Positions 1 to 64,000 of a stretch of DNA of 64,000 bases are shown here, piece by piece. The position numbers and the translations under genes are program-made. The DNA comes from Phycicoccus sp. Soil802 (GTDB lineage: Bacteria > Actinomycetota > Actinomycetes > Actinomycetales > Dermatophilaceae), in assembly GCF_001429605.1 (NCBI RefSeq), contig NZ_LMSS01000008.1, forward strand, positions 62,001-126,000. Reading direction: 5' to 3'. The notes below the pieces were generated by a model, which was given only the letters and a program-made list of their open reading frames with translations, was not told the origin of the DNA and made no database searches. Position 1 is the first letter of the stretch; each line of letters starts with the position of its first letter.

Positions 1-18
1 GCGTGACACCATGGGGTC

Positions 19-303
19 ATGATCCGGCTGCTGCCCTGGCTGCTGACGATCGCGGTGACCGTCTACGCCGTGGTCGACTGCATCCAGACCGACGACGCGC
101 AGGTCAGGGGCCTGCCCAAGTTGTTGTGGCTGTTGCTGATCCTGCTCTTCCCGATCGTCGGTGCGATCGCCTGGTTCATCGCCGGCCGGCCGCAGCGAGG
201 CGCCGCCGGGCGCGGACCCGGGGGCGGGCCGCGTGGGCCATCTCACCGTCCGCCGCCCCCGCGTGGCCCCGACGACGACCCGGACTTCCTCCGTAGGCTC
301 TGA
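19..303 (+). CDS. PLDc_N (phospholipase D N-terminal-like) small membrane protein
   Basis: The 94-residue product has two hydrophobic segments, about residues 4-21 and 36-54, joined by a short acidic loop (QTDDAQ). The second segment ends in FPIVGAIAWFIAGRP, typical of the PLD nuclease N-terminal domain found in small actinobacterial membrane proteins. The tail is a Gly/Pro/Arg-rich, probably cytoplasmic stretch. No catalytic HKD motif follows, so this is the stand-alone membrane form, whose function is unknown. It lies 68 bp upstream of menA on the same strand. The domain call is good; a role is not inferable. Confidence 0.75.
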   Translation: MIRLLPWLLTIAVTVYAVVDCIQTDDAQVRGLPKLLWLLLILLFPIVGAIAWFIAGRPQRGAAGRGPGGGPRGPSHRPPPPRGPDDDPDFLRRL

Positions 304-371
304 GCCTGACGACCCGTCGTCCGCACCACCCGCACCTGCCCGCACCACCTCGAGCGAGAACAGCACCCTCC

Positions 372-1247
372 ATGGCCACCCTGAACCAGTGGATCGCCGG
401 CGCCCGCCCGCGCACCCTCCCCGCCGCCATCGCCCCCGTCGTCGTGGGGACCGCCGCCGCCGTCCCGCTGGACCGGGCGGACCTCGGGCTCGGCCTGCTG
501 GCCCTCCTGGTGTCCGTCGGGCTGCAGGTCGGGGTCAACTACGCCAACGACTACTCCGACGGCATCCGCGGCACCGACGGCGAACGGGTTGGCCCGGTGC
601 GGCTGGTCGGCCAGCACCTCGCCGACCCCGCGAACGTCAAGCTGATGGCGTTCGCGTTCTTCGGGTTCGCCGCGCTCGTCGGCCTGGCCCTGGTGGCCCT
701 CAGCGAGGCCTGGGTGATGATCCCGCTCGGCGCGCTGGCCGTCCTCGCCGCGTGGAAGTACACCGGCGGTGCCAACCCCTACGGATACCGCGGGCTCGGT
801 GAGGTCTACGTCTTCCTGTTCTTCGGGCTGATGGCCACCCTCGGCACGCTCTACACACAGGCCAAGGAGCTCAGCTGGGTCGGCGTCGCCGGGGCCGTCG
901 GGGTCGGCGCCATCGCCTCGGCGATCCTCGTGGTCAACAACCTGCGCGACATCCCCACCGACCGGGAGAGCGGCAAGCTGACCCTCGCGGTCCGGCTCGG
1001 CGACAAGGGAACCCGCTGGTTCTACGCGCTGCTGGTCCTCATCGCGGTCGCGATGGTGGTCGTGGTTGCGCTCCAGCACCCGCTCGCCTGGCTCGCGGTC
1101 CTGTCGCTGGGGCTGCTCTGGAAGCCTTTCCAGGCGCTGCGCACCGGTGCCACCGGTCGTGACCTCGTGCCGGTGCTCGCCGCGACCGGCCTCTTCGAGG
1201 TCGGGTATGCCGTGCTGCTGGCCGTCGGGATCGCCTTCAGCGGCTGA
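372..1247 (+). CDS. menA: 1,4-dihydroxy-2-naphthoate polyprenyltransferase (UbiA family)
   Basis: This integral membrane enzyme attaches a polyprenyl chain to 1,4-dihydroxy-2-naphthoate, giving demethylmenaquinone. The 291-residue length is normal. The first prenyl-diphosphate/Mg motif is NYANDYSDG at about residue 56 (N-x3-D-x2-D), and the second Asp-rich motif is NNLRDIPTDRESGK near residue 192. Multiple hydrophobic helices surround them. The gene converges on the cytochrome c maturation operon, consistent with a respiratory block. The codons for VGYAV contain the iterated word GTATGCCG with a rare TAT Tyr codon. Confidence 0.93.
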   Translation: MATLNQWIAGARPRTLPAAIAPVVVGTAAAVPLDRADLGLGLLALLVSVGLQVGVNYANDYSDGIRGTDGERVGPVRLVGQHLADPANVKLMAFAFFGFAALVGLALVALSEAWVMIPLGALAVLAAWKYTGGANPYGYRGLGEVYVFLFFGLMATLGTLYTQAKELSWVGVAGAVGVGAIASAILVVNNLRDIPTDRESGKLTLAVRLGDKGTRWFYALLVLIAVAMVVVVALQHPLAWLAVLSLGLLWKPFQALRTGATGRDLVPVLAATGLFEVGYAVLLAVGIAFSG

Positions 1248-1271
1248 GCCGGTCAGCAGCCAGCGGGTCGG

Positions 1272-1571
1272 TCAGCGGTACTCGACCGGTCCGCCGCGCT
1301 CGTCCTCGGCGTCCTCGGCCGCTTCGTCGGCGCCACTGACCGCCGGGGTGCCGGCCTGCTTGGCCGCCGCACGGCGTTCGATCCGCCGGGCCAGCTCGGC
1401 GGTGCTCTCCTCGCGGAACCGGGCGAGCACGAAGTAGGACAGCACCATCGAGATCAGCGCGCTGAGGACGAGCAGCATCCACTGCTGGTCCTGGTCACGC
1501 AGGCCGAGCAGCCACAGCAGCGAGAGCACGCCGAAGAAGATCAGCAGTCGCAGGACGGAGTAGCGCAGCAT
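1272..1571 (-). CDS. DUF4229 family small membrane protein
   Basis: The 99-residue product has two predicted transmembrane helices, about residues 6-23 and 31-50 (WMLLVLSALISMVLSYFVL). An Arg-rich segment (FREESTAELARRIERRAA) and an acidic C-terminus follow. This matches the actinobacterial DUF4229 family, which has no assigned function. It starts directly after the ccsB stop with no intergenic base, so it is the last gene of the hemL-to-ccsB operon. A link to cytochrome c biogenesis is suggested only by position. Confidence 0.8.
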   Translation of the reverse strand: MLRYSVLRLLIFFGVLSLLWLLGLRDQDQQWMLLVLSALISMVLSYFVLARFREESTAELARRIERRAAAKQAGTPAVSGADEAAEDAEDERGGPVEYR

Positions 1572-2531
1572 CTACAGCCCCGAGTAGGAGTGCTGGCCGA
1601 CGAAGAACACGTTCACCACGGCGAAGTTGACGATGATGCAGGCGTAGCCCGCGAGAGCGATGTAGGTCGCGGTCTGGCGGCTGATGCCACTGGTCGCCCG
1701 CGAGTGCAGGTATGCCGCGTAGACGACCCAGATGACGAAGGTCCAGACCTCCTTCGGGTCCCAGTTCCAGTAGGACGCCCAGGCCTGGCGCGCCCAGATG
1801 GCGCCGGCGATGAGGGTGAACGTCCAGAGCGGGAAGGCGACGATGTGCAGGCTGTAGGCGGTCCGCTCGATCGCAGGGGTCTCGGGGAACCGGTCGAGCA
1901 CGCTGGCCCGCCCCGACCGCTCGAACGCGTCCTTGAGCAGGTAGACCACGCTCAGGGCGGCCCCGATCGTGAACACCGCGGTGGCCAGCGTGGCCACGGT
2001 GACGTGGATGACGAGCCAGTAGCTGCGCAGGGAAGGCATCAGCTCGGAAGCCTCGGTGTACCAGACCGCGACGGCCATGCCGAGGACGAGCAGCACCGGT
2101 CCGGTGATGAACAGCCCCAGCCAGCGCAGGTCGCGCCGGGTCGACCAGATCGAGTAGGCCAGCACGGTGAACATCGAGCCCATGACGGCGAACTCGAACA
2201 TGTTGCCCAGCGGCCAGCGGTGCACGGCCACCCCGCGCAGGGCCACCGACAGCAACAGCAGGAAGCCGCCGAGCCAGGTCGTGGTCGAGCCGATCCCGGC
2301 CGCCTTCGCCGCACGGGAGGACAGCTCGGGCCGGGCCGGTGCCTCGGCCGGCAGGGGAGCCCCTGCGCCGACCAGCTGCCTGTCGCGCTCGGCTGCGCCG
2401 GCGCGCAACCGGTCGCGGGCCGGGAGCAGAGCCGCCAGGTAGACGGCGTGGCAGACCATCGCGATCGTGAAGACCGCCATCGCCGAGTAGAGGCTCAGGT
2501 TGGCGTAGCCGGCCAGGCTCTCGTTGGTCAT
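1572..2531 (-). CDS. ccsB: Cytochrome c biogenesis protein CcsB (CcsA-type haem handling)
   Basis: A 319-residue polytopic membrane protein of the CcsA/CcmC family, which with ResB carries haem across the membrane and attaches it to apocytochrome c (system II). The Trp-rich haem-binding motif is visible as SYWNWDPKEVW near residue 250, and conserved His residues sit in neighbouring helices (VIHVTVATLA, LHIVAFP). The ATG overlaps the last 4 bases of resB (ATGA), which fixes the start against the much longer open frame. The region encoding AAYLHS contains one copy of the GTATGCCG word. Confidence 0.92.
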   Translation of the reverse strand: MTNESLAGYANLSLYSAMAVFTIAMVCHAVYLAALLPARDRLRAGAAERDRQLVGAGAPLPAEAPARPELSSRAAKAAGIGSTTTWLGGFLLLLSVALRGVAVHRWPLGNMFEFAVMGSMFTVLAYSIWSTRRDLRWLGLFITGPVLLVLGMAVAVWYTEASELMPSLRSYWLVIHVTVATLATAVFTIGAALSVVYLLKDAFERSGRASVLDRFPETPAIERTAYSLHIVAFPLWTFTLIAGAIWARQAWASYWNWDPKEVWTFVIWVVYAAYLHSRATSGISRQTATYIALAGYACIIVNFAVVNVFFVGQHSYSGL

Positions 2532-4201
2532 CCTCGTGCGTCCAATCTGCTGTCCAGCTCGGGCTCGCGTTCCGGGTCGGGCTCTGTTCCAGGGTCGGGC
2601 TCTGTTCCAGGGTCGGGCTCTGTTCCAGGGTCGGGCCCGCGACCCGGTTCGGTGCCGAACCGGGTCTCCAGGTCGGCGACCAGCTGGTCGACCAGCTCCT
2701 GGAGCCCGTCGTCGTCGCCCTTCGCGAGGCCGCCGACGGCTACCACGGTACGACCCGGCGCCGTGGCGGGGGAAACCCGCACGAAGACCCGCCTGCGTCG
2801 GACCACCAGGGAGCAGATCAGCCCGGCGAGGGCGAGGAGCGCGGCGACCAGGGTGACGTACTTGCCCGGGTCGTGGCGGATCGACAGCCCGGCGAACCGC
2901 TCCACCCCGTCGAAGCTGATGCTGCCCCGTCCGTCGGGCAGCTGGTAGGTCTGCCCCGGCTCGAGCCAGATCCGCAGCGGGTCGCCCTTGTCGCTCTTGA
3001 GCTGGGTCATCCTGGCCGTGTCGAGCAGGTAGACCGACTGCGGCCGCCCACCCGGGAAGAGCTCCCCCTCGTAGACGGTGAGGGCCAGCGCCGGCTTCTT
3101 CGCGTCCGGGAAGACCGAGATCGGGCCGAGCTCCTTGTCGATGGTGGCGGTCGGCAGGAACAGCCCGGAGAACCCGAGCTGCTTCGGCTGGGCGCCGGTC
3201 ACCTTCACGACCCCGACGGACTTGTAGTTGTTGTCCTGGGCCAGGAACGGCGTCGGCGCGCTGTAGACCTTGTCGCCCTTGGCGTCGCGGACCGTGATGA
3301 CCGGGGCGTAGCCGTTGCCGAGGAGGAATACCCCCGCGCCGTCCATCTCGAGGGGGTGGTTGACCTTGATCGTCGACTGCCGGTCGGGCGAGGACGGCGT
3401 CGCCTTGGTCGTCACGTGGGCGGTGAAGTCGCGTGGCGAGCCGAACTGGCCACGCCCGGTGACGTTCTCCTCGAAGGTGGCGTCGAGCTGGTCCACCGTG
3501 AGCTCGAACGGCGAGAGGCTGTCCGGGTCGACCCAGGGCCCCGGGCTGAACGTGTCGTAGCGCGCGAGGGTGTTGGCGAAGGACTGGCCGACCGGGATGA
3601 TCACGTCGCCCTTCCACCCGAACAGGTGCCCGATGGCGACGCCGACGATGACGAAGATCAGCGACAGGTGGAAGACGAGGTTGCCGGTCTCCTTGAGGTG
3701 CCCCTTCTCGGCACTCACGGAGGCGTCGTCGTGCGACACGAGACGGAACCGCTTGGCGCGCAACAGCTCCCGCGACGCGGCCACGACCTCGTCCTCGGTC
3801 GCCGCGACCTCGACCGTGCCACCGGCAGGCAGCCGCGCGGGACGCGCCGGGGCCTTCGGCGGAGCCGAGCGCATCGCCCTCCAGTGCACCTTGCTGCGCG
3901 GCAGCACGCAACCGACCAGCGAGATGAACAGCAACAGGTAGATCGCCGCGAACCACGGCGAGGCGTAGACCTCGAAGAAGCCGAGGCGGTCGAGCCACGG
4001 CCCGGCCTTCGGGTGGTTGGCGATGTAGTCGGCCGTGCGTGCCGCGTCGATGCTGCGCTGCGGCCAGATCGACCCCGGCACCGCCCCGACCGCGAGCAGC
4101 AGCAGGAGGAAGAGCGCGGTGCGCATGCTGGTCAGCTGGCGCCACATCCAGCGCAGCCAGCCGATCGGGCCCAGGGTGGGCTGGGTGATGCTGTCGGTCA
4201 C
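2528..4201 (-). CDS. resB: Cytochrome c biogenesis protein ResB
   Basis: The 557-residue partner of CcsB in system II cytochrome c synthesis. N-terminal helices begin near residues 25 and 75, with another near 175 (FHLSLIFVIVGVAIGHLFGW). A large extracytoplasmic domain follows, and a final helix lies near residue 455 (LVAALLALAGLICSLVV). The start is GTG, one base after the ccdA stop. The C-terminus is unusual: it ends in a repeated acidic PDPGTE element encoded by an 18-bp tandem repeat, so its length probably varies between strains. Confidence 0.92.
   Translation of the reverse strand: MTDSITQPTLGPIGWLRWMWRQLTSMRTALFLLLLLAVGAVPGSIWPQRSIDAARTADYIANHPKAGPWLDRLGFFEVYASPWFAAIYLLLFISLVGCVLPRSKVHWRAMRSAPPKAPARPARLPAGGTVEVAATEDEVVAASRELLRAKRFRLVSHDDASVSAEKGHLKETGNLVFHLSLIFVIVGVAIGHLFGWKGDVIIPVGQSFANTLARYDTFSPGPWVDPDSLSPFELTVDQLDATFEENVTGRGQFGSPRDFTAHVTTKATPSSPDRQSTIKVNHPLEMDGAGVFLLGNGYAPVITVRDAKGDKVYSAPTPFLAQDNNYKSVGVVKVTGAQPKQLGFSGLFLPTATIDKELGPISVFPDAKKPALALTVYEGELFPGGRPQSVYLLDTARMTQLKSDKGDPLRIWLEPGQTYQLPDGRGSISFDGVERFAGLSIRHDPGKYVTLVAALLALAGLICSLVVRRRRVFVRVSPATAPGRTVVAVGGLAKGDDDGLQELVDQLVADLETRFGTEPGRGPDPGTEPDPGTEPDPGTEPDPEREPELDSRLDARG
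2574..2640 (-). repeat. 18-bp tandem repeat in the 3' end of resB
   Basis: Three exact copies of an 18-bp unit (GGGTCGGGCTCTGTTCCA on the plus strand) start at 2574, 2592 and 2610, followed by a partial copy. On the minus strand they encode PDPGTE repeats in the cytoplasmic tail of ResB. The period is a multiple of three, so slippage would change length without breaking the frame. Confidence 0.9.
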
Positions 4202-4202
4202 G

Positions 4203-4958
4203 TCAGATCACCGTCCGGAAGCCGTTGACGAGCGTGGTCTGCAGGTGGCGGGTCAGGGTGTCCCAGAGCCCGGTGACGAGCAGGACGCCGACCACGAAGA
4301 GCAGCGCCCCACCGAACAGCTGGATGCCGCGTTGCCGGCTCCGCAGGAACGCCGAGACCCGGCCGAACCGCTCGTAACCCGCGGCGATCAGCAGGAAGGG
4401 CACTCCGAGCCCGAGCGAGTAGAGCAGCGCGAGCACGACCCCCCGGGTGACGGCCGAGTCGCTGCCGGAGGCGGCGGCCAGCACCTGCACGGCGCCGAGC
4501 GTGGGACCGGTGCAGGGCGCCCAGCCGAGGCCGAAGACGGCTCCGAGCAGTGGCGCGCCGGCCAGGCCGGACGCCGGGCGCCGGTGCAGCTTGAGCTCCC
4601 GCTGGGTCCCGGCGCCGATGAAGACCAGGGCCATCAGGATCACCACGACCCCACCGACCCGCATCAGCGCCTCGCGGTGCTCGATCAGGGTCGAGCCCAC
4701 CACCCCGGCGATGAGGACGGTGGTGGTCATGAAGACGACGGTGAAGCCGAGGACGAACAGCAGCGCCCCGAGGACCATCCGGTGCCGCTTGCGGTCGGCG
4801 AGCGACTCGTCGGACAACCCGGTGACGTAGCCGAGGAACCCAGGCACGAGCGGCAGCACGCAGGGCGACGCGAACGACACCAGGCCGGCGAGGAGGGCCA
4901 CGGCCATCGCCACCGGCAGGGCGCCGGAGCTCACCGTGTTCGCGGCATCAGCAGTCAT
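4203..4958 (-). CDS. ccdA: Cytochrome c biogenesis protein CcdA (DsbD transmembrane family)
   Basis: A 251-residue membrane protein that passes reducing equivalents from cytoplasmic thioredoxin across the membrane to the extracytoplasmic thioredoxin-like protein. The two redox Cys are in the canonical helix motifs [12 protein letters not shown] near residue 32 and [11 protein letters not shown] near residue 148. Six hydrophobic helices are apparent. The ATG (MTADAANT) was chosen because it begins just before the first membrane helix and just after the thioredoxin gene stop. It lies between the thioredoxin-like gene and resB, as expected for system II. Confidence 0.93.
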
Positions 4959-4969
4959 CAGGTCGCGTT

Positions 4970-5575
4970 CTACTGCTCGGCCAGGACGTCGTCGACCAGC
5001 CCGGTGAGCGTCGACGTCGTGACCGCCCCGCTGACGCGGGCAGCGATCCGGCCCTGGCGGTCGAGCACCAGCGTCGTGGGCGGCGAGGTGACCTTGCCCT
5101 GCAGGGAGAGGATGGTCCGACCGCTCGGGTCGTCGAGCGACGGGAAGGGGATGCCCCAGCGGGCCGCCGTCGCGCGACCGGAGTCGGGGTTGTCGCGGTA
5201 GTTGATGCCCATGAAGACCACGGGCTTGTCGCCCGCGGTCAAGGTCTCGGCAGCCTTCTTGAGGTCGGGCGCCTCGGTCTCGCACGGCGGGCACCAGGAC
5301 GCCCAGAGGTTGAGCACGGCGACCTTGCCGACGGCCTCCTGCGAGGACCACTCCTTGGCGTCGAGGGTCGTGCCGGTGAGCGCAACCGGCTTCTTGCGGT
5401 CGCCGACCGCGATGGTCTCGATGTTGCCGTCGCCCGAGATGTAGCCCTGGCGGTTGCCCGACTTCGCTTGTGCTGCAATGGAGTTCGGGTCGTCGCTACA
5501 CCCGGACAGGGCCACGAGCAGGAGGGGAGCCACGAGCAGTGCAGCCGCACCCGGCAGAGGTCGTCCGCGGCTCAC
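4970..5575 (-). CDS. TlpA/ResA-like thioredoxin lipoprotein
   Basis: A 201-residue extracytoplasmic thioredoxin-fold protein, probably keeping apocytochrome c haem-binding Cys reduced with electrons from CcdA. It has a lipoprotein signal ending in LVALSGC (lipobox) near residue 23, then an AlkC/TSA-thioredoxin core with the active site [13 protein letters not shown] and the cis-Pro region SPPTTLV. The GTG start overlaps the phosphatase stop by 4 bases (GTGA), which sets the N-terminus at VSRGRPL. Confidence 0.9.
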
Positions 5576-6222
5576 CCGGTGCCCCCGTGGGACTGGGCGA
5601 GGAGCGACGCAGCGGGCTCCGAGTAGGTGAGCGACTCGAGCTCGTCGCCCACGTAGGTGAGCGTCGTCAGCGAGGCGAGGCGGCACTCCCGCTTGCGCGG
5701 GTCGTGCCACAGGCGCTTGCCCATCAGCGCGTTGCGCGTCGTCCAGATCGGCAGCTGGTGCGAGACGATCACCGCCTCGTGGCCACGCGCGGCGCTGCGT
5801 GCGTCGGCGATCGCCGCCGACATCCGCTCGGCGATCTCGGCGTAGGCCTCGCCCCACGAGGGACGGAACGGGTTGACCAGCTTGGACCAGTGCGACGGGT
5901 GGACGAAGTCGAGCGGGCTCATGCCGCCGACCAGCTGCCCTTCGAAGTCGTTGGCTGCCTCGATCACCCGGTCGTCCGTGGTGATCGCGACCCCGTGCGC
6001 CTCCGCGACCGGCGTGGCCGTCTCCTGGGCGCGCAGCAGCGACGACGCGACGACGTGGGTGACGTCGTGGTCGGCGAGGTGGTCGGCGACCGTCCGGGCC
6101 ATCTCGTGACCGAGGTCGGACAGGTGGTAGCCGTCGAGGCGTCCGTAGAGGACCCCGTCGGGGTTGTGCACCTCACCATGGCGCATGAGGTGCACCACGG
6201 TGCGGTCGGCTTGGCTGGTCAC
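5572..6222 (-). CDS. Histidine phosphatase family protein (phosphoglycerate mutase-like)
   Basis: A 216-residue branch-1 histidine phosphatase. The phospho-accepting His is in [11 protein letters not shown] near residue 17; the second catalytic His is in [10 protein letters not shown] near residue 160. Arg in SSLLRAQET is the usual phosphate-binding residue. The substrate cannot be told from sequence. It uses a GTG start overlapping the hemL stop by 4 bases and is co-transcribed between hemL and the thioredoxin gene, a position also known from mycobacteria. Confidence 0.88.
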
Positions 6223-7574
6223 GAGTCGATTGTCGCAAACGCCTCGGCGGCCGCCGACGCCGCGCCGGGCAGCGCCGCGAGCACCCGGTCGACCGCCGCC
6301 TCGTCGTGCGCCCCGCTGACGAACCACGACTCGAACGCGCTCGGCGGGAGGTAGACCCCCTGGCTCAGCATCGAGTGGAAGAACGCCGAGTAGGCCGGCA
6401 CGTGCTGGGCCTTCGCCTCGTCGTAGTCGCGCACCGCGCCGTCCCGGAAGAAGACACTGAACATGCTGCCCGCCCGCTGGATCACGTGCGGGACATCGGC
6501 CGCGCCGAGCTGCTCGCCGAGCCCGGCCGTGAGGGCGTCGGCGACCTCGTCGAGGCGCGTGTAGAGAGCCGGCGTGCACAGCTCGAGGGTGGCCAGGCCG
6601 GCGGCGGTCGCCACCGGGTTCCCCGACAGGGTGCCCGCCTGGTAGACCGGCCCGAGCGGGGCCAGGAGGGCCATCACGTCGGCGCGTCCACCGAAGGCCG
6701 CGGCCGGGAACCCGCCACCCATCACCTTGCCGAACGTGAAGAGGTCCGGCGGCCCCGCGGCATACCCCTGCTCGCCTGCCTCGAGGCCGAACCACCCCGC
6801 CTCGCTGCACCGGAACCCGGTCATCACCTCGTCGGAGATGAGGAGGGCCCCGTGGGCGGCGGTGATGCGGCGCAGCCCCTCGGTGAAGCCGGGCGCGGGC
6901 GGCACCACCCCCATGTTGCCGGGCGACGCCTCGGTGATGAGCGCGGCGATCTCGCTGCCCCGCTCGGCGAACGCGGCCGCCACGGCATCGAGGTCGTTGA
7001 ACGGCAGCACGATGGTCTCGGCGGCCATCTCCTTCGGGACCCCGGCGGAGTCGGGCAGCGCGAACGTCGCCACCCCCGAGCCGGCCTGCGCGAGGAGGGA
7101 GTCGACGTGCCCGTGGTAGCAGCCGGCGAACTTCACGACGAGCGAGCGACCGGTGTAGCCCCGGGCCAGGCGGATCGCGCTCATCGTCGCCTCGGTGCCG
7201 CTGGATACGAGCCGCACCTGCTCGACCGGCTCGACGCGGCGGACGATCTCCTCGGCGAGGGCCACCTCGTTCTCGCTGGGCGTGCCGAAGGAGAAGCCGC
7301 GGGCGGAGGCGTCGAGCACCGCGCGCTGCACCTGCGGGTGGCCGTGCCCGAGGATCATCGGACCCCACGAGCAGACCAGGTCGACGTACTCGCGGCCGTC
7401 CGCGTCGGTCAGGTAGGGGCCGTTGCCGGACACCATGAACCGTGGCGTCCCCCCGACGGCGCGGAAGGCGCGCACCGGCGAGTTCACCCCGCCCGGGGTC
7501 ACCGCGAGGGCTCGCTCGAGGAGGGCCTGTGAGGCAGGTGCGTCGAAGGGGTATGCCGTGCGGGCGCCAGTCAT
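6219..7574 (-). CDS. hemL: Glutamate-1-semialdehyde 2,1-aminomutase
   Basis: A PLP enzyme that converts glutamate-1-semialdehyde to 5-aminolevulinate, the step after HemA in the C5 route to haem. The 451-residue length is typical. The PLP lysine is in [18 protein letters not shown] and the cofactor-binding Asp in [12 protein letters not shown]. The ATG ([13 protein letters not shown]) is preceded on the minus strand by GACAAT at 6 nt, a possible -10 box for a leaderless mRNA. It heads the operon running through ccsB, apart from the other hem genes. Confidence 0.95.
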
Positions 7575-7629
7575 GGCGCCATTGTCCCAGCCGAGCCTGA
7601 GTGCGACGGCAGGGGGCGGGGCGGTGGGG

Positions 7630-8172
7630 TCAGAGCCTGGTGTGCGGGGCGGTGGCCTCGTGGGCCCGGGCCTCGCGGGCCACGGCGGGGTGCTCGCCGT
7701 CGGCACCGCCGGGGGCCAGGGCGCTGCGGATCAGGTCCATCGCCTCACCCAGCGCCGAGAACAGCGGTGGGGGCACGGGGTCGAGCACCGCCCGTCGGAC
7801 GCTGGCGACGTGCACCCTCGCCATGTCCTGCACGGCCTGCCAGCCGCGCTCGGTGAGGACCAGCTCGACGCCGCGCTTGTCGTCGAGGCAGGACTCGCGC
7901 ACGACCCAGCCGCGCTTCTCGAGTCGGGTGGCCGTGTGGGTGAGGCGGCTGCGGGACTGCACGACGAGGTCGGCCAGGCTGGACATCCGCAACCGGCGCC
8001 CCGGGCTCTCGGAGAGCATCGAGATGATCTCGTACTCGGTCAGCTGGACCCCGTGCGACTGCAGGTCGCGGTCGAGGGCCTCCTCGATGAGCCGACTCCC
8101 GCGCAGATAGGCACGCCAGGCCCGCTGTTCGTCCTCGCTGAGCCACTGCGGCTCACCCGATGGGGTGCTCAT
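7630..8172 (-). CDS. MarR family transcriptional regulator
   Basis: A 180-residue winged-helix regulator. The DNA-binding part is about residues 45-115: [22 protein letters not shown] leads into the recognition helix region [24 protein letters not shown], and the wing is around [20 protein letters not shown]. It is divergent from the yceI-like gene with 116 bp between start codons, so it probably controls that gene and itself. The signal is unknown. The C-terminal tail ([16 protein letters not shown]) is low complexity. Confidence 0.9.
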
Positions 8173-8202
8173 GAGCAGGAAGTATGACAGGTGGACAGTT
8201 AG

Positions 8203-8230
8203 TTGAAATATTAATGAAGTCTGCTACGTT
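8203..8230 (+). promoter_or_regulatory. Promoter of the YceI gene with AT-rich possible MarR operator
   Basis: A -35 TTGAAA at 8203-8208 and a -10 TACGTT at 8225-8230 are spaced 16 bp. The AT-rich island TTAGTTGAAATATTAATGAA, rare in this high-GC sequence, covers the -35 and spacer and is a likely site for the divergently encoded MarR protein. Operator assignment is inferred. Confidence 0.6.
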
Positions 8231-8288
8231 CGAAGAGATGAAGCGGATGGGACCGTCCCGGACGCAGACCCCCCTACAGGAGATATTC

Positions 8289-8822
8289 ATGGCAAGCATC
8301 AACGACCTCCCCGCCGGCACCTGGACCGTGGACGCCTCGCACAGCGAGATCGGCTTCGTGGCCCGTCACCTCATGGTCACCAAGGTCCGCGGACAGTTCA
8401 AGGAGTTCGAGGGCACCGTCAAGGTCGGCGACGACATCACCGAGTCGCAGGTCACCGCCGTGGCGCAGATCGCCTCGGTCGACACCGGCTCCGCGGACCG
8501 CGACACCCACCTCAAGTCCGGCGACTTCTTCGACGCCGAGGCCAACCCCACCATGAGCTTCACCTCCACCGAGGTCACCCCGGACTCGCTCACCGGCGAC
8601 CTGACCATCAAGGGCGTCACCAAGCCGGTCACGTTCGACCTGGAGTTCACCGGCCTGGCCACCGACCCGTGGGGCAACGAGAAGGCCGGCTTCGAGGCCA
8701 CCGCCGACATCAACCGCAAGGACTGGGACCTCGGCTGGAACGTCGCCCTCGAGGGTGGCGGCGTGCTCGTCTCCGAGAAGGTCAAGCTCAACCTGGACAT
8801 CCAGCTCACCAAGGCTGCCTGA
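8289..8822 (+). CDS. YceI family protein (lipid-binding-like beta-barrel)
   Basis: A 177-residue protein with the YceI pattern: WTVDASHSEIGFVARHLMVTKVRG at the start, the mid-region SGDFFDAEANPTMSFTST, and the ending NRKDWDLGWN. The family folds as a lipocalin-like barrel that binds isoprenoid or other amphipathic ligands. No signal peptide is present. The ATG at 8289 is chosen over an upstream in-frame start because AGGAGA lies 5-6 bases before it and family length then fits. Divergence from marR suggests stress- or ligand-responsive expression. Confidence 0.88.
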   Translation: MASINDLPAGTWTVDASHSEIGFVARHLMVTKVRGQFKEFEGTVKVGDDITESQVTAVAQIASVDTGSADRDTHLKSGDFFDAEANPTMSFTSTEVTPDSLTGDLTIKGVTKPVTFDLEFTGLATDPWGNEKAGFEATADINRKDWDLGWNVALEGGGVLVSEKVKLNLDIQLTKAA

Positions 8823-8850
8823 CCAGCGCACAGCACCACAGTCTGACGGA

Positions 8851-8874
8851 GGGCCGGCTCGGGGGAGCCGGCCC
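8851..8874. terminator. Bidirectional terminator between yceI and hemB
   Basis: Perfect 10-bp stem GGGCCGGCTC / GAGCCGGCCC with a GGGG loop, followed by TT, in the gap between the convergent yceI-like gene and hemB. Confidence 0.8.
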
Positions 8875-8878
8875 TTCG

Positions 8879-9874
8879 TCATGCCCGGAGCAGGCGGGCG
8901 GCCTCGAGGGCGTAGTACGTGAGGATGATCTGCGCTCCGGCGCGCCGGATGTTGAGCAGCGACTCCATCAGCGCCCGCTCGCGGTCGATCCAGCCGTTGG
9001 CGGAGGCGGCCTCGATCATCGAGTACTCCCCCGAGATCTGGTAGGCCGCGACCGGCACCGTCGACACCGCAGCGGCTGCGGCGACGATGTCGAGGTGGGG
9101 CATGGCCGGCTTGACCATCACGATGTCGGCACCCTCGGCGATGTCGAGCTCGAGCTCGCGCAGGGCCTCGGTCGCGTTCGCGGGGTCCTGCTGGTACGTG
9201 GCCCGGTCGCCCTCGAGCGACGACTGCACCGCCTCGCGGAAGGGGCCGTAGAGACCCGAGGTGTACTTCGCGGCGTACGCGAGGATCACCGTGTCGGTGA
9301 ACCCCTCGGCGTCGAGCGCGTCGCGCACGTGCGCGACCTGGCCGTCCATCATCCCGGAGAGGCCGAGCACGTGGGCACCGGCGCGGGCCTGCGCGAGGCC
9401 CATCGCGGCATACCGGTCGAGGGTGGCGTCGTTGTCGACGCGGCCGTCTGCGCTGAGGACCCCGCAGTGGCCGTGGTCGGTGAACTCGTCGAGGCACAGG
9501 TCGGCCATCACGACGATCCGACTCCCGACGGCGTCGAGGACGGCACGCAGGGCGACGTTGAGGATGCCGTCGGGGTCATCCGCGCCGGACCCGACCGCGT
9601 CCTTGTCGACCGGCACGCCGAACAGCATGATCCCGCCGACCCCGGCGTCCGCCGCTTCACGGGCGGTCGCCACCAGCGACTCGAGGGTGTGCTGGACGAC
9701 CCCGGGCATCGCGGAGATCGCCTGGGGTGCGTCGATGCCCTCGCGGACGAAGACGGGCAGTACGAGCTCGGCGGGGTCGAGCCGGGTCTCGGCGACCAGC
9801 CGCCGCATGGCCACGGACTGCCGCAGCCGACGGGGCCGGATCACCGGCCCCACCGGCTGCGAGTGGTCAGTCAT
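8879..9874 (-). CDS. hemB: Delta-aminolevulinic acid dehydratase (porphobilinogen synthase)
   Basis: Condenses two 5-aminolevulinates to porphobilinogen. The 331-residue protein has both Schiff-base lysine regions, [16 protein letters not shown] and [10 protein letters not shown]. The metal-site segment reads [15 protein letters not shown]: the first and third Cys of the zinc form are kept but the middle one is Asp, pointing to a mixed or Mg-type site. The ATG ([10 protein letters not shown]) lies 5 bases after the hemD stop. It is the last gene of the rex-hem operon and ends at a strong convergent terminator. Confidence 0.94.
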
Positions 9875-9879
9875 GCGGG

Positions 9880-11538
9880 CTACTTGGCCCGACGGCGCGA
9901 CGCGGACTTCTTGGCGCTCGGGCGCACGACCGGCTCGCCGGCCTCCGCCGCAGCCGCCGCAAGCCCCAGGCCGTAGTCGGCCAGCGCGTCGACCAACGAG
10001 TCCGACGACGCCTCGGGGGCGAGGACGTCGACCCGCAGGCCGTGCTCCTCGGCGGTCTTGGCCGTGGCCGGGCCGATGCACGCGATCACGGTGGACGGGT
10101 GCGGCTTGCCGGCGATGCCGACCAGGTTGCGCACCGTCGAGGACGACGTGAACACCGCCGCGTCGAACTGCCCGCCCTTGATGGCCTCACGGATGTGGGC
10201 GGCCGGCGGCGCGGCGCGCACGGTGCGGTATGCCGTGACGTCGTCCACCTCCCAGCCCATCTCCTGCAGGCCCGCGACGAGGGTGTCGGTGGCGATGTCG
10301 GCCCGCGGCAGGAAGACCCGGTTGATGGGGTCGAGCACCTCGTCGAACGGCGGCCACTCCTCGAGCAGACCGTGCGCCGACATCTCACCGGACGGCACGA
10401 GGTCGGGCACGATGCCCCACTCGCGCAGGGCATCGGCGGTGACCCCCCCGACCGCGGCGATCTTCAGGCCGGCGAAGGCGCGGGCGTCGAGACCGAACTC
10501 CTCGAACTTCTCCCGCACCGCCTTCACGGCGTTGACCGAGGTGAACCCGATCCACTCGTAGCGACCGGTGACCAGGCCCTTGACCGCGCGCTCCATCTGC
10601 TGGGGCGTGCGCGGCGGCTCGACCGAGATCGTCGGGACGACCTCGGCGGTCGCGCCGTACGACTCGAGCCGGGCGATCGTCGAGCCGGACTGCTCCTTGG
10701 TGCGGGGCACCAGGACGTTCCAGCCGAACAGCGGCTTGGTCTCGAACCAGGAGAGGTTCTCGCGGAGGGCCACGGTCGAGCCAACCACGGCCAGGGCCGG
10801 GAACTCCAGGGTCTTCATGACCTTGGTGACCTCGCCCAGGGTGGTGACGCGGGTGGCCTGGCGGATGGTGGTGCCACGCTCGGTGAGTGCGACCGGGCTC
10901 TCGGCGGGGCGGCCGGCGGCCAGGAGCTTGCCGAGGGCCGTGCCGAGGTCGTCGGGTTGGCCCAGGAGCACGACCGTGACCGACTCGGCCACCGAGGCGG
11001 CCCAGTCGACGTGCCGGTCGTTCGCCGAGATGACGTGCACGGCCGGCGAGCTGCTCGAGGTCAGCGGGATGCCGGCGTACGCGGGCACCGCCGAGACGGC
11101 GCTGACCCCGGGGACGATGTCGAACCCGATGCCGGCCTTCTGGCAGGCGAGGGCTTCCTCGGCAAGGCCGTTGAAGGTGCCGGGGTCGCCGTCCATCAGC
11201 CGGACGACGAGCCCGCCCGAGGCGGACTTGGCGGCCTTGACGACCAGCTTGGCCCGCATCGCGTGGGTCAGTGGCTGGCCGTGGTCGCCGTGACCGGCGT
11301 CGATGACCTCGACGCCCTCCCGGCAGTAGCGGCTGACGACGTCCTCACGGGCGACCTGGTCGATGACGACCACGTCGGCGGCGGCGAGGAACTCCACCGA
11401 GCGCACCGTCATGAGCCCGGAGTCGCCGGGGCCGGCGCCGACGAAGGCGACGCGTCCCGGGACCCGGCTCTGGCGAGCGGTCGGGCTGGTGTTGCTCGAG
11501 GAGGTAGAGGTGGTGGTGGTCGAGCGCGTGGGGCTCAC
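9880..11538 (-). CDS. hemD: Fused uroporphyrinogen-III C-methyltransferase / uroporphyrinogen-III synthase
   Basis: A 552-residue bifunctional fusion. Residues about 27-265 form a tetrapyrrole methylase (CobA type) with [16 protein letters not shown] and [11 protein letters not shown]; it diverts uroporphyrinogen III to sirohaem and cobalamin. Residues about 275-535 form uroporphyrinogen-III synthase (HemD), which closes and inverts ring D. Such fusions are normal in Actinobacteria. The GTG start overlaps the hemC end by 4 bases. The N-terminal Ser/Thr-rich segment and the basic [12 protein letters not shown] tail are low complexity. Confidence 0.93.
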
Positions 11539-12638
11539 AGTGCACGCTCCGTGCTGTCGTGTTCGGGTTTGCGGTCGGTGCTGCTGTCGGGGCCGGCGAG
11601 CGGATCGGGTCCGGTCGCCCCGGGTGGGTCTGGCGGCGGCGCCTCGGGGAGGCGGCTCGCCGGACCGTCGCCGGACGGCGTCGGTGCGGCTGGTGGTCGG
11701 TCTTCAGGACCGCGCAGCAGGTCGCCGCCGTCCTCGAGCAGGAGGGCAGCGAGCCGTCGGCCCAGGGCCTCGCCGTCGTCGGCCCGGCCCACGAGCGAGC
11801 GCCGCAGGTCGAAGGACCCGTCGACGGCGCCGACGAAGGCCCGCAGCGACAGCTCGAGTCCGTCCTCGCCCTCGACGACTTCCGCGAGCGCCCCGACCGG
11901 TGCGGAGCAGCCCGCCTCGAGCGCGGCCAGGACGGCCCGCTCGGCGGTGACGCAGGCGCGGGTGTCGGCGTCGTCGAGGACCTCGAGCGCACCCCGCGTC
12001 ACGAGGTCGTCGGCGCGGCACTCGACGGCCAGCGCACCCTGGCCGGGGGCCGGCAGCATCTGGAGCGGGTCGATGGCCTCGGCCACGTCGGACAGCCGGC
12101 CGAGCCGGGCCAGCCCGGCCCGGGCCAGCACGACGCCGTCGAGGGCGCCGTCGCGGACGAGGGCGATGCGGGTGTCGACGTTGCCGCGGATGTCCTTGAA
12201 GGACAGCCCGAGGCCGAGCGCCGCGAGCTGGGCGACGCGGCGCGGCGAACCGGTGCCGACCACGGCGCGCTCGCCCAGCTCACCCAGCGTCCGCCCTCCG
12301 GAGGACACCAGGACGTCACGGGGGTCCTCGCGGACCGGGACGGCTGCGACGACGAGCCCGGGCTCGGGCGTGGTGGGCAGGTCCTTGAGGGAGTGCACGG
12401 CGAAGTCGACCTCGCCGGCGAGGAGCGCGCGACGGAGCGCCGCGGCGAAGACCCCGGTGCCACCGATCGAGGCCAGCGACGCGGTCGAGGTGTCACCCTC
12501 GGTGACGATCTCGACGAGCTCGACGGTGTGCCCCTGGGCACGCAGCAGGTCAGCGACCCAGGTCGACTGGGTGGTCGCGAGCGCGCTGCGGCGGGTGCCC
12601 AGGCGCAGGCTCAGCGGGGTGGCGGCAGGTGCGCTCAC
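11535..12638 (-). CDS. hemC: Hydroxymethylbilane synthase (porphobilinogen deaminase)
   Basis: Polymerises four porphobilinogens to hydroxymethylbilane. The dipyrromethane cofactor Cys is in EAGCSAPVGA near residue 245. The start RLGTRRSALATTQ and the substrate loop VHSLKDLPT are canonical. The GTG start overlaps the hemA stop (GTGA). At 367 residues it is longer than usual because of a C-terminal Pro/Asp/Gly-rich tail of about 45 residues (from PSGDGPASRL), which looks disordered and is not part of the enzyme fold. Confidence 0.93.
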   Translation of the reverse strand: MSAPAATPLSLRLGTRRSALATTQSTWVADLLRAQGHTVELVEIVTEGDTSTASLASIGGTGVFAAALRRALLAGEVDFAVHSLKDLPTTPEPGLVVAAVPVREDPRDVLVSSGGRTLGELGERAVVGTGSPRRVAQLAALGLGLSFKDIRGNVDTRIALVRDGALDGVVLARAGLARLGRLSDVAEAIDPLQMLPAPGQGALAVECRADDLVTRGALEVLDDADTRACVTAERAVLAALEAGCSAPVGALAEVVEGEDGLELSLRAFVGAVDGSFDLRRSLVGRADDGEALGRRLAALLLEDGGDLLRGPEDRPPAAPTPSGDGPASRLPEAPPPDPPGATGPDPLAGPDSSTDRKPEHDSTERAL

Positions 12639-13945
12639 GGCATACCTCCCCGCTCGGGCGGCGGGACCGACGCGGTGGCGGCCTCGCCGGGGCGCAGGTC
12701 GAACAGCTCGCGCAGCGCCTCGGCGTAGTCGGCCCCCTGGCCGCCCACGGCGCGCTCCTTCACCCGGATGGTCGGCGTGTGCAGCAGCTTCTCGACGATG
12801 CGGTGCACCGCGAGCTGCACTTCGGCGCGGGCCACCTCGTCGAGGTCGGGCAGCCGCTGGTCGAGGCGGGTCAGCTCGCCCGCGACGACGTCGGCGGCGT
12901 GCGAGCGCAGCGCGGCCACGGTCGGTGCGACGCTCTCGGCGGCGCGTGAGGTGAGGTATGCCGCGACCTCACCGATGACGAGGTCGGCCACCTCGCTCAC
13001 CTGCGGCGGCGTCTGCCCGCCGGACAGCTCCTCCCCCAGCGCGGCCAGCCCGGCGAGGGTCACCCCGCTGAGCGAGGCGACCTCCGGAGCCACGTCGTGG
13101 GGCAGGGCGAGGTCGATGTAGGCCTGCGGGCGACCGCCCCGGGCCACCTGGGCGTCGCCGGCGGTCGCGAGGTCGACCACCACGCCGGTCGAGCCGGTGC
13201 AGGAGATCACGACGTCCGCGCCGGCGAGGGCGGCGGACAGGTCGTCGAAGGGGCGCGCGCTGGCGCCGGTGCGCTCGGCCAGCCGCGCCGCCTTGGCGAA
13301 GGTGCGGTTGACGATGGTGAGACCCGCCGCGCCGCGACGCGACACGGTGGTCGCGGCCAGCGAGCTCATGCCGCCGGCGCCGACGACGAGCACCTTGAGA
13401 CCCGCCAGCGGGCCCAGCTCGCGCTCGGCGCGAGCCAGTCCGGCCTCGACGAGCGAGACGCTGACCGCGTCGATGCCGGTCTCGGTGTGCGCCCGCTTGC
13501 CGACCCGGAGGGCCTGCTGGAACAAGGTGTTGAGGGCGGGTCCGGCGTGTCCCGACTTCTGCGACTCACGCAGCGCAGTGCGCATCTGGCCGAGGATCTG
13601 GGCCTCGCCCACCGCCATCGAGTCCAGCCCGCAGGCGACCGTGAAGGCGTGCGCGATGGCGCGGTCCTCGTAGTGGACGTAGAGGTGCTCGCGCAGCTCG
13701 TCACGGGGCACCCCGGTGACCTCGGTGAGCGCGTCGGCGATGTCGGTGACCGCACCGTGGAAGGTCATTGACTCGGCGTAGACCTCGGTGCGGTTGCACG
13801 TGGACACCACGATCGCCTCGGTGAGGTTCTCGCGACCGGTCAGGCTCGCGGACAGCGTCCGCCGACCGGCGGCGTCGAGGGTCATCGCCTCGAGGAGCGA
13901 CAGGGGTGCGGTGTGGTGGGACAGGCCCAGGATCACGAGGCTCAT
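12635..13945 (-). CDS. hemA: Glutamyl-tRNA reductase
   Basis: First committed enzyme of the C5 haem pathway, reducing glutamyl-tRNA to glutamate-1-semialdehyde with NADPH. The catalytic Cys is in IVVSTCNRTEVY near residue 50, and the NADPH-binding motif is VLVVGAGGMSSLAA near residue 190. The 436-residue length is normal for the actinobacterial form. The ATG overlaps the rex stop by 4 bases, tying it to the redox regulator. In S. coelicolor rex and hemACD form one operon; the same arrangement is seen here with hemB added. Confidence 0.95.
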   Translation of the reverse strand: MSLVILGLSHHTAPLSLLEAMTLDAAGRRTLSASLTGRENLTEAIVVSTCNRTEVYAESMTFHGAVTDIADALTEVTGVPRDELREHLYVHYEDRAIAHAFTVACGLDSMAVGEAQILGQMRTALRESQKSGHAGPALNTLFQQALRVGKRAHTETGIDAVSVSLVEAGLARAERELGPLAGLKVLVVGAGGMSSLAATTVSRRGAAGLTIVNRTFAKAARLAERTGASARPFDDLSAALAGADVVISCTGSTGVVVDLATAGDAQVARGGRPQAYIDLALPHDVAPEVASLSGVTLAGLAALGEELSGGQTPPQVSEVADLVIGEVAAYLTSRAAESVAPTVAALRSHAADVVAGELTRLDQRLPDLDEVARAEVQLAVHRIVEKLLHTPTIRVKERAVGGQGADYAEALRELFDLRPGEAATASVPPPERGGMP

Positions 13946-14661
13946 CGACCCACCACCCGGTTGAGCTCGGGCTTGACCGGCTCGAGGGCGACGGCACCGA
14001 GCGCACCCTCGGCGGCGAGCGCCTTGCGCTGCTCGTGGAAGGCGAGGATCTGCAGCTCGGTGGACAGGTCCACCTTGCGCACGTCGACGTCGTCGGGCAC
14101 GACCAGCACGCACGGGGCGAAGTTGAGGATGGAGCGGACCCCCGCGGCCACCAGTGCGTCGCAGACCTCCTGCGCGGAGGCGGCGGGCGTGGCGATGACG
14201 CCGATGGCCAGGCCCTGCTCCGCCACCAGCTCGTCGAGCACGGTCATCGGCTGCACGGTGATGCCGGCGATCTCCTGGCCGAGCAGTCCGGCGTCCTGGT
14301 CGAGGAGGGCCACCACCCGGAACCCCCGCGTGGCGAACCCGCTGTAGGCCGCGAGCGCGTGCCCGAGGTTGCCCATGCCGATGATGGCGACCGGCCAGTC
14401 CTGGGTGAGGCCGAGCTCACGGGAGATCTGGTAGGCCAGGTGGTCGACCTCGTAGCCGACCCCGCGCACGCCGTAGGAGCCGAGGTGGGACAGGTCCTTG
14501 CGGAGCTTGGCGCTGCGGACGCCTGCGGCGGAGGCCAGCTCCTCGGAGGACACCGACGTGATCCCGCGTTCCGCCAGGCCGGTCAGGGCACGGAGGTACT
14601 CGGGTAGCCGTGCGACCGTGGCGTCGGGAATACCCCGACGGGCGCTCGGGTCGGCAGACAC
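13942..14661 (-). CDS. rex: Redox-sensing transcriptional repressor Rex
   Basis: A 239-residue repressor that senses NADH/NAD+ and controls respiratory genes. The N-terminal winged helix (about residues 15-85) contains SSEELASAAGVRSAKLRKDL and GSYGVRGVGY. The Rossmann domain starts at VAIIGMGNLGHALA, and its NADH pocket includes the IATPAASAQ region. The start is GTG with GAAGGAG 12 bases upstream. The promoter carries a near-consensus Rex box, indicating autoregulation of the whole hem operon. Confidence 0.95.
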   Translation of the reverse strand: MSADPSARRGIPDATVARLPEYLRALTGLAERGITSVSSEELASAAGVRSAKLRKDLSHLGSYGVRGVGYEVDHLAYQISRELGLTQDWPVAIIGMGNLGHALAAYSGFATRGFRVVALLDQDAGLLGQEIAGITVQPMTVLDELVAEQGLAIGVIATPAASAQEVCDALVAAGVRSILNFAPCVLVVPDDVDVRKVDLSTELQILAFHEQRKALAAEGALGAVALEPVKPELNRVVGR

Positions 14662-14727
14662 AGTCTTTTCCGGCTCCTTCTCATCACTGGCAGTCCGCGC
14701 CTGGCTGGGGCGGATGGGAGCCTCTGC

Positions 14728-14756
14728 AGATTACGCTTTTGTGAACGGATGCACAA
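14728..14756 (-). promoter_or_regulatory. Rex operator and promoter of the rex-hem operon
   Basis: On the minus strand a -35 TTGTGC (14751-14756) and a -10 TAATCT (14728-14733) are spaced exactly 17 bp. The 18-bp sequence TTGTGAACGGATGCACAA (14739-14756) matches the known Rex box TTGTGAA-N4-TTCACAA with one mismatch and covers the -35 and spacer, so Rex binding would block RNA polymerase. Confidence 0.88.
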
Positions 14757-14794
14757 AGTCACAAGCAGCCGTCTCATCGAGCACGTGAGCCGCG

Positions 14795-15106
14795 TCACGT
14801 CGAGCGGGTGAGCGCGGCCCGGAGGCGGCTTTCGTCGACCCGCCAGTAGTCGTGCTGGCGCCCGTCCACGAAGGTCACCGGGATCTGCTCCCAGTACTGC
14901 TCCCTGAGCGCCGGGTCGTCCTCGATCGACCGCTCCACCCAGCCCACCCCGAGGTCGGCGGCCACCCGGTCGATGACGGCGCGGGCCGCGTCGCAGAGGT
15001 GGCAGCCCGGCTTGCTCACCAGCGTGATGCGCACCTCGGTGGGCGTGGGCGCGGGAGGCGTGGGGGCACCGGACACACCCCGAGCGTATGCCGCGTGCGC
15101 ACCCAT
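14795..15106 (-). CDS. Glutaredoxin-like (DUF836) thiol-disulfide protein
   Basis: A 103-residue thioredoxin-fold protein with the redox motif [14 protein letters not shown] near residue 42 and the cis-Pro strand [11 protein letters not shown] near residue 77. Its start is uncertain: an ATG at 15106 or a GTG at 15076, ten codons downstream and nearer the fold. The C-terminus [14 protein letters not shown] is typical of DUF836 proteins. A similar gene lies near hemA in mycobacteria. It is divergent from the HAD phosphatase gene. A role in redox buffering is inferred. Confidence 0.82.
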
Positions 15107-15135
15107 GGAGGTCAGCACGGGGCACGGTGCTTCGC

Positions 15136-15179
15136 GACGCTGTGCACTGCCCCAGGCGTCCGGGGCGGTGCACAGCGTC
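15136..15179. repeat. Large inverted repeat between divergent glutaredoxin and HAD genes
   Basis: Arms 15136-15153 and 15162-15179 form an 18-bp stem with one T-G wobble; the core of each arm is GACGCTGTGCAC / GTGCACAGCGTC, with an 8-base loop. It lies between two divergent start codons, so it is more likely an operator or 5' structure than a terminator. Confidence 0.75.
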
Positions 15180-15192
15180 CCGACAGCTCTCC

Positions 15193-15198
15193 TAGGCT
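15193..15198 (+). promoter_or_regulatory. -10 box of leaderless HAD phosphatase gene
   Basis: TAGGCT followed by 7 bases and then the ATG at 15206. The geometry places the transcription start at the A of ATG. No clear -35 is seen. Confidence 0.65.
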
Positions 15199-15205
15199 GG
15201 TCGTC

Positions 15206-16015
15206 ATGACGGATCGGGTGAGCGAGCTGGACCAGGCGCTCACCGTCCCGGCGGACCCGACCGCGGCCGCGTTCTTCGACGTCGACAACACCGTCATGCG
15301 CGGCGCGAGCATCTGGCACCTCGCGCTCGGGCTCTGGCGCCGCGACTTCTTCACGGCCCGCGACGTCAGCTCGATGGCCTGGAAGCAGCTGCGCTTCGCG
15401 GCCCTCGGGGAGAGCCTCGACCACGTCGAGAAGATCCGCGAGCAGGCGCTCGGCTTCATCGCCGGGCACTCGGTGGCCGAGATCGGCGCCATCGGCGAGG
15501 AGATCTTCGACGAGGCCATGCACGACAAGATCTGGCCCGGCACCCAGGCCCTGACCCGCATGCACCTTGACGAGGGCCAGGAGGTCTGGCTCGTCACCGC
15601 GACCCCGGTGGAGGTCGCCCAGGTGATCGCCGACCGGCTCGGCTTGACCGGCGCGCTGGGCACCGTGGCCGAGTCCGTCGACGGCGTCTACACCGGCCGC
15701 CTCGCGGGAGAGCCGCTGCACGGCGCTGCCAAGGCCACCGCGATCGAGGCGATGGCCGCCGAGCGCGGCTTCGACCTGAGCCGCTGCTCGGCCTACTCGG
15801 ACTCGGCCAACGACATCCCGATGCTCTCCCTCGTCGGGCACCCCTGCGCCATCAACCCCGACGGCGCGTTGCGCGACCACGCCCGGGCGAACGGCTGGAC
15901 CATCCGGGACTACCGCACAGGGCGTCGCGCGGCCAGGGTCGGGGTCCAGGCCGTCGGGGCCACCGCGCTCGCGGGGGCGCTGGCCGCGGCTGCGGCTCGC
16001 CGCCGGTCCCGCTAG
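15206..16015 (+). CDS. HAD-IB family phosphatase (SerB-like)
   Basis: A 269-residue HAD hydrolase. Motif I is [11 protein letters not shown] near residue 25, with nucleophile Asp and acid/base Asp. Motif II is VTATP near residue 133. Motif III/IV spans [14 protein letters not shown] near residue 195. The cap pattern fits subfamily IB, which includes phosphoserine and related phosphatases. A C-terminal Ala-rich hydrophobic stretch ([18 protein letters not shown]) may associate with the membrane. The orthologous position in mycobacteria is serB1, but substrate is not proven. The ATG follows a TAGGCT-N7 leaderless promoter. Confidence 0.88.
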
Positions 16016-16097
16016 CCCGAGGCATACCTCTGTTTGCGTGCGGACGGGGCCACTGGCCTGCCGTGTGGCGTGATAATTGCGGGGTGTGGCGCAGGTC

Positions 16098-16142
16098 TCC
16101 TGACAATCTGCCCGATATCGGGGAAACTGTCCCGGTCAGGAG
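16098..16142. promoter_or_regulatory. Nested palindrome upstream of the BldN-type sigma gene
   Basis: The perfect 12-bp palindrome CCCGATATCGGG (16111-16122) is centred in a 30-bp imperfect palindrome whose ends are GACA and TGTC (16102-16131). It is flanked by CTCCTGAC and GTCAGGAG arms, the latter ending at 16142. It lies about 130 bp before the chosen sigma-factor start and is a candidate operator or structured leader. Confidence 0.6.
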
Positions 16143-16170
16143 GCCCCCATCCGGATCCGTGCACGTCGCA

Positions 16171-16194
16171 GCGCCGCGAGTCGACTCGCGGTGC
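16171..16194. promoter_or_regulatory. 24-bp palindrome upstream of the BldN-type sigma gene
   Basis: The perfect core CCGCGAGTCGACTCGCGG is extended by GCG/TGC flanks with one mismatched pair. It overlaps the most upstream possible GTG (16191) of the sigma gene, which argues that translation starts further downstream and that this is a regulatory element. Confidence 0.6.
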
Positions 16195-16223
16195 TCCGTC
16201 CTGCCCGAAGCGTTCCGGTCTGG

Positions 16224-16251
16224 GCAACGAGCGCCCCGGCGATCGGTTACG
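16224..16251 (-). promoter_or_regulatory. BldN-class promoter match on the minus strand
   Basis: Read on the minus strand: CGTAAC (16246-16251), exactly 16 bases, then CGTTGC (16224-16229). This fits the CGTAAC-N16-CGTTGA promoter described for Streptomyces BldN. It points away from the sigma gene toward the HAD gene 3' end, so its transcript would be antisense or non-coding. Confidence 0.45.
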
Positions 16252-16271
16252 CCGGCGCCGGCAACCACGGG

Positions 16272-16967
16272 ATGGGCCCGGCGACCGCGGACTTCCTCGA
16301 CAGCCTCCGGGTGCTGCTCACCATCGCCGGCGACGCCGGCACGCTGTCCGGAGGTGGGTCCGGCCAGGGTGGGTCGGCAGCGAGGGCCGGGTTCGGGCCG
16401 GGCGAGGCCCCACAGGACTTCGAACGGATCTCTGCGCTGGTGGAGCTCGCGCAGCGCGGCGACAGCGAGGCGTTCGGCCTGCTGTACGAGCGCTACGTGG
16501 ACGTCGTCTACCGCTACGTCTACGTGCGCGTGGGTGGCCGGCAGCTCGCCGAGGACATCACCTCCGAGACCTTCCTGCGCGCCCTGCGCCGGATGGACTC
16601 CTTCTCCTGGCAGGGGCGCGACATCGCGGCGTGGTTCATCACCATCGCCCGCAACCTGATCACCGACAACGCCAAGTCGGCGCGGTTCCGGATGGAGGTC
16701 TCGACCGCCGACATGCTCGACGCCGACCCGCGTGTGGAGGCCGCCCCCGACCACGAGGTGCTCGACCGGCTCCGCAACGAGCGGCTGCTCGCGGCCGTGA
16801 AGGGGCTCAAGCCCGAGCAGGCCGAGTGCGTGGTGCTGCGGTTCCTCCAGGGCCTCACCCTCGCCGAGACGGCCAAGGTGCTCGGCAAGTCCGAAGGGGC
16901 CGTCAAGCAGCTCCAGCTGCGCGCCGTCCGCGCCCTGCACCGGGAGCTCGCCGATGTCGACATCTGA
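16272..16967 (+). CDS. ECF RNA polymerase sigma factor, BldN type
   Basis: A 231-residue ECF sigma factor. Region 2 covers about residues 65-135 (AFGLLYERYVDVVYRYVY, AEDITSETFLRALRRMDSF, WFITIARNLITD). Region 4 is about residues 175-228 (LKPEQAECVVLRFLQGLT, AETAKVLGKSEGAVKQLQLRAVRALHREL). The N-terminal extension of about 55 residues before region 2 (Gly-rich) resembles Streptomyces BldN. Its neighbour is a DUF5667 anti-sigma-like gene as in bldN-rsbN. The start is uncertain: the ATG at 16272 is preferred to a GTG at 16191 that lies inside a palindrome. Confidence 0.85.
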   Translation: MGPATADFLDSLRVLLTIAGDAGTLSGGGSGQGGSAARAGFGPGEAPQDFERISALVELAQRGDSEAFGLLYERYVDVVYRYVYVRVGGRQLAEDITSETFLRALRRMDSFSWQGRDIAAWFITIARNLITDNAKSARFRMEVSTADMLDADPRVEAAPDHEVLDRLRNERLLAAVKGLKPEQAECVVLRFLQGLTLAETAKVLGKSEGAVKQLQLRAVRALHRELADVDI

Positions 16968-17037
16968 GGCGGTCGCCGTGCGCGCGGGGTCCGTCGGGCC
17001 GGGCCGGGGTTCCCGCGCATTTCGCTACGTGTCGACG

Positions 17038-17065
17038 CGTAACTTCCGGGGTCGCCGCTCGTTCT
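17038..17065 (+). promoter_or_regulatory. BldN-class promoter upstream of the RsbN-like gene
   Basis: CGTAAC (17038-17043), exactly 16 bases, then CGTTCT (17060-17065). It matches the CGTAAC-N16-CGTT core reported for sigma BldN targets, including rsbN in Streptomyces. The gene start at 17154 would leave a leader of about 80 nt with GGGAGGGAG as ribosome-binding site. It predicts that this sigma factor activates its own antagonist. Confidence 0.65.
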
Positions 17066-17153
17066 CAGCGCGAGAGACCGTCATCGACACCGCCGCCCGG
17101 ATCAGCACGATCCCCGGACGGGTCGCCGCAGGGCTGGGGAGGGAGAAGCCGGC

Positions 17154-18320
17154 ATGCCAGTACTGAACCGCTCGGCGGACCGTTTCCAGCGCGCCCTGGA
17201 GGGTGAGCGCATCACCGACGAGGGTCTCGCCGAGCTGGTCGAGACCAGCCGCCACCTCGTGGCCATGACCTCGGCAGTCCCGGCCGCCGACGCGGCGTTC
17301 GTGGCCACCCTGCGCGAGCGGCTGATGGCCGAGGCGGGCCGGATGCCGGCGCCCAGCCCGGTGGCCGCGAAGGCTGCCGCAGCGCGCCGCGCCGCGTCCC
17401 GCACCACTCCCGTCGTCGTCGTGGTCGGTCGCGGGCTGCCCAGGCTGCTGGCCGGCGCCGCCGCCTCGGTGCTCCTGGTCGGTGGGGTCGTCGGCGTCGC
17501 CTCACGCAGCGCCGTCCCGGGCCAGGCGCTCTACCCCGTCAAGGGCTGGCTCGACGGAGTCGCAGTGCGGCTCGCGGACAGCGACCTCGAGCGCGGCCAG
17601 ACCTACCTCTCGCAGGCGCAGGACCACGTCTCCGACGCCCGCACGCTCGCCGAGGGCAGCAGGGACATCGGCGACATCGACACCGCCCTGACCGCCGCGA
17701 CCGAATCCGTGCGCAAGGGCCGCCAGGCGCTCGACACCGCCTACGCCACCACCGGCAACCCGCAGGCCCTGCTCGCCATGCGCGACTTCACCGCCCGCAC
17801 GCTCCCGCAGCTCGACGCCCTGCGCACCGAGCTGCCGCCGGCGACACTGCCCCAGCTGGCCGCCCTCGAAGCCCTGCTGCGCGACACCGAGCAGAGCACC
17901 TCCCGGCGGATCGCCGCCTGCGGGGGCGCCTGCAGCGGTTTCGCCTCCTCACCGCTCGGGCCGTCGTCGCTGCCCGGGTCCGCGACCACGGCCCCCTCGG
18001 GCTCCCCCACCGCGTCCTCCTCGGGTGGGGTCACCGTCCCCGACACCGCGGTGACCGTGCCGGGCGGCGTGCCCGTGCCCGGCGGTTCGAGCCCGTCTGG
18101 CCCGGTCGTCGGCGGAGGTGGTGGCAGCGCGAGCGTGGGCACCACCGGCGCCAGCGTGGGGCTGCCGACGCTGAGCGTCTCGGTGCCGGTCGTCCCGTCG
18201 GCGACGGCCACGGTGCCGCTCCCCACGGTGAGCCTGGGCACCGGCAGCGTGAGCGCGACCGTCCCGAGCAGCACCCTCGGCCCGGTCACCCTGCCGGGCG
18301 TGACGCTGACCCTCCCCTGA
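17154..18320 (+). CDS. DUF5667 membrane protein, RsbN-like anti-sigma factor
   Basis: A 388-residue single-pass protein. The cytoplasmic N-terminus (about residues 1-95, FQRALEGERITDEGLAEL) should bind the adjacent sigma factor. A membrane helix follows near residues 102-124 (LLAGAAASVLLVGGVVGV). The DUF5667 domain has the signature SAVPGQALYPVKGWLDGVAV, followed by a helical extracellular region to about residue 250. The C-terminal 130 residues are Ser/Thr/Pro/Gly/Val-rich and probably cell-wall spanning. Gene order and topology match Streptomyces RsbN; sigma binding is inferred. Confidence 0.85.
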   Translation: MPVLNRSADRFQRALEGERITDEGLAELVETSRHLVAMTSAVPAADAAFVATLRERLMAEAGRMPAPSPVAAKAAAARRAASRTTPVVVVVGRGLPRLLAGAAASVLLVGGVVGVASRSAVPGQALYPVKGWLDGVAVRLADSDLERGQTYLSQAQDHVSDARTLAEGSRDIGDIDTALTAATESVRKGRQALDTAYATTGNPQALLAMRDFTARTLPQLDALRTELPPATLPQLAALEALLRDTEQSTSRRIAACGGACSGFASSPLGPSSLPGSATTAPSGSPTASSSGGVTVPDTAVTVPGGVPVPGGSSPSGPVVGGGGGSASVGTTGASVGLPTLSVSVPVVPSATATVPLPTVSLGTGSVSATVPSSTLGPVTLPGVTLTLP

Positions 18321-18350
18321 CGGCGGCCCTCCCCTGACGGCCGAAGTCGG

Positions 18351-19772
18351 TCAGAAGAAGACGGAACGCCGCTGCATCAGCAGCGAGTAGAGCGTCTGCT
18401 GGATGGTCTCGCGCACCTGGTCGGTGAGGTCGAAGACCAGCATCGGGTCGTCCGCGGCGTTGGGGCCGAGGTCGGCCGTCTCCACCGGCGACCCGAACTC
18501 GATGATCCACTTGCTGGGCAACGGGATCAGGCCGAGCGGTCCGAGTAACGGCCAGGTCGGGGTGATCGGCGCGTAGGGAGCCCCCAGCAGCCGCGCGACC
18601 GTCTTCATGTTGCCGATGATCGGGTAGATCTCCTCGGCGCCGACGATCGAGCACGGGATGATCGGCGCACCGGTGCGCAGGGCGGCCGAGACGAACCCCC
18701 CGCGCCCGAACCGCTGCAGCTTGTAGCGCTCGCTGAACGGCTTGCCGACACCCTTGAAGCCCTCCGGCCACACACCGCAGAGCTCACCGCTGGACAGCAG
18801 CCGCTCGGCGTCGGGGTTGGCGGCCAGCGTCGAGCCGGACTTGCGGGCGACCTGCCCGATGACGGGGGTCTGGAAGACGAGGTCGGCGCCGAGCATGCGC
18901 AGGTGCCGGTGCGACGGGTGCTCGTCGTGGACTGCCACCTGGGTCATCAGCGAGTCCATCGCGATGGTGCCCGAGTGGTTGGCCACCACCAGCCCGCCGC
19001 CCTCGGCGGGGATGTTCTCGATGCCACGCACCTCGACCCGGAACCACGACCGGTAGAGCGGACGCAGCACCGGCAGGTAGAAGTGCCGGGTGAAGTCCTC
19101 GTCGAACCCGAACTCGTCGACGGTGTAGTCGCCGGTCACCCGTCGCCGCACGAACGACAGCAGCGAGGCGATGTGGCGCTCGACGTCGTCCGGCGAGATG
19201 CCCGCCGCCTCCGACGCCACCCGCACCGCGGCGATCCCGGCGGTCAGCAGCTCCTCGACCCCGGGGGCCACGCTCCGAGCACCAGCACCAGCACCAGCGC
19301 CGGCGCTCGGGTCGACGACCTCGGGGACGACGTCGTCCGTGACCGCCTTGAGCGCGCGCACCTTCGGCGCCTCGGTATGCCGCGCGGCCGGCTTCCCAGC
19401 GCCGGTCGCCTCGCGCGCGGGCCCGGTGGACCCGCTCGACCTGGCGGGGTTGGCGGTGCGGGCGCCGGAGCGCGACACCGCCTTGCGGGTCGGCACCGCC
19501 TTGGCCACCGGACGGGGACGGTGCTTGCCACTCGAGGTCGGCGGGGCCGGGCGGTCCTGCGTCGCGCGGCCGGCGGAGGTCTCGGCTCCTGCCGTCTCGG
19601 GCGCGTTGCCGGCCTTGGTCTCGGAGGGGGCCGCGGTCGGGTCCACCGCCGCGATGAGCGGCGTGCTGCGTCGCTTGGCCCGCTCCCCTGAGGCGCGGGC
19701 GGCTCCGGCCGCCAGCGCGCCCTTGCGGGCGGTCGGCTTCTTCGACGCCTTGGCGCCTGACGTCGAGGCCAT
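18351..19772 (-). CDS. Lysophospholipid acyltransferase (PlsC family) with long basic N-terminal extension
   Basis: A 473-residue protein whose catalytic half starts near residue 250. The acyltransferase motifs are VVANHSGTIAMDS (HxxxxD-like), GSTLAANPDAERLL, GVWPEGFKGVGKPFSER and PIIPCSIVGAEE. Before it lie about 190 residues rich in Ala, Lys, Arg, Pro and Thr, probably disordered and possibly nucleic-acid or membrane binding, unlike the short N-termini of most PlsC proteins. The ATG shares one base with the epimerase TGA (TGATG), so translation is coupled. A mycobacterial equivalent (galE2-Rv0502) shows the same order. Confidence 0.88.
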   Translation of the reverse strand: MASTSGAKASKKPTARKGALAAGAARASGERAKRRSTPLIAAVDPTAAPSETKAGNAPETAGAETSAGRATQDRPAPPTSSGKHRPRPVAKAVPTRKAVSRSGARTANPARSSGSTGPAREATGAGKPAARHTEAPKVRALKAVTDDVVPEVVDPSAGAGAGAGARSVAPGVEELLTAGIAAVRVASEAAGISPDDVERHIASLLSFVRRRVTGDYTVDEFGFDEDFTRHFYLPVLRPLYRSWFRVEVRGIENIPAEGGGLVVANHSGTIAMDSLMTQVAVHDEHPSHRHLRMLGADLVFQTPVIGQVARKSGSTLAANPDAERLLSSGELCGVWPEGFKGVGKPFSERYKLQRFGRGGFVSAALRTGAPIIPCSIVGAEEIYPIIGNMKTVARLLGAPYAPITPTWPLLGPLGLIPLPSKWIIEFGSPVETADLGPNAADDPMLVFDLTDQVRETIQQTLYSLLMQRRSVFF

Positions 19773-20821
19773 CAGTCGTTCCTCCCTGCAGCCCACACGT
19801 GGCTGATCGCGCTGGCGGCACTCCCGGCGGCACCGGTGACAGCCGCGCCGAACATCCCCGCCCCGGGGATAGCTGACCCGACGCCGTGGGCGTAGTCCTG
19901 GAAGGCGGACCGCGTCGTGTAGGCGGGCTCGAAGCCCAGCACCTCGCGCATCCGCCGGGTGTCGAGCCCGCGCCCGTAGGCCAGGAACTGGATCTGGTCG
20001 CTGCTGAAGTCGGCGAGGCCCGAGCGCTTGACGAGGTTGCCGAAGATGCCTGCGGCGGGCATGGGCACCGGCACGATCGGGCGTCTGGCCATGCCGGCGG
20101 CCTGCGCGATCGTGATGACGCCGTCGCCGGCGATGTTCGTGATGCCGCTGCTGACGCCCGTCGTGGCGACGAGCAGCGAGGCGATCGCGTCGCTCTCGTG
20201 GACGAACTGGAGCCGGGCGTCGTAGCCGAACGGGACGGGGACGACCGGGAGGGCGAAGTAGTCGGTCAGCGAGGTGCGGATGCCGCGACCGATGATGTTG
20301 GCGAAGCGCAGCATGGAGATCTCGACGTCGGGGCGACGGCGTGAGAAGCCGCGCACGTAGCCCTCGACCTCGACCGAGTCCTTGCCGAATCCCGCTCGGG
20401 GCAACGACTTCGGGCCCATCTCCTCGGTGAACATCGCCGGGTCGCGCGGGCTGGAACCGTAGACCGCAGCCGACGACTTCACGACCAGGCGCTTGATGCT
20501 CGTCGCCTTCTGGCACGCAGCGAGCAGCTGCATCGTGCCGATGACGTTGATCTCCTTCTGGGAGGTCCGTCCGCCGGCGTGCGTCGGCGTCGCGATCACG
20601 TTCATGTGCACGACGGTGTCGACCTCGGACTGCGCGATGATCTTGCCGATCATCGGGTTCCGGATGTCGGCGCGCACGAACTCGGCCCGGCCGATGTCGC
20701 CGGGCGGCGGGATCACGTCGACGCCGATGACCCGCTTGACCGAGGGGTCGGCCGTGAGGGCGCGAGCGAACTGCCCCCCGAGATACCTCGAGACGCCCGT
20801 CACGAGTACGACTTCAGCCAC
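19772..20821 (-). CDS. NAD-dependent epimerase/dehydratase family protein (extended SDR)
   Basis: A 349-residue SDR protein with a variant nucleotide-binding motif VVLVTGVSRYLGGQFAR at the N-terminus. Downstream are VVHMNVIATP and SSAAVYGSSPRDP (active-site Ser and Tyr region). It resembles the GalE2/Rv0501 group next to bldC and plsC in Actinobacteria; the sugar substrate is unknown. The GTG at 20821 is chosen because TAGGGT sits exactly 7 bases upstream (leaderless pattern) and the Rossmann fold starts at once; the longer in-frame start has no such support. The C-terminal 40 residues are Gly/Ala-rich. Confidence 0.88.
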   Translation of the reverse strand: MAEVVLVTGVSRYLGGQFARALTADPSVKRVIGVDVIPPPGDIGRAEFVRADIRNPMIGKIIAQSEVDTVVHMNVIATPTHAGGRTSQKEINVIGTMQLLAACQKATSIKRLVVKSSAAVYGSSPRDPAMFTEEMGPKSLPRAGFGKDSVEVEGYVRGFSRRRPDVEISMLRFANIIGRGIRTSLTDYFALPVVPVPFGYDARLQFVHESDAIASLLVATTGVSSGITNIAGDGVITIAQAAGMARRPIVPVPMPAAGIFGNLVKRSGLADFSSDQIQFLAYGRGLDTRRMREVLGFEPAYTTRSAFQDYAHGVGSAIPGAGMFGAAVTGAAGSAASAISHVWAAGRND

Positions 20822-20828
20822 AGTGCAG

Positions 20829-20834
20829 ACCCTA
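20829..20834 (-). promoter_or_regulatory. -10 box of leaderless epimerase gene
   Basis: On the minus strand TAGGGT is followed by 7 bases and the GTG start codon at 20821. Confidence 0.65.
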
Positions 20835-20897
20835 CCGACCGGACTCACCGGCGTGAGCGTGACGTCCATCCCAGCGGCCGGAGGCGGGCAGAACAAA

Positions 20898-20918
20898 GGC
20901 CCCCGCACGGCGGGGGCC
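20898..20918 (-). terminator. Terminator of the bS22 gene
   Basis: 9-bp stem GGCCCCCGC / GCGGGGGCC with an ACG loop; on the minus strand it is followed by TTTGTTC. It sits 6 bases after the bS22 stop. Confidence 0.85.
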
Positions 20919-20923
20919 TTCGG

Positions 20924-21022
20924 TCACTTCTTGTTGCGTCGCTGGTGGCGCGTCTTGCGAAGCAGCTTGCGGTGCTTCTTCTTCGCCATGCGCTTGCGGC
21001 GCTTCTTGATGACAGAGCCCAT
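20924..21022 (-). CDS. Small ribosomal protein bS22 (AURKAIP1/COX24 domain)
   Basis: A 32-residue, extremely basic protein: [17 protein letters not shown], then [15 protein letters not shown]. This is the AURKAIP1/COX24-domain peptide seen as bS22 in mycobacterial ribosomes, where it binds near the decoding centre of the 30S subunit. The gene is between the epimerase and bldC genes, as in mycobacteria (Rv0500A/B-Rv0501 order), here with an M36 peptidase inserted. It has its own strong terminator. It is easily missed because of its size. Confidence 0.93.
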
Positions 21023-21280
21023 GATGTCCTCTTGGTCGTGGTCGTGTTGCCGGACGGGGCAACGAACGCACCACGCCGAACTGTGGACGTCACTCTAGCG
21101 GCCCGCGCCCCCACCACCCAAACCCGCTTCGGCACGTGCGCCGTAACCGGGCTCGTGGCGGGGATCCGCCACGGGCGGGTCGCGAGCCCGACACAACTCG
21201 CCAGTAACCCCCTGTGGTGGGGCCTCGTTGTCAGGCCACCCGGGCCGGTGAGAGCCCGCAGAGCGCAGGAGACGTCGACC

Positions 21281-24200
21281 ATGTCCCGTAAGCACCCCGC
21301 TGTCCGACCACTGGGAATCGGGGTGTGCCTGCTGACCGCAGCCGCCACCGCCCTCCCCCTCTCGACCGCCTCGGCAGCCCTTCCCGCCGCGCCCGTCCTG
21401 CCCGCCCTCGGCGACACGGTCGATGCGCTGACCAAGACGGTGGACACCCGGCTGGTGAAGGACGCCGTCGCACCGACGACGGCCGCGCGCACCGCCGCGT
21501 CGGCGTTGCTCGCCAAGGCCGGCAGCGGCACCCGCGCCACCTGGGACGAGCGGTTCGGCACGCTGCGGTCGGTCCGCACCGACGGCTACCTCACCGCCGC
21601 CACGAGCGGCTCCGCCGTCGAGGTCGCCCGCGGCTGGCTGCGCACGAACGCGGCGGCCTTCGGGCTGAGCACCGCGCAGGTCGACTCGCTCGCCGTGGTC
21701 CGCGACCACACCCTCCCCACCACCGGGACGCACGTCGTGGACTTCGTCCAGACCGCTGACGGTGTCGCGGCGGCCCGCGGCGGTCGCCTGAACGTCGCCG
21801 TCACCAAGGACGGCCGGGTGCTCTCGTATGCCGGTGACCCCACCCCGGGTGCGGACCTCACCGGCGGCTGGCTGCTCGGCGAGGCAGCCGCACTGCTCAA
21901 GGTCGCCGGCGGCCTCGCGCCGGGCGTGACCTACGCCCCCAAGGCGAACGGCACCCAGGCCGGTTACACCACGTACGCCAACGGCCCCTTCGGTGGACCG
22001 TCCTACGTGAAGAAGGTGACCTTCGGGACCAAGGCCGGCCCCGTCGCGGCATACAAGGTGTACTTCATCAAGAGCCCGCAGGAGGCCTGGGAGGTCGTCG
22101 TCGACGGCACCACCGGGCACACCCTCTACCGGACCTCCGTCGTCGACTTCGAGGGCGACCCGCAGGGCACGGTCTACGACAACTACCCGGGAGCGGCCAA
22201 GGGCGGCCAGCCGCGCCAGCAGTCCTTCGGCCCGACCACGCAGTCGCCCAAGGGCTGGGTCGACCCCACCGGGCTCGCGGGCACCGGCGTCACGACCTAC
22301 GGCAACAACGCCGACACCTACGCCAACTGGTCGAACTTCATCGGGCCGGTGGACAACGCGCCGCGTCCCGTGGCCCCGACCGGGAACTTCAGCTACACCT
22401 ACACGAACCAGTGGGCCGCCACCAAGGGTCAGACCGTCCCGCCTTCCTACGCCCAGGACCTCGACCCGGCCGCGACGAACTTGTTCTTCCAGCACAACCG
22501 GATCCACGACGAGTACTACGCCCTCGGGTTCACCGAGACGGCCGGCAACTTCCAGCTCGACAACGGCAGCAACGGCGGTTCGGGCGGAGACCCGATCCGC
22601 GGGCTCGTGCAGGCCGGCGCCGCGTCCGGTGGCAGCCCGACCTACACCGGTCGCGACAACGCCTACATGCTCACCCTCGACGACGGGATCCCGCCGTGGA
22701 GCGGCATGTTCCTGTGGGAGCCCATCGACGACGCCTTCGAGGGTCCCTACCGGGACGGCTCGTTCGACATGAGCGTCATCCAGCACGAGTACACCCACGG
22801 CCTGTCCACCCGCTACGTCGCGGGCGGCAGCGCCCTCGGCTCGCAGCAGGCCGGCTCGATGGGTGAGGGCTGGTCCGACTGGTACGCCCTCAACCACGGC
22901 TTCAAGGCCGGGCTGCTCACCAAGCCCATCGTCGGCGACTACGTGACCGGCAACCCCACCCGAGGCATCCGCAACTGGAACTACGACCAGAACCCGACGA
23001 CGTTCGGTGACATCGGCTACGACCTGACCGGTCCGGAGGTCCACGCCGACGGTGAGATCTGGACGGCGACCCTCTGGGACCTGCGCAAGGCCCTGGTCGC
23101 CCGCTACGGCGCGGCCCAGGGAGCCGAGGTCGCGGCACGCCTCATCACCGACGGCATGCCACTGACCGCCCCGGACCCGAGCTTCCTCGACGCCCGGGAC
23201 GGCATCCTCTCCGCCGACCTCGACCGCTACCACGGTGACAACACCGACCTCATCTGGTCGGTCTTCGCCAAGCGTGGGGCCGGCGCCAGCGCCCACTCGG
23301 ACACCGGTGACGACACCGACCCGACGCCCGCGTTCGACCACCCGGTGGCCGCCAAGAACGGCACCGCCGCGCTCACCCTCCTCAACGCGACGACGGGCCA
23401 GCCGATCAGCAACGCCAAGGTCATCCTCGGTCGCTTCGAGGCCCGGGTCACCCCGCTGGTCCGGACCGGCTCGTCCGGCGGCGCCAGCATCAAGGCGCTG
23501 GCCGGCACCTACCCGCTGACCATCCAGGCGCCCGGGTTCGGCGTCCAGACCATCGACGCGTTCGCCGTGACGGCCGGCCGCAACCCGGCCCGGACGATCA
23601 AGCTCGCCCCCAACCTGGCCTCCACGGCCGCCGGCGCACAGGTCGTCAACGTCTCCAGTGAGGACGACGGCGCCCCGGCGAAGTTCGCCTTCGACGACAC
23701 CGCAGCCTCGGTGTGGTCCACGAAGCCGGGCACCACGGCATACAACGCCGGTCCGGACCAGCGCGTGACGGTGAAGCTGGCGGCGCCGGCGACGGTGAGC
23801 AGCCTGCGGGTCAGCGCGTTCAAGGCCACCAACGCCTCGCGGTTCGTGGCACTCAAGGACTTCACCGTCCAGACCTCGACCGACGGGGTCAGCTGGACCA
23901 CAGCCCGCACCGGTGGCTTCGCGTATGCCGCGCCGCGACCGACCGCGCCCGACCTCAACTTCGCGACGTTCTCGCTCGCCAAGCCGGTCAAGGCCGCGTA
24001 CGTGCGGTTCTTCATCGACTCGGTGCAGGGCAACACCACGACGTCGGCGCAGGTCGCGGACATCGAGGTCTTCGGGTCAGGGGCGACCGTGGCCAACGGC
24101 TCGGTGACGCCGGACCCGGCCTACAGCGACTCGGGCACGATCGTCGCGCCCAACCCCGCCGCCGGTGACCCGACGGGTCTGCAGAACGTGTTCGGCGTGA

Positions 24201-24517
24201 CCGGCACCGAGATGAACACAGCGTGCACGTTCCCGCCGGCCAGCCAGGGCGCCGACGGCTGGGTGACGAAGTTCCCGCTCGGCTTCTCGGACGGGCTGCA
24301 CTCGGTCTCCGTCAAGGGCACCAGCGACGCCGACGCCACGGTGGGTCACGACCTGGACCTGTACTTCCTGGACAGCGCCTGCCAGCTCACCGGCTCGGTG
24401 GCCACGTCGGCCGCCGACGAGTCGGCGGTCATCCCGCCCGGCTCGGTCTACCTGCTGACCCAGCTCTACACCGGTGCCAACGTCTCGGTGGCGGTCACGG
24501 CGGTCGACAACCGCTGA
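21281..24517 (+). CDS. Secreted M36 (fungalysin) metallopeptidase with discoidin-like domain
   Basis: A 1078-residue extracellular protease. A signal peptide ends near residue 32 (STASA). A propeptide with FTP/PepSY-like repeats runs to about residue 300. The M36 catalytic domain has zinc-binding HEYTH at residues 502-506 and the third ligand Glu529 in GEGWSDW. After it come a beta-sandwich segment (about 680-780) and an F5/8 type C-like domain near 790-925, which may bind cell surfaces or glycans. AGGAG lies 10 bases before the ATG. It interrupts an otherwise conserved bS22-bldC neighbourhood, so it may be a lineage insertion. Confidence 0.9.
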   Translation: MSRKHPAVRPLGIGVCLLTAAATALPLSTASAALPAAPVLPALGDTVDALTKTVDTRLVKDAVAPTTAARTAASALLAKAGSGTRATWDERFGTLRSVRTDGYLTAATSGSAVEVARGWLRTNAAAFGLSTAQVDSLAVVRDHTLPTTGTHVVDFVQTADGVAAARGGRLNVAVTKDGRVLSYAGDPTPGADLTGGWLLGEAAALLKVAGGLAPGVTYAPKANGTQAGYTTYANGPFGGPSYVKKVTFGTKAGPVAAYKVYFIKSPQEAWEVVVDGTTGHTLYRTSVVDFEGDPQGTVYDNYPGAAKGGQPRQQSFGPTTQSPKGWVDPTGLAGTGVTTYGNNADTYANWSNFIGPVDNAPRPVAPTGNFSYTYTNQWAATKGQTVPPSYAQDLDPAATNLFFQHNRIHDEYYALGFTETAGNFQLDNGSNGGSGGDPIRGLVQAGAASGGSPTYTGRDNAYMLTLDDGIPPWSGMFLWEPIDDAFEGPYRDGSFDMSVIQHEYTHGLSTRYVAGGSALGSQQAGSMGEGWSDWYALNHGFKAGLLTKPIVGDYVTGNPTRGIRNWNYDQNPTTFGDIGYDLTGPEVHADGEIWTATLWDLRKALVARYGAAQGAEVAARLITDGMPLTAPDPSFLDARDGILSADLDRYHGDNTDLIWSVFAKRGAGASAHSDTGDDTDPTPAFDHPVAAKNGTAALTLLNATTGQPISNAKVILGRFEARVTPLVRTGSSGGASIKALAGTYPLTIQAPGFGVQTIDAFAVTAGRNPARTIKLAPNLASTAAGAQVVNVSSEDDGAPAKFAFDDTAASVWSTKPGTTAYNAGPDQRVTVKLAAPATVSSLRVSAFKATNASRFVALKDFTVQTSTDGVSWTTARTGGFAYAAPRPTAPDLNFATFSLAKPVKAAYVRFFIDSVQGNTTTSAQVADIEVFGSGATVANGSVTPDPAYSDSGTIVAPNPAAGDPTGLQNVFGVTGTEMNTACTFPPASQGADGWVTKFPLGFSDGLHSVSVKGTSDADATVGHDLDLYFLDSACQLTGSVATSAADESAVIPPGSVYLLTQLYTGANVSVAVTAVDNR

Positions 24518-24546
24518 CGCACGGGCTGCCGAGCCCGCTACACGGA

Positions 24547-24582
24547 CGGGGTGGGCCGGGACTGTCGTCCCGGCCCACCCCG
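24547..24582. terminator. Bidirectional terminator between M36 peptidase and bldC
   Basis: Perfect 16-bp stem, arms 24547-24562 and 24567-24582 with loop TGTC; core GGTGGGCCGGGAC. It lies between convergent genes. Confidence 0.88.
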
Positions 24583-24603
24583 TCGTCGTGCGGTCAGCAC
24601 CAA

Positions 24604-24804
24604 TCAGGCGGTGTCGACGTAAGACGTACGCAGGTACTTGTGCACGGCGTCCTCCGGGACCCGGAAGGACCGCCCCACGCGAATGGCGGGAAGCTCTCCT
24701 GCGTGCACCATGCGGTACACCGTCATCTTCGACACGCGCATGATCGAGGCCACCTCGGCAACGGTCAGGAACCGCACCTCGGCGAGCTGTCGCTCGTTGG
24801 ACAT
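24604..24804 (-). CDS. bldC: BldC-type MerR-like DNA-binding protein
   Basis: A 66-residue, nearly pure winged helix-turn-helix: FLTVAEVASIMRVSKMTVYR then MVHAGELPAIRVGRSFRVPEDAVHKYL. In Streptomyces BldC binds direct repeats and times sporulation; in other actinobacteria its role is largely unknown. It is encoded alone, with its start at MSNERQ. The upstream 290 bp hold a long palindrome at 25042-25065. Identification is firm; the target genes here are not known. Confidence 0.92.
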   Translation of the reverse strand: MSNERQLAEVRFLTVAEVASIMRVSKMTVYRMVHAGELPAIRVGRSFRVPEDAVHKYLRTSYVDTA

Positions 24805-25041
24805 GTGTTACCTCGATCTTCTACACGCGCGCATCGCCGGCTTCCCTTCCGGCGGACCTCTACTCGCGTGCAGAAGGAACTGTAGGGGCTGATGTGACTC
24901 GTGGGGAAGCCAATGGAAAAACTTCTTCCCGCTTGTCCAGTCGACACGCCGTGCGACCCTGACGAATCACAGCGGTGTCACTTCGTCGGCACCGCAGGCA
25001 ACCCACCCAATCGGAACGATCCCTGCACCGTCCGGGCGCCA

Positions 25042-25065
25042 GTATCCGTCCAATTGGACGAATAC
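25042..25065. promoter_or_regulatory. 24-bp palindrome upstream of bldC
   Basis: Perfect 14-bp core CGTCCAATTGGACG flanked by GTAT(C) and (A)ATAC, so only one base pair of 24 mismatches. It lies 30 bp after the acuC stop and about 240 bp before bldC, both minus strand. The even palindrome without loop suits a protein operator better than a terminator. The rest of 24805-25094 shows no gene. Confidence 0.6.
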
Positions 25066-25094
25066 CTGCGGCCGTCGGAGGGACGCCAGCGGGG

Positions 25095-26291
25095 TCAGTC
25101 GAACCAGACGTCCAGCCCGTGCAGCGCGAAGACCGCCTGCCGGGTCGCCATGATGGCCCGGTCGACCTCATCGTGCGGGTTGTAGCCCATGTCCCACGGC
25201 TGGTGCCAGATCGGGCCGGCGGCGGGGTCGAGGTCGCCCATCCGACGCGGCCCCTCGCGACCGAAGGCCTGCCGGACGTGGTCGAGCCAGTCCTGCGGCA
25301 CGGGCTCGGTGAGCGCGATCGGCTGGTGCGCGGCGATCGCGGTCAGGTGGGTCCAGCTCCGCGGCACGACCTGCACCAGCTCGTAGCCGCCGCCGCCGAG
25401 CGCCACCCACTTCCCGTCGCACACCTCGTGGGACAGCCGGTGCAGGGCGTCGGCGGCCGACCGCTGGGCATCCACCGACATGGCCAGGTGGGCGAGCGGG
25501 TCCTGGGCATGGGTGTCGCAGCCGTGCTGGGTGACCAGCACGTCCGGCTTGAAGGCGCGCACCAGCGGCAGAGCGGTCGAGTGCAGCGCCCGCAGCCAGG
25601 CCGAGTCACCGGTGCCCGGTGGGAGCGCGACGTTCACGGCCTCTCCCTGCGCCCTGGCCCCGCCGATGTCGCCGGCGAAGCCGGTGCCCGGGAAGAGCGC
25701 CCGACCCGACTCGTGCAGCGAGATGGTGAGGACGCGGGGGTCGTCCCAGAAGATGCGCTCGACGCCGTCGCCGTGGTGGACGTCGACGTCGACGTACGCC
25801 ACCCGCTGGGCGCCGTGGTCGAGCAGCCACTGGATGCCGACGGCGATGTCGTTGTAGATGCAGAACCCGGCGGCGCTGCCGGCCATGGCGTGGTGCAGGC
25901 CCCCACAGAAGTTCACGCCGTGCTGGGTGCGGCCCTCCCACACGTCGGCACAGACCTGGCGGGTGCCCTCGACCACCCGGGCGCTCGCGTCGTGCATGCC
26001 GGCGAAGCCCGGGTCGTCGTCAGTGCCCAGCCCGTAGGCCGGGTCGGCACTGCCCGGGTCCTCGGACGCTGCGCGCACCGCGGCGACGTACTCGGTCGTG
26101 TGCACCGAGGTCAGCACCGCGTCGTCCGGCACCGGGGGCGCGAACACCTCGACCCCGTCGTGGTCGAACACCCCCATCGCCTCGCAGAGCCGGGCGGTCA
26201 GGTCGAGCCGGACCGGGTTCATCGGATGACCCGGTCCGAAGTCGTAGGCGGTGAAGCCGGGGTCCCAGACCACCCGCAGCTGTGAGGGCAT
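25095..26291 (-). CDS. acuC: Histone deacetylase-like acetoin utilization protein AcuC
   Basis: A 398-residue class I/arginase-fold deacetylase that probably removes acetyl groups from lysines, for example on acetyl-CoA synthetase. The substrate-entry motif is FGPGHPMNP; catalytic His and metal ligands are in GGLHHAMAG and VDVDVHHGDGVERIFW; the later Asp ligand is near VTQHGCDTHAQDPLA. The ATG lies 7 bases after TAGCGT (leaderless). It is divergent from the TrkA-type gene. Confidence 0.9.
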   Translation of the reverse strand: MPSQLRVVWDPGFTAYDFGPGHPMNPVRLDLTARLCEAMGVFDHDGVEVFAPPVPDDAVLTSVHTTEYVAAVRAASEDPGSADPAYGLGTDDDPGFAGMHDASARVVEGTRQVCADVWEGRTQHGVNFCGGLHHAMAGSAAGFCIYNDIAVGIQWLLDHGAQRVAYVDVDVHHGDGVERIFWDDPRVLTISLHESGRALFPGTGFAGDIGGARAQGEAVNVALPPGTGDSAWLRALHSTALPLVRAFKPDVLVTQHGCDTHAQDPLAHLAMSVDAQRSAADALHRLSHEVCDGKWVALGGGGYELVQVVPRSWTHLTAIAAHQPIALTEPVPQDWLDHVRQAFGREGPRRMGDLDPAAGPIWHQPWDMGYNPHDEVDRAIMATRQAVFALHGLDVWFD

Positions 26292-26298
26292 GCGCCCG

Positions 26299-26304
26299 AC
26301 GCTA
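26299..26304 (-). promoter_or_regulatory. -10 box of leaderless acuC
   Basis: On the minus strand TAGCGT is followed by 7 bases and the ATG at 26291. Confidence 0.65.
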
Positions 26305-26398
26305 CCCGTCGGGCGACGATTCCCGACAGCGCGGTCCCACCTGCAGGGACGCGCTAGCGTGGGAGGTCTCACCATCCCCGATGCCGCGGAGGACCGCA

Positions 26399-27064
26399 GT
26401 GGCGAAGAAGCTCTACGAGGACGACGTCCTCGTCATCGGTCTCGGCCGGTTCGGCGGCGCGGTCGCGATCGAGCTGCAGAAGCTCGGGCACCACGTGGTG
26501 GCCGTCGAGCGCGACCCCCAGCTCGCCGAGTCGTTCCTGGGCAAGGTGACCCGCATCGTCCAGGCCGACGCCTCGCAGCCACAGTCGGTCGCCAACCTCA
26601 AGGCCCGCAGCTTCCAGATCGCGGTCGTCGGCATCGGCTCCTCGGTGGAGGCATCGGTGCTCTGCGCGATGAACCTCGTCGACGCCGGCATCCCCACCAT
26701 CTGGGCCAAGGCCCTGTCGCCCGAGCACGCGCGGATCCTCGACCGGATCGGCGTGCACCACGTCATCTCCCCCGAGGCCGACAGCGGGCGCCGGGTCGCC
26801 CACCTGCTCAACGGCAAGCTGATGGACTACATCGAGTTCGACGACGGGTTCGCCATCGTCAAGATGAAGCCCCCGCAGGAAGCCATCGGATTCACGTTGC
26901 AGCAGAGCGCAATTCGCAGCAAGTACGGCGTCACGGTCGTGGGCGTGAAGTCACCCAACAGCGACTTCACGTATGCCGTGCCCGAGACCAAGGTGACCGC
27001 TCACGACACCCTGATCGTCAGCGGCCCGACCGACCTGCTCGACCGGCTCGCGTCACGCCCCTGA
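26399..27064 (+). CDS. TrkA/KtrA-type RCK potassium-channel regulator
   Basis: A 221-residue cytoplasmic regulator. The RCK_N Rossmann domain (about residues 8-135) starts at VLVIGLGRFGGAVAIEL with the ribose-binding Glu in VVAVERDPQ; the RCK_C domain (about 140-218) ends at TLIVSGPTDLLDRLA. Such proteins gate K+ uptake channels in response to nucleotides, but no channel gene (trkH/ktrB) is nearby, so its partner is elsewhere. The GTG at 26399 has GGAGGA five bases before it. TAGCGT at 26355-26360 is a probable -10. Confidence 0.87.
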   Translation: MAKKLYEDDVLVIGLGRFGGAVAIELQKLGHHVVAVERDPQLAESFLGKVTRIVQADASQPQSVANLKARSFQIAVVGIGSSVEASVLCAMNLVDAGIPTIWAKALSPEHARILDRIGVHHVISPEADSGRRVAHLLNGKLMDYIEFDDGFAIVKMKPPQEAIGFTLQQSAIRSKYGVTVVGVKSPNSDFTYAVPETKVTAHDTLIVSGPTDLLDRLASRP

Positions 27065-27091
27065 GCCGCCCACGCGGCATACCGGTGGCGC

Positions 27092-27628
27092 TCAGAGGGT
27101 GGGGACGCCGCGGTCCTCGCCGAGCGGCAGCACCATCGCCACCTCGTCCTCGTCGTCGTCAGCACCCTTGACCCGCATCGGCCGACGGCTGTCGGTCGGT
27201 CGGAACCCGAACCCGCTCGCGAACGCGACGGCGCGACCGTTGTCGGCGCCGACCCAGTAGGCGAGGTGGCTGCGCCCCTGCTTCCTCGCGGCATCCGCGC
27301 CGGCCTGCACCAGCTGGCTGGCGACCCCGGTGCCGCGCGCGGCGGGCGTGACCCAGAGGCCGAACAGCTCGGCCACCTTCGTGTTCTCCTTCTCGCCCTC
27401 CTGGCGGGCCTGACCGACACTGGCGACGCCGACCGGGGCACCGTCCTGCTCGGCGAGCAGCCGCTGGCTGCGCCGCATGCGGGTGCGCCACAGGTCCTCG
27501 TCGAAGGCGCGTTCCTCCTCGGCCGTGGCCACGAAGGCCTCCGGCGATTCCTCGAGCGCGCTCAGTCGCACCGATCGGTACTGCTCCCACTCGTCCTCAC
27601 CCAGGGCACGCACGGTGATGTCGCTCAT
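27092..27628 (-). CDS. GNAT family N-acetyltransferase
   Basis: A 178-residue acetyltransferase. The acetyl-CoA loop is WVTPAARGTGVASQLVQAG near residue 95, followed by WVGADNGRAVAFASGFGF, typical of GNAT motif B. The N-terminal part (YRSVRLSALEESPEAF) recurs in the neighbouring GNAT gene, so the two look like distant paralogues. The C-terminal strand carries an unusual acidic KGADDDEDEVAMVL segment. Substrate unknown. The ends of this gene and trkA are 27 bp apart. Confidence 0.85.
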   Translation of the reverse strand: MSDITVRALGEDEWEQYRSVRLSALEESPEAFVATAEEERAFDEDLWRTRMRRSQRLLAEQDGAPVGVASVGQARQEGEKENTKVAELFGLWVTPAARGTGVASQLVQAGADAARKQGRSHLAYWVGADNGRAVAFASGFGFRPTDSRRPMRVKGADDDEDEVAMVLPLGEDRGVPTL

Positions 27629-27682
27629 GACCCCACTGTCGCACGAGGGAGGGGGCTGGTGTCATAGGGGTTTGCCGAGTGT

Positions 27683-28231
27683 TCACCCGGAGCCGGCTGG
27701 CAGGTCGCTGAGCAGGAGCTCCATCTCGAACTCGGTCACGCCGGGCTGGTGCGGCAGCTCGCCCGTGCGGCCGGTGCGGGTGAACCCGACCCGTTCGTAG
27801 AAGCCGATCGCCCGCTCGTTGTCGTCGGCCACGTCGAGCGTGACCCGCCGCAGACCGGCGCCGGCGGCGTGGTCGAGCAGCGCCCGGACGAGCTGGTCCG
27901 CCACGCCGCGACCCCTCGCGTGGGAGGCCACCCACATCGCTACCAGGTAGGTCTCGTCGTCGGGCTGGGCGGGCGCGTGGAAGGACGTGACGGCCCCCAC
28001 CGGCAGCTCACCCTCGAAGGCCAGCCACCCGTTGCTGTCGCCCATCCGCTCGACCCACAGCTCGTCGGGGAAGGCCACCTCGCGGGCGAAGGTGCTGCCG
28101 TAGGCGAGCGGGGTGTCGAGCAACATGGCCAGCCGGACCGCGCGGTAGACCGGCCAGATCGACGGCTCGACCGGCCTGATGGTCAGGCCGGGCTCGAGCC
28201 CTGGGTCGAGCCCTGGGTCCCGGTCAGTCAT
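27683..28231 (-). CDS. GNAT family N-acetyltransferase
   Basis: A 182-residue acetyltransferase with acetyl-CoA motif WVASHARGRGVADQLVRALL and following DVADDNERAIGFYERVGF, a classical RimI-like pattern. The first 15 residues are a DPGLDPGLEPGL repeat from a 12-bp DNA repeat near 28196-28220, not part of the fold. The ATG precedes the proC stop, an 8-base overlap, so the gene is translated with proC. Substrate unknown. Confidence 0.85.
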   Translation of the reverse strand: MTDRDPGLDPGLEPGLTIRPVEPSIWPVYRAVRLAMLLDTPLAYGSTFAREVAFPDELWVERMGDSNGWLAFEGELPVGAVTSFHAPAQPDDETYLVAMWVASHARGRGVADQLVRALLDHAAGAGLRRVTLDVADDNERAIGFYERVGFTRTGRTGELPHQPGVTEFEMELLLSDLPAGSG

Positions 28232-29033
28232 TCCCCGACGCCAGCTCGTGCGAGCGGTTGGCCGCGGCCTCCATCGCCGTGATGAATGCGGCGCGGACCT
28301 TGTGGTCGTCGAGCTGGCGCAGCGCCGCGGCGGTGGTCCCGCCCGGTGAGGTGACCTGCTCACGCAGGACGGTGGGGTGCTGACCGGTCTCGCGCATCAT
28401 CGTCGCGGCGCCGAAGAGGGTCTGGACGACGAGCTCGGTCGCGGTCGGGCGGGGCAGGCCGAGCACCACGCCGGCCTCGATCATCGCCTCGACCACGTAG
28501 AAGATGTAGGCCGGCCCGCTGCCGCTGATCGCGGTCACGGCGTCCTGGTGCTTCTCGGCGACCTGGACCACCCGGCCACAGGACCGCAGCAGCTCGGCCG
28601 CCTCGTCGAGGTGCGCGGCGTCGGCGCTGCGACCCGGGCTCACCGCCGCCATCCCCTGGTCGACCAGGGCGGGGGTGTTGGGCATGACCCTGACCACGGC
28701 CACCCCGGCGGGGAGCCGGCTCTCGAGGTACTGCGTGGGGATGCCCGCGGCCAGGCTCACGACGAGGTTGCCGGCTGACACGTGGTCGCCGATCTCCTCG
28801 ACCAGGCCGCCCATGTCCTGCGGCTTCACGACGAGGACCAGGGTGTCGGCCGCCTCGGCGGCAGCGACGTTCGACATCGCCCGCACGCCGTACCGCTGGG
28901 CGAGCTCGTCGGCCCGGTCGGGTCGGCGCGCGGTCACGATCAGCTCGTCGGCGCTGCGCCCGGACCGGATCAGCCCGGACAGCAGCGTCTCGCCCATCAC
29001 TCCGGCACCGAGGATCGCCACAGTTGTTCCCAT
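28224..29033 (-). CDS. proC: Pyrroline-5-carboxylate reductase
   Basis: The last enzyme of proline synthesis, reducing pyrroline-5-carboxylate with NAD(P)H. The 269-residue length is normal. It has a Rossmann motif VAILGAGVMGETLLSGL, a mid-region KPQDMGG, and the signature VTAISGSGPAYIFYVVEA plus LREQVTSPGGTT. It sits 56 bp downstream of proline dehydrogenase on the same strand, so opposing reactions are neighbours. A proC here is part of the conserved ppx-isomerase-proC-bldC order. Confidence 0.94.
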   Translation of the reverse strand: MGTTVAILGAGVMGETLLSGLIRSGRSADELIVTARRPDRADELAQRYGVRAMSNVAAAEAADTLVLVVKPQDMGGLVEEIGDHVSAGNLVVSLAAGIPTQYLESRLPAGVAVVRVMPNTPALVDQGMAAVSPGRSADAAHLDEAAELLRSCGRVVQVAEKHQDAVTAISGSGPAYIFYVVEAMIEAGVVLGLPRPTATELVVQTLFGAATMMRETGQHPTVLREQVTSPGGTTAAALRQLDDHKVRAAFITAMEAAANRSHELASGND

Positions 29034-29089
29034 GCCGGCAGTCTTCCAGCCGCGGCGGTCCCGGTGCGCGCGATATCCGCCCGCGCCGT

Positions 29090-30040
29090 CTAGTTCTTGG
29101 TGGCCAGGCCGCGCAGGAAGAACATCGTGTTGGCAGGGCGCTCGGCCATCCGGCGCATGAGGTAGCCGTACCACTCCTCGCCGTACGGGATGTAGACCCG
29201 CATCTGGTTGCCCCGGTCCGCGATCCGCTTCTGCTCCTCGGGGCGGATGCCGTAGAGCATCTGGTACTCGTAGCTGTCGGGCTCCCGCCGGTGGTGTGCG
29301 GCCAGGGCGCCGGCGATCTCGACGAGCCGGGGGTCATGGCTGGCGACCATCGGGTAGCCCTCGCCGCCCATCAGGATCTTGAGGCAGCGCACGTAGCTCT
29401 GGTCGACGTCGGCGCTGCTCTGGTAGGCCACCGACTCGGGCTCCTTGTAGGCGCCCTTGCAGAGCCGGACCCGACTGCCCTCGTGGGCCAGGTCGCGACA
29501 GTCGCCCTCGCTGCGGTGCAGGTAGGACTGGATCACGGCCCCTACCCACGGGAAGTCCTGACGGAGCTCGCGCAGCGACTCCAGGGTGGCGTCGGTCGTG
29601 GTGTGGTCCTCCATGTCGAGGGTGACCGTGGTCCCGGCGTTCGCGGCCGCCTGGCAGATCTCGCGAGCGTGCTCGAGCGCGATCTTGTGGCCGTCGCCGG
29701 GCAGGTACTGGCCGAGCGCCGACAGCTTGAGGCTGACCTCGCCCATGCCGTGTTGCGACAGGTCGGCGTCGGCGAGCGCCTTGAGCAGGTCGATGTAGTG
29801 GTCGCGGGTGCGGATGGCCTGGGTCAGGTCGGCGGTGTCCTCGCCGAGGTAGTCGATGGTCGCCAGGCGGTTGGTCGCCCGCAGCTCCGCCGTCGCCGAG
29901 ACGGCGTCCTCGGTGCGGTCACCCGGGACGAACCGCCGCACCACGCTGCGGCTCACCGGCGCCTTCTCGATCGTCTGTCGCACAGCATCGCTCTTGGAGA
30001 GCTGGAGCAGGCTGTTGCGCAGCAGGTCACTGGCGTCCAC
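29090..30040 (-). CDS. Proline dehydrogenase (monofunctional)
   Basis: A 316-residue FAD-dependent TIM-barrel enzyme oxidising proline to pyrroline-5-carboxylate at the membrane. Motifs seen: EVSLKLSALGQYL, VTLDMEDHTTTDATL, RLCKGAYKEPESVAYQ and, near the end, EFQML-type segment YEYQMLYGIRPEEQ with RVYIPYGEEWYGYLMRRMAERPAN given in two parts of the same region. The GTG start has GGAAGGA six bases upstream. The partner P5C dehydrogenase is not in this window, so the PutA functions are split. Confidence 0.92.
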   Translation of the reverse strand: MDASDLLRNSLLQLSKSDAVRQTIEKAPVSRSVVRRFVPGDRTEDAVSATAELRATNRLATIDYLGEDTADLTQAIRTRDHYIDLLKALADADLSQHGMGEVSLKLSALGQYLPGDGHKIALEHAREICQAAANAGTTVTLDMEDHTTTDATLESLRELRQDFPWVGAVIQSYLHRSEGDCRDLAHEGSRVRLCKGAYKEPESVAYQSSADVDQSYVRCLKILMGGEGYPMVASHDPRLVEIAGALAAHHRREPDSYEYQMLYGIRPEEQKRIADRGNQMRVYIPYGEEWYGYLMRRMAERPANTMFFLRGLATKN

Positions 30041-30103
30041 GGGGGTCCTTCCATCCGGCGGCCGTGGGGGGTCACGACCGTCGACAAGGCTAACCGGCAG
30101 CAA

Positions 30104-30141
30104 GCCGGACCGCCGCGTGGGTGGCCCACGCGGCGTCCGGC
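30104..30141 (-). terminator. Terminator downstream of the PKD/LamG protein gene
   Basis: Stem GCCGGAC + GCCGCGTGGG pairing with CCCACGCGGC + GTCCGGC (17 bp, one bulged C), loop TGG. It lies 9 bp beyond the stop at 30151 and before the proline dehydrogenase start. Confidence 0.8.
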
Positions 30142-30150
30142 TGCCACGGG

Positions 30151-33100
30151 TCAGGGCGCGACGGCGTTGAAGTCGGGGAAGCTCAAGGTGATGGGGGCGT
30201 TGGTCGCCGAACCCGACAGGAAGGCGTAGGTGCCGACGGCGCCGGCGGACTGCAGCCCGGCGGTCGAGTCGGTGGTGGTGGTCGTCCACGCGAAGGGCTC
30301 GGCGGTCCCGACCTTCCAGACCTTCCCGTTCAGGGTCGTGGTGCCGCTACCGACAGCCTGGATGCGCAGCGACAACGCGTCACCGGCTGCCACGACGACC
30401 CCGGGCAGCGGCACCGACGTGAGGATCGTCTCGACCCCACCGACCGTCCGAGCGAGGTATGCCGTGGTGTCGGTGCCCGTCAGCCGCACCTTGACCCGGT
30501 AGTCGGAGGTACCCACCCGGCGGACCACCGCTGAGGCGTACACGCCGCCACCCGTGGCTGGCTTGTCGAAGCCGATCGCGGTGCGCAGGTCGACATTCAG
30601 CGCCGAGGTGGAGGAGAGGTACGCGGACGGCCCGGACGACGCCGCGAGTCGCATCGTGCCTACTCCAGCCACCGGCTGGCCCACGGCGAAGTTGCTTGCC
30701 GCCGTGGTCAGCGTCCACGTGCCACCGGTGTCGGCCTGGCCCCAGCCGTCGACGACCGTGCGGTTGAAGGTGTCGTTCGCGATGACCCCCGCAGCCGCGA
30801 CGGTGACCTGGCGCGTGGTGCTGCCGGTCGCGCCCTGGTTGTCCGTCACGGTGAGCTGCACGGTGTAGGTGCCCGGCGCGGCATACGTGTGGCTCGGGGC
30901 CACCCCGCTGCCCGTGGGCGTGCCGTCCCCGAAGTTCCACGAGTAGCCGGTCACGGACCCGTCGGGGTCGCTCGACCCGGACCCGTCGAACGACGCGGTG
31001 AGTCCCGCGGTGCCCCACGTGAACGAGGCGGTCGGCGGCTGGTTGCCGCCACCCCCACCGTTGCGCAGCGCATACTGGGCCTGGATCGTCGCCTGCGACA
31101 GCGCCGTCGGGTAGACGGCTATCTCGTCCACGCTGCCGACGAAGTTGTTGGACGCCGGTCGCGGGGTCCAACCGGGACGACCGTTGTCGGTGCCGAGGAC
31201 GTCGCCGCCGAGCCGCCAGTAGCCGAGGTAGGCCTCGCCCGCCGTGGTGCCGGTGTTCGAGCCGACGAGGTTGCCGTCCACGTAGAGGCGCATGCCGGCG
31301 CTGCTCATCGTCGCCGTGAGCATGTGCCAGACGTTGTTGTTGTAGGCCGAGGGGCTGATGACCGTGCGCAGGGTGCCGTCCTGGCCATAGACCCCGAAGA
31401 CGATGCGACCCGCGTTGTCCATGTAGAGGTGCCGGTCGCGGTGGGCCGAGTTGCCGTTCTGGAGGTCGCCGAAGCCGAGGATGCGGCCACCGCTGCCGGT
31501 GGACGTGCGGACCCAGACCTGGGTGGTGAAGGTGTCGGGGGCGGTCTCCGACCCGAGCGCATAGACGCGGCTGAAGTCGTTGTTCGTCAGGGCCGCCGCG
31601 CTGTCGCCGGCGATGGCACCCGACTGGTTCCAGTTGATGCCGGTGTCGCCGCGACCGTCGGTCACCCCGATCCCGCTGGAGGCGCCGGTTCCGGCGGCGC
31701 GGTCGTTGATGGTCAGCCCGGAGGTCTCGTTCATCGGCCAGTAGATGCGGGCACCGTTGGCCCGGACCGACTGGGCGTAGCCGTTGCTCGGGCTCGAGGA
31801 GGTCGGCATGGTGATGCTCGCGTTGGCCCCGAACACCGTGTTGCCACTGGGGTCGTTGGCGATCAGCTGGTAGGTGTAGGTCGCCCCGGGAGTCAGTCCG
31901 GTGTCGACGAAGCCGACCGCAGGCAGGGACCACCAGGTCGAGTTGGCCGTGGTCGTGAAGCGCGGCGAGCCGGTGGCCCCGTTGCGGATCACCCGGTAGG
32001 TCAACGTGTAGTCGTCCCGGTCGTAGCCCGCCGTCCAGCTCACCCGCAGGGTCGAGGACGAGGTCGGCACGAGCCGTGGCACGAACGTCCCACCGGCGAA
32101 GCGCGGGCCCTCCTTGTTGGGTGCCAGGCCCCGGCGCGCGAAGCGCACGAGGCCCTGCTGGCCCACGCCGTTCACGGTCGGGAACTCCCCGCCGTAGACG
32201 ACGTAGTCGTCGTTGCCGGCGATGTTCCACCCTGCTTGGTACTGGCCGGTGTAGCTGCCCATCGTCATGTCGGGGTTCCAGCTGACGATCGACGGCGCGT
32301 TGGTGCCGCGCCAGTTGGGGTAGCCGAGGCTGTCGCTGAGGATCTGTCCACCGACCGCGTCGGTCCAGGCCTGGGAGTGCTGGAACTTCCACTGGGGGTA
32401 CTGCGGGGCGCCGCCGCCCATGGCTCCGCAGTAGTGCTCGTGGCTCGCCGTGTAGACGACGCCGCCCATCAGGAAGGCGGAGTAGTTGTCGCCGTGGCAG
32501 GCGGTCACCCAGACGAGCGTCGAGTTGGTGATGGGGAGCTTGAAGGCCCCCTCGAGGTTGGCCCCGCTCCCGAACGACCACGACGTGCCGTAGACGAAGC
32601 TGCCCTGGACCCGCAGGCTGCTGATCCCCGTGTCCGGGCCACGGTTGTTGACGGCGGGGTCCCAGGTCGGGTCGAGAGCGCCGGTCGCCCCGTTGATCTT
32701 GGCCAGCCCGATGGCCGACTGCCCACCGACGTTCTGGAAGGAACCGCCGGCGAAGACCCACTGGCCGTCACCCGACACCGCGACCGCCCACACGGTGTAG
32801 TCCGCGTTGGGGTTCCACGGCAGGACCGCCCCGTCCGAGGCCCGGAAGGCGGCGAGGTTGTTGCGCAGCTGCCCGTTGCCGAGTCCGGCGAAGCCACCGC
32901 CGACGTAGACGGAGTCGGCCGTCGCGATGACGGCCCGCGCCTGCGAGTTGACCCCCGTGGGGTTGAAGGCCGTGCTCAGCGCACCGGTGGCGGTGTCGAA
33001 GGCCGCCACCCGCCGGCGGGCCTGTCCGTTGATCGACGTGAAGTCACCGGCGACGTAGATGCGGCTGCCGTCCGGAGACGCCGCGACCGACAGGATCTGG

Positions 33101-33447
33101 GCGTTGACGCTGGGGGCGAACGTCGTGACCAGCGCACCGGTGGTGATGTTGTAGGCGAGGAGGTTGCTGCGCGCCACGGTGTTGGTCCCCGGTGCGGAGC
33201 CGGCTGGACGGGCGGTGCTGAAGGACCCCGCGGCATACACGGTGTTGCCCACGACCGCCTGCGACCACACCACACCGTTGACCTGGACCGTGGGCAGCGC
33301 GTCGGCGCTGACCGCCGAGACCGGCACCGGGACCACGGGCGCAGGCGCGGCCGAGGCCGACATCGCCGCGCCGACCAGTGCGGCCGCGCACAACGCGACC
33401 ACCCCCGCCGCGCTCGTCACGGACCTGAGGACGTTGCTTCGCGACAT
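30151..33447 (-). CDS. Large secreted beta-propeller / LamG / PKD-domain protein
   Basis: A 1098-residue extracellular protein. A signal peptide ends near residue 33 (SASAAP). Residues about 50-440 carry propeller-like repeats (VYVGGGFAGLGN, RIYVAGDFTSING, VFAGGSFQNVGG). An FN3-like domain follows near 455-555, a LamG/concanavalin-like domain near 565-790 (RLYVDGNLVGSNTGTT), a PKD domain near 805-880 (GYSWNFGDGTPTGSG) and a C-terminal jelly-roll near 890-1095. No cell-wall anchor or catalytic motif is evident. It probably binds surface or environmental glycans; function unknown. Confidence 0.85.
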   Translation of the reverse strand: MSRSNVLRSVTSAAGVVALCAAALVGAAMSASAAPAPVVPVPVSAVSADALPTVQVNGVVWSQAVVGNTVYAAGSFSTARPAGSAPGTNTVARSNLLAYNITTGALVTTFAPSVNAQILSVAASPDGSRIYVAGDFTSINGQARRRVAAFDTATGALSTAFNPTGVNSQARAVIATADSVYVGGGFAGLGNGQLRNNLAAFRASDGAVLPWNPNADYTVWAVAVSGDGQWVFAGGSFQNVGGQSAIGLAKINGATGALDPTWDPAVNNRGPDTGISSLRVQGSFVYGTSWSFGSGANLEGAFKLPITNSTLVWVTACHGDNYSAFLMGGVVYTASHEHYCGAMGGGAPQYPQWKFQHSQAWTDAVGGQILSDSLGYPNWRGTNAPSIVSWNPDMTMGSYTGQYQAGWNIAGNDDYVVYGGEFPTVNGVGQQGLVRFARRGLAPNKEGPRFAGGTFVPRLVPTSSSTLRVSWTAGYDRDDYTLTYRVIRNGATGSPRFTTTANSTWWSLPAVGFVDTGLTPGATYTYQLIANDPSGNTVFGANASITMPTSSSPSNGYAQSVRANGARIYWPMNETSGLTINDRAAGTGASSGIGVTDGRGDTGINWNQSGAIAGDSAAALTNNDFSRVYALGSETAPDTFTTQVWVRTSTGSGGRILGFGDLQNGNSAHRDRHLYMDNAGRIVFGVYGQDGTLRTVISPSAYNNNVWHMLTATMSSAGMRLYVDGNLVGSNTGTTAGEAYLGYWRLGGDVLGTDNGRPGWTPRPASNNFVGSVDEIAVYPTALSQATIQAQYALRNGGGGGNQPPTASFTWGTAGLTASFDGSGSSDPDGSVTGYSWNFGDGTPTGSGVAPSHTYAAPGTYTVQLTVTDNQGATGSTTRQVTVAAAGVIANDTFNRTVVDGWGQADTGGTWTLTTAASNFAVGQPVAGVGTMRLAASSGPSAYLSSTSALNVDLRTAIGFDKPATGGGVYASAVVRRVGTSDYRVKVRLTGTDTTAYLARTVGGVETILTSVPLPGVVVAAGDALSLRIQAVGSGTTTLNGKVWKVGTAEPFAWTTTTTDSTAGLQSAGAVGTYAFLSGSATNAPITLSFPDFNAVAP

Positions 33448-33668
33448 GGCGCACCCCGACCACCACAGGTGACGGACTAGCGGGGTACGCGCGTGGTCGT
33501 CTCGTCACTGATCACGGTCGCGGGCACGACGCACCGCCACCGGTCCGGCAAACCACCTCGGCCACATAGTGCCCCCCTGCAGGAGCCCCTCTGTCGGACA
33601 AATTCACCGTAACGCCGCGCTGGCCACCCGAGGTCCGCCGAAGAACGTAGAAACGCCAACAGAGCAGG

Positions 33669-34403
33669 TCAGGCGGTCCGGCGTCGCAGGGTGAGGCTGC
33701 CGAGCACCAGGGCAACGAGCACCCAGAGCGCGATCACGGCGGCATCGCCGGCCACGTCGGCGCCCGGGCTGGCACTGGCGGTGACCGACTTCATCGCGTC
33801 CACGGCATACGACAGGGGCAGCACGTCGGACACCCACCGCAGGAGGTCCGGCAGGCGGTCCCGGGCGACGATCAGCCCGCACAGCAGGAACTGCGGCAGG
33901 ACGAACGCCGGCATGAACTGGACCGCCTGGAACTCGGTGCGGGCGAACCCGCTGGCGAGCAGGCCGAGCGCCGTCCCGAGCAGTGCATCGAGCACGGCCA
34001 CGGCGACCAGCTGCCACAGCGGCCCGGCGACGTCGAGCCCGCACACGTAGACGGCGAAGGCCGTCGCGATGAGGGCCTGGAGCACCGCCATCACGCCGAA
34101 CGCGAGGGCGTAGCCGAACATGAAGTCGCCCTTGCCCATCGGCGTCGTCAGGAGTCGCTCGAGGGTGCCGGACGTCCGCTCCCGGAGCGTGGCGATGCTG
34201 GTCACGATGAACATCACGACGAAGGGGAAGACGCCGAGCAGCGAGGCACCGAGCCCGTCGAAGACCGGGGTGCCCTCGAAGATCCACGCGAGCAGCCCGA
34301 CCAGGACGCAGGGCACGACGAGCATGAGCCCGATGGTGCGGTGGTCGGCCCGGAGCTGGGCGAGGACCCGTGCAGCGGTGACGAGGGTGCGGTGGGCGTT
34401 CAT
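33669..34403 (-). CDS. ABC-2 type transporter permease
   Basis: A 244-residue membrane protein with six predicted helices. The short cytoplasmic stretch TLRERTSGTLERLLTTPMGKGDFM is typical of ABC-2 exporter permeases of the NodJ/DrrB kind. The ATG overlaps the ATPase stop by 4 bases, so the two form one transporter. Substrate unknown; drug or lipid export is usual for the family. The gap 33448-33668 upstream of the PKD protein start holds no gene. Confidence 0.88.
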   Translation of the reverse strand: MNAHRTLVTAARVLAQLRADHRTIGLMLVVPCVLVGLLAWIFEGTPVFDGLGASLLGVFPFVVMFIVTSIATLRERTSGTLERLLTTPMGKGDFMFGYALAFGVMAVLQALIATAFAVYVCGLDVAGPLWQLVAVAVLDALLGTALGLLASGFARTEFQAVQFMPAFVLPQFLLCGLIVARDRLPDLLRWVSDVLPLSYAVDAMKSVTASASPGADVAGDAAVIALWVLVALVLGSLTLRRRTA

Positions 34404-35125
34404 CGTGCCTCCTGGGCAGCGCGGTCGATCAGGGCGAGGAACGCCTGCTCGGCGTCGTCGGCGCCGGTCCGTGCGAGCAGCGCCGGCAGGGTGTCGTCGG
34501 CGAGGATCTCGCCTTCGCGGAGGAGCAGCAGCCGGTCGCAGCGGCTCGCCTCGTCCATGACGTGGCTCGACACGAGCAGCGAACGGCCTTGTGCCGCAAG
34601 GCGGTTGAAGAGCTCCCACAGGTCACGGCGCAGGACCGGGTCGAGCCCGACGGTGGGTTCGTCGAGCACGAGCAGCTCCGGGTCGCCGACCAGCGCGGCC
34701 GCCAGCGAGACCCGCGACCGCTGGCCGCCGGAGAGGTTGCCGACCAGTGCGTCGGCATGGCTGGTGAGGTCCACCGCCTCGATCGCCTCGTCGGCGGCCG
34801 CGGCCCGGACGCCGAGGATGCTGGCGAAGTAGCGGACGTTGGCCCGCACGGACAGGTCGTCGTAGACGCTCGGGCTCTGCGTCACGTAGCCGATGCGGTG
34901 GCGCAGCGACGGCGAGCCGGCCGGCTCGCCGAGCACCGTGACGTCGCCGGACTCGACCACCTGGACGCCGACGACGGCGCGGATCAGGGTGGACTTGCCA
35001 CTCCCGCTCGGGCCGAGCAGCCCGACGACCTGGCCCGCCGGCACCGTCACGGACAGGTCGGGCAGCACCTCGCGACCGCCCCGCACGACGCGGAGGTTCG
35101 CGATCTCGATGGCGTTTTTCATCAT
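34400..35125 (-). CDS. ABC exporter ATP-binding protein
   Basis: A 241-residue ATPase for the ABC-2 permease downstream. Walker A GLLGPSGSGKSTLIRA, Q-loop YVTQSPS, signature LSGGQRSRVSLAAAL, Walker B LLVLDEPTVGLDP and H-loop VSSHVMDEA are all intact. The start has two adjacent ATGs (35125 and 35122); the first lies 6 bases after a strong promoter (TTGTCG-N17-TATATT). The TetR gene just upstream on the same strand may regulate it. Confidence 0.9.
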   Translation of the reverse strand: MMKNAIEIANLRVVRGGREVLPDLSVTVPAGQVVGLLGPSGSGKSTLIRAVVGVQVVESGDVTVLGEPAGSPSLRHRIGYVTQSPSVYDDLSVRANVRYFASILGVRAAAADEAIEAVDLTSHADALVGNLSGGQRSRVSLAAALVGDPELLVLDEPTVGLDPVLRRDLWELFNRLAAQGRSLLVSSHVMDEASRCDRLLLLREGEILADDTLPALLARTGADDAEQAFLALIDRAAQEAR

Positions 35126-35131
35126 GCGATG

Positions 35132-35160
35132 AATATAGCCCGTGGACGGCGCGCCGACAA
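35132..35160 (-). promoter_or_regulatory. Promoter of the ABC exporter operon
   Basis: On the minus strand: -35 TTGTCG (35155-35160), 17-bp spacer, -10 TATATT (35132-35137), then 6 bases to ATG. One of the best promoter matches in the window and probably gives a leaderless mRNA. Confidence 0.75.
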
Positions 35161-35175
35161 GCCCCTTTCACCCCG

Positions 35176-35226
35176 CCGTTCGAGGTATTCGGCTACCCGA
35201 TACCGGTAGCCGAATACCTCGAACGG
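35176..35226. terminator. Long hairpin (shared-arm family) downstream of tetR
   Basis: A perfect 22-bp stem (35176-35197 with 35205-35226) and 7-base loop. The left arm includes GTTCGAGGTATTC and ends in CTACC. It lies 46 bp after the tetR stop and upstream of the ABC promoter. Its arm sequence and loop size match the hairpin at 40314-40366. Confidence 0.8.
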
Positions 35227-35271
35227 GGAGATGGTGCGGGAGATGGCGCGGGGGTATGCCGCGTGGTCGCC

Positions 35272-35865
35272 CTACGGGGCGAGGTAGCGCTGGATGGTGG
35301 GGCCGACCAGCGCGGCCAGCTCGTCGTGCGTCGCGTCGACGACGGCCGGGAACTCCACGATGTAGCGCATCATCGCCAGCCCGATCATCTGCGAGGCCGC
35401 GAGACCGGCCCGCACCTCCAGCTCGTGGGACGGCTCGCCGTCGTTGGACAGCTCGCGGACCACCCGCCCGAACACCTCGCGGGTGAGGAACTCGCGCAGC
35501 ATCCGGGTGGCGTCCTCGTGGGTGACCGCCGCCCGCACGAGCGCCTGGAACCGCTGCCGTCCTTCCTCGGAGTCCCAGACCGCGAGGAAGGTGCGCACGA
35601 GCGACTCGCCGACCTGGTCGCGCGGGCCGGAGACCACCGCGCTGATCAGCGCCGCGGGGTCGGCCGGGATGTCCATCACCGCCGCGAACAGCTGCGGCTT
35701 GCCCCCGAAGTAGTGGTGCACGAGGGCCGGGTCGACCTCGGCCCGGCGGGCGATCCCGCGCAGGGACGTGCCGTCGTAGCCCTGCTCGGCGAAGTCGACC
35801 CGCGCCGCCTCGACGATGGCCTGCCTGGTGTCGACGCCGCCCGGCCGGCGCCCTCGGGGACTCAT
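35272..35865 (-). CDS. TetR family transcriptional regulator
   Basis: A 197-residue regulator. The HTH is near residues 15-60 (IVEAARVDFAEQGYDGTSLR, GIARRAEVDPALVHHYFGGK). The ligand-binding domain follows, with PGDQ-type features replaced by GPRDQVGESLVRTFLAVWD, as in the TetR_C_17 group. The ATG overlaps the isomerase stop by 4 bases. The nearest likely target is the ABC exporter operon immediately downstream, but no clear operator palindrome other than the hairpin is visible. Confidence 0.87.
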   Translation of the reverse strand: MSPRGRRPGGVDTRQAIVEAARVDFAEQGYDGTSLRGIARRAEVDPALVHHYFGGKPQLFAAVMDIPADPAALISAVVSGPRDQVGESLVRTFLAVWDSEEGRQRFQALVRAAVTHEDATRMLREFLTREVFGRVVRELSNDGEPSHELEVRAGLAASQMIGLAMMRYIVEFPAVVDATHDELAALVGPTIQRYLAP

Positions 35866-36680
35866 GAGACCTCGGCCGTGGAGGCGGTGGCGAGGTGCAG
35901 GCGCGCGAACGCGAGGGCCTCGGCCAGGTCGACCTCGCGCTGCTCGGGGGTGAGCTTGCGGGTGCCGACCTCGACGACGACCGACCCCGAGAACTGCTTC
36001 AGCGCCAGCATCTCGAGGAACTCGGCACACGGCTGGCTGCCCCGGCCGGGCACGAGGTGCTCGTCCTTGAGGGAGCCGAGGCCGTCCGCGAGGTGGACGT
36101 GCCGCAGGCGCGGACCGAGGGCGGCCGCCATCGCCATCGCGTCCGAGCCGGCGGTGGAGGTGTGCGACAGGTCGAGCGTGACGTTGTCGTAGGCCTGCGG
36201 CACCGGGTCCCAGTGGGGCAGGTAGGCCTCGAACTCCCGCTGCCGGGCCCGCCACGGGAACATGTTCTCGACGGCCAGCGCCACCCCGGTCTCGTGCTCG
36301 CGCAGCGCCACCCCATCGACGAACTCGCCCGCGTACTCCTTCTGCCAGCGGAACGGCGGGTGGAGCACCACCGTGGACGCCCCGACCTCCTGGGCCAGGG
36401 CGATCGACTTGTCCACCTTGGTCCACGGGTCGGGCCCCCAGATCCGCTGGGTGAGCAGGAGGGTGGGTGCGTGCACCGACACCACCGGTATGCCGTGCAG
36501 CTCGGAGAGTGCCGCGAGCGCGCCGGCCTCCTGCGAGACCGGATCGGTCCACACCATGACCTCGAGGGCGTCGTAGCCGAGCCGCGCTGCGGTGGCGAAG
36601 GCGGCGGCGCACGTGTCGGGGTAGACCGAGGCGGTCGACAGAGCCACCGTGGCCCCAGGGATCGACACCGCTCCAGCCAT
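35862..36680 (-). CDS. Sugar phosphate isomerase/epimerase family protein (TIM barrel)
   Basis: A 272-residue AP-endonuclease-2-like TIM barrel. Metal ligands typical of the family appear in VVLHPPFRW, LAVENMFPW (Glu), LDLSHTSTAG (Asp, His), RHVHLADG (His) and VVVEVGTR (Glu). The homologue in mycobacteria lies next to ppx and proC; its substrate is not established. The ATG (MAGAVS) follows TAGGCT with a 7-base gap, a leaderless pattern. It is co-transcribed with tetR. Confidence 0.85.
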   Translation of the reverse strand: MAGAVSIPGATVALSTASVYPDTCAAAFATAARLGYDALEVMVWTDPVSQEAGALAALSELHGIPVVSVHAPTLLLTQRIWGPDPWTKVDKSIALAQEVGASTVVLHPPFRWQKEYAGEFVDGVALREHETGVALAVENMFPWRARQREFEAYLPHWDPVPQAYDNVTLDLSHTSTAGSDAMAMAAALGPRLRHVHLADGLGSLKDEHLVPGRGSQPCAEFLEMLALKQFSGSVVVEVGTRKLTPEQREVDLAEALAFARLHLATASTAEVS

Positions 36681-36687
36681 GCCCCCG

Positions 36688-36693
36688 AGCCTA
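36688..36693 (-). promoter_or_regulatory. -10 box of leaderless isomerase-tetR operon
   Basis: On the minus strand TAGGCT is followed by 7 bases and the ATG at 36680. Confidence 0.65.
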
Positions 36694-36704
36694 GCGAGCG
36701 GTCC

Positions 36705-37631
36705 TCAGCCCATCGTGTCGAGCCTGCTGAGGATGACTCCCTCGCGCAGCGCCCACGGGCAGATCTCCAGGCGGTCGAGGTCGAGCAGGTCCATCGCGGC
36801 CTCGGCGACGAGCGCGCCGGCGAGCAGCTGGTGCGACCGGCTGGACGAGACGCCGGACAGCCCCGAGCGCTGCCGGGAGGTCATCGCGCCGAGGTCGGTG
36901 ACCAGGGAGGCGAGCGCTGCGCGCTCGAGGCTGCGCGCGGCATACGGGCCGTCGCTGCTGGGGGCGGCGCCGGTGACGCGCGCCAGCGAGCGCATCGTCT
37001 TGGAGGTGCCGACCGCGCGGTCTGCGGTGCCGGCCTTGGCCAGCGGGCGCATCGCGGCGGCAAGCCGTTGGCGGATCACCCGGCGCGCCTCGCGGACCAC
37101 GTCGGCACCCGGCGGGTCGCCCGGAAGGAGGTCGCGGGTGAGCCGGCCGGCCCCCAGCGGCAGCGACACCGCGGCGTCCGGCTCCTCGTCCATGCCGGCC
37201 GCGAGCTCGAGGGAGCCCCCGCCGATGTCGACGACGAGCAGGGTGCCGCTCGACCAGCCGAACCACCGCCGGGCGGCCAGGAAGGTCAGCCGCGCCTCGT
37301 CCTCGCCGGACAGCACCTGGAGCGCGACCCCCGTGGCGGCCCGCACGCGGGCGAGCACCTCCTCGCCGTTGGGTGCCTCGCGGATGGCGCTGGTGACGAA
37401 GGCCATCACCTCCTCGACGCCCTGGTCCTCCGCAACCTTCAGGCACTCGTGGATGAAGCCGGTGAGGGCTGCCTTCCCCGTCTCGGCGATGTCGCCGGAG
37501 TCGGTGACGTGCTCCGAGAGCCGCAGCTCGATCTTGTGCGAGGTGGCCGGAAGCGGCTGGGCGCCCCGGTGCGCGTCCACGACGAGCAGGTGGACCGTGT
37601 TGGAGCCGACGTCGATGACTCCGAGGCGCAT
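36705..37631 (-). CDS. Ppx/GppA exopolyphosphatase / pppGpp phosphohydrolase family
   Basis: A 308-residue actin-fold hydrolase of the short actinobacterial type. The phosphate-1 motif is [17 protein letters not shown], the catalytic-Glu region [14 protein letters not shown], and the phosphate-2 motif [14 protein letters not shown]. It degrades polyphosphate or pppGpp, affecting stress signalling; which one is unresolved. The ATG is 6 bases after TAGCGT. The short form lacks the C-terminal HD-like extension of E. coli Ppx. Confidence 0.9.
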
Positions 37632-37637
37632 GGCTGC

Positions 37638-37643
37638 ACGCTA
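37638..37643 (-). promoter_or_regulatory. -10 box of leaderless ppx gene
   Basis: On the minus strand TAGCGT is followed by 6 bases and the ATG at 37631. Confidence 0.6.
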
Positions 37644-37718
37644 CGACACCGCCGGGTCGGTGCGCGGGGAATCACCGCCCTCAGGCCGCGGTCGGCCGAG
37701 TCCTGAAAGACTGGGCGT

Positions 37719-38258
37719 ATGCCGTCCAGCACCGACCGCACGCACCAGACCACGGCGACGACTCCGGCCGACCCGGGCGCACCGACGCCCGCAGCTCCGT
37801 CGGGGGCCGGACAAGGGCCGGTCTGGCCGGTCACCGCGCTGGTCGTCCTGCTGGGGTGGTGCCTGCTGGCCTGGACGGTCTTCGCCGGTGCCATCAACAC
37901 GGCGCCGTTCTTCGGTGAGACCGCCTCCCGCGACCGCTACGTCGAGTCCGGCATGGTCGCGCTGACGGCTCTGGCGCCGGTGGCGCTGCTGCTCGTGCTG
38001 GGGCTGTTGGCGGGGTCGAGGTGGGGGCTGGCCCTGCTGGCGGCCCCCGGGCTGCTCCTGGTCCCGCTGGGACTGAGCATGCTCGGGGAGGGCGGCGACC
38101 CGGCGAAGTCGGGGTACGGCCGCGGGGTCCGGTGGGACGACGCCTTCCAGGACCTCACCCGGCTGAACTGGGCCGCGACGGCGCTGCTGCTCGTGGTGGT
38201 CGCCGCGCTGGCGTGGCGGCGACGCCGCCGACAGACCGCCATCCGGGCCAATCCCTAG
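37719..38258 (+). CDS. Hypothetical four-helix membrane protein
   Basis: A 179-residue protein, not recognised. The first 35 residues are Thr/Pro/Ala-rich. Four hydrophobic helices follow, near residues 38-58, 77-98, 102-122 and 148-165. The C-terminus [14 protein letters not shown] is strongly basic and presumably cytoplasmic. The start ATG itself lies within a copy of the iterated word GTATGCCG. It is divergent from ppx and just upstream of the Cys-rich gene. No function can be proposed. Confidence 0.75.
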
Positions 38259-38276
38259 GAGTGGCAACGCACGACG

Positions 38277-38282
38277 TAGGGT
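38277..38282 (+). promoter_or_regulatory. -10 box of leaderless Cys-rich protein gene
   Basis: TAGGGT is followed by 7 bases and the GTG at 38290, which decides this start over an in-frame GTG at 38281. Confidence 0.6.
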
Positions 38283-38289
38283 GAGGCAC

Positions 38290-39090
38290 GTGGCAGAGAC
38301 CCCGCTCGACACCGCCCGGATCTGGGTGGAGTTCACCGACCCCGCCGACTCGGGGCAGCGGTTCCGCTGCGACCTGACCTGGCTGACGTCGAGCTGGACG
38401 TGCATCTTCGGCAGCGGCTGCAAGGGCATCTACGCCGACCGGCCGGACGACGGCTGCTGCACCCTCGGCGCCCACTTCACCGACGACGACGACGTCAAGC
38501 GCGTCAAGAAGGTCGTCAAGGAGCTGGGCGAGGACGAGTGGCAGCTGCACCCGGGCTCCACCAAGGTCGGCGCCTGGACCGAGAAGGAGGACGACGCCCT
38601 CAAGACCAAGGTGGTCGACGGCGCGTGCATCTTCCTCAACCGGCCCGGGTTCCCTGCAGGGGCCGGCTGCGCCCTGCACCAGCACGCCGTCCTCACCGGC
38701 AAGGAGCCGCACACGGTCAAGCCGGATGTCTGCTGGCAGCTGCCGATCCGCCGCACCTACCGCAAGGTCGAGCTCCCCGACGGCTCGAGCTGGCAGGAGG
38801 TCAGCATCACCGAGTACGACCGCCGCGGCTGGGGGCCGGGCGGCCACGACCTCGACTGGTACTGCTCCAGCAACCCCGAGGCGCACGTCGGCCGTGAGCC
38901 GGTCTTCCGCAGCAACAGGGGCGAGCTCGTCGAGCTGATGGGCGAGGAAGCCTACGGCGAGCTGGAGATCCGCTGCGAGGCCCACCTCGCCAGCGTGAAG
39001 GCCGCACGAAACGCTTACTCCCGCAAGATGTTGCCACTCCTGGTCCACCCGGCGACGCTCGCTGCCCAAGAGGCGCGCAAGGGCCGATGA
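38290..39090 (+). CDS. Conserved Cys-rich actinobacterial protein (possible metal or Fe-S binding)
   Basis: A 266-residue soluble protein with clustered Cys: [22 protein letters not shown] near residues 35-55, then [30 protein letters not shown] and EIRCEAHL. The spacing resembles YkgJ/DUF3109-like proteins thought to bind zinc or an Fe-S cluster, but the family assignment is uncertain. The gene overlaps the methyltransferase start by 4 bases (ATGA), so the two are probably functionally paired. Confidence 0.78.
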
Positions 39091-39794
39091 ACACCGAGCC
39101 GGGTCGGCCCGAGCCGACGCGCAGCCCGAACATCTGGGACTCCCCCGACGTCTACGAGGTCGAGAACCTCGGGGTCGACCGGGCCGGGGTCCTCGAGTCG
39201 GCCATGGCTGCCCTGCACCCGTTCGCCGGCGCCGACCTGGTCGACGTCGGCTGCGGCACCGGGTTCCACCTCCCCCGCTTCGCCGCCCTCGGGTGCGCGA
39301 GCGTGGTGGGCGTCGAACCCCACCCACCGCTGCGCTCGATCGCCGAGAGTCGCGTCGCCGGACTGCCGTCCGTGCGGGTCCTGGAGGGCGTCGCGCAGGC
39401 GCTGCCGCTGGCCGACGCGTCGGTCGACCTCGCTCAGGCCCGGTGGGCCTACTTCTTCGGCGCCGGCTGCGAACCCGGCCTGCGCGAGCTGGAACGCGTG
39501 GTGCGGCCCGGCGGTACGGCATACGTCATCGACAACGACGCGACGCGCTCGACGTTCGGGCGCTGGTTCTCCCGCGCCAACCCGTCCTACGACGCCGCAG
39601 CCGTCGAGCGGTTCTGGACGCGGCAGGGCTGGGAGCGCGAGCGCTTGACGATCTCCTGGGAGCTCGACACCCGCGAGGACTTCGAGGCGGTCGTGCGCAT
39701 CGAGTTCTCCGAGACCGCTGCCGAGGGGATCCTGGCCGAGCACGGCGGGACGGGCGTCGACTACGCGGTCAACCTGTGGTGGCGCCGGTTCTGA
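39087..39794 (+). CDS. Class I SAM-dependent methyltransferase
   Basis: A 235-residue Methyltransf_11-type enzyme. Motif I is [19 protein letters not shown] near residue 52, the ribose-binding acidic residue is in VVGVEPHPP, and motif IV-V lies around [18 protein letters not shown] and [16 protein letters not shown]. The C-terminal half ([20 protein letters not shown]) is not informative for substrate. It is translationally coupled to the Cys-rich protein upstream. Substrate unknown. Confidence 0.87.
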
Positions 39795-39872
39795 CGTGAC
39801 GACTGGGGTGGACACCGCTCCCGAGGCGGGACAGGGTGGAACGAACCGGACACCCGGACCACAGGAGGCACC

Positions 39873-40301
39873 ATGACCGAGCACGTCGCCACCGCCAACA
39901 CCACCGTCGACGCCGACCCCGACCGGGTCTGGCAGGCGATGACCGACCCCCAGCTGGTCGCCCAGTACATGATGGGCAGCGAGGTGGCCAGCGACTGGCA
40001 GCCTGGCAGCCCGATCACGTGGAGCGGCGAGTGGGAGGGCAAGCCATACCAGGACAAGGGCGAGGTGCTGCAGGCCGAGCCCGGCAGGCTGCTCGAGGTC
40101 ACCCACTACAGCCCGATGACGGGCGCCGACGACGTGCCCGAGAACTACCACACGGTCCGCTACGAGCTATCGCCGTCCGGCGACGGCACCGCCGTGAAGC
40201 TGACCCAGGACGGCTGCGACAGCACCAAGCAGGCCGAGGAGTTCTCGCGGAACTGGCAGGGCATGCTCGACGGGCTCAAGAAGGTCGCCGAGGGCCACTG
40301 A
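39873..40301 (+). CDS. SRPBCC / AHSA1-like START-fold protein
   Basis: A 142-residue protein with the SRPBCC pattern: VATANTTVDADPDRVWQAMT, then GSPITWSGEWEGKPYQDKGEVLQAEPGRL read as consecutive strands, HYSPMTG, and the final helix FSRNWQGMLDGLKKVAEG. The fold makes a hydrophobic ligand cavity; the ligand is unknown. ACAGGAGG precedes the ATG at good spacing. A long hairpin follows 12 bp after the stop. Confidence 0.85.
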   Translation: MTEHVATANTTVDADPDRVWQAMTDPQLVAQYMMGSEVASDWQPGSPITWSGEWEGKPYQDKGEVLQAEPGRLLEVTHYSPMTGADDVPENYHTVRYELSPSGDGTAVKLTQDGCDSTKQAEEFSRNWQGMLDGLKKVAEGH

Positions 40302-40313
40302 CCCCGCCCTCCA

Positions 40314-40366
40314 CCGGTTCGAGGTATTCCACTACCCGGATCCGGTGGCGGAATACCTTGAACCGG
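40314..40366 (+). terminator. Long hairpin (shared-arm family) downstream of the SRPBCC gene
   Basis: Arms 40314-40336 and 40344-40366, 7-base loop; 23 positions with one mismatch and two G-T pairs. The left arm contains GGTTCGAGGTATTCCACTACC, nearly that of the hairpin at 35176. The changes inside the stem are largely pair-preserving. It separates the SRPBCC gene from radA. Confidence 0.8.
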
Positions 40367-40398
40367 CGGGGTTGAGCCGGCTTGTCGGCGGCCCCACG

Positions 40399-40404
40399 TA
40401 GGTT
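40399..40404 (+). promoter_or_regulatory. -10 box of leaderless radA
   Basis: TAGGTT is followed by 7 bases and the ATG at 40412; it decides this start over a TTG at 40382. Confidence 0.65.
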
Positions 40405-40411
40405 GTCGCCC

Positions 40412-41797
40412 ATGGCAGCGAAGACGTCGACCAGGTCGAGCGGTTTCCGCTGCTCCGAGTGCGGCTGGACCGCCGTCAAGTGGGTCGGCCGCTGTGGCGA
40501 GTGCCAGGCGTGGGGCAGCGTCAGCGAGATCGGCGCGGTCACCGTCCGCACGACCGCGGCCACCCGCGTCGAGCGGCCCGCCGTGCCGATCGGCCAGGTC
40601 GACGCCCGGCGGGCCGAGGCGCGGAGCACCGGCGTCGGCGAGTTCGACCGGGTGCTCGGTGGCGGGCTGGTCCCGGGCGCCGTCGTGCTGGTCGCCGGCG
40701 AGCCCGGCATCGGCAAGTCCACCCTGCTCCTCGACGTCGCGGCCCGCGCCGCCCGGTCGGGCGAGGGGCGCAAGGTCCTCTACGTCACCGGCGAGGAGTC
40801 GGCCGCCCAGGTGCGGATGCGGGCCGAGCGGATCGAGGCGATGGCCGCGACCCTGTTCCTCGCCGCGGAGACCGACCTCGCCACTGTGCTCGGCCAGATC
40901 GACGCGGTGCAGCCCGACCTGGTCATCGTCGACTCGGTGCAGACCATCGCCAGCGGTGAGGTCGAGGGCTCCGCCGGCAACGTCACCCAGGTCCGCGAGG
41001 TGGCCGCCTCGCTGATCCAGGTGGCCAAGGCCCGCGGCATCGCCACCCTCCTCGTCGGGCACGTCACCAAGGACGGCTCGATCGCCGGGCCCCGCGTCCT
41101 CGAGCACCTGGTCGACGTCGTGGTGCAGTTCGAGGGCGACCGGCACTCGCGGCTCAGGCTCGTCCGGGCCGTGAAGAACCGCTACGGCCCGACCGACGAG
41201 GTCGGCTGCTTCGACCTCTCCGACGTGGGCATCGTGGGCCTTCCCGACCCCAGTGGCCTCTTCCTCTCCCGGGGCACCCTGACCGTCCCCGGCACCTGCG
41301 TCACGGTCACGCTCGAGGGCCGCCGCCCCCTCATGACCGAGGTCCAGGCCCTGGTCGCCAAGAGCGAGATCCCCACCCCGCGTCGCGCGACGAGCGGGCT
41401 CGACTCCGCCCGGGTCTCGATGATCATCGCGGTCCTCGCCAAGCGGGCCCAGGCACCGATCGGCAACGCCGACGTCTACCTCTCCACCGTCGGGGGCGTC
41501 CGCCTCACCGAGCCCGCCTCCGACCTCGCCATCGCCCTCGCCGTGGCCAGTGCCGTGAAGGACCAGCCGCTGCCCGACCACGCCATCGCCTTCGGTGAGC
41601 TCGGACTGGCCGGCGAGATCCGACCCGTCTCCGGGATGCCGCGTCGGCTCGCCGAGGCGGCGCGGCTCGGGTTCCGCACGGCCTACGTCCCCCAGGGGGT
41701 GCTGGGCAGCGGACCGACGCCCGAGGGCATGCAGGTCGTGGAGTGTGACGACATCCGCAGCGCGGTGCGCGCCGCCCTGCAGCCGGTGCACGGTTAG
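40412..41797 (+). CDS. radA: DNA repair protein RadA
   Basis: A 461-residue RecA-like branch-migration helicase. The N-terminal C4 zinc finger is FRCSECGWTAVKWVGRCGEC; Walker A is VAGEPGIGKSTLLL near residue 100; the RadA-specific motif is KNRYGPTDE (KNRFG in most homologues); the C-terminal Lon-protease-like domain runs from about residue 310. RadA interacts with DisA in other bacteria, and disA follows 43 bp downstream, matching the mycobacterial neighbourhood. Confidence 0.95.
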   Translation: MAAKTSTRSSGFRCSECGWTAVKWVGRCGECQAWGSVSEIGAVTVRTTAATRVERPAVPIGQVDARRAEARSTGVGEFDRVLGGGLVPGAVVLVAGEPGIGKSTLLLDVAARAARSGEGRKVLYVTGEESAAQVRMRAERIEAMAATLFLAAETDLATVLGQIDAVQPDLVIVDSVQTIASGEVEGSAGNVTQVREVAASLIQVAKARGIATLLVGHVTKDGSIAGPRVLEHLVDVVVQFEGDRHSRLRLVRAVKNRYGPTDEVGCFDLSDVGIVGLPDPSGLFLSRGTLTVPGTCVTVTLEGRRPLMTEVQALVAKSEIPTPRRATSGLDSARVSMIIAVLAKRAQAPIGNADVYLSTVGGVRLTEPASDLAIALAVASAVKDQPLPDHAIAFGELGLAGEIRPVSGMPRRLAEAARLGFRTAYVPQGVLGSGPTPEGMQVVECDDIRSAVRAALQPVHG

Positions 41798-41840
41798 ACT
41801 CGCGCCAGACCGGACCGGCGGCACCAAAGGGGTTTGACCA

Positions 41841-42917
41841 GTGGATCTTCGCGAGGACGATGCGCTGCGCGCCACCCTCGCCGCCGTGGCACCGGGTACC
41901 GAGCTGCGCGACGGCCTGGAACGCATCCTCCGCGGGCGCACGGGGGCGCTCATCGTGCTCGGGCACGACCGTACCGTGGAGCAGCTCTCCACCGGCGGTT
42001 TCCCGCTCGACGTGGAGTTCTCGGCGACCCGGCTTCGCGAGCTCGCGAAGATGGACGGCGGCATCGTGCTCGACCGCGAGGCGTCGCGGATCCTGCGGGC
42101 CGCCACCCAGCTCGTGCCCGACCCGTCGATCGAGACCAGCGAGTCCGGCACCCGGCACCGCACCGCAGAGCGGGTGGCCAAGCAGACCGGCTACCCCGTC
42201 ATCTCGGTGAGCCAGTCGATGCGCATCGTCGCCATCTACGTCGACGGCGGACGCCACGTCCTGGAGGACTCCAGCGCGATCCTCTCCCGGGCCAACCAGG
42301 CCCTGCAGACCCTGGAGCGCTACAAGTCCCGCCTCGACGAGGTCACCGGCACCCTGTCGGCGCTCGAGATCGAGGACCTCGTCACGGTCCGCGACGTGGC
42401 CAGCGTCCTCCAGCGCCTCGAGATGGTGCGACGCATCCGCGACGAGATCTCCGGCTACGTCGTCGAGCTCGGCGTCGACGGCCGCCTGCTCACCCTCCAG
42501 CTCGAGGAGCTGACCGGCGGGCTGGGCAACGACCGCGAGCTCGTCATCCGCGACTACCTGCCCGTCACCAAGGCCGACCTCACGCTGGAGCAGGCGATGG
42601 CGGCGCTCGAAGAGCTCACCTCGACCGAGCTGCTCGACCTCGCCGCGGGAGCCAAGGCCGTGGGCTTCGCCGTCGGGGGCGACGCCCTCGACTCGGCCGT
42701 GAGCCCCTGCGGCTACCGGCTGCTCAGCAAGGTGCCCCGCCTGCCGGGCGCCATCGTCGACCGGCTGGTCGAGCACTTCGGGAGCCTGCAGAAGCTGCTG
42801 GCGGCCAACCTCGAGGAGCTCATGGATGTCGACGGCGTCGGCGAGGGCCGCGCCCGGGCCGTGCGTGAGGGCCTGTCCCGCCTGGCCGAGTCGAGCATCC
42901 TCGAACGCTACGTGTGA
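41841..42917 (+). CDS. disA: DNA integrity scanning diadenylate cyclase DisA
   Basis: A 358-residue c-di-AMP synthase that scans DNA for damage. The DAC domain (residues about 1-145) holds the ATP-binding GTRHRTAER motif; the usual DGA motif reads MDGGIVLD, an Ala-to-Gly change. The linker helices follow (about 150-290), then a C-terminal HhH DNA-binding domain ([21 protein letters not shown]). GTG start with AAAGGGG 8-9 bases upstream. It overlaps mutY by 4 bases. Confidence 0.95.
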
Positions 42918-43816
42918 GCACCGGCACCGCTCCCGCCCGACTGCACCACGAGGTGCTGGAGTGGTACGCCGTGTCCGCGCGCGACCTGCCGTGGCGACGA
43001 CCCGACGCCACGGCCTGGGGCATCTTCGTGTCCGAGATCATGCTCCAGCAGACCCCGGTCGCCCGGGTCGAGCCGGTCTGGCGCGAGTGGCTGTCCCGGT
43101 GGCCCAGCCCGAGCGCGCTGGCCGCTGACTCCCCCGGCGAGGCGGTGCGCGCGTGGGGTCGACTCGGCTACCCGCGTCGCGCCCTGCGGCTGCACGCCGC
43201 CGCCGTCGCCATGGCCGAGCACCACGACGGCGCGGTCCCGGCGACCGAGGCCGAGCTGCTCACCCTGCCCGGCGTCGGCACCTACACCGCGGCCGCAGTC
43301 GCGACCTTCGCCTTCGGCGAGCGCACCACGGTCGTCGACACCAACGTGCGCCGGGTGCTGGCCCGCGTCGTGGGCGGTCAGGAGTATGCCGCGCCGTCGC
43401 CGACCCGGGCCGAGCTCACCGTCGCCGCGGGGTTGGTGCCGGCTGACCCACCACGGGCCCGCACCTGGAGCGTGGCGGTCATGGAGCTGGGCGCGATCGT
43501 CTGCACCGCCCGTGCGCCCCGCTGCTCGGACTGCCCGGTCGCCGACCTGTGCGCCTGGCAGCTCGCCGGCCGACCGGCTCACCAGGGTCCGGCCCGCAGG
43601 GGCCAGGCATGGGAGGGCACCGACCGCCAGCTGCGTGGCGCGCTCCTGGCCGTCCTGCGAGAGAGCGCCGACCCGGTGCCCCGATCGGCACTGGAAGCGT
43701 TGTCGGACAACGAGATCCAGCGCGAGCGCTGCCTCGACTCCCTGGTGGCCGATGGCCTCGTCGAGCCGCTCCCTCGCGATCGCTTCCGGCTGCCGGCCTC
43801 GCGGGAGGCGAGCTGA
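42914..43816 (+). CDS. mutY: A/G-specific adenine glycosylase MutY
   Basis: A 300-residue base-excision glycosylase removing A mispaired with 8-oxoG. The catalytic Glu is in [11 protein letters not shown] near residue 41; HhH is [15 protein letters not shown]; the catalytic Asp is in VVDTNVRRV. The 4Fe-4S cluster ligands are C-x6-C-x2-C-x5-C in [17 protein letters not shown]. The C-terminal 8-oxoG-recognition domain is short (about 70 residues), as in other actinobacteria. GTG start overlaps the disA stop. Confidence 0.93.
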
Positions 43817-43817
43817 G

Positions 43818-45362
43818 GTGAGTGTGCCCCCCGGCGACCCGTCCCGCCCCGCCCGGGGCGCGGGCAAGGGCGTACCGCCGAGGCCAGCAGCGCCCGAGAC
43901 CGCGGCGCACGACCTGCCACCCACCACTTCGACCCCGGCCGCGAAGACCACCGGCCGCCGGGCGGCCCACGCGTTCCGCGTCGGCGCCACCCGCACCGGT
44001 CGGGTCGTCGGGCGCGGCACCCTGGCCGGGGCGCGGCTGGCTGGGCGGGGCGGCCGGGCCGGGGCGCGCCGGGCCCGGGCCTACACGCACTCGGCCGGAG
44101 CCGGCGAGAGCGGGCTCGCCCGGGTCGTGGAGCTGCACTTCGTCAACCTGATGGGCGACGCAGCGCTCACCGTGTCGCTGGCCGGCACCATCTTCGCCAT
44201 CCCGACCGACGAGGCCCGTGGACAGGTCGCCCAGTTCCTCGTCCTTACGATGGCACCCTTCGCGCTGCTCGCCCCCTTCATCGGGCCGCTGCTCGACCGG
44301 TTCCGGCACGGGCGGCGCTGGGCCATCGGCACGACCCTCGCGCTCCGGGCCTTCCTGTGCTGGGTGCTGGCCGGAGCCGTCGCCAACGACTCGCCCTGGC
44401 TGTTCCCGGCAGCGCTCGGCTGCCTCGTCGCCTCGAAGGCCTACGGCGTCACCCGGGCCTCGGCCGTGCCCCGGCTGCTGCCACCCGGCTTCAGCCTGGT
44501 CAACGCCAACTCCCGCAACGCGCTCGCCGGTGTCGCGGGGATGGCGGTCGGGGGCGGGCTGGCCGGCGCCGCCGCAGGGGTCGGCCCCGAGTGGTCACTG
44601 CGGCTGGCCTTCGTCATCTACGTCGTCGGCACCGTGCTGGCGATCCGGCTCCCGTCCAGGGTCGACTCCAGCACCGGCGAGCAGGACATCGAGGACACCG
44701 GACCGCTGCCCGTCCCGCGCCGCGACGGTCGACGGCTCGGGCTCGTCCAGCGACTGAGGGCCCGGGTCGCGGCCCTCCCGGTGACGGTGCTCACCGCCCT
44801 CTGCAGCGCCATCGGGGCCCGGCTGCTGACCGGGTTCCTCGCCCTCTTCATGGCCTTCCTGATGCGCGAGCACCCCCTGCCCGGGCACAGCGGCACCTTC
44901 GTCCTCGCCCTCGTCGTCGGCGCGGCCGGCACCGGCAACGCGCTCGGCACCGTGGTCGGCAACGCCCTGCGCCGGCTGCGACCCGACCTGATCATCGCGG
45001 TGGCCCTGATCGCCGACGTGCTGGCAGCGCTCGCCGCAGCGCTGTTCTACTCGCTCACGACGCTGCTGGTGCTCGGCCTGGTCGCCGGCCTCGGCGCCCA
45101 GCTGATCAAGCTGAGCAGCGACGCCGTCGTCCAGCGCGACATCGGCGAGACCGTCCGCACGAGGGTGTTCGCGTGGTCCGAGACGGTCCTGCAGATCGCC
45201 TGGGTGGTCGGCGGAGGGATCGGGATCGCGCTTCCGCTGATCCCGCGCCTGGGCTTCGGGGTCATCTCGGCGCTGCTGCTCCTGGTGCTGGCCGCCTCGG
45301 TGCGGATCAGGATGACCCGGCACCACCGACCGCACCCGACCCCCGCCCCCGGTTCGATGTAA
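43818..45362 (+). CDS. MFS-type transporter with long N-terminal extension
   Basis: A 514-residue membrane protein with about 11-12 hydrophobic helices starting near residue 105 (LHFVNLMGDAALTVSLAGTI). The loop FIGPLLDRFRHGRRWAIG resembles the MFS motif A. The first 95 residues are Pro/Arg/Gly-rich and probably disordered; a cytoplasmic loop (SSTGEQDIEDTGPLPVPRR) divides the two halves. The GTG start is one base after the mutY stop. Substrate unknown. Its last codons and stop lie in the arm of the terminator hairpin. Confidence 0.82.
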   Translation: MSVPPGDPSRPARGAGKGVPPRPAAPETAAHDLPPTTSTPAAKTTGRRAAHAFRVGATRTGRVVGRGTLAGARLAGRGGRAGARRARAYTHSAGAGESGLARVVELHFVNLMGDAALTVSLAGTIFAIPTDEARGQVAQFLVLTMAPFALLAPFIGPLLDRFRHGRRWAIGTTLALRAFLCWVLAGAVANDSPWLFPAALGCLVASKAYGVTRASAVPRLLPPGFSLVNANSRNALAGVAGMAVGGGLAGAAAGVGPEWSLRLAFVIYVVGTVLAIRLPSRVDSSTGEQDIEDTGPLPVPRRDGRRLGLVQRLRARVAALPVTVLTALCSAIGARLLTGFLALFMAFLMREHPLPGHSGTFVLALVVGAAGTGNALGTVVGNALRRLRPDLIIAVALIADVLAALAAALFYSLTTLLVLGLVAGLGAQLIKLSSDAVVQRDIGETVRTRVFAWSETVLQIAWVVGGGIGIALPLIPRLGFGVISALLLLVLAASVRIRMTRHHRPHPTPAPGSM

Positions 45363-45401
45363 ACCCGCCGGGGATCTCCGGCGGGTTTACATCGAACCGG
45401 G
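45348..45401. terminator. Bidirectional terminator between MFS gene and argA
   Basis: A perfect 24-bp stem (45348-45371 with 45378-45401), 6-base loop. The left arm begins CCCGGTTCGATGTAAACCC and contains the TAA stop of the MFS gene. The outer arm GGTTCGAnGTA is shared with the hairpins at 35.2 and 40.3 kb. Confidence 0.88.
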
Positions 45402-45404
45402 ACG

Positions 45405-45956
45405 TCAGAGGGTGCGGAGCATGCGGGTGTTGCCGAGGGTGTTCGGCTTGACCCGCTCGAGGTCGAGGAACTCGGCGACACCCTCGTCGTAGGAGCGGAC
45501 CAGCTCGGCATAGACCTCGGGCTCGACCGCCTGCCCCTCGATCACCTCGAAGCCGTGCCGGGTGAAGAAGTCCACCTCGAAGGTCAGGCAGAACAGCCGC
45601 TCGACCCCGAGTGCCCGGGCGTCGGCGACGAGCGCCTCCATCAGCAGCGACCCGACGCCATGGCCCTTGGCCTCGGGCCGGACCGCCAGCGTGCGGATCT
45701 CGGCAAGGTCCTCCCACATGACGTGCAGGGCGCCACAGCCCACGACGACGCCGTCCTGCTCGGCCACCCGGAACTGCTGGAGCGCCTCGTAGTAGGTCAC
45801 GGCGTCCTTGGACACCAGGACCCGGGAGTCGGCATGCGGCCGGACGATCTCGCGGATCGTCCGGATGTCACTCGTGCGCGCCGCCCGGATCGTGACCGGC
45901 CCAGCCGGCTGAGGGCCGTCCGGCGCGGTGGGCTCGGGCGCGCTGGCCTCAGGCAC
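45405..45956 (-). CDS. argA: Amino-acid N-acetyltransferase (N-acetylglutamate synthase)
   Basis: A 183-residue GNAT enzyme making N-acetylglutamate, the first step of arginine synthesis. It closely follows the short actinobacterial ArgA (Rv2747 type): VVGCGALHVMWEDLAEIRTLAV, RPEAKGHGVGSLLMEAL, CLTFEVDFFTRHGFEVIEG and the ending SYDEGVAEFLDLERVKPNTLGN, each a separate conserved block. GTG start, overlapping the LCP stop by 8 bases. The N-terminal 18 residues are Pro/Ala-rich. Confidence 0.9.
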   Translation of the reverse strand: MPEASAPEPTAPDGPQPAGPVTIRAARTSDIRTIREIVRPHADSRVLVSKDAVTYYEALQQFRVAEQDGVVVGCGALHVMWEDLAEIRTLAVRPEAKGHGVGSLLMEALVADARALGVERLFCLTFEVDFFTRHGFEVIEGQAVEPEVYAELVRSYDEGVAEFLDLERVKPNTLGNTRMLRTL

Positions 45957-47133
45957 CGAGGCGGCCGTTCTTCATGTCCGAGAAGATCGACCTCGCCCCC
46001 GAGCCGAGCAGCACCACGGACTGGCCCTCGCGGGTGCCGATCGCGCCCGGGACGACCTTGTTGGGCACCCCGGCCGCGGTGTTCACGTAGAGGCTGGCGC
46101 ACAGGTTGAGGACCTCGCCGACGGTGAGGTCGGTGCTCAGGTGGGGACCCATCTTCGACAGCAGTCCGGCCAGGGCGCCCGGCCCGGCCTTGCGGGCCAT
46201 GACGATGCCGGCCTTGATCAGCGCGCCCTGGTTGGCGGACCGGCCGAAGTCGCCGTTGGGCAGGTGCTTGCGCTCCCGGGCCAGGGCCAGCGCGTGCTTG
46301 GCGTCGAGCTTGTTGGTCCCCGGCTTGACGATCCGGTAGCCGTCGACGCTCTGCACGGAGCGCGCCGCGACGAAGACGATGCCCCCAAGGCTGCGGACCA
46401 TCGCCCGAAAGCCCTTGAAGCCAGTGATGACGTAACCGTCGATCGGCACGCCGCTGGCCCGCTCGATGGTGGTGACCATGCCGCCGACCCCACCGAAGAC
46501 CAGGGAGGCGTTGACCTTGGCGTTTCCACCGGTCGACAAGGGCACCCACGAGTCGCGCGGGATGCCGACGATGCCGCCGACGCCCTTCTTGGCGTCGACC
46601 CCGATGATGTGGAGCGCGTCGCCGCGGCACTTGGTCACCGGTTGCGGGTTGCGCGCGTCCGAGCCGATCGCGAGGACCCGCATGGTCGGGAACGGCGGGC
46701 GGTAGACCTTGAGCGACGGCCACCAGCCGCCGGCCACCTTCCAGGTCTTGCCGTCCTTGACGAGCAGGGTCAGGTCCTTGCCCTGCACGACGGTCGCGAT
46801 CGGCGACCCCTGCCAGGTGCCGGTGGAGCCGGCGACCTTCAGGGAGCCGGTGCGGGGCTTCCGCTTGCCCAGGGCCGCGCCCACGCTGGCGGTGGTGACG
46901 GACACCCGGCCCCCGAGGTACAAGGCGGACATCGCCGAGAGCAGGTCGGCGGGCAGACCGGCTCCGGTCACCTTCGGCGGCGCGGCGGTGGCGCTGCTCG
47001 TCGTCGACGACGGCGTCGTGGTGCTGCTCGAGGAAGCCGGCTTCGGCTTGTCACTCGAGCAGGCGGCGACGGTCAGGGGGGCGGCGACCAGCCCGAAGAG
47101 GAGGGTGCGGCGGGGGAGGGAGGACTCAGACAC
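45949..47133 (-). CDS. LytR-CpsA-Psr (LCP) family cell-wall glycopolymer ligase
   Basis: A 394-residue extracytoplasmic protein. The signal sequence has LTVAACSSD near residue 24 (possible lipobox), then a Ser/Thr linker. The LCP domain starts near residue 150: VLAIGSDARN, KCRGDALHIIGVD, GIPRDSWVPL, and the late conserved ALALARERKHL and GDFGRSANQGALI. LCP enzymes transfer teichoic acid, arabinogalactan or other polymers to peptidoglycan. The GTG is chosen because TACATT lies exactly 7 bases upstream. Confidence 0.88.
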   Translation of the reverse strand: MSESSLPRRTLLFGLVAAPLTVAACSSDKPKPASSSSTTTPSSTTSSATAAPPKVTGAGLPADLLSAMSALYLGGRVSVTTASVGAALGKRKPRTGSLKVAGSTGTWQGSPIATVVQGKDLTLLVKDGKTWKVAGGWWPSLKVYRPPFPTMRVLAIGSDARNPQPVTKCRGDALHIIGVDAKKGVGGIVGIPRDSWVPLSTGGNAKVNASLVFGGVGGMVTTIERASGVPIDGYVITGFKGFRAMVRSLGGIVFVAARSVQSVDGYRIVKPGTNKLDAKHALALARERKHLPNGDFGRSANQGALIKAGIVMARKAGPGALAGLLSKMGPHLSTDLTVGEVLNLCASLYVNTAAGVPNKVVPGAIGTREGQSVVLLGSGARSIFSDMKNGRLGA

Positions 47134-47140
47134 GCGCTCC

Positions 47141-47146
47141 AATGTA
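47141..47146 (-). promoter_or_regulatory. -10 box of leaderless LCP gene, overlapping a GTATGCCG word
   Basis: On the minus strand TACATT is followed by 7 bases and the GTG at 47133. The word copy at 47144-47151 shares three bases with this -10 box. Confidence 0.6.
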
Positions 47147-47238
47147 TGCCGCGGCCCGCGGACGATGCGAAACGGTCCGCGGTGCGCCGCGACGGGTTTG
47201 CACACGGCATACCGGCGACGCCGTGGCGGTGGGCGGAC

Positions 47239-47278
47239 GACAAGGTGGCCCGGACCATCCGGTCCGGGCCACCTCGTC
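47239..47278 (-). terminator. Terminator of the LVIVD-repeat protein gene
   Basis: 14-bp perfect stem AGGTGGCCCGGACC / GGTCCGGGCCACCT, loop ATCC, plus three outer pairs after one mismatch. It lies 23 bp past the stop at 47302. Confidence 0.85.
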
Positions 47279-47301
47279 CCCTCGCTGGTGCGGCCAGCCG
47301 G

Positions 47302-48666
47302 CTACTTCACCGAGTAGATCGGCTGGGTCTGCACGTTCAGCTGGTCCATCTTCACCATGGCGGCCCTGCTCAGGTCGGCGTCGGTGATCTTGAGGACGTC
47401 GAACCCCTTGCCGAGGTCGGAGGAGTAGACGTGGCCGTTGTAGTAGTACGACGACCAGGTCCCGCCACCGCCACCGGCCGGACCGGCCGGTCCGCGCTCG
47501 AAGTAGCCGATCTCGCGGGGATGGTCCGAGTCGGTGAAGTCCCAGAACGACGTGCCGCCCATGTACCAGGACTGCACCATCACGTCGCGTCCCTTGACCG
47601 GGATCAGCGAGCCGTTGTGGGCGACGCAGTTCTCGGAGTCGAACTGGTGCCGGGGGATCTTGTAGTAGGACCGGAAGGTGAGCTTGCGGTCCTTGCTCAG
47701 GTCGTAGATCCCGTTCGCGCCGCGGTTGGGGCCGATCGTCGCGTTGCACGTGGCCGCGCCGCCGCCGCCGAGCTCGTCGGTGAAGACGACCTTGGTGCCG
47801 GCGTTGTTGAAGGTCGCAGAGTGCCAGAACGCGAAGTTGGTGGTGTCGCGCACCCGATCGATCACCTTCGGCGCCACCGGGTCCTTGATGTCGAGGATGA
47901 TCCCGTCACCCATGCAGGCGCCCGCGGCGATCTTGCGGGCCGGGTTCACGGTGATGTCGTGGCAGCCCGAGGTGTTCGTGTAGCCACCGTCCGGGAAGAG
48001 GTTCGGGGTGGCCACGACCTTCGCACTCGTCGGCTGCTTCTTCGGCACCTCGACGATCGAGATCGAGTCGTGCGGCGGCTGGCAGTCGGGGAAGGTCGCG
48101 TTGGGCGAGTAGCTCGAGACGTAGAGGTAGTCCACCTTCGAGCCCGGGATCAGCGAGTGCGTGTGCGAACCGCATGCCGTCTCGACCGACTTGATGTACC
48201 TCGGGTTGGCCACGTCCGAGATGTCGAAGATCTTGATGCCCTCCCACGAGGACTTCTCCGTGGCCGGCTGCGGGACCGACTGGCAGGAGTCGTCGGACCG
48301 CGAGGAGTCGGTGGACAGGTAGAGCAGCGTCCCCGACACGGTCACGTCGTTCTGGGACCCGGGGCAGCTCACCTGGGTCACCATCCGCGGGGTCGCGGGC
48401 GTGGTCACGTCGTAGACCACGAACCCGTTGTAGTTGCCGACGAACGCCAGGTTGTCCTGGAAGGCGAGGTCGGTCCCGGTGGCGCCGGCCAGTGGGCCGC
48501 TGCTGGGGAGGTTGGTCAGGTGCTCGACGTTCTGGCTGCGCCCGATCTCGTCCGGCCCCAGCTGGGTACCGGACTTGCCCACGCCGTCAGCGGCGAACGC
48601 CGCGGTGGCGGGGATCGTGAGGGCGAGCGCTGCGAGGCTGGCGAGCACCGCATGGCGGGTTCTCAT
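47302..48666 (-). CDS. Secreted LVIVD-repeat beta-propeller protein
   Basis: A 454-residue exported protein with a signal peptide ending near residue 26 (TAAFAAD). It contains LVIVD-type repeats: NLAFVGNYNGFVVYDVTTPATPR given here in part, SWEGIKIFDISDVANPRY, GDGIILDIKDPVAPKV and TSFWDFTDSDHPREIGYF. Several conserved His, Cys and Asp residues (CGSHTHSL, SGCHDITVN, FWHSATFN) suggest a metal site. Divergent from a DUF305 lipoprotein gene, a frequent actinobacterial pairing. Function unknown; a role in surface copper handling is only a guess. Confidence 0.82.
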   Translation of the reverse strand: MRTRHAVLASLAALALTIPATAAFAADGVGKSGTQLGPDEIGRSQNVEHLTNLPSSGPLAGATGTDLAFQDNLAFVGNYNGFVVYDVTTPATPRMVTQVSCPGSQNDVTVSGTLLYLSTDSSRSDDSCQSVPQPATEKSSWEGIKIFDISDVANPRYIKSVETACGSHTHSLIPGSKVDYLYVSSYSPNATFPDCQPPHDSISIVEVPKKQPTSAKVVATPNLFPDGGYTNTSGCHDITVNPARKIAAGACMGDGIILDIKDPVAPKVIDRVRDTTNFAFWHSATFNNAGTKVVFTDELGGGGAATCNATIGPNRGANGIYDLSKDRKLTFRSYYKIPRHQFDSENCVAHNGSLIPVKGRDVMVQSWYMGGTSFWDFTDSDHPREIGYFERGPAGPAGGGGGTWSSYYYNGHVYSSDLGKGFDVLKITDADLSRAAMVKMDQLNVQTQPIYSVK

Positions 48667-48778
48667 CTCTGGCTCCCTGGGTGAATCGCCGGTCCCGGCA
48701 CCCCTTCAGTGTCGAGATCGTGACGATTTGTCCACCCTTTCGTCGCTGCGCGGAACCGTTCAAGGGTCTTCTGCCCCG

Positions 48779-48805
48779 TTTACGGTAAAACGTTGCTTAT
48801 AAGGT
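48779..48805 (+). promoter_or_regulatory. AT-rich promoter/operator of the DUF305 lipoprotein gene
   Basis: The inverted repeat TTTACGGTAAA (48779-48789) is followed by TATAAG/TAAGGT -10-like boxes (48798-48805). It is the most AT-rich stretch between the divergent LVIVD and DUF305 genes. GTGACGATT occurs twice, at 48720 and 48812, flanking it. Confidence 0.5.
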
Positions 48806-48841
48806 CTGTTTGTGACGATTCATCGTGGGAGGACTGTTCGC

Positions 48842-49528
48842 GTGTCGAGCCACTGCACCGCCCGGGGCTCCGCCCTCGTCGCAGCCGCCCTCCTCGGACT
48901 TGGTCTCGCCGGGTGCTCCGGCGACACGCCGGCCCCCACGACGACGGCCACCTCACCTACCGCCCCCGTGCTCCAGCCGGGCCGGCCGGGCGAGCCGAAC
49001 GCCTCGCTCACCGGCACCGCCGCGCTGCCGTCGCGCACCGGCTCCCCGAGGGAGGCCGACGTGCGGTTCATGCAGGACATGATCGTGCACCACGCCCAGG
49101 CCATCGTCATGGTCTCGCTCGTGCAGGACCGGCTCGCCGACACCCAGGTCAGGTCGCTGGCCGCCCGCATCGCCGACGAGCAGCGACCCGAGATCGACGC
49201 GATGGCCAAGTGGCTCGAGGCCAAGGGCGAGCAGGTGCCGCCACAGGCCGGCAACCCCGAGCTCGGCTCGGGCACCCACGACCACGCGGGCATGCCCGGC
49301 ATGGCGACCCAGGCCCAGCTGCGACAGCTCACGGCCGCCAGGGGCGCGGAGGCCGACCGGCTCTGGCTCACCCTGATGACGGCGCACCACGAAGGCGCAC
49401 TGCGCATGGTGGTCCAGCAGCACCGCGACGGCACCGACGACGTCGTGACCCAGCTGGGCGACGAGATCCACGTGACCCAGTCGGTGCAGATCGGCTACAT
49501 GCGCGAGATGCTCGACCGCCTCGCCTGA
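48842..49528 (+). CDS. DUF305 domain lipoprotein
   Basis: A 228-residue lipoprotein with signal and lipobox LGLGLAGCSGD near residue 25. The DUF305 four-helix domain has FMQDMIVHHAQAIVMVSLVQ and, later, LTLMTAHHEGALRMVVQQH; these paired His-His motifs with Met residues suggest ferritin-like metal (often copper) binding. The GTG at 48842 has GGGAGGA eight bases upstream; an in-frame GTG at 48812 coincides with the probable transcript start. DUF305 proteins often accompany copper-responsive genes. Confidence 0.85.
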   Translation: MSSHCTARGSALVAAALLGLGLAGCSGDTPAPTTTATSPTAPVLQPGRPGEPNASLTGTAALPSRTGSPREADVRFMQDMIVHHAQAIVMVSLVQDRLADTQVRSLAARIADEQRPEIDAMAKWLEAKGEQVPPQAGNPELGSGTHDHAGMPGMATQAQLRQLTAARGAEADRLWLTLMTAHHEGALRMVVQQHRDGTDDVVTQLGDEIHVTQSVQIGYMREMLDRLA

Positions 49529-49548
49529 CCTGCCGGTCTCACGACAGA

Positions 49549-49593
49549 GAGGCGAGGTATGCCGCGTGGTGACCACGCGGCATACCTCGCCTC
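49549..49593. terminator. Terminator made of an inverted pair of the GTATGCCG word
   Basis: A perfect 21-bp stem (49549-49569 with 49573-49593) and a TGA loop. Each arm carries CGAGGTATGCCGCGTGG or its complement, so it is built from two facing copies of the iterated word. It lies between the convergent DUF305 and clpC genes. Confidence 0.88.
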
Positions 49594-49614
49594 GATCGTG
49601 CTTGGAGTCGTGCC

Positions 49615-52137
<2,523 letters not shown>

Positions 52138-52484
52138 CTTCTGCTCCTGCCTATCGAGATCACCTCGATGCTATCCGTGCGACGCGGACCCGGCGTCAGC
52201 CTTTCGTGGACCGATACCCGATCGGGACGAAATAGGCCCTGTCGTACGACTCGTTGGGGGAACGCGGGGCGCTCCCCGACTGTTCCCCGCCCTGAGCCGA
52301 GTCGGCTCATGTTCGCCGTGGGCGGACGGAAGCGGGGTAGGCCGCCGGGCCGGCCAGGCGGCATACCCCTCCTTTATCGGGTCTAGGGACAAAGGGCGGC
52401 TTCACCCGACAAACGTTCCGGGGTGAAGCTCCCCTTTATCGGGTCACCCGATAAAGATGGGACGAGTATGCCGCGGGGCAGGGT
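52138..52484. other. Gene-free palindrome-rich region upstream of clpC
   Basis: The only gap over 300 bp. It holds CTTTATCGGGTC at 52372 and 52434, the latter forming a 23-bp palindrome with ACCCGATAAAG (to 52456). A hairpin GCTTCACCC / GGGTGAAGC lies at 52399-52429. Nested repeats GGGGAAC...GTTCCCC occur at 52257-52288 and the palindrome GAGCCGAGTCGGCTC at 52294-52308. Two GTATGCCG words are at 52359 and 52466. The half nearer clpC should contain its promoter; the other half terminates the upstream gene. Confidence 0.7.
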
Positions 52485-52997
52485 TCAGGCCGCGGGGCCC
52501 TTCTTGCGCACCTCGTCGACGTGGGCCATCGCCTCGCGCAGCTCGCCGAGCCAGCTGTCGGACTTCTCGCCGACGAGCTTGACGCACCAGGCCAGGGCCT
52601 CGGAGCGCGACTTCGCGACGCCCGCCTCGACGAGGGTGTCGAGAACCTGGCGCTCGGACTGGCGCAACCGCGTCATGACCGGGGCCGCCAGGTGGGTGAA
52701 GAGCGCCTCGGTCTCGCCGACCCGCACGCCCCACGACACCTTGCGACCGCTGAGGTGCTCCAGCTCCCGCGCGATCTCGATGCGGCGCTCGCGGGTGTCC
52801 TCCCGGAACGACTTGATCCGGCCCCGCGCGGCGATGGTGCGGTCGGTGTCGTCGGTGTCGTCGCCCAGCTCGGGCTCGGCGAGGTCACCGATGATGATGA
52901 GCTCGTCGCGGTCGCGGGTGACCTCGACGGGGCCGGTGAACCAGTCGGTGGGGAGTCGGCCCGCCAGCCAGGCTTCTGCCGTTGTCTTGGTAGTCAT
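52485..52997 (-). CDS. Conserved actinobacterial protein with RHH-like C-terminus
   Basis: A 170-residue protein I do not recognise by name. The N-terminus EAWLAGRLPTDWFTGPVEV is followed by a strand-rich, acidic part (ELIIIGDLAEPEL, DDTDDTDR), then a helical part RIEIARELEHLSGRKVSWG. The C-terminal region RQVLDTLVEAGVAKSRSEAL AWCVKLVGE looks like a ribbon-helix-helix or related helical domain. An inverted repeat (TGTAAT-N4-ATTACA) begins at its start codon, suggesting autoregulation. Homologues seem common beside clpC in actinobacteria. Confidence 0.75.
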   Translation of the reverse strand: MTTKTTAEAWLAGRLPTDWFTGPVEVTRDRDELIIIGDLAEPELGDDTDDTDRTIAARGRIKSFREDTRERRIEIARELEHLSGRKVSWGVRVGETEALFTHLAAPVMTRLRQSERQVLDTLVEAGVAKSRSEALAWCVKLVGEKSDSWLGELREAMAHVDEVRKKGPAA

Positions 52998-53012
52998 GTA
53001 ATGATGATTACA
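52997..53012 (-). promoter_or_regulatory. Inverted repeat over the start of the RHH-like gene
   Basis: TGTAAT-GATG-ATTACA, perfect 6-bp arms, ending at the start codon of the 170-residue protein. It is AT-rich in a GC-rich setting; a likely operator. Confidence 0.55.
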
Positions 53013-53065
53013 CCGTTACGCCGCGCAGGGAACGGCTGTCCGCTCACGGCGAACTCGGGCCCAGC

Positions 53066-54343
53066 TCAGCGTGGCCGCTGGTCGCTGATCCGCTTGGCCT
53101 TGCCGAGCGAGCGCTCGAGGGCGTGCGGCTCGAGGACCTCGACCTCGATCGTGACGCCGACCCGGTCCTTGACCCTCGTCCGCAGGACGCCGGCCATCGC
53201 GGCCCGCTGCTCCGGCGTCGTGTCGGCGGCAGCGGCCTCGACCCGGACCGTGAGCTCGTCCATCCGCCCCGGTCGGGTGAGCACGCAGAGGTAGTGCGGC
53301 GTCAACCCCTCGATGCTCAGCAGGTGCTCCTCGATCTGCGACGGGAAGACGTTGACTCCGCGCACGATCATCATGTCGTCACTGCGCCCGGTGATCTTCG
53401 CCATCCTGCGGAACTGCGGGAAGGCGGTCCCCGGCAGCAGGGTCGTGAGATCCCTCGTGCGGTACCGGACCACGGGCATCGCCTGCTTGCTGAGCGAGGT
53501 GAAGACCAGCTCTCCCTCCTGCCCGTCCGGAAGCACCTCGCCGGTGACCGGGTCGACCACCTCCGGGTAGAAGTGGTCCTCCCAGATGTGCAGGCCGTCC
53601 TGCGTCTCGCCCGACTCCTGGGAGACCCCGGGGCCGATCACCTCCGACAACCCGTAGATGTCGACGGCGCGGATGTTGCTGCGGCGCTGGACCTCCTCGC
53701 GCATCTGCTCGGTCCAGGGTTCGGCACCGAAGATCCCGATCTCGAGCGAGGTCGTCTTCGGGTCGATGCCCTGCGCCTCCATCTCGTCGAGGATCCCGAG
53801 GAAGTAGGACGGCGTGACCATGATGATCCGGGGCCGGAAGTCCTGGATGAGCTGCACCTGCCGCTCGGTCATGCCCCCGCTCACCGGCACCACCGTGCAG
53901 CCGAGTCGCTCGGCGCCGTAGTGGGCGCCGAGCCCCCCGGTGAACAGGCCGTACCCGTAGACGACGTGCAGCAGGTCGCCCGGTCGTCCGCCCGCCGCCT
54001 CGATCGACCGCGCCATCACCTGCGCCCACGTGTCGATGTCGTCGCGGGTGTAACCCACGACCGTGGGCTTGCCCGTCGTGCCGCTGGAGGCGTGCACCCG
54101 GACCACCTGCTCGCGCGGCACGGCGAACATCCCGAACGGGTAGTTGTCACGCAGGTCCGCCTTCGCAGTGAACGGAAAGCGCCCGAGGTCGGCCAGCTCG
54201 TGGAGGTCGTCCGGCCGCACGCCGGCGGCATCGAACGCGGCTCGGTAGTGCGGCACATTCGCGTAGGCGTGGGACAGGCTCCAGCGCATCCGGTCCAGCT
54301 GGAGCGCGCGCAGTTCCTCGACGGTGGAGACGACGTTGTCCAT
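53066..54343 (-). CDS. paaK: Phenylacetate-CoA ligase family enzyme
   Basis: A 425-residue AMP-forming acyl-CoA ligase. The P-loop is HASSGTTGKPTVVGY near residue 92; the A5 region is AVDIYGLSEVIGPGV; later are VRYRTRDLT and GRSDDMMIVRGVNVFPSQIE (hinge and C-terminal domain). The overall match is to PaaK, which activates phenylacetate for ring epoxidation, but no other paa genes are nearby, so the natural acid may differ. The ATG is 7 bases after TAGATT. Confidence 0.87.
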   Translation of the reverse strand: MDNVVSTVEELRALQLDRMRWSLSHAYANVPHYRAAFDAAGVRPDDLHELADLGRFPFTAKADLRDNYPFGMFAVPREQVVRVHASSGTTGKPTVVGYTRDDIDTWAQVMARSIEAAGGRPGDLLHVVYGYGLFTGGLGAHYGAERLGCTVVPVSGGMTERQVQLIQDFRPRIIMVTPSYFLGILDEMEAQGIDPKTTSLEIGIFGAEPWTEQMREEVQRRSNIRAVDIYGLSEVIGPGVSQESGETQDGLHIWEDHFYPEVVDPVTGEVLPDGQEGELVFTSLSKQAMPVVRYRTRDLTTLLPGTAFPQFRRMAKITGRSDDMMIVRGVNVFPSQIEEHLLSIEGLTPHYLCVLTRPGRMDELTVRVEAAAADTTPEQRAAMAGVLRTRVKDRVGVTIEVEVLEPHALERSLGKAKRISDQRPR

Positions 54344-54350
54344 GTCGAGC

Positions 54351-54356
54351 AATCTA
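54351..54356 (-). promoter_or_regulatory. -10 box of leaderless paaK-like gene
   Basis: On the minus strand TAGATT is followed by 7 bases and the ATG at 54343. Confidence 0.65.
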
Positions 54357-54430
54357 CGACGACGGTACGAGCCAACCTGAGAGTTGGCCGTGAATCCCGG
54401 TCTCCCATATCGCGCGACGAGGATCGGACG

Positions 54431-54436
54431 TACGCT
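54431..54436 (+). promoter_or_regulatory. -10 box of leaderless S1C protease gene
   Basis: TACGCT is followed by 7 bases and the GTG at 54444. Confidence 0.65.
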
Positions 54437-54443
54437 CGCAAAG

Positions 54444-55325
54444 GTGGACCGGCTCGGCTCGCCCCTAGTCGTCGATCCGCCCCAGGGGGTGGCCGACGAG
54501 GACTCCGGCGCCCCCGGTCGGCGGGCCCGCCTCACCGAGCTGGCCCGGGCCCACCGGCGGTGGCTGGTGGCCGTCCTCCTCGTCGCGGCGCTGCTCGTCG
54601 TGGGCACCTACGCGCTGACCCGAGGCCCGGAGACTCCTCCGATCACCGCCACCGACGTCGACAAGGCCGTCCAGGACGGCATCGCCAAGGCCCAGGAGGA
54701 GGCGGCCAAGGCACCCCCTGACGCGGCCGCGGCATACCAGGTCGCGCTGCCCTCACTCGTGACCATCGCGACGCGACTCACCAACTCCTCAGGTCCGCAA
54801 CGCGGCACCGGCGCCGGGGTGGTCGTGAGCGCTGACGGCTCGGTGCTGACCGCACTGCACGTGGTCGACGGAGCCACGAGCATCGAGGTGACGTTCTCGG
54901 ACGGCTCCTCGTCTCCTGCCGGGGTCAAGGAGAAGGACAAGGCCACCGACATCGCCGTGCTCGCCCCGCAACGGCTCCCCCAGGTCGTCGTCCCGGCGGT
55001 CCTCGGTGGCGGCGCGCAGGTGGGCGACCCGGTCTTCGCCCTCGGACATCCGTTGGGGCTCAACGGATCTCTCTCGGCAGGCGTGGTCTCCGCACTCGAC
55101 CGCAAGATCCGGGTCAACGACAGCCAGACCCTCGAGGGCCTGATCCAGTTCGATGCGGCCGTCAACCCCGGCAACTCGGGCGGGCCCCTGCTCGACAAGG
55201 GCGGACAGGTGATCGGGATCGTCACCGGGCTCGCGAACCCCTCCGAACAGAACTTCTTCGTCGGCATCGGCTTCGCCGTGCCCATCGCCACGGCCGGCGG
55301 CGTCGCCGGCAGCCCACCGCAGTAG
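54444..55325 (+). CDS. Membrane-anchored trypsin-like serine protease (S1C/HtrA-like, no PDZ)
   Basis: A 293-residue protease with one N-terminal membrane helix (WLVAVLLVAALLVVGTYAL, about residues 36-54), then an extracytoplasmic chymotrypsin-fold domain. The catalytic His is in LTALHVVDGA, Asp in DIAVLAP, and Ser in VNPGNSGGPLLD. No PDZ domain follows, unlike HtrA/DegP. The GTG start is supported by TACGCT-N7. It lies 24 bp before the moxR gene, and may share its operon. Confidence 0.88.
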   Translation: MDRLGSPLVVDPPQGVADEDSGAPGRRARLTELARAHRRWLVAVLLVAALLVVGTYALTRGPETPPITATDVDKAVQDGIAKAQEEAAKAPPDAAAAYQVALPSLVTIATRLTNSSGPQRGTGAGVVVSADGSVLTALHVVDGATSIEVTFSDGSSSPAGVKEKDKATDIAVLAPQRLPQVVVPAVLGGGAQVGDPVFALGHPLGLNGSLSAGVVSALDRKIRVNDSQTLEGLIQFDAAVNPGNSGGPLLDKGGQVIGIVTGLANPSEQNFFVGIGFAVPIATAGGVAGSPPQ

Positions 55326-55349
55326 CGCATCGCAACCCGAGGAGAGCGC

Positions 55350-56365
<1,016 letters not shown>

Positions 56366-56387
<22 letters not shown>

Positions 56388-57301
56388 GCACCGGACCACC
56401 CGGGTCCGGTCCGTGGACGCCACTGACCGCCGAGAGCCTGCTCCGGCGGTTGGAGTGGCGCGTCGTGCGCCGGCTCGACGGCCGGTTGCAGGGCGACTAC
56501 CGGACGCTCTTCCGCGGGACCGGGATCGATTTCACCGACCTGCGCGAGTACGAGCCGGGCGACGACCTGCGGCACATCGACTGGAACGTCACGGCTCGCA
56601 TGGACACCCCCTACGTCCGTGAGTACGTGGAGGACCGCGAGGTCACCGCCTGGCTGCTGCTCGACCGGTCGGCCTCGATGGGTTTCGGACCCGTCGACCG
56701 CCAGAAGTCGTTGGTACTGGCCGAGATCGCGACGACGATCGCCCACATCTTGACCAGGGGCGGCAACCACGTCGGCGCGGCGATGTTCGACGGCGACATC
56801 TCAACCATCCCGCCCGGGCAGGGCCGCAAGCAGGTGCTGCGGATCAGCCGGGCGCTGCTGCGCCCGCCAACCCCCAGCCCGGCCAAGGACACGACCGACC
56901 TGTCGCGGCTGCTGCGGGCAGCACTCGGCCTGGCCCGCCGCCGCTCGCTCCTGGTGATCGTCTCCGACTTCATCACCCAGCCGGGGTGGGAGCAGCCCCT
57001 GTCGCTGCTGACCCGGCGGCACGACGTCGTCGCCATCCAGGTGGTCGACCCCCGTGAGTCCGAGCTTCCGGCAGTCGGCATGGTCTACGTCGAGGATGCC
57101 GAGACCGGTGAGCAGATCTTCGTCGACACCAACGACCCGGTCTTCAGGGAGCGGCTGGCGGCAGCGTCGCAGCAGCGCCAGGAGGAGCTCGTCGCCGCCG
57201 CCCGGAGGGCCGGCACCGACATCCATCCCGTCGCGACCGATGACGACCTCGTGCGAGCCCTGGTCCGCATCTCTGAGCTGCGGCGACGGAGGCGGCGATG
57301 A
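56366..57301 (+). CDS. DUF58 domain protein
   Basis: A 311-residue protein with the DUF58 signature YEPGDDLRHIDWNVTARM near residue 57 and a degenerate VWA-like fold beginning at TAWLLLDRSASMGFG. The GTG start overlaps the moxR 3' end by 22 bases, and its stop overlaps the next gene by 4. DUF58 proteins bridge MoxR and VWA partners. No membrane helix is seen, so it is probably cytoplasmic. Confidence 0.87.
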
Positions 57302-58284
57302 CCTTCACGTGGCCGCTCATGCTGCTCGCCCTCCTCGCCGTGCCGGTCCTGGTCGTCGCCTACCGGGCCCAGCTGCGCAAGCGCGAGCTCGGGCGGGCCC
57401 GGCTGGCTGCCGAGGGACTCGTCGCCGCCTCGGCTGCGCGCCCGGACCGGTGGCGGCACGTCGCGCCGCTGCTGCTGCTAGCCGCCCTCACGCTCCTGCT
57501 CGTCTCGCTGGCCCGACCTGCGGCCACGGTGGCCGAGCCCCGGCGGGAGGGCACCGTCATCCTGGCCTTCGACGTGTCGACGAGCATGGCCGCCAAGGAC
57601 CTCTCCCCCACCCGGCTCGACGCCGCCAAGGCAGCTGCCCGCGCCTTCGTCGCGAAGCAGCCCTCGACGATCCGGCTGGGGGTCGTGGCGTTCGGCGACT
57701 CGGCGGTCATCTCGCAGCAGCCGACCAACAACCGCGCCGAGGTGCTGGCCGCCATCGAGCGGCTCACCCCCCAGGGCGGCACGGCGCTCGGGCGCGGGAT
57801 CGTGTCGTCGATCAGTGCCATCGCCGGCAAGCCGATCAGCGTCGACGAGACCGGGGAGGACGGCAGCGCAGGGGGCGAGGACCTCGGCTACTACGGGTCC
57901 GCGGCGGTGGTGCTCCTGTCGGACGGCGAGAACACGACCGACCCGGACCCGCTGGTCCTCGCTCAGCTGGCTTCCACTGCTGGCGTGCGGATCTACCCGA
58001 TCGGGCTGGGCAGCCCCCAGGGCACGGTCCTCGAGGTCGACGGCTTCCAGGTCGCGACCCGTCTCGACGAGGCCACCCTCAAGCAGATCGCCGAGACCAC
58101 GGACGGCGCCTACTACGCCGCGAGCGACACGGCCGCCCTCAGCAAGGTCTACACCGACATCGACCTGACCTGGACCGCCCGCACGGAGGAGCGCGAGATC
58201 ACGTCGTGGTTCGCCGCCGCCGCGGCGCTGCTGCTCCTGCTGGGCGCCGGGGTCTCGGTGGTCCGGTCGGGACGGGTGGTGTAG
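57298..58284 (+). CDS. VWA domain membrane protein (BatA-like)
   Basis: A 328-residue protein with N-terminal helices (residues 2-20 and about 57-77), a VWA domain whose MIDAS motif is AFDVSTSMAAKD near residue 90, and a C-terminal helix (WFAAAAALLLLLGAGVSVV). The topology is that of BatA/aerotolerance-type proteins. It precedes a second VWA gene and is probably a membrane subunit acted on by the MoxR ATPase. Confidence 0.88.
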   Translation: MTFTWPLMLLALLAVPVLVVAYRAQLRKRELGRARLAAEGLVAASAARPDRWRHVAPLLLLAALTLLLVSLARPAATVAEPRREGTVILAFDVSTSMAAKDLSPTRLDAAKAAARAFVAKQPSTIRLGVVAFGDSAVISQQPTNNRAEVLAAIERLTPQGGTALGRGIVSSISAIAGKPISVDETGEDGSAGGEDLGYYGSAAVVLLSDGENTTDPDPLVLAQLASTAGVRIYPIGLGSPQGTVLEVDGFQVATRLDEATLKQIAETTDGAYYAASDTAALSKVYTDIDLTWTARTEEREITSWFAAAAALLLLLGAGVSVVRSGRVV

Positions 58285-58286
58285 CC

Positions 58287-59387
58287 GTGTCCTTCGCCCT
58301 CCCCTACGCCCTGCTGGGCCTGCTGGCCATCCCGGTGCTCGTCGCGGCATACCTCTGGCAGCTGCGGCGCCGCCGCCGCAACGCCGTGCGCTTCTCCAAC
58401 GTGGCCCTGATCCGCGCGGTCATCCCCCGCCAGCGGATGTGGCGACGCCACGTGCCACTGGTCCTGGTGCTCGGCAGCCTGGCCCTGCTGGGACTGGCCG
58501 CTGGGCGACCGCAGGTGCGCGCCGAGGTGCCGATCTCGAGCTCGGCCGTGATCCTCGCCGTGGACGTCTCGGGGTCGATGTGCGCCACCGACGTCGACCC
58601 GAACCGACTCGCGGCTGCCCAGGAGGCGGTCCGGCAGTTCATCGACAAGCAGGACGACCGCACCCGGATCGGCCTCGTGGTCTTCTCGGGTTTCGCGCAG
58701 GTCGCCGTGGCACCGACGACGAACAAGGACGACCTGCTGAAGGCGGTGGACGGGCTGACCACGGGGCGGGGGACCACGATCGGCGCGGCGATCCTCAAGT
58801 CGATCGACGCCATCTCCGAGATCAACCCCTCGGTCGCCCCGGCCGACACCGGGGACGGCACCGGCGAGGGCCCTGACTCGCAGTCGCCCACCCCGGGCAC
58901 GCCGACGCCGGCGCCCGAGAAGGCCAAGACGGTGCCCGAGATCGTCGTGCTCCTCACCGACGGCGCCAACACCCGTGGCGTGACCCCGGAGGAGGCGGCG
59001 GTCCAGGCCGCGGCCCGCGGGGTGCGGGTCTTCCCGATCGGCTTCGGCACGACCGAGCCGACCCAGATGGTCTGCACCAGCGACCAGCTCGGGGGTGGGC
59101 TCTTCGACGGCCCGCCCGGCGGCTTCGGTGGCGGGCTCGGGCCCGGCGGCCGCAACTTCCTGGTCGTCGACGAGGCGGCCCTGCAGACGGTGGCCCGGAC
59201 CACCGGCGGCGAGTACTTCAAGGCCAGCGACGCCGACCAGCTCCAGGGAGTGCTCAGCGACCTGCCCAAGCACGTCGACCTGCAGGAGCGCGACGTCGAG
59301 ATCAGCGTGGGCTTCGCCGGAGTGGCGGCGCTGATGCTGCTGCTCGGCCTCTGGCTCGCGGGGCGCTGGTCCGCGCACCCCCAGTGA
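58287..59387 (+). CDS. VWA domain membrane protein (BatA/BatB-like), paralogue of the upstream gene
   Basis: A 366-residue protein with the same layout as its neighbour: helices near residues 5-22 and 55-72, MIDAS AVDVSGSMCATD near residue 93, TNKDDLL and TDGANTRG, and a final helix (GVAALMLLLGLWLAG). It carries an insert of Ser/Pro/Thr/Gly (GDGTGEGPDSQSPTPGTPTP) near residue 190 and a Gly-rich loop (GGLFDGPPGGFGGG). The GTG start is 2 bases after the previous stop. Confidence 0.87.
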   Translation: MSFALPYALLGLLAIPVLVAAYLWQLRRRRRNAVRFSNVALIRAVIPRQRMWRRHVPLVLVLGSLALLGLAAGRPQVRAEVPISSSAVILAVDVSGSMCATDVDPNRLAAAQEAVRQFIDKQDDRTRIGLVVFSGFAQVAVAPTTNKDDLLKAVDGLTTGRGTTIGAAILKSIDAISEINPSVAPADTGDGTGEGPDSQSPTPGTPTPAPEKAKTVPEIVVLLTDGANTRGVTPEEAAVQAAARGVRVFPIGFGTTEPTQMVCTSDQLGGGLFDGPPGGFGGGLGPGGRNFLVVDEAALQTVARTTGGEYFKASDADQLQGVLSDLPKHVDLQERDVEISVGFAGVAALMLLLGLWLAGRWSAHPQ

Positions 59388-59438
59388 CCGGCCGCTCACC
59401 CGGTCGGCTGACGGCTTTCCGTGGACGACGTCAGGTTC

Positions 59439-60267
59439 TCACCGACGGCGCTGGCACCGGCCGCACCAGAACAGGTTCCGTCCGCCGACGATGCGGGTGC
59501 GGATCCGCGAGCCGCAGACCAGGCACGGCTCACCCTGCCGCTTGTAGACGTAGGAGCTGCGCTCCGTGAGGCGGTCCACCTGGCCGACCGCCATGCGCTC
59601 CCTGACCTCCTCGACCTGCTCCTCGACGGTGACGATCTTCCCGGTCGCCACTCCGAGGGGGAGCAGGTCGACGAGGTCGAGCCAGATGGCGTCCCAGGTC
59701 GAGCGCCGGATCTCCCGCCCCGGACGGAACGGGTCGACGCGCTTTTCGGAAGAGCACCTCGCTGCGGTAGACGTTGCCGACCCCCGCGAGCACCGCCTGG
59801 TCCATGAGCAGCTCGGCGATCGTCTTGCTGCTGCGCGAGATCCGGCGCCAGGCCAGGTCCGGATCCGGTTCCGGCCGTAGGGGATCCGGCCCGAGGCGTG
59901 ACGTCACCGCCTCCACCTGTTCGGGCGTGATGACCGCGCACAGGTTGGGACCCCGCAGGTCGGCGACGTGGTCCTCGGTGGCCAGCCGCAACCGCACCTG
60001 GCCCACGACCGGTGCCTCACCGGCATACCGGTGGTGGTCGACGGTGAACGTGCCGATGAGGCCGAGGTGCACGTGCAGCCACGCGTCGCCCTCGAACTCG
60101 ACGAAGAGGTGCTTGCCCCACGAGGTCGCGTGCAGGAAGGTGCGCTCCGAGATCAGCGCCGCCCCGGCGGCGAAGCGGCCCTGGGGGCTCGTCGCCGTGG
60201 GCTGCGTGCCACGGTATGCCGCGTCGAGGTCACGGGCGAGCGCGAACAGGGTGTGGCCTTCGGGCAT
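59439..60267 (-). pseudogene. Frameshifted Fpg/Nei-family DNA glycosylase (endonuclease VIII-like)
   Basis: The N-terminal reading frame begins MPEGHTLFALARDLD with the catalytic Pro2-Glu3 and continues through DQAVLAGVGNVYRSEVLFRK. It then leaves the true frame at an A-run (TTTT at 59743-59746 on the plus strand): removing one base restores RVDPFRPGREI and joins the downstream frame with the zinc finger CLVCGSRIRTRIVGGRN and WCGRCQ. Full length would be about 275 residues, normal for the family. Either a real inactivating frameshift or a homopolymer sequencing error. Divergent from padR. Confidence 0.85.
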
Positions 60268-60298
60268 GAAGCCATCATCACGGATCGAGGACGCTGCC

Positions 60299-60304
60299 TA
60301 CACT
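60299..60304 (+). promoter_or_regulatory. -10 box of leaderless padR
   Basis: TACACT is followed by 7 bases and the ATG at 60312. Confidence 0.65.
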
Positions 60305-60311
60305 GCACCCC

Positions 60312-60956
60312 ATGGCGGCCACCGAGACCCGACTCCTGCTGCTCGGCACCGTCATGCTGTTCGAGCCGGTCAACGGCTACCAGCTGCGTCGGGAGCTGCT
60401 TTCCTGGCAGGTCGAGGACTGGGCCCACGTCAACCCGGGCTCCATCTACTCCGGCCTGGCCACCCTGGCGAAGCAGGGGAACCTCGACCGGCACGACCTG
60501 GTCGACGGCAGCCGCGAGGTGGCGGTCTACACGAGCACCCCGCTCGGCCGGCGCGAGTTCGAGAAGCTCTGGCGCGAGGCGGTGGAGAGGCCCGACCTGT
60601 TGTCGCCGCTCCCCTTCCACACCGGCATGGCACTGATGCCGCTGATGAGCCGGACGGCCGTCCGTGAGGCCCTGCAGACCCGGCTCGCGAACCTCGACGC
60701 CACGACGCGCGACCAGCTGGCGCACGAGGTCCCGGCCGGCGCGGTGCCGCCGCACGTGCTCGCCCTGGCCGACCTCTGGATGGGCATGGGGCAGACCGAG
60801 CGTGAGTGGCTGGTCACCCTGGTCGCCCGGGTGGATCGTGGCGACTTCGGTCTGCGCGGCGAGCCGGCCGACTGGCAGGCGCCGGCCGACGACCCCGGCT
60901 GGCAGATGGCCACCGACCGCCAGCGCTACGTGGAGCTCATCGCCCGCCAGCGATGA
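60312..60956 (+). CDS. PadR family transcriptional regulator
   Basis: A 214-residue regulator. The N-terminal winged helix (about residues 8-80) shows LLGTVMLFEPVNGYQLRREL, INPGSIYSGLATL-type NPGSIYSGLATLAKQGNLDR and a wing VYTSTPLGRREF. The C-terminal helical part (about 90-205) is a Vir_act_alpha_C-like dimer region. The next genes encode a DrrAB-like exporter preceded by two palindromes, the likely operators of this protein; PadR members commonly repress drug exporters. Confidence 0.9.
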   Translation: MAATETRLLLLGTVMLFEPVNGYQLRRELLSWQVEDWAHVNPGSIYSGLATLAKQGNLDRHDLVDGSREVAVYTSTPLGRREFEKLWREAVERPDLLSPLPFHTGMALMPLMSRTAVREALQTRLANLDATTRDQLAHEVPAGAVPPHVLALADLWMGMGQTEREWLVTLVARVDRGDFGLRGEPADWQAPADDPGWQMATDRQRYVELIARQR

Positions 60957-61030
60957 GCGGTCGCCGATGAGTTCTTGTCGGTCCGCCGGTCTACCTTGAC
61001 AGCCATCCGTGGGGGCGGCTTGACGTCTCC

Positions 61031-61048
61031 GTGTTCAATGTTGAACAC
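61031..61048. promoter_or_regulatory. Operator 1 of the drrAB-like exporter
   Basis: A palindrome with perfect 8-bp arms GTGTTCAA and TTGAACAC around TG. TTGACG at 61020-61025 is a possible -35, so the site would cover the spacer and -10 area. Confidence 0.7.
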
Positions 61049-61054
61049 TGGCCC

Positions 61055-61070
61055 TATTCAAGTTTGAATA
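61055..61070. promoter_or_regulatory. Operator 2 of the drrAB-like exporter
   Basis: Perfect 7-bp arms TATTCAA and TTGAATA around GT. It shares the TTCAA-N2-TTGAA core with operator 1; centres are 23 bp apart, about two helical turns, as for two dimers on one DNA face. Confidence 0.7.
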
Positions 61071-61086
61071 CCAACAGGAGCGAGCG

Positions 61087-62103
61087 ATGATCCACGCACG
61101 AGGTCTGGTGCAGACCTTCCAGACGCGCGAGGGCAGGAAGAAGGGCGAGGTGCGCGCCGTCGACGGCGTCGACCTCGACGTGGCGGAGGGTGAGGTCGTC
61201 GGGTTCCTCGGGCCGAACGGCGCGGGCAAGACGACGACGCTGCGCATGCTGACCACCCTGCTGCGGCCCACCGCGGGGACGGCCACCGTGGCCGGCTTCG
61301 ACGTCGTCAAGGAGTCGGAGCAGGTCCGCCGGTCGATCGGTTACGTCTCCCAGAGCGGTGCCACGGGGCAGTTCGCCCGCGCCGGCGACGAGGTCGTCGA
61401 CCACGGGATGCTCTACGGCATGTCTGCCGCCGACGCCCGGCGTCGCGGCCAGGAGCTGTTCGGCCAGCTCGACCTCGAGGGGCTGTGGGGGCGCCAGCCC
61501 AAGACCATGTCGGGTGGCCAGCGCCGCCGCCTCGACATCGTGATGGGGCTGATCCACGAGCCGACTCTGGTCTTCCTGGACGAGCCGACGACGGGGCTCG
61601 ACCCGCAGGCCCGGGCCAACCTGTGGACCCACATCGCCGACCTGCGCAAGCGGCGCGGGGCGACGGTGTTCCTCACCACCCACTACCTCGACGAGGCCGA
61701 CGCCCTGAGCGACCGGATCATCATCATCGACCACGGCAAGATCATTGCGGCCGACACGAGCGACAACCTCAAGGCGCAGGTGTCCGGTGACCTCGTCGAC
61801 CTCGAGGTCGCCGACCCCGACCTCGTCGCCGAGGCGGCCAAGCGGCTCGACTCGATCGCCGAGACCGACAGCGACGGCCGGGACGCCGTGGAGATCGACG
61901 GCAACCACGTCCGTGCCCGGGTGCAGCGCGCCGGCAAGGCGGTGCCCGGGCTCTTGGCCGACCTCCGCGCTGCCGACATCGACCTCGAGTCGATCGAGGT
62001 CCTGCGGCCCACCCTCGACGACGTCTTCCTCACCCTCACCGGCCGCTCGCTGCGCGACGCGGAGTCGTCTGCCCCGGCCGACCCGACCTCGAAGGAGAAG
62101 TGA
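61087..62103 (+). CDS. DrrA-like ABC exporter ATP-binding protein
   Basis: A 338-residue ATPase of the daunorubicin-resistance type. Walker A FLGPNGAGKTTTLRML near residue 42, Q-loop YVSQSGATGQF, signature MSGGQRRRLDIVMGL, Walker B LVFLDEPTTGLDP, H-loop TTHYLDEAD. The C-terminal 100 residues form the DrrA-specific extension (DDVFLTLTGRSLRD). AGGAG lies 6 bases before the ATG. Expression is probably released when PadR leaves the twin operators. Confidence 0.92.
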   Translation: MIHARGLVQTFQTREGRKKGEVRAVDGVDLDVAEGEVVGFLGPNGAGKTTTLRMLTTLLRPTAGTATVAGFDVVKESEQVRRSIGYVSQSGATGQFARAGDEVVDHGMLYGMSAADARRRGQELFGQLDLEGLWGRQPKTMSGGQRRRLDIVMGLIHEPTLVFLDEPTTGLDPQARANLWTHIADLRKRRGATVFLTTHYLDEADALSDRIIIIDHGKIIAADTSDNLKAQVSGDLVDLEVADPDLVAEAAKRLDSIAETDSDGRDAVEIDGNHVRARVQRAGKAVPGLLADLRAADIDLESIEVLRPTLDDVFLTLTGRSLRDAESSAPADPTSKEK

Positions 62104-62104
62104 C

Positions 62105-62860
62105 GTGCAGTTCCTGCGTGAGTCCTTCATCGTCTTCCGCCGCCAGCTGCGGATGAACCTGCGCAACCCCGCCTGGGTGCTGATCGGCCTGATGCAGCCG
62201 ATCCTCTACCTGTTCCTCTTCGGCCCCCTGCTCAAGCCGATGGCCGAGCAGCTCGGCGTCCAGAACACCTGGACCTTCTTCGTCCCCGGCATGCTCGTCC
62301 AGCTCGGCATGTTCGGCGCGTTCTTCGCCGGGTTCGGGCTGATCTCCGAGTGGCGGGACGGCGTCATCGAGGCCGAGCGGGTGACACCGGCCAGCCGCAC
62401 CGCCCTGCTCATGGGGCGCCTGTGGCGCGACCTGCTGCAGCTGCTCGTCCAGGCCCTCGTGCTGGTCGGCCTCGGCTACTGGGTCGGGATGGACGCCCCC
62501 CTGGGTGGGGTCGTCCTCGGGGTGCTGCTCACCCTCCTCGTCGGTGGGGCCTGCGCCGCGGCGTCCAACGCCCTGGCCCTCACCACCAAGAGCGAGGACG
62601 TCATGGCCCCGGTCATCAACGTCGTGATGATGCCGGTGCTGTTGCTGTCGGGCATCCTCCTGCCGATGACCATCGGCCCCGACTGGCTCCAGCGAACCAG
62701 CGACTTCATGCCGTTCCGCTGGATCACAGACGGGGTCCGCGGGTCGTTCCTCGGCGACTTCGGCGCCAACGGCGTGATGTGGGGCAGCGTCTGGGCCGTC
62801 GTGCTGTTCGCCATCGCGCTCTGGTGGGGCACCGCGACGTTCCGCAAGGAGAACGCCTAG
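62105..62860 (+). CDS. DrrB-like ABC-2 exporter permease
   Basis: A 251-residue membrane protein with six helices. The N-terminal amphipathic FIVFRRQLRMNLRNPAWVL and the conserved loop SEWRDGVIEAERVTPASRTA are typical of ABC-2 exporters of the DrrB group. GTG start, 1 base after the drrA-like stop (GACGTG). With the upstream ATPase it should export a hydrophobic drug or lipid-like compound; the substrate is not deducible. Confidence 0.9.
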   Translation: MQFLRESFIVFRRQLRMNLRNPAWVLIGLMQPILYLFLFGPLLKPMAEQLGVQNTWTFFVPGMLVQLGMFGAFFAGFGLISEWRDGVIEAERVTPASRTALLMGRLWRDLLQLLVQALVLVGLGYWVGMDAPLGGVVLGVLLTLLVGGACAAASNALALTTKSEDVMAPVINVVMMPVLLLSGILLPMTIGPDWLQRTSDFMPFRWITDGVRGSFLGDFGANGVMWGSVWAVVLFAIALWWGTATFRKENA

Positions 62861-62887
62861 CTCTCGGGGCCGCGCCTGCCGGCCTGG

Positions 62888-63778
62888 TCAGCTGGCCTTC
62901 TTGGCCGCCTTCTTGGCAGCAGTCTTGGCCGTGGTCTTGGCCGTGGTCTTCTTGGCCGCCGTCTTCTTCGCGGCCGGTTTGGAGTCCGACGTCGACTCGC
63001 CTCGTGATGCCTTGGCCTTGTCGACGGACTTCTTGAGGGCCGCGAGCAGGTCGACGACCTCGCCCGACTCATCCTTGGACTCGGGCGTGAACTGGACCTC
63101 GCCGCCCTCGACCTTGGCCTTGACGAGCGACTGCAGCGCGGCGGCGTAGTCGTCCTCGTAGTCGTCGGGCTGGTAGTCACCGGCAAGCTGCTCGATGAGC
63201 AGGTCGGCCATCGCGAGCTCCTGCTTGGTCGCCTTGGCGTCGTCGTCGAGCGTCGCGAAGTCGGGCTTGCGGATCTCGTCGGGCCACAACATCGTCTGCA
63301 TGAGGATGACCCCCTCGTGGACCCGCAGGACGGCCATCGTCATGCGGGTGCGGATCGAGACCGTCACCACGGCGACGCGGTTCTCCTTCTCGAGCGCGTC
63401 GCGCAGCAGGATGTAGGGCTTGGTCGAGGCCTTGTCGGGTTCGAGGTAGTAGGACTTGTCGTAGAACATCGGGTCGATCTGCTCGGCCGGGACGAACTTC
63501 TCGACCGAGATCTCCTTGCTGCTGCTGGCCGGCAGGTCCTTGAAGTCCTCGTCGGTGAGCACGACCATCTCGCCGTCCTCGGTCTCGTAGCCCTTGGCGA
63601 TGTCGTCGTAGGACACGATCTCGCCGTCGATGCTGCAGATCCGCTGGTACTTGATGCGGCCGCCGTCCTCGCGGTGCACCTGCCGGAACTGCACGTCGTG
63701 GTTCTCGGTGGCGGAGTAGAGGCGGATCGGCACGTTGACCAGGCCGAAGGACACCGCACCCTTCCAGATCGCTCGCAT
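62888..63778 (-). CDS. ku: Non-homologous end joining protein Ku
   Basis: A 296-residue bacterial Ku: MRAIWKGAVSFGLVNVPIRL at the N-terminus, RICSIDGEIVSYDDIAKGYE, and KPYILLRDALE. It rings DNA ends and recruits LigD in repair of double-strand breaks. The C-terminal 35 residues are a Lys/Ala-rich tail (AAKKTAAKKTTAKTTAKTA), as seen in Ku proteins that need it for DNA threading. GGAGAGGA precedes the ATG. It is divergent from the ligase gene at the window edge. Confidence 0.95.
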   Translation of the reverse strand: MRAIWKGAVSFGLVNVPIRLYSATENHDVQFRQVHREDGGRIKYQRICSIDGEIVSYDDIAKGYETEDGEMVVLTDEDFKDLPASSSKEISVEKFVPAEQIDPMFYDKSYYLEPDKASTKPYILLRDALEKENRVAVVTVSIRTRMTMAVLRVHEGVILMQTMLWPDEIRKPDFATLDDDAKATKQELAMADLLIEQLAGDYQPDDYEDDYAAALQSLVKAKVEGGEVQFTPESKDESGEVVDLLAALKKSVDKAKASRGESTSDSKPAAKKTAAKKTTAKTTAKTAAKKAAKKAS

Positions 63779-63882
63779 GTTGGTCGTCCTCTCCATCGGC
63801 CTGCCCGCGGACAGGCCCCCGTCCCTGACGAGACACCTCGGGCCTCGCACGTGGGAACCAGCCTATGCGTCAGGATGGCCCC

Positions 63883-64000
63883 ATGCGCCCCATGCTGGCC
63901 AGTCCCACCACCGTCATCCCCGACGGTGACGAATGGCTGCACGAGGTCAAGTGGGACGGCATGCGCGTGCTTGCCGACGTCCACGACGGGGTGCTGACGC
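63883..64000 (+). CDS. ATP-dependent DNA ligase (LigD/LigC-type), 5' part only
   Basis: Only 39 codons are present; the gene runs off the window. MRPMLASPTTVIPDGDEW is followed by LHEVKWDGMRVLADV, which contains ligase motif I with the adenylated Lys (KWDGMR). This start is that of the ligase domain of LigD-family proteins, with no polymerase or phosphoesterase domain in front. With divergent ku it forms an end-joining pair. The in-frame ATG was read directly from the sequence. Confidence 0.88.
   Translation, partial: MRPMLASPTTVIPDGDEWLHEVKWDGMRVLADVHDGVLT

Follow-up and report, generated by a model that had tools for sequence, protein, structure and literature searches.

The window, the whole stretch of 64,000 nucleotides of Phycicoccus sp. 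Soil802 DNA analysed here, contains a gene for a BldN-type ECF sigma factor followed in the same direction by a gene for an RsbN-like membrane anti-sigma factor. The features relevant to this pair are listed below.

16100-16128, plus strand: likely housekeeping-type promoter of the sigma gene, CTGACA-N17-GAAACT, recognised by eye against 13 loci, its own included.
16149-16967, plus strand: BldN-type ECF sigma factor gene; the start is uncertain (ATC at 16149 with a ribosome site, GTG at 16191, or ATG at 16272).
16226-16251, minus strand: third BldN-type copy, aimed against the sigma gene's own start region and present at the same place in 6/11 genus genomes.
17038-17063, plus strand: predicted BldN-type promoter of the RsbN-like gene, with -35 CGTAAC, a 16-nt spacer and -10 (T)CGTT, then CTCA; kept in 30/30 family loci.
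17132-17145, plus strand: rsbN ribosome site (GGCTGGGGAGGGAG), complementary to loop 1 of a sigma-associated RNA elsewhere in the genome.
17154-18320, plus strand: RsbN-like membrane anti-sigma gene with DUF5667, a domain also present in the Streptomyces-like RsbN that was read.
21204-21230, plus strand: BldN-type element GTAAC-N17-CGTTG, 50 nt before the M36 peptidase gene.
21281-24517, plus strand: gene for a secreted M36 (fungalysin) metallopeptidase (Pfam PF02128, E 4e-90), a predicted sigma target.

Among solved structures, the one closest to the sigma protein is sigma BldN of S. venezuelae (6dxo_A, E 3.3e-51, with the runner-up at 6.6e-18). Since its score against the NCBIfam BldN equivalog TIGR02952 (185.8 bits) is under the cut-off of 206.45, we term it BldN-type and orthologous by synteny, not a TIGR02952 equivalog. 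The gene stands in the conserved neighbourhood that marks sigma BldN. Among the 14 named loci read (of 44), the order hemA, rex, sigma and epimerase is found in all 14, the acyltransferase in 13, and a match to RsbN in 9. As in the BldN-RsbN system of Streptomyces (S. venezuelae, S. coelicolor), a HAD hydrolase gene lies upstream, and the adjoining RsbN-like gene has DUF5667 and is preceded by a matching promoter element; the sigma identity is 60% (four Streptomyces-like loci). The HAD-sigma order holds in all four Streptomyces-like loci read (of 30); their flanks do not reach far enough to show the other genes. The sigma protein is extended at its N terminus by at least some 80 residues. In sigma BldN, the N-terminal extension is removed by proteolysis.

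Like RsbN, the anti-sigma protein is encoded directly after the sigma gene and carries DUF5667. This domain also occurs in L239, the gene at the same position in one Streptomyces-like locus. A check of one sigma factor (L231) and one downstream gene (L239) from these loci matched them to the two partners of the solved complex 6dxo; L239 matches chain 6dxo_D, which is labelled BldN in its entry and is taken here as the anti-sigma factor. The N-terminal part of the anti-sigma protein gave no phmmer match to Streptomyces RsbN (6dxo_D) and 0.2% in hhalign, in a comparison that omitted two family proteins with doubtful starts (L021, L030). Against proteins of Kribbella and Actinopolymorpha hhalign gave 96.9%, whereas those proteins gave only 2.7% against Streptomyces. 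Since the N-terminal domain does not match, we file the protein as RsbN-like by position and DUF5667 only. A passage of PMC4255298 describes RsbN proteins as diverging unusually fast, and the binding mode of the BldN-RsbN pair is treated in a section of PMC7406223.

The original prediction placed CGTAAC-N16-CGTTCT before the RsbN-like gene, and this sequence is present at 17038-17065 on the plus strand. The element is intergenic; the sigma gene stop lies at 16967 and the RsbN-like ATG at 17154, 88 nt past the element, and the gap between the two co-directional genes is 186 nt. The claimed match to a consensus CGTAAC-N16-CGTTGA holds for the -35 and the spacer, whereas the -10 agrees in only 4/6 bases; the consensus itself was not located in print in the passages on BldN returned by a literature search. 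With CGTAAC, a spacer of 16-17 nt and CGTT, the rsbN element has the composition of a BldN promoter, and rsbN transcription is predicted to start at about 17070-17073. The pattern CGTAACN{15,17}CGTT has two matches in the window, one of which is the rsbN core (CGTAAC-N16-CGTT, 17038-17063), against 0.03 expected from 100 dinucleotide shuffles. A whole-genome scan with this pattern, proposed together with the original prediction as a way to define the regulon, yielded 9 matches versus 2 for the reversed control, and GTAACN{16,17}CGTTG gave 9 versus 0.

The element lies 3' of the sigma gene in 30/30 family loci, with a spacer of 16 nt in 18 and 17 nt in 12, and with the -35 CGTAAC in 25 and CGTGAC in 5. 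Since two genus genomes outside this set (G149 and G150) also have both the sigma gene and the element and add to the genus loci of the family set, the element is present in 11/11 genus genomes. Among 78 named loci, it was found in 44/44 with a sigma identity of at least 54% and in 0/34 with 42% or less (distant ECF sigmas). In the Streptomyces-like genus, used as a positive control, it was found at 29/30 loci and was missing at one (L257). At nine genus loci, mean identity is 98% over the ten motif columns, 66% over the spacer and upstream flank, and 75% over the 25 nt that follow; the spacer begins with an invariant TTC. CTCA follows CGTT in 21/30 family loci, including this one. The Streptomyces-like rsbN sites mostly read CGTT-GTG, as against CGTT-CTCA in those 21 loci (17060-17068 here), and the strength of the anti-sigma promoter may differ between the two types. 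The rsbN -10 here, CGTTCTCA, is unlike the CGTTG of Streptomyces.

The pattern GTAACN{16,17}CGTTG has 88 matches in the 11 genus genomes versus 18 for the reversed control. We read 86 of them; the two left out, in G124 and G032, are instances of the antisense site already covered by L011 and L012. Fifty-eight of the 86 sites have a gene start on the same strand no more than 100 nt downstream, with starts called by our own script without an annotation pipeline; one of the 58 is a repeat in G143 (L197). Among the unconstrained neighbouring bases of the 58 sites, C precedes GTAAC in 48 and T precedes CGTTG in 52. Target genes were grouped by protein similarity, with Pfam names taken from one representative per group. 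The predicted targets comprise an MceG-like ATPase (11/11 genus genomes), a lytic transglycosylase (SLT_2) and an S15-type hydrolase (10/11 each), an S8 subtilase (9/11), and the M36 peptidase and an Mce-type (MlaD/Mce4_CUP1) gene (5/11 each, one of the latter with a poorly placed start). Seven of the 88 matches are copies of a unit GTAACCCACCCA...TCGTTG at four places in G143 (L151, L191, L194, L197), six of them in pairs 33 nt apart; these repeats resemble an iteron or operator and seem to have no connection with the sigma factor.

The mceG link was followed through the family, where 33/149 genomes have the sigma gene (E 1e-40). We read 42 of 43 mceG-like matches, the remaining one, from G030, starting inside the gene. 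The element was found at 25/27 mceG copies in sigma-bearing genomes, beginning 70 to 155 nt before the gene, and at 0/15 in sigma-less genomes. The two misses (the second copy in G069, and G096) are copies with 68-69% identity and were entered as misses in the Fisher test, whose p value of 1.4e-9 is uncorrected for ancestry and overstates independence because ancestry is shared. A GTAAC half-site nevertheless lies within 160 nt before mceG in 15/15 sigma-less genomes, 12 times as GTAACTTC, against about 2% expected per stretch. The half-site loci are L212, L216, L225, L227-L230, L261-L263, L265-L268 and L270, and GTAAC is doubled in some of them. Since the sigma-less loci retain GTAAC only, the -35 half is not specific to this sigma factor, and it is the -10 half that tracks the sigma gene. 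Another factor reads, or once read, the half-site in the sigma-less genomes and may read mceG there.

The name MceG is our reading of the sequence; the ABC ATPase and MlaD/Mce4_CUP1 assignments come from one scanned representative each. As in Mce lipid import systems, an ABC ATPase is present here and an MlaD/Mce4_CUP1 protein is encoded in another locus; control by a BldN-type sigma factor is predicted here, unlike in those systems. In the literature searched, no paper contains both bldn and mce as whole words. An ancestral origin of mceG control is not supported, the element being found at 0/14 mceG copies (13 of 31 genomes) in the Streptomyces-like genus.

The element is also found directly before a sequence of about 100 nt with two strong hairpins, located between converging genes (L044 in the present genome). 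Loop 1 of this small RNA is C-rich with an invariant CCCCGGCTC, and loop 2 is GCAGGG. The hairpins covary: across nine sequences, both sides have changed in 20/39 pairs, a value reached in 0/500 shuffles and compared with at most 8 in slid controls. The alignment (A2) comprises nine of the ten loci known at that stage and omits L145, whose second hairpin differs. The RNA model matches 11/149 family genomes, all sigma-bearing, as well as G149 and G150, both with the sigma gene; the RNA gene is thus found in 13 genomes with the sigma gene, namely the 11/11 genus genomes, G030 and G042. It was not seen in the other 22 sigma-bearing or the 116 sigma-less genomes of the sample, under strict filters that can lose weak matches. 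Three loci (G042, G150, G030) were found by the model and not by the promoter pattern; in G042 and G150 the element sits at the expected distance, whereas a contig end truncates the G030 locus.

Sixteen loci, ten of which hold the RNA, gave no match to Rfam 15 families at or over gathering. The small RNA resembles Scr3202 (RF02833) of Streptomyces in its two hairpins, the first with a C-rich loop and the second terminator-like. We rejected this identity; the score is 25.4 bits versus a cut-off of 52, and the BldN-type promoter is found in none of the 13 Scr3202 loci within the preceding 70 nt. Other weak Rfam matches, mostly animal microRNAs and the alphaproteobacterial ar7 (23.4 bits versus 60), were taken as chance. 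The scr3559 RNA, mentioned together with bldN in PMC8539372, is unrelated to the small RNA here as far as the consulted part of that paper shows.

From these sequence comparisons, we consider it very probable that RNA polymerase carrying the neighbouring BldN-type sigma factor uses the element as a promoter, as part of an inherited circuit with rsbN feedback and a shared regulon. Our confidence in this reading is marginally lower than it was, because the half-site is retained in the sigma-less genomes. The same 15/15 half-sites before mceG favour a rival reading, in which the element serves another factor, either an activator or a different ECF sigma that recognises a GTAAC-type -35, and has stayed next to the sigma gene by happenstance. 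Such an origin is nevertheless unlikely, given that the complete two-part element tracks the sigma gene at mceG (25/27 against 0/15) and follows the sigma gene in all close and no distant named loci, and that the Streptomyces counterpart is reported as BldN-dependent in a passage of PMC4255298.

About equally improbable is a reading in which most rsbN transcription comes by read-through from the sigma gene and the element is minor. The two genes are indeed co-directional and only 186 nt apart, but the motif columns stand out within this gap, and in Terrabacter-type relatives (L057-L060, L062-L067), where about 280 to 370 nt separate the element from the rsbN start, the element still follows the sigma stop by 4 nt. 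Given how short CGTAAC and CGTT are, a chance match in a GC-rich genome is conceivable, yet both the shuffle expectation for the window and the conservation counts (30/30 family loci; 44/44 versus 0/34 named loci) make this explanation vanishingly improbable, and we rejected it.

In the sigma-dependent promoter reading, the sigma factor would be made from its own housekeeping-type promoter (16100-16128), and RsbN would hold it at the membrane until some signal frees it. Active sigma would then transcribe rsbN, and RsbN would bind sigma at the membrane, acting as a brake by negative feedback. The same sigma would transcribe mceG, the Mce-type gene, several exported hydrolases, the lytic transglycosylase and the two-hairpin small RNA. 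A negative feedback loop in an organism that may not sporulate had been put forward in the original prediction; the conservation, the synteny and the Streptomyces counterpart argue for the predicted loop, and Pedococcus is described in a passage of PMC6113628 as asporogenous cocci or short rods. The further statement that rsbN is a BldN target in Streptomyces agrees with a part of PMC4255298 in which S. venezuelae rsbN has its own BldN-dependent promoter. The host genome is 4.29 Mb, and its genus includes Pedococcus bigeumensis, Knoellia koreensis and three strains named Pedococcus sp. or Phycicoccus sp.

The circuit would have been inherited with the surrounding genes, with a target set unlike that of Streptomyces, where bldM, chaplins and rodlins are named as key BldN targets (PMC4125116, in the part consulted). 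PF03777 (chaplin-like) repeats are found in 6/11 genus genomes, four of them over the cut-off. Six such regions were fetched, and a repeat frame was obtained in five, the sixth, from the present genome (L335), giving no frame. The BldN-type element was found near the start of 0/5 chaplin-like genes read (L334 being an incomplete frame), and chaplins were rejected as targets in this genus. L332, L333, L336 and L337 are exported proteins in which PF03777 units are repeated and the C terminus carries a LAMTG- or LALTG-like sorting sequence; the BldN-type promoter is absent near their starts.

Since the Streptomyces-like mceG copies and the chaplin-like genes here both lack the element, we regard the circuit as old and rewired. 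A feedback promoter is what one would expect in this known circuit; the novelty lies in the asporogenous host, the rewiring of the regulon, the link to mceG and the small RNA. In a survey that covered about 100 actinobacterial genomes, as summarised in a passage of PMC4255298, convincing syntenic BldN orthologues were confined to morphologically complex genera. The word bldn was absent among the matches listed when combined with family or genus names in the literature. In this spore-less soil coccus, a BldN-type switch appears instead to govern lipid import, secreted enzymes and a small RNA. Because the locus, promoter and synteny are intact in an asporogenous genus with sequence-readable targets, a role of the BldN circuit apart from aerial growth becomes testable; the predicted role would cover envelope lipid import, wall remodelling and secreted hydrolases. 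The locus would also link an Mce-type ATPase to a defined sigma factor and add a small RNA without a matching Rfam family.

The pairing energy of the RNA loop with the rsbN ribosome site is -22 to -26 kcal/mol, which beats all 39 window leaders in 8/8 genomes tested (of 11). The rsbN leader carries RGCYGGGGAGG in 10/11 genus genomes. Across the whole genus, RGCYGGGGAGG is not enriched before gene starts (111 versus 119 for the reversed control). It is therefore a tentative and rather doubtful idea that the invariant loop (CCCCGGCUC) of the sigma-dependent RNA base-pairs with the rsbN ribosome site and that the RNA so shuts off anti-sigma synthesis. We treat the pairing as a lead, since RGCYGGGGAGG was derived from rsbN and the background leaders come from our own script. 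If it is true, the sigma factor would produce its own brake, as rsbN mRNA, together with an RNA lifting that brake, and a bacterium without known development would have a timed or bistable switch.

The start region of the sigma gene has further features. An AGGAGG ribosome site is followed here by an in-frame ATC (16138-16151); a ribosome site with an in-frame ATC is found in the 13 closest loci, this one included, and in only 3/17 other family loci read. The 13 closest loci have no ATG, GTG or TTG start in common, and the sigma gene may start at AUC. Coding from the ATC is not proven, because the G+C at the three codon positions in this region (0.80/0.72/0.78) is unlike that of the sigma core (0.69/0.42/0.98). 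The minus-strand copy at 16226-16251 falls inside the sigma reading frame if the start is 16149. It is a possible antisense promoter that could yield an antisense RNA over the sigma ribosome site, and it may also be a by-product of coding, since the peptide ATSxPAxGYA is similar in several genomes carrying the copy. An inverted repeat, CTCCTGAC/GTCAGGAG (16097-16142), encloses the likely sigma gene promoter and is seen by eye in several relatives, making it a possible operator.
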